DNA of 9,275 nucleotides from Chloroflexota bacterium (GTDB taxonomy: Bacteria > Chloroflexota > Dehalococcoidia > SHYB01 > JACPQI01), in NCBI GenBank assembly GCA_016190545.1, contig JACPQI010000055.1:1-9275 (forward strand), given 5' to 3'. Of the stretch, positions 1 through 9,275 are shown piece after piece; the stretch's first letter is position 1; each line of letters opens with the position of its first letter. Below the pieces are notes generated by a model. The model was not told the origin of the DNA, made no database searches, and saw only the letters and a list, made by a program, of their open reading frames with translations. The position numbers and the translations under genes were made by a program.

Positions 1-111
1 GATGACGCCCTCCCGGGTGCGGGTGCAGATGACGATGTAGGTGTTGTTGTCGTACGGCCCCGTCACCGTGCGCCGTATTTCGATGTCTCGATCGCGGTAG
101 AACAGCGACAT
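1..111 (-). CDS. MBL-fold metallo-hydrolase, N-terminal fragment (cut by window edge)
   Basis: Only the first 37 codons are in the window; the gene continues past the left edge. The peptide starts MSLFYRDRDIEI and contains GPYDNNTYIVI. A glycine followed by xNNxY and a beta strand is the usual opening of glyoxalase II-like metallo-beta-lactamase-fold hydrolases, where the N-terminal strands precede the HxHxDH zinc motif. That zinc motif is outside the window, so activity cannot be judged. The ATG at 109-111 is chosen because GGGAGCAGG lies directly upstream and the domain begins almost at once. It is co-oriented with glmU but separated from it by 166 bases containing a foldback repeat, so it is probably transcribed separately. 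The family call is inference from a short segment. Confidence 0.6.
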   Translation of the reverse strand, partial: MSLFYRDRDIEIRRTVTGPYDNNTYIVICTRTREGVI

Positions 112-150
112 CCTGCTCCCTGCATTAGCTTGTAAACTTATATCTCTCTG

Positions 151-250
151 CCCTTCGACAGGCCCTTCGCTTACGCTCGAGGGCTAGCTGGGCTCGGCTC
201 AGGGCGAACGGAGTCATAAATCCGTTCGTGGTGAGCATCTCGAACCACCG
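151..250. repeat. Intergenic foldback repeat with nested hairpins
   Basis: The core is CGAACGG (205-211) and CCGTTCG (222-228), a perfect 7-bp stem with a 10-nt loop. The outer arms CCCTTCGACAGG (151-162) plus CTCAGGGCGAACGG (198-211) resemble the reverse complement of the right arm, which reads GGTTCGAGATGCTCACCACG before the core. The left arm appears split by about 35 bases (163-197), which hold CCCTTCG and CTCGAGGG as their own small inverted pair. Similar TTCGACAGGCTCAGG-type sequences recur between genes in many environmental bacterial genomes, as I remember them. It lies between the glmU stop and the MBL gene start and could act as a transcript end, but there is no T tract. Confidence 0.6.
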
Positions 251-277
251 GTACCCTTCCAATAGGTGCTTAGCACT

Positions 278-1675
278 TTACGCTTGTCTCCCTCTCCGCC
301 TGGCGGCAGAGCCGCTCTTCACCAGAGGCCGGGCAGGCACGCCAACCACCGTGGCCCCCGGCGGCACGTCACGGGTGACGACGGCCCCCGCGCCCGTCTT
401 GGATCCCCGCCCCAGGCGGACCGGCGCGACCAGCATGGTGTCCGACCCAATGAGCGCCTCGTCCTCGATGTAGGTGGGGTGCTTGCGCTTGCCGTCGTAG
501 TTGCAGGTGATGGTGCCGGCACCCACATTGACCTTGCGCCCAATGGCGGCGTCGCCGATGTAGCTGAAGTGGCCGCTGACTGTGCCCCGGCCCAGGCGGC
601 TCTCCTTGACCTCCACATAGTTGCCCAGGTGGACGCCTCGCTCCAGGTAGGCGCCGTGCCGCAGGTGACAGAAGGGGCCGATGGTCACCTCGTCCTCTAC
701 GGTGGCGTCTTCCAGCACGGAGCCGCCGATGACGCAGCGGGCGCCGACGGCGCTGTTGCTGATGGTAGCCCCCGGGCCGATGACGCACGCCGGGCCGATG
801 CGAGTTGTGCCGGAGAGGATGGTGAAGGGTTGCAGCAGCACGTCCTGGCCCAATTCCACGCCAGCGTCGATGAAGGTGGACGATGGGTCAATCATGGTGA
901 CGCCGGCGCGCATCCACCGCTCCCGGATGCGCTGGCGCAGCGTCGCCTCCGCCTGGGCAAGGTCGACGCGGTCGTTCACGCCGATGACCTCCTGGAAGTC
1001 GGCGGGTTGCGTGCGCACAGTGGCCCCCTCTCGCGCCGCCCGCGCCACCAGGTCGACGAGGTAGATTTCGCCGGGAGCGCTGGGCTTGAGCGCGGCCAGG
1101 TTGGGCCACAGCCAGGCGGCGTCGAAGCAGTAGACGCCGCTGTTTATCTCCGGGATATCGCGCTGGCGTGGGGTGGCGTCGGTCTCCTCCACGATGGCCC
1201 GGACCTGGCCTTTGCTATCCCGCACCACTCGCCCCAAGCCCTCGGTGGGGCCGCCCGTAGCGGTGAGGAAGGTGATGACCGCCTTACCGGCGCTGTGGGC
1301 GACCATCAGGCGTTGGAGCGTCTCGGCTCGTACGAGAGGCACGTCGCCGGACAGGACCAGGAGGTGGTCGGTGGTGTCCTGGAGAAGACGGCGGGCCTGG
1401 AGGAGCGCATGCCCAGTCCCGCGTTGCTGTCGCTGCTCAACATAATCGACGGCGCTGCCGAGCGTGGCGCGAACGGCTTCGGTGCCGTGACCGACGACGG
1501 CGGCGACCCGCCGGATACCCGCGTCACGGGCGGCCTGGACAGGGTACAGCGCCATGGGCTGGCCGCAGACCTGGTGGAGGACTTTGGGGGTCTGGGAGCG
1601 CATGCGCAGGCCCTTGCCTGCGGCGAGAACGACAGCCGCCCAGCGTGAGGTGCGCGCCGGTCTGCGGTTTGCCAC
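278..1675 (-). CDS. glmU: Bifunctional GlmU: glucosamine-1-phosphate acetyltransferase / GlcNAc-1-phosphate uridyltransferase
   Basis: GlmU makes UDP-GlcNAc, the cytoplasmic precursor of peptidoglycan and other glycans. It acetylates glucosamine-1-P with acetyl-CoA and then transfers UMP from UTP. Residues are numbered from the GTG at 1675 (465 aa, normal for the family). The N-terminal nucleotidyltransferase has LAAGKGLRM (17-25) followed by S-x-x-PK, LSGDVPL with metal-binding D111, EINSGVYCF (177-185), and GVNDR with the second metal ligand N235. The left-handed beta-helix domain runs from about 264 and carries NYVEVK, SGH with the likely catalytic His369, GAGTITCNYDGK and GSDT. The reading frame is open further upstream to an ATG at 1894, but those 73 codons only translate a repeat and are proline/arginine-rich. 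GTG 1675 is therefore preferred, although no clear Shine-Dalgarno sequence precedes it. The Thr usual in G-x-G-T-R-M is Leu23 here. The protein ends in a short basic tail. Confidence 0.95.
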   Translation of the reverse strand: MANRRPARTSRWAAVVLAAGKGLRMRSQTPKVLHQVCGQPMALYPVQAARDAGIRRVAAVVGHGTEAVRATLGSAVDYVEQRQQRGTGHALLQARRLLQDTTDHLLVLSGDVPLVRAETLQRLMVAHSAGKAVITFLTATGGPTEGLGRVVRDSKGQVRAIVEETDATPRQRDIPEINSGVYCFDAAWLWPNLAALKPSAPGEIYLVDLVARAAREGATVRTQPADFQEVIGVNDRVDLAQAEATLRQRIRERWMRAGVTMIDPSSTFIDAGVELGQDVLLQPFTILSGTTRIGPACVIGPGATISNSAVGARCVIGGSVLEDATVEDEVTIGPFCHLRHGAYLERGVHLGNYVEVKESRLGRGTVSGHFSYIGDAAIGRKVNVGAGTITCNYDGKRKHPTYIEDEALIGSDTMLVAPVRLGRGSKTGAGAVVTRDVPPGATVVGVPARPLVKSGSAARRRGRQA

Positions 1676-1798
1676 GGACTTGTCCAGATGTTCGTCTTTG
1701 TGGGGAGGTAACGCCCCCTCAGGCGTGGGTCTGGGGTCTGTCCTTGAGCCATCTGTAAAGGGAGGGTGTTCAGGGAACCGTAGGTTACCCTGACGGGG

Positions 1799-1866
1799 GG
1801 CTGGGGGTGTCCCCCAGCCTCTTCTTTGTCCCCCCCGCTCCCTTGGCAAGGGAGCGGGGGGGACAG
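1799..1866. repeat. Two strong hairpins of repeat type in the glmU leader
   Basis: The first hairpin has a 9-bp stem at 1799-1807 and 1811-1819 (GGCTGGGGG / CCCCCAGCC, loop TGT). The second is an almost uninterrupted 18-bp stem: 1827-1844 pairs with 1848-1865 around a GGC loop, with arms ending in CGCTCCCTT and AAGGGAGCG. Both lie between the predicted glmU promoter and the preferred start, inside the proline-rich pseudo-extension of the glmU frame. They look like mobile or REP-type intergenic palindromes. In RNA they would form very stable structures in the 5' leader. No U tract follows on either strand that would make a classical intrinsic terminator. Confidence 0.75.
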
Positions 1867-1920
1867 GGGGTGAGGGTTTTCTGAATAGCGACATAGGAAT
1901 AGCGGGTACCTTCGTCCGTG

Positions 1921-1949
1921 ATAGTACAGGTCAGCTATAGGGGTGTCAA
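1921..1949 (-). promoter_or_regulatory. Sigma-70-type promoter upstream of glmU
   Basis: Read on the minus strand, a perfect -35 TTGACA (1944-1949) is followed after exactly 17 bases by TACTAT (1921-1926, four of six consensus positions). Transcription would start near 1914, giving a leader of about 240 nt before the GTG at 1675, including the two hairpins. It lies downstream of the UT-M23 stop, so glmU probably does not depend on the upstream operon. Nothing else is seen in the 332-base gap between glmU and the UT-M23 gene except a small stem, TAGCC/GGCTA (1998-2010), over the UT-M23 stop codon. Confidence 0.7.
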
Positions 1950-2007
1950 GCGAACAGGGTAACTATCCACAAGCGCGATTCCTGGGTAGCTGCCGGGTAG
2001 CCGAAGG

Positions 2008-3633
2008 CTAGGGGACGACGCCGTTGCGCCGCCCGTTGCGGCTGGCCTGGGGGGTGTCCTGGGAGAAGACGTTGCGCACCATGTCGCCCAGATGGGGCAC
2101 GCCCTTCTTCACCAGAATCTTTCGTTGCCCATCGATGCGATAGTAGTTCCAGAACTTGGCGAGAACGGTGGCGGCCCCGATCTCAGGCCCGCGCTGGATT
2201 TGAAAGTGCAGGTGCGGCTCCTGGGAGCGGCCCGAGTTGCCCACGTAGCCCACGAGTTGGCCTCGCACCACCTTCTGACCTTCCTTCACCACAACGCCGC
2301 CGTGGGAGAAGTGGCTGATCTCGCTCAGGAGAGAGCCGCCGTGGTCGATGATGACCAGGTTGCCCCACTGCTCCTTCTCGTTTACTTCCGGCGGAATGTT
2401 ATCGCGTACCCAGTTGACGACGCGCACTACCGTGCCGTCGGCGGGCGCGATGACCGGCAGACCGAAGCTGTAATAGTCCTCAGCCCGCCGTCCGATGCCT
2501 TTGGTGGTGCGGCCCTGCTCATCAATGACCACGAAGTCCCAGGCGTAGGAGCCGTGGCCCCAGTGGGTCAGCATGCCGTGGTTCCCCTGCGCCACGTACC
2601 AGGTGCCCCAGAAGGGAAGGGTGAGTTGGAGGTCATTGCTTTGCCCCCACAGTCTGGGGAGGGGGAAGCGGGAGGGTGTGCTCCCCACCTGGTGGAGCGG
2701 CACGGGTACGAGCGTCCGCTGGCGACTGGAGACGGCCTTGCTCCCCACGACGCCCAGGAAGAGGAGGCTGACGGCGACGAAGGGGCCGTTGAGGACCGGC
2801 AGCCTCACGTCTGAAAAGGCCGGGTAGGCGGCGGCCGTGATGAGGGCGGCGCAACTCGCGCCGAAGAGGCCGAAGAGGACGGAGGCGGCGTTGAGCCGCA
2901 GGAAGAAGGCGCCCAGGATGACAGCGGTAAAGGCGCTGTTGAAGGAGACAATGACCTCTACGCCCGGACCGGCCGCATTGCTCGTGAGCCCTAAGCCCCG
3001 GACTGTGCCCAGGCCCACCAGGTAGCCAGCCAGCGCCAGCGCGGCGTAGAGCCGGGAGCGCAGGGCCAGGACAAGGAAGCCCAGGACCCCCAGCAGCACG
3101 CTGTCCTGGTAGAACAGCCAGCCGATGCTGCGGAAGAAGGTGACAAGCTCGTTCGGGAGCGATGTCCAGAGCGTGGTCTCGATGGACAGGACGCCGTCGA
3201 AGCGATAGTACGCGCTCCATGGCACGGAGGCCGGCAGGTGATGGATGGCTGCAAGGAGCGCCCAGCTCGCCAGAAGGAAGGGCAGCGTCAGGACGGGGAG
3301 ATGGAACTGAGTGGTGAGAGTGCGCATGAGGAAAGCCAGGAGCACGGTGGAGAAAGCGGCGGTAAGGGCTACCAGGCCGATGAGGGCCGGTTGGTGAATG
3401 ACGTACGATACGGAAACCAGTCCCACCAGGCCGCCGTTGCAAGCGTACAGTCCGGTCCTGATAAGGCTGCGGTCAGTGCGGATAAGGAAGGCCATCAGCG
3501 TCGCCGAGGCGGCGCCCAGAAAGGCCATCCCGCCGGCCCACGGGTTGAGCAAGAAGACCAGGCCGAGCAGCAGTCCGAACCAGGTGTTGTCCCAGAACAG
3601 AATGATGCCGAAGCCGCGCAGGACAGCATCCAC
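2008..3633 (-). CDS. Urea-transporter domain fused to M23 (LytM) metallopeptidase
   Basis: 541 aa from a GTG. Residues 8-300 hold about ten hydrophobic segments. They include YACNGGLVG (63-71) and FNSAFTAVILGAFF (231-244), matching the paired NGxLVG and FNS signatures of the two halves of the SLC14/UT urea-channel fold. A proline-rich linker (about 301-335) leads to an M23 domain with GHGSYAWDF (His360, Asp366), ISHFSHGG (439-446), and GNSGRSQEPHLHF with the HxH pair His474/His476. All usual zinc and catalytic positions appear present, so it may be an active peptidoglycan or glycyl-peptide endopeptidase. The UT part could pass urea or another small polar solute. Counting segments and arginine-rich loops places the M23 domain on the cytoplasmic side, which is odd for a cell-wall enzyme. 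GTG 3633 is the only usual start codon after the upstream gene. It follows that gene by 83 bases and is the last gene of the putative operon. The fusion is clear; its substrate is unknown. Confidence 0.85.
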   Translation of the reverse strand: MDAVLRGFGIILFWDNTWFGLLLGLVFLLNPWAGGMAFLGAASATLMAFLIRTDRSLIRTGLYACNGGLVGLVSVSYVIHQPALIGLVALTAAFSTVLLAFLMRTLTTQFHLPVLTLPFLLASWALLAAIHHLPASVPWSAYYRFDGVLSIETTLWTSLPNELVTFFRSIGWLFYQDSVLLGVLGFLVLALRSRLYAALALAGYLVGLGTVRGLGLTSNAAGPGVEVIVSFNSAFTAVILGAFFLRLNAASVLFGLFGASCAALITAAAYPAFSDVRLPVLNGPFVAVSLLFLGVVGSKAVSSRQRTLVPVPLHQVGSTPSRFPLPRLWGQSNDLQLTLPFWGTWYVAQGNHGMLTHWGHGSYAWDFVVIDEQGRTTKGIGRRAEDYYSFGLPVIAPADGTVVRVVNWVRDNIPPEVNEKEQWGNLVIIDHGGSLLSEISHFSHGGVVVKEGQKVVRGQLVGYVGNSGRSQEPHLHFQIQRGPEIGAATVLAKFWNYYRIDGQRKILVKKGVPHLGDMVRNVFSQDTPQASRNGRRNGVVP

Positions 3634-3716
3634 GAAGGCCCAGGCCCTGCTCTGCGCGATGCGCCGGCGCCAGGGCAGGGCGGGCGGCGCCGCTGCTGAG
3701 GGCTGAGCGGTGACGC

Positions 3717-5090
3717 CTATGTGGGCTTGACTGACAGTCGCCGTGGGATGCGCTCCAACTCGCGTATGTACTTTGTCGACTCGGCTTCCCGGACTACTTC
3801 CACATCGCCCTCATTGATGAGGACAATGGCAGGGCGGGGCTGGATGAACTGCAAGGACTGAGTGAAGTTATAGGCGCCCACATTCTTGATAATGAGCAGG
3901 TCGCCCCGGCGCACCGGCGGCAAGGACACCTTGCGCTGCAGCACGTCGATCTGCATGCACAGTGGGCCGTAGAGGTTGACCTCCTCCAACACGCTGCCCA
4001 TGGCCAGGCTGCCGGAGTCCTCGGCGGAGCGGACCTCATGCCTGTACCAGACGTACGTGGGCAGCAGGTTCACGCCAGCGTCCAGCACCACGCCTTTCTC
4101 CCCGGTTGGCAAATGCTTGATAGCGACGACGCTGGTGAGCAGGTGCATCGCTTCGTCCACGATGGCCCGGCCCGGCTCCATGAGCAAGAGAGGGCGCGGC
4201 TCCGGCAGGCTTTTGAGCAGAGTGGGGCAGATCGCCTCCGCGTACTGGTCGAAGGTGGGGGTGGCGTAGGCGGCGGGCATCCACTGGTCGTGCAGCGTGT
4301 TGTGGGAGGCGAAGCCGCCGCCGATATCCACGTACTCCAGGATGACGCCCGACTCGGAGAGTTGCTTGGCAAAGCCGCCAAGCTTTTCAGCGGCCTGGCG
4401 GTAGAGGTCCGGGTCCAGGATGAAGGTGCCAAGGTGGCTGTGCAGGCCCGATAGCTTGAGCTTGGGAGAGGCCATGACTCGTTGGCAGGCGTGCAGGGCC
4501 TGGCCATTCTCAAGGTTGAAGCCGAAGCGGTCCCAGGCCAGGGGGCCCACGCTCATGTTCACCCGGATACCCACGGGCACCACCCGGTCCATCTGCTGGG
4601 CCAGGGTTTCAAGAAGGGCCAGCTCATCATAGGAGTCCACATTGATCTTGGCGTTCTGGCTGATAGCCCGTCGCAGCTCCGCCTCCGTCTTCTCCGGGCC
4701 GTTGAAGATGATGTGGTCGCCTGGAATGCCCAACTCTTCGGCGATATCGTATTCAAACCCAGAGACGACCTCGGCCCAAGCCCCCTCCTGATGGAGGATG
4801 CTGCAAACGGCGGAGAGGTAGTTGGTCTTGTAGGAGTAGCCTATGGCGATCTGGGGATAGCGCAGGCTGAAGGCCCGGTGGAGGTCCGTATACTTGCGCC
4901 GCAACGTCGCCTCCGACACCACCCACAATGGCGAGCCGAACTGGGACACCAGTTCTTTCACCGGCACACCATCGATGCTGGCGTGCGGGATGGCTGACGC
5001 CAGCCTCCCGAAGCGGTTGACGTTCCCTACGGAGTGCTTGACGACCGCAGGCTTTTCGTAGAAGGCTTTTTGATTGTTTTTTCTGGCCAT
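3717..5090 (-). CDS. Fold-type III PLP-dependent decarboxylase-like enzyme (DapDC/ODC family)
   Basis: 457 aa from ATG 5090. The alanine-racemase-type barrel shows YSYKTN with the PLP lysine Lys88, EVVSGFEYDIAEELG (107-121), a phosphate-binding GGG (257-259) and EPGR (305-308). The C-terminal beta domain shows GPLCMQID (Cys378, Asp382; compare the C-x-x-x-D of diaminopimelate and ornithine decarboxylases) and GDLLIIKNVGAY (396-407). The full catalytic set suggests decarboxylation of a basic or D-centred amino acid or of a ligated product. It is not called lysA because the context is not lysine biosynthesis. The catalytic domain begins near residue 38. The preceding extension contains YEKPAVV (11-17), resembling an RRE-recognised leader motif. 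The frame is open another 100 codons upstream, but those are the shadow of the ATP-grasp gene. ATG 5090 has GGGAGAGG and GGAG nearby. It overlaps the ATP-grasp gene by 64 bases, implying translational coupling. Confidence 0.88.
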   Translation of the reverse strand: MARKNNQKAFYEKPAVVKHSVGNVNRFGRLASAIPHASIDGVPVKELVSQFGSPLWVVSEATLRRKYTDLHRAFSLRYPQIAIGYSYKTNYLSAVCSILHQEGAWAEVVSGFEYDIAEELGIPGDHIIFNGPEKTEAELRRAISQNAKINVDSYDELALLETLAQQMDRVVPVGIRVNMSVGPLAWDRFGFNLENGQALHACQRVMASPKLKLSGLHSHLGTFILDPDLYRQAAEKLGGFAKQLSESGVILEYVDIGGGFASHNTLHDQWMPAAYATPTFDQYAEAICPTLLKSLPEPRPLLLMEPGRAIVDEAMHLLTSVVAIKHLPTGEKGVVLDAGVNLLPTYVWYRHEVRSAEDSGSLAMGSVLEEVNLYGPLCMQIDVLQRKVSLPPVRRGDLLIIKNVGAYNFTQSLQFIQPRPAIVLINEGDVEVVREAESTKYIRELERIPRRLSVKPT

Positions 5091-6163
5091 GCTCCAGTCC
5101 CTCTCCCGTTCTTGCGCAAGACCAGTTCGCCGTGGTCCACCAGATGGGCGACCTGGTCCATAGAGCAGACGATGTCTTTGGCGTGGCGGACGTATACGAC
5201 GCCCTCCTGATATGGCGCAAAGGCCGGGGCGCGTTTGCCGAGAGCGAGATGCACTGCGCGGGCGGGCATGTTCTGGCCAGCCCTGGCCGCCAGGTAGACC
5301 CAGGCCGGAAAGCGAGGGTTGATCTCCAGCAGGTAGGGCTTGCTGGTGGTGGCGTGACGGACGAACTCGAACTCCAGAGGGCCGACCCAATTGAGCTTTT
5401 CCACGATGCGGGCGGCTAGATCAAGCAACTCTTGGTCTCTAATAGTGACGGCGGCCCAGGCCTTGCCGCGCTCGGAGACCCCCAGCTTGCGCATGGCGAC
5501 CGCCCCCACCATCGTGCCCTTGCGGTCGCACAGGGCGGCCACGTCGCGCTCGTCGCCGGGAATGTACTCCTGGGCCAGCAGCGGGATGCCCCAGGTGGCG
5601 TGCAAGGTGTCGAAATAGGCCCGGGCCTGGTCGGGTGTGTGGGCCAGGTGAGCGCCGTGGAGAATGCCTTTGACCACGAAGGGGTAGCCGAAGGTCTTGC
5701 CGGCCTTTTCCAGTTGCTTGGCCTCGAAAAGAAGCTCCGTCTTGGGTGCGGGCACGTCGTTGGCGGCGCAGAACTGGTGCAGGGTATGTTTGAAGTGGGT
5801 CCGCAGCCGGTGTTCGGTGGGGATCAGCAGGCGGATGCCCATGGACTGGAGCACGTGTTCCAAACGGCAGAAGTTGATGATTTCGCCATCCAGCGTGGGA
5901 ATGATGACATCGATACGAGTTTTGGTGCGTATCTCTCGAAGTCGGTGCAACAGAGCGCCTTCGCCCTGGGCTGCGTAGGGCAAGAGATAGACTTCGTCCA
6001 CCAGCTCGCCGCTGTAGATGCCGGTGTCCAGGGCGTCATAGGCCAAGCCTATGATCCGCACCTTGTCGCCCAGGCCGCTGGCGTCCCGCAGGCTCTGGAT
6101 GACGGCGATGCCCGGATTGGGGTCGTCGGTGGCGTTAAGGCCCGTGACGGCTACGTGTAGCAT
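5027..6163 (-). CDS. ATP-grasp ligase of the carbamoyl-phosphate-synthase-like type
   Basis: 378 aa. Residues 1-115 form the pre-ATP-grasp Rossmann-like domain, opening MLHVAVTGLNATDDPNPG with the nucleotide-type glycine turn and including IDVIIPTLDGE (84-94). The ATP-grasp fold follows: YPFVVKG (160-166) with ATP-binding Lys165, LLAQEYIPGDERD (195-207) in the hinge, and the metal-binding GPLEFEF (261-267) and LLEINPRFPAW (278-288; Glu280, Asn282). Such enzymes activate a carboxylate as acyl-phosphate and join it to an amine, as in CarB or PylC. Partner genes suggest an amino acid, peptide or protein substrate, but this cannot be read from the sequence. The start fits because beta strand 1 begins immediately; the ribosome site is weak. 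The last 20-odd residues are polar, low in complexity and overlap the next gene. No CarA-like glutaminase is nearby, so true carbamoyl-phosphate synthesis is unlikely. Confidence 0.87.
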   Translation of the reverse strand: MLHVAVTGLNATDDPNPGIAVIQSLRDASGLGDKVRIIGLAYDALDTGIYSGELVDEVYLLPYAAQGEGALLHRLREIRTKTRIDVIIPTLDGEIINFCRLEHVLQSMGIRLLIPTEHRLRTHFKHTLHQFCAANDVPAPKTELLFEAKQLEKAGKTFGYPFVVKGILHGAHLAHTPDQARAYFDTLHATWGIPLLAQEYIPGDERDVAALCDRKGTMVGAVAMRKLGVSERGKAWAAVTIRDQELLDLAARIVEKLNWVGPLEFEFVRHATTSKPYLLEINPRFPAWVYLAARAGQNMPARAVHLALGKRAPAFAPYQEGVVYVRHAKDIVCSMDQVAHLVDHGELVLRKNGRGTGAWPEKTIKKPSTKSLRSSSTP

Positions 6164-6268
6164 AGGAATTACGTCCCGTGCAAAGGCGGTATGCCCTGCG
6201 CCTTCCGCAGAGGCAAAAACGGCGGGTCTCTCCAGGTACAGGGTAAGACCATACGTATCCCAGCGCCG

Positions 6269-6520
6269 CTACCGTGCCGACTTGACGACCAGGCCGAGGG
6301 CGGTCAACTGGTCGAGAAAATCGCGCAGGTCCTTGCGCGCAGTCTCCATATCTACTTCAAAGTGCTTGCTCATGGTCTCCAGCACCCGATTGACGGTTGC
6401 CCCCTTCTGCAATTGCCGGAGGATGAAGGAGCCGGTGGTATTAAGACTATAAATAGCTCCTGTTTCTGGATCGAAGGCAAAACCCTTATCGCTGAATGTG
6501 ATGTCCTTCAGGGTTTCCAT
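6269..6520 (-). CDS. PqqD-like small protein (RiPP recognition element fold)
   Basis: 83 aa from ATG 6520. It shows the PqqD/PF05402-type pattern: a beta hairpin with FDPETGAIYSLNTTGSFIL (16-34), then QKGATVNRVLETMSKHFEVD and an amphipathic final helix ending FLDQLTALGLVV. PqqD-like proteins are wHTH-type RREs that bind leader peptides and present them to modifying enzymes. In other systems they serve as small chaperones for protein or peptide modification. It is the first gene of the putative operon, 105 bases before the ATP-grasp gene and in the same reading frame. A GTG four codons upstream (6530-6532) is possible, but the predicted transcript starts at about that point. ATG is therefore preferred, giving an almost leaderless mRNA with no Shine-Dalgarno. 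The PQQ pathway itself is not implied: no pqqA or pqqC/E is present. Confidence 0.83.
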   Translation of the reverse strand: METLKDITFSDKGFAFDPETGAIYSLNTTGSFILRQLQKGATVNRVLETMSKHFEVDMETARKDLRDFLDQLTALGLVVKSAR

Positions 6521-6542
6521 AATAAGCAACACGTAGTATACT
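6514..6542 (+). promoter_or_regulatory. Promoter for the methyltransferase gene
   Basis: TTTCCA (6514-6519, four of six matches to TTGACA) and TATACT (6537-6542, five of six matches to TATAAT) are 17 bases apart. Transcription would start near 6549, leaving a leader of about 52 nt that includes the ribosome site. Its -10 box overlaps that of the minus-strand promoter because AGTATACT (6535-6542) is a perfect palindrome. Confidence 0.5.
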
Positions 6543-6563
6543 TCGGTACTTGAAATTGGTAAA
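6535..6563 (-). promoter_or_regulatory. Promoter for the PqqD/ATP-grasp/PLP/UT-M23 operon
   Basis: On the minus strand, TTTACC (6558-6563, four of six) and TATACT (6535-6540, five of six) are separated by 17 bases. The start of transcription would be near 6528, only about 8 nt before the ATG at 6520. No other promoter-like pair was seen between the four genes. Confidence 0.55.
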
Positions 6564-6585
6564 GACCTGTGAACAGAATGTGAAA

Positions 6586-6591
6586 AGGGAG
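6586..6591 (+). promoter_or_regulatory. Ribosome binding site that fixes the methyltransferase start
   Basis: AGGGAG lies 9 bases before the ATG at 6601. The frame is also open from a TTG at 6550, which has no such site, so ATG 6601 is chosen. Confidence 0.7.
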
Positions 6592-6600
6592 TGCACTCCT

Positions 6601-7644
6601 ATGGTTGAGAGCAGCGTCCATCACGAGATCACCTCTACCCAGCGCGAGGACGCCTTCTATTCCTTCCTGGCGGGGGCAGCCAAAGCCGCCCTTCTGGCCT
6701 CCGTCATCAAGACAGACCTTCCGTCACTCCTGGCGGATCGGAGTCCCATGACCGCCGGCCAGATCATTGGCGCCTTGGCGCTGCAGCCGTTCCGGGGCCG
6801 CAAGTGGCTGCTGCTGCTGCGCTACGCCGGGCTGTTGGACGAGACCTGGCAGCCCGACGCCTACGAGCCCACCTACACCGGCACTCCCCTGTTGCGCGCG
6901 CTGTTCAAAAAAGATGGCCGCGGCGGCTGGTTCTTCCGCGATTTCATGCGCTACTGGGACAAGTCCACCTCCCATGACGTGGTTGACGTCATCATGGGCG
7001 GCCCCGTACCGGAACCGGTACCGTACCCGCCCAAGGAGCCCGAAGACGTGGAGGCGCTCCATAAGTGGATGCGGGAGGGCGCCAGGGAGACGCTGGAGAG
7101 CATCATCCGGCGCTTCGACTTCTCTACAGCGTCGCGGGTCCTGGACGTGGGCGGCGGCGACGCCACCATGGCCGCCATCCTGGTCAAACGCCTCCCTCAC
7201 CTTCACGTCACAGTCTTTAACCTGCCCCAGGCCTGCTTCCTCGCTCGCCAGACCGTCGCCAAGGCGCACGCAGGTGATAAGGTAACTATAGTAGATGGCG
7301 ATTTCTTCAAAGACAGCCTCCCCACGGGCTACGACCTGGTGATGTTCTCCCGCGTCTTGGCGGACTGGCCGGTGGAGGTGTGCCGCATGCTGCTGGCCAA
7401 AGCCTACGCGGCCCTGACGCCGGGCGGTCAGGTCCTCATCTGCGAGCCCTTCGCCAACGAGAACCCGGACCTCACCATCGCCTGGGAGCATTCTTACCTT
7501 CCCTATGACGACTTCGGCTACCAGGTGTACAAGCCGGTCAGCGTTTACCAGCAGCTCCTGTACGAGGCCGGGTTCAGCCCGCCGCAGGTCATCCCCCGCG
7601 ACCAGGACACCATCCACGGCATCCTGGTCTCGCGCAGGATGTAA
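6601..7644 (+). CDS. SAM-dependent methyltransferase, plant-type O-methyltransferase family (PF00891-like)
   Basis: 347 aa. The N-terminal ~110 residues are helical with a winged-helix dimerisation region, ending GLLDETWQPDAYEPTYTGTP as is typical of this family. The Rossmann SAM domain has RVLDVGGGDAT (179-189), VTVFNLPQA (203-211), VDGDFF, and GYDLVMFSRVLADWP (243-257), then LTPGGQVLICEPF. It would transfer methyl from SAM to a hydroxyl, amine or carbon of a small molecule or peptide. Two positions are unusual. The family His of L-H-D-W is Ala254, and the ribose-binding Asp of F-D-L-P is Asn207. Classical His-base O-methylation is therefore doubtful, and C- or N-methylation, proximity catalysis or a non-methylating role is possible. 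It is divergent from the PqqD operon with 80 bases between starts, suggesting shared control and perhaps a shared pathway. Confidence 0.85.
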   Translation: MVESSVHHEITSTQREDAFYSFLAGAAKAALLASVIKTDLPSLLADRSPMTAGQIIGALALQPFRGRKWLLLLRYAGLLDETWQPDAYEPTYTGTPLLRALFKKDGRGGWFFRDFMRYWDKSTSHDVVDVIMGGPVPEPVPYPPKEPEDVEALHKWMREGARETLESIIRRFDFSTASRVLDVGGGDATMAAILVKRLPHLHVTVFNLPQACFLARQTVAKAHAGDKVTIVDGDFFKDSLPTGYDLVMFSRVLADWPVEVCRMLLAKAYAALTPGGQVLICEPFANENPDLTIAWEHSYLPYDDFGYQVYKPVSVYQQLLYEAGFSPPQVIPRDQDTIHGILVSRRM

Positions 7645-7688
7645 AGACGGGTCTCAGGCCAGCTTTGCACGAAAAGCGGCGGCTGTCC

Positions 7689-7800
7689 TGTCACCCTTGA
7701 GTCCCGACCTATCGGGACGAAAGGTCTGGGGAGGCGGGACTGGTTTGGTGAGCCACCCCCCAGATTCTTCGCCCCGTTTGTATCGGGGCTCAGAATGACA
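7689..7800. repeat. 112-bp foldback (MITE-like) element
   Basis: The two imperfect inverted arms are about 43 bases each: 7689-7731 and 7758-7800. They start TGTCA and end TGACA, and are separated by about 26 bases. Each arm has its own inner hairpin: GTCCCGA/TCGGGAC (7701-7718, loop CCTA) and GCCCCG/CGGGGC (7771-7789). The arms match at roughly three positions in four, and the differences inside the inner stems are compensated (GTCCCGA versus GCCCCG), which suggests selection for structure. It follows the methyltransferase stop by 44 bases and may end that transcript. The arm sequence resembles an ATTCTGAGCGAAG-type intergenic repeat I associate with environmental Chloroflexota genomes. It encodes no transposase. 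Confidence 0.75.
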
Positions 7801-7866
7801 TATTGGCGCTCTCTGGCCCGTCCTCCTTGCTTCGCAGAAGGACAATTGGTTCTTCATTTCGTCGTA

Positions 7867-7889
7867 GGGGCGAGTTTCAAACTCGTCCC
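7867..7889. repeat. 23-bp near-perfect palindrome
   Basis: GGGGCGAGTTT and AAACTCGTCCC flank a single C, with one G-T mismatch. The GTAGGGGCGAGTTTCAAACTC form looks like another dispersed intergenic repeat unit. It has no T tract and no clear link to a gene. Confidence 0.6.
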
Positions 7890-7921
7890 GTTTGCTCCTC
7901 CACCTTGGCTTTTCCCAAAAG

Positions 7922-7995
7922 CGTTCGATAGTCTTCTCATAGAGTATCGCTTATGTCTTATTCGTTCGATAGTTTGCCCGGCCTGCTATACTATC
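7922..7995. repeat. Direct repeat CGTTCGATAGT with an inverted half-site
   Basis: CGTTCGATAGT occurs at 7922-7932 and again at 7963-7973, 41 bases apart (about four helical turns). The inverted half ACTATC follows at 7990-7995. The sites lie upstream of the small winged-helix regulator and could be operators for it or for another factor. The rest of 7801-8000 shows no gene. Confidence 0.4.
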
Positions 7996-8000
7996 TGTTA

Positions 8001-8036
8001 CAGGAACCCTGTTTCCTGAACCGTGCGTACTATAAT
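8001..8036 (+). promoter_or_regulatory. Probable promoter with operator-like palindrome for the winged-helix gene
   Basis: A perfect TATAAT (8031-8036) lies upstream of the regulator gene, giving a leader of about 117 nt. No good -35 is seen 17 bases upstream. That region is instead occupied by the palindrome CAGGAA-CCCTGT-TTCCTG (8001-8018), which also contains ACAGG/CCTGT (8000-8012). Such a layout would suit an activated or self-repressed promoter. The stretch 8040-8159 has nothing else recognisable. Confidence 0.4.
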
Positions 8037-8159
8037 AGGGTTCACCCCGCCTCTCCTCTTTCCTTCCCACCGTCCCCATGCAGGAGGGAAGAGAGATAGC
8101 AACGCTAAGAGTATTGTCCTTGAACGGAGCGAAAGAGTGATGGTCCCTTAACGAAAGCC

Positions 8160-8507
8160 ATGTCCACCACAGAACGCGACTGGACATTCATCACCAACCA
8201 TGGCCTGGTGCTCGGCTACATCTACCGCCACCCCAAGAGCACCAAGCGCGAGATCGCCCTGGCCGTCGGCATCACCGAGCGCACCGCCCACAACATCGTC
8301 CTGGCCCTGGTCAATTCAGGCTACATCGCCCGCCGCAAGCGTGGCCGCCGCTACTCCTATCGCATCAACCCCGAGCTTCCCCTGCGCCCCAGCACCAATC
8401 GCGACATGGTCGTCGGCGACCTTCTCAAGGTCGTCGCTCCCAAGCCCGCGCCCGCCGCCAAGCGCCGGCGCAAAGAGCCCCCGCTGGCTGGGCGAAGGTT
8501 GCTGTAG
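8160..8507 (+). CDS. Small winged-helix DNA-binding protein, MarR/ArsR-like
   Basis: 115 aa. After DWTFITNHGLVLGYIYRHP (7-25) comes a helix-turn-helix: KREIALAVG (29-37), then a recognition helix from about TERTAHNIVLALVNSG (39-54). A basic wing, YIARRKRGRRYSYRIN (55-70), completes the wHTH. The tail (about 93-115) is rich in Ala, Pro, Lys and Arg. Proteins of this type (a single wHTH that uses the ITERTA.. turn to read DNA) are abundant small regulators in Chloroflexota, as far as I recall; their ligands are not known. No ligand domain is present. The ATG at 8160 follows an in-frame-stop-containing leader with a weak ribosome site. It may act on the palindrome and repeats just upstream, or on the convergent MBL gene. 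Confidence 0.8.
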   Translation: MSTTERDWTFITNHGLVLGYIYRHPKSTKREIALAVGITERTAHNIVLALVNSGYIARRKRGRRYSYRINPELPLRPSTNRDMVVGDLLKVVAPKPAPAAKRRRKEPPLAGRRLL

Positions 8508-8521
8508 GGGCGGCCTACAGC
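8501..8521. terminator. Hairpin covering both convergent stop codons
   Basis: GCTGTAGG (8501-8508) and CCTACAGC (8514-8521) pair perfectly over the loop GGCGG. The left arm holds the TAG of the winged-helix gene (8505-8507), and the right arm holds the reverse-complement TAG of the MBL gene (8515-8517). It could end transcription from both sides, but neither strand has a T tract, so a Rho-independent mechanism is uncertain. Confidence 0.5.
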
Positions 8522-9275
8522 CGCGCCAGCAGCCCTTCGTAGCCGCGTGTGCCGGTCGCACTCACCATGTGCGGGTCGTCAGGCAGGTAGGCCACGTCCC
8601 CCGCCTCCTGCAGCAACTCCAGGTGCGCAATGACCTCGTCGATAGCCATGTAAAGAAACCGGCCGGACAGCTCTGTCCCCCGAAAGTGCTTCAGCGTAAG
8701 CTCGGTCACGGAAAGCGGCCCTTGCTCCAGCACGTCCAGGATGCGCCCCAGCCGCCGCCGGTGGTGGTCGATGATCTCTTCCGCCCGCGACTTGCCGATG
8801 AGGTTGAGTTTTCCTTTGAAGTACAACCGATGGGAGGGCAGCAGCGTTAGGTCGCCCTCCAGCTGCGTAATGCGTTTCATCGATCGCAAAAACACGTACA
8901 GGCCGTAGTAGACGTTCTGTTCACGGTAGGACGCCGGCAAAGCCTCTTTGAACAGGTCGTAGCGCAACTTCATTGTCGGGTGGGGCGTGATCTGGGGCAG
9001 CACGTGGTCGCCCGTTATCAGGTATGGCCCACGCTGGATGCACAACTCCTCCGGCGTGTGGCCGGGCACGTGGTAGAAGCGCCAGCCGTCAAGCTGGCCT
9101 TCCTGGAGCGGCTTGCTTAGCCACAGGCGGGAGCGGTACTCCTGGTGCCGCGCCCAATCCGCCTCGTTAATGACATAGGGCATTCGGCCCTCGCGGCGCA
9201 TGAACCGCTGGTGGAACTGCTGCTCCCACTCCAGGTAGTTGATGTCCAGGAAATAGCCGTAGACCTCGTGAGCCC
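8515..9275 (-). CDS. MBL-fold metallo-hydrolase with C-terminal winged helix (LACTB2-like), C-terminal part
   Basis: The frame is open to the right edge, so the N-terminus, including the expected HxHxDH zinc motif, lies outside the window; about 252 residues are visible. An ATG at 9199-9201 exists but is internal, because the upstream residues (DINYLEWEQQFHQRF) continue the protein. Visible MBL features are HVPGHTPEEL (His codon 9058-9060), YLITGDHVLPQITPHP with the bridging Asp (9007-9009), and LPSHRLYF with a late His (8830-8832). About 70 C-terminal residues (from KSRAEEIIDHHRRRLGRIL) form the helical and winged-helix module of LACTB2-type hydrolases. Relatives act on RNA, thioesters or glyoxalase substrates; the substrate here is unknown. 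It is convergent with the winged-helix gene, with 7 bases between stops. It is distinct from the MBL fragment at the left edge. Confidence 0.82.
   Translation of the reverse strand, partial: AHEVYGYFLDINYLEWEQQFHQRFMRREGRMPYVINEADWARHQEYRSRLWLSKPLQEGQLDGWRFYHVPGHTPEELCIQRGPYLITGDHVLPQITPHPTMKLRYDLFKEALPASYREQNVYYGLYVFLRSMKRITQLEGDLTLLPSHRLYFKGKLNLIGKSRAEEIIDHHRRRLGRILDVLEQGPLSVTELTLKHFRGTELSGRFLYMAIDEVIAHLELLQEAGDVAYLPDDPHMVSATGTRGYEGLLARL

Follow-up and report, generated by a model that had tools for sequence, protein, structure and literature searches.

Four co-directional genes on the reverse strand of the window (the whole stretch of Chloroflexota DNA analysed here, 9,275 nucleotides) form a real, strongly conserved unit, an uncharacterised system that appears to make a small amine-bearing molecule. 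The first gene of this core operon encodes a PqqD-like small protein of 87 amino acids (6269–6532, likely ATG start at 6520; PF05402, 64.6 bits, cut-off 23.4). It is followed by an ATP-grasp ligase (5027–6163; PF15632/PRK12767-like; PF15632, 54.8 bits, cut-off 29.1), a pyridoxal phosphate (PLP) decarboxylase of the alanine-racemase fold (fold III) with a FigC-like active-site loop (3717–5090; PF02784, 122 bits, and PF00278, 52.3 bits, both above cut-off), and a fusion protein termed UT-M23 (2008–3633; PF03253, 164.3 bits, cut-off 25; PF01551, 68.3 bits, cut-off 28.7). The fusion consists of a urea-transporter-fold membrane domain (UT, residues ~1–300) and an M23 metallopeptidase domain (residues ~340–485). 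The start of the PLP enzyme gene overlaps the end of the ATP-grasp gene by 64 nucleotides. An initial annotation had named these four genes and a divergent methyltransferase gene; all five are present where it placed them, with Pfam matches above the cut-offs. The source-database names for core genes are carbamoyl-phosphate synthase, urea transporter, and MepM. The initial annotation did not recognise a named pathway, and our search of open-licence papers likewise found no description of one with these four genes.

Conservation of the four-gene unit

Relatives of the ATP-grasp ligase were confirmed in a number of at least 565, and neighbourhoods were counted in the best 80 of these, which favours close relatives. 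Among these 80 genome loci, retrieved by the ATP-grasp ligase alone, the PLP enzyme gene follows in all 80, and gene order and strand are preserved in every one. A UT domain comes next in 71 of the 71 evaluable loci, the other nine ending no more than 103 bases past the PLP enzyme gene. The UT gene is cut by a contig end in eight loci, and in five of them (L034, L052, L062, L071, and L081) it stops at 240–321 residues, before an M23 domain could show. A PqqD homologue lies upstream of the ATP-grasp gene in 77 of 79 evaluable loci among the same best 80; L012, which begins too near the ATP-grasp gene for PqqD to show, was left out. This homologue is ~2 kb from the ATP-grasp gene in L004, and the neighbourhood search detected none at L003 and L006. 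The phyla of the 80 loci, as labelled on deposition and with some metagenome-assembled genomes (MAGs) perhaps misassigned, include Chloroflexota, Bacteroidota, Ignavibacteria, Neomarinimicrobiota, Planctomycetota, Armatimonadota, Myxococcota, and others.

The linkage also holds within Bacteroidota. In a sample of 198 Bacteroidota genomes, which includes its own centre genome (G002), the ATP-grasp gene occurs in 20, or about one in ten; a UT-M23 gene lies 1.3–2.1 kb away in all 20 and occurs in 0 of the 178 genomes lacking the ATP-grasp gene. Named strains with the system include Mucilaginibacter gossypiicola Gh-48, M. agri R11, Pedobacter paludis R-8, and Hymenobacter edaphi NL. Presence in Chloroflexota is sporadic, since only one of 251 genomes surveyed has the system and that one is the survey centre itself (G001). 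The pairwise divergences of the four proteins correlate across 64 loci (Spearman 0.84–0.92, with 0 of 999 permutations as high), values that also carry shared species history. Conservation in related genomes was the test that the initial annotation had proposed for its gene set, and for the four-gene core these counts pass it. They lie far beyond chance and, together with the correlated divergences, leave a negligible probability that the core is a chance neighbourhood of unrelated genes, a reading that finds support only in the methyltransferase, GlmU, and other flanking genes.

The class I O-methyltransferase is encoded divergently on the forward strand (ORF 6550–7644, probable ATG at 6601; PF00891, 99.9 bits, cut-off 22.3). 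It had been proposed as a member of the pathway, which was not borne out: none of the 81 fetched loci (L001–L081) has a homologue at E≤1e-3, and we rejected it from the set. L002, the nearest Chloroflexota locus among those fetched, extends only ~310 bp upstream, too short to show such a gene. Between the operon and the methyltransferase gene (6521–6600) lie promoter-like matches in both directions, as the proposal of a shared promoter region would have it, but these are weak (9 of 12 positions, by consensus only). The whole window has five promoter-like sites against a mean of 1.4 in shuffled sequences, and such sites are no evidence by themselves. Another of them (1949–1921) lies upstream of the GlmU gene, which is downstream of the operon on the same strand (ORF 278–1894, conserved part 278–1645; TIGR01173, 504.7 bits, cut-off 366.85). 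GlmU was not found in the other neighbourhoods except for one 17-bit match in L028, and it is outside the four-gene system. An Rfam search of the window gave no match.

Mobile elements were also searched. Among the viral contigs there was one phage-like contig, L001 (65.7 kb), which encodes the three enzymes and has no UT-M23 match anywhere along its length, so that the enzymes may work without UT-M23. Annotated phages and plasmids gave no match to the ATP-grasp ligase, and eight phage-record matches to the PLP enzyme (26–28% identical) were taken as general DapDC-like genes. Spread of the operon by phages or plasmids was thus set aside.

Active sites of the cytosolic enzymes

Residue conservation was followed partly in three alignments (A1, A2, and A3) of 28, 25, and 28 sequences, hand-chosen from the 120 listed in each search. 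The PqqD-like protein has the PF05402 domain in common with the PqqD family and its RiPP recognition elements. It scores above the cut-off of TIGR04353 (HPr-rel-A PqqD system; 36.6 bits, cut-off 35) and is not of the PQQ-pathway type (TIGR03859; 20.2 bits, cut-off 46). Near a PqqD protein of the TIGR04353 type we would presumably expect an HPr-kinase-related partner; no member of that family is among the eight window genes. A covalent carrier role with a conserved tail, as in LysW, is not supported because the C-terminal tails vary (40 of 79 compared).

All 25 aligned sequences of the ATP-grasp ligase, that of the window among them, share K125, K165, E264, E266, E280, and N282, and the ligase is therefore probably active. 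Its PF15632 score is above the cut-off of a family that includes the ATP-grasp proteins of tellurium-resistance (Ter) operons, but no Ter genes are among the eight in the window.

The best PDB sequence match of the PLP enzyme is N-citrylornithine decarboxylase (7kh2, 190 bits). The enzyme scores below the cut-offs of both the FigC/FslC model (NF041039; 225 bits, curated cut-off 500) and the LysA model (TIGR01048; 251 bits, cut-off 297.9). Its catalytic set is retained across 82 aligned rows (Schiff-base Lys in 82, ring-stacking His in 81, Gly-rich loop in 80, phosphate-binding Arg in 79, and Cys in 78, the rest being gaps). According to PMC7857480, FigC has a Met (M355) beside its catalytic Cys, where the residue in L/ODC, ADC, and DapDC is acidic and binds the side-chain amine; the FigC relatives SbnH, AcsE, MccE, and BtrK use amino acids joined to something else, the substrate of BtrK being borne on an 87-amino acid carrier protein. 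The window enzyme has the same Cys-Met loop and the same Trp-x-Arg-Phe-Gly-Phe stretch as FigC, and Cys478-Met479 occurs in all 78 rows that have residues there (4 of 82 are gapped). An enzyme so FigC-like at its active site should decarboxylate an amino acid that is already coupled, for which the ATP-grasp ligase is the obvious coupler. The earlier description as DapDC-like was right as to fold and probably wrong as to substrate class; the Met and the missed TIGR01048 cut-off led us to reject an ordinary DapDC (LysA) identity. The idea of amide-bond formation plus amino-acid decarboxylation, also put forward earlier, fits the active-site evidence.

Two known systems resemble this arrangement. 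The FigA/FigC rhizoferrin pathway (FslC; 7kh2) has the same couple-then-decarboxylate logic, but it is without a PqqD protein, channel, or M23 domain, and its coupling enzyme FigA is, we take it, an NIS synthetase, unlike the ATP-grasp ligase here. The citrate-contacting residues of FigC are not kept either: all 78 rows have Ile in place of His357 and Gln in place of Arg387, an equivalence counted by hand on the HMMER alignment to 7kh2. In the butirosin module, a small carrier (BtrI) and an ATP-grasp ligase (BtrJ) act with an alanine-racemase-fold decarboxylase (BtrK) on a carrier-bound amino acid. However, BtrI is an acyl carrier protein (as PDB entry 7ru7 is named) rather than a PqqD-like protein, and the module lacks a channel-peptidase.

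The UT-M23 fusion and its setting

The UT domain has the urea-transporter fold but scores below the NCBIfam urea-transporter model (106 bits, cut-off 274.6). In the channel of Desulfovibrio vulgaris (3k3f/3k3g), the urea-contacting pore residues are, we assume, Gln24, Glu187, Thr130, and Thr294. Across 93 UT rows, the Gln24 position is Gln in 49 (5 gapped), the Glu187 position is never Glu, the Thr130 position is Thr in 12 and Ser in 69, and the Thr294 position is Thr in 4. The window family thus departs from that channel at Glu187 and mostly at Thr294, which weakens its identification as a true urea channel and with it the earlier suggestion of urea- or guanidine-like solutes; it also differs in being fused to M23. 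The 93 rows are the 28 of A1 together with 65 UT matches above 400 bits, one from the window and the other 64 from loci, such that the window protein and probably that of L002 (P0004) are counted twice; partial UT genes were left out.

The zinc-binding and catalytic residues of the M23 domain (H357, D366, H441, H474, and H476) are conserved in 92–93 of the 93 rows. Termini of urea transporters are cytosolic. With in- and out-loops set by hand from predicted helices and framed on such termini, Lys plus Arg content is 0.145 per residue in in-loops versus 0.037 in out-loops, and in exceeds out in 93 of 93 rows. By this charge bias, both termini and so the M23 domain are predicted to be cytosolic. 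M23 enzymes described so far are active beyond the cytoplasmic membrane, where they work on peptidoglycan or other extracellular peptides. The window domain differs from these LytM/lysostaphin-type endopeptidases in its predicted inside location and in its occurrence in a lineage where no transpeptidase was found.

UT-free M23 relatives in Bacteroidota look exported: six of nine have a signal-peptide-like start, as judged by eye, and two more have membrane helices. Cys content was tried as a test of the side on which M23 lies, being 1.32 per 100 amino acids in UT-linked M23 domains and ~0.8 (14 Cys in 1694 amino acids) in these relatives. It looked supportive when set against outer-membrane partners and did not settle the side when set against the homologous exported-looking controls. 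Separate UT and M23 genes in G261 were dropped as evidence for a signal-less M23 protein, because the gene looks disrupted at the junction, with its two parts in different frames. For an extra C-terminal domain (residues ~545–723 of P0101), a scan of two long forms against Pfam gave no match, and the fold search rows covered UT and M23 only.

The nearest fetched operon, L002, is in G001, a Dehalococcoidia MAG of 1.2 Mb that comes without a completeness figure. A search of three peptidoglycan-synthesis marker families found no MraY, transpeptidase, or MurC above cut-off in this genome, only a single Mur-ligase-like match of 35 bits, and none of the 5 genomes from its order, among them G001, has a transpeptidase. 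All three markers are present in three diderm genomes that bear the operon. Because G001 lacks them, the UT-linked M23 domain is probably not a wall hydrolase, and the earlier link to peptidoglycan peptides is weakened by this and by the predicted topology. In diderms, genes for TPR or outer-membrane-barrel proteins are near 50 of 52 loci, as called by similarity clusters, with "barrel" a reading of the sequences by eye rather than a family match. L002 and the window have the four-gene core without outer-membrane genes.

A possible biosynthesis-and-release route

We put at roughly 40% the probability that the four genes constitute one biosynthesis-and-release system, which couples, decarboxylates, cleaves, and releases. 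The genes stay together across several phyla, with order and strand unchanged, and each of the three enzyme domains retains conserved active-site residues. The ATP-grasp ligase, its partner presented by the PqqD-like protein, would join a carboxylate through an amide to an amino acid that keeps a free alpha-amino-acid end. No peptide or carrier for the PqqD-like protein to bind was found. The PLP enzyme would then remove the carboxyl group of the coupled amino acid, giving an amine-bearing conjugate. At the cytosolic face of the urea-transporter-type channel, the M23 domain would cut the conjugate at an amide or peptide bond. The UT domain, with a pore unlike that of true urea channels, would let a small, probably uncharged product across the membrane. 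Where there is an outer membrane, TPR and outer-membrane-barrel proteins encoded with the operon would extend the route to the outside; in the window, from a likely Chloroflexota host, the four-gene core stands alone. The order of steps is one we infer, and a passive channel explains the direction poorly. A more specific form of this proposal, which we advance only tentatively, is that a cytosolic M23 domain on a modified urea-type channel cuts the conjugate made by the ligase and decarboxylase at the pore mouth, letting a small amine leave. M23 would then serve export and not the wall, and would be kept even after loss of peptidoglycan, in a kind of system previously undescribed.

The outer-membrane partners and the exported-looking UT-free relatives would also fit a periplasmic M23 domain. 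It could trim peptidoglycan or another peptide of the wall, with the cytosolic enzymes supplying a substituent for UT-M23 to pass out and then attach or exchange. We regard such envelope modification as unlikely given the charge bias, the missing markers in G001 and missing transpeptidase in its order, and the absence of outer-membrane genes from L002 and the window. UT channels are passive, and inward flow is equally possible; the UT domain might admit an amide- or urea-like solute, to be cleaved by M23 at the inner face and rebuilt by the ligase and decarboxylase into a needed amine or amino acid. The predicted topology fits this uptake too, and outer-membrane barrels could be uptake pores. 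It appears improbable nonetheless, as biosynthesis accounts better for a PqqD-like protein and for coupling at the cost of ATP, TPR-plus-barrel pairs resemble exporters, and the annotated recurrent neighbours are not catabolic.

We give equally low odds to a classic RiPP pathway, in which the PqqD-like protein recognises a ribosomal precursor, the ATP-grasp and PLP enzymes modify it, and M23 cuts off the leader. PqqD domains do include RiPP recognition elements, according to PMC12710340, and TIGR04353, matched here, models a PqqD-family peptide chaperone. However, no conserved small ORF or precursor-like peptide common to the family was found around the loci, recurrent ones looking like gene fragments or other families; an upstream nine-member family of secreted ~150-amino acid proteins is neither universal nor precursor-like; and none of the ten annotated recurrent neighbours is a radical SAM, YcaO, lanthipeptide, or cyclase family.

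The unit is widespread: at least 565 ATP-grasp relatives were confirmed, the best 80 span several phyla, and about a tenth of sampled Bacteroidota genomes have it. If biosynthesis and release is the correct reading, many environmental bacteria would produce a new small molecule, and a peptidase family regarded as cell-wall enzymes would gain an intracellular role. Its presence in named Mucilaginibacter, Pedobacter, and Hymenobacter strains makes the system directly testable.

Gene content of the window

The minus strand of the window encodes GlmU, UT-M23 (a urea-transporter-fold membrane domain fused to an M23 metallopeptidase), a fold-III PLP enzyme, an ATP-grasp ligase, and a PqqD-like protein, the last four forming a core at positions 2008–6532. 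An O-methyltransferase gene on the plus strand is divergent from this core. At the far end, a winged-helix DNA-binding gene (8160–8507, plus strand) is convergent with an incomplete gene at the window edge (8515–9273, minus strand), which has a weak MBL-fold hydrolase likeness (NF053820, 38.7 bits against a cut-off of 525). The gene coordinates and family calls of the initial annotation were correct on re-examination. The best promoter-like match in the window (10 of 12) is located at 1921–1949 (minus strand), between UT-M23 and GlmU, which suggests that GlmU has its own promoter. Among the loci compared, a Dehalococcoidia MAG locus (L002) has the operon nearest to that of the window for all four proteins. 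The top GlmU matches with a readable organism name come from MAGs of Dehalococcoidia and SAR202, and the two results together make a host in Chloroflexota likely. Taken singly, window proteins have closer relatives than those of L002; for the ATP-grasp ligase, identity reaches 65%.

Conservation of the four-gene unit

The neighborhood of the core was examined by searching the ATP-grasp profile alone against 84,980 species genomes and inspecting adjoining genes in the best 80 of at least 565 confirmed relatives. Whichever of the four genes are present, all of these best 80 loci preserve their order (PqqD, ATP-grasp, PLP, UT-M23) and their strand, and the PLP enzyme gene lies beside the ATP-grasp gene in each. 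UT is found in 71 of the 80; in the nine others, the contig stops no more than 103 bases past the PLP gene. In five of the loci with UT, it stops too soon to show the M23 domain. PqqD is found in 77 of the 80. It is about 2 kb off in L004, and is not detectable in L003 or L006, though these loci are not truncated there as L012 is. Median gene spacings are −4, 9.5, and 10.5 nt (window and the viral contig L001 included). The four co-directional genes are thus kept together, as initially proposed. The divergent methyltransferase, initially counted as a pathway member, has a counterpart in none of 81 loci, and its membership of the unit is unsupported.

An independent whole-genome test of 198 sampled Bacteroidota genomes detected the ATP-grasp ligase (E≤1e-60) in 20. 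In each of these, UT-M23 shares the contig and strand of the ligase gene (as two ORFs in genome G261), and 1.3–2.1 kb separate the two matches. The fusion (E≤1e-30) occurs in none of the 178 genomes without the ligase, five of which have matches to the M23 part only. The divergences of the four core proteins correlate (Spearman 0.84–0.92, 64 loci), with shared species history contributing. In Chloroflexota the four-gene set is rare, occurring in one of 251 genomes (G001, the host of L002 and itself the center of the sample).

L001 (IMGVR_UViG_3300047160_011268, 65,709 bases) carries PqqD, ATP-grasp, and PLP genes in order at 3444–5922, along with phage-type genes for a DNA polymerase, exonuclease, DNA methyltransferase, endonuclease, and helicase (PHROGs). 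No UT-M23 match occurs across the whole 65.7-kb contig, which shows that these three enzymes can move independently of the membrane protein.

Several loci have further features. A secreted-looking protein of ~150 amino acids with a conserved Cys near its C-terminus is encoded upstream of PqqD in nine loci (for example, L004 1474–1932, L024 9252–9677, and L005 3–410); in L003 such a protein directly precedes ATP-grasp, at the usual place of PqqD. Genes recurring upstream of PqqD in Bacteroidota encode a GNAT acetyltransferase (13 loci), a histidine kinase (9), and an AraC-type regulator (5), as labeled from one annotated member per cluster (examples of upstream genes are L031 9113–9616, L039 7829–8887, and L064 9018–9614). 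In one genome (G261; L094 5944–8198) the UT and M23 parts are two ORFs in different reading frames of one long contig, which looks like a broken gene or sequencing fault. Contig C1 of another (G380) has ATP-grasp and UT-M23 matches at both ends with identical ATP-grasp scores, probably the redundant ends of an unclosed circle. The operons of L065 and L077 are Bacteroidota-like in composition, and their contigs, from MAGs bearing the titles Bifidobacterium breve and Competibacteraceae, are perhaps misassigned.

Relationship of the PLP enzyme to FigC

The PLP enzyme was initially described as DapDC-like (diaminopimelate decarboxylase, LysA). The residues with which fold-III decarboxylases work, namely Lys, His, a Gly-rich loop, Arg, and Cys, are indeed conserved among its aligned homologues, but its closest solved structure is FigC, the N-citrylornithine decarboxylase of the rhizoferrin pathway (PDB 7kh2, 190 bits; DapDC structures ≤166 bits). 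According to passages of PMC7857480, enzymes acting on free diamino acids have an acidic residue beside the catalytic Cys that holds the side-chain amine, and FigC has Met there. The same passages group SbnH, AcsE, MccE, and BtrK, whose amino-acid substrates are already coupled to something else, with FigC, in a clade that also includes DapDC and D-ODC. Met occupies this position in all 78 PLP-enzyme rows. The proposed citrate contacts of FigC, His357 and Arg387 (from docking; PMC7857480), correspond to Ile and Gln in 78/78, so citrate is not expected as the coupling partner. In the FigC specificity helix, Thr327 and Tyr331 are mostly conserved (Thr in 69/78, Tyr in 73/78), and the Thr330 position is Trp in all 78. 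The enzyme scores below the cut-offs of both curated models, LysA and FslC, and by these scores looks like a family of its own.

The M23 domain and a possible route across the envelope

In most non-Chloroflexota loci, TPR and outer-membrane-barrel-like genes extend the operon downstream of UT-M23 (for example, L011 9860–11712, L044 14383–15753, and L008 14550–16006). The barrel label comes from reading of the sequences, and the proteins have no Pfam match. Same-strand TPR and/or barrel-like genes are nearby in 50 of the 52 loci having UT-M23 plus at least 2.5 kb of downstream sequence, the exceptions being L002 and L078. Long UT-M23 forms have an additional, confidently modeled β-rich C-terminal domain of about 180 residues (~545–723 in P0101), with no Pfam match in the two forms scanned; the short form of the window lacks it. 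The TPR and barrel-like partners suggest a route across the envelope. They are also compatible, in diderms, with the main rival explanation, in which the M23 domain faces the periplasm. MraY, transpeptidase, and MurC are all present in three operon-bearing diderm genomes, and none of these three marker families scores over its cut-off in G001. Transpeptidase is absent from each of five genomes of the order that contains G001, G001 included. These missing markers agree with passages of PMC10284905 and PMC11994032 reporting that peptidoglycan is missing in many Dehalococcoidia and SAR202, some orders retaining it. The M23 residues of L002 UT-M23 are intact despite this. The M23 domain would seem to have no wall to cut in G001, an argument that MAG incompleteness and the few markers weaken but do not remove.

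Consistent with the initial reading, which recognised no named pathway here, no description of the four-gene combination was found in full-text searches of open-licence literature. Passages of papers on ATP-grasp families make no mention of the set, and words starting with 'urea' are absent from the main text of a review on M23 peptidases (PMC9662197). The locus has a working logic similar to that of FigA/FigC and of BtrI/J/K, the butirosin side-chain module, but is a member of neither, and we rate it as a variation on known ligase-plus-decarboxylase pathways. We know of no counterpart for the channel-peptidase half, UT-M23.

The simplest scheme for the four genes, built on their observed linkage, residues, and fold, is coupling, decarboxylation, cutting, and passage; we infer its substrates, step order, direction, and side. 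The ligase would join an amino acid to a partner, which would be held by or with the PqqD-like protein, and the PLP enzyme would decarboxylate the coupled amino acid. The M23 domain may then cut the conjugate at the membrane, and the small product would pass through the UT domain.
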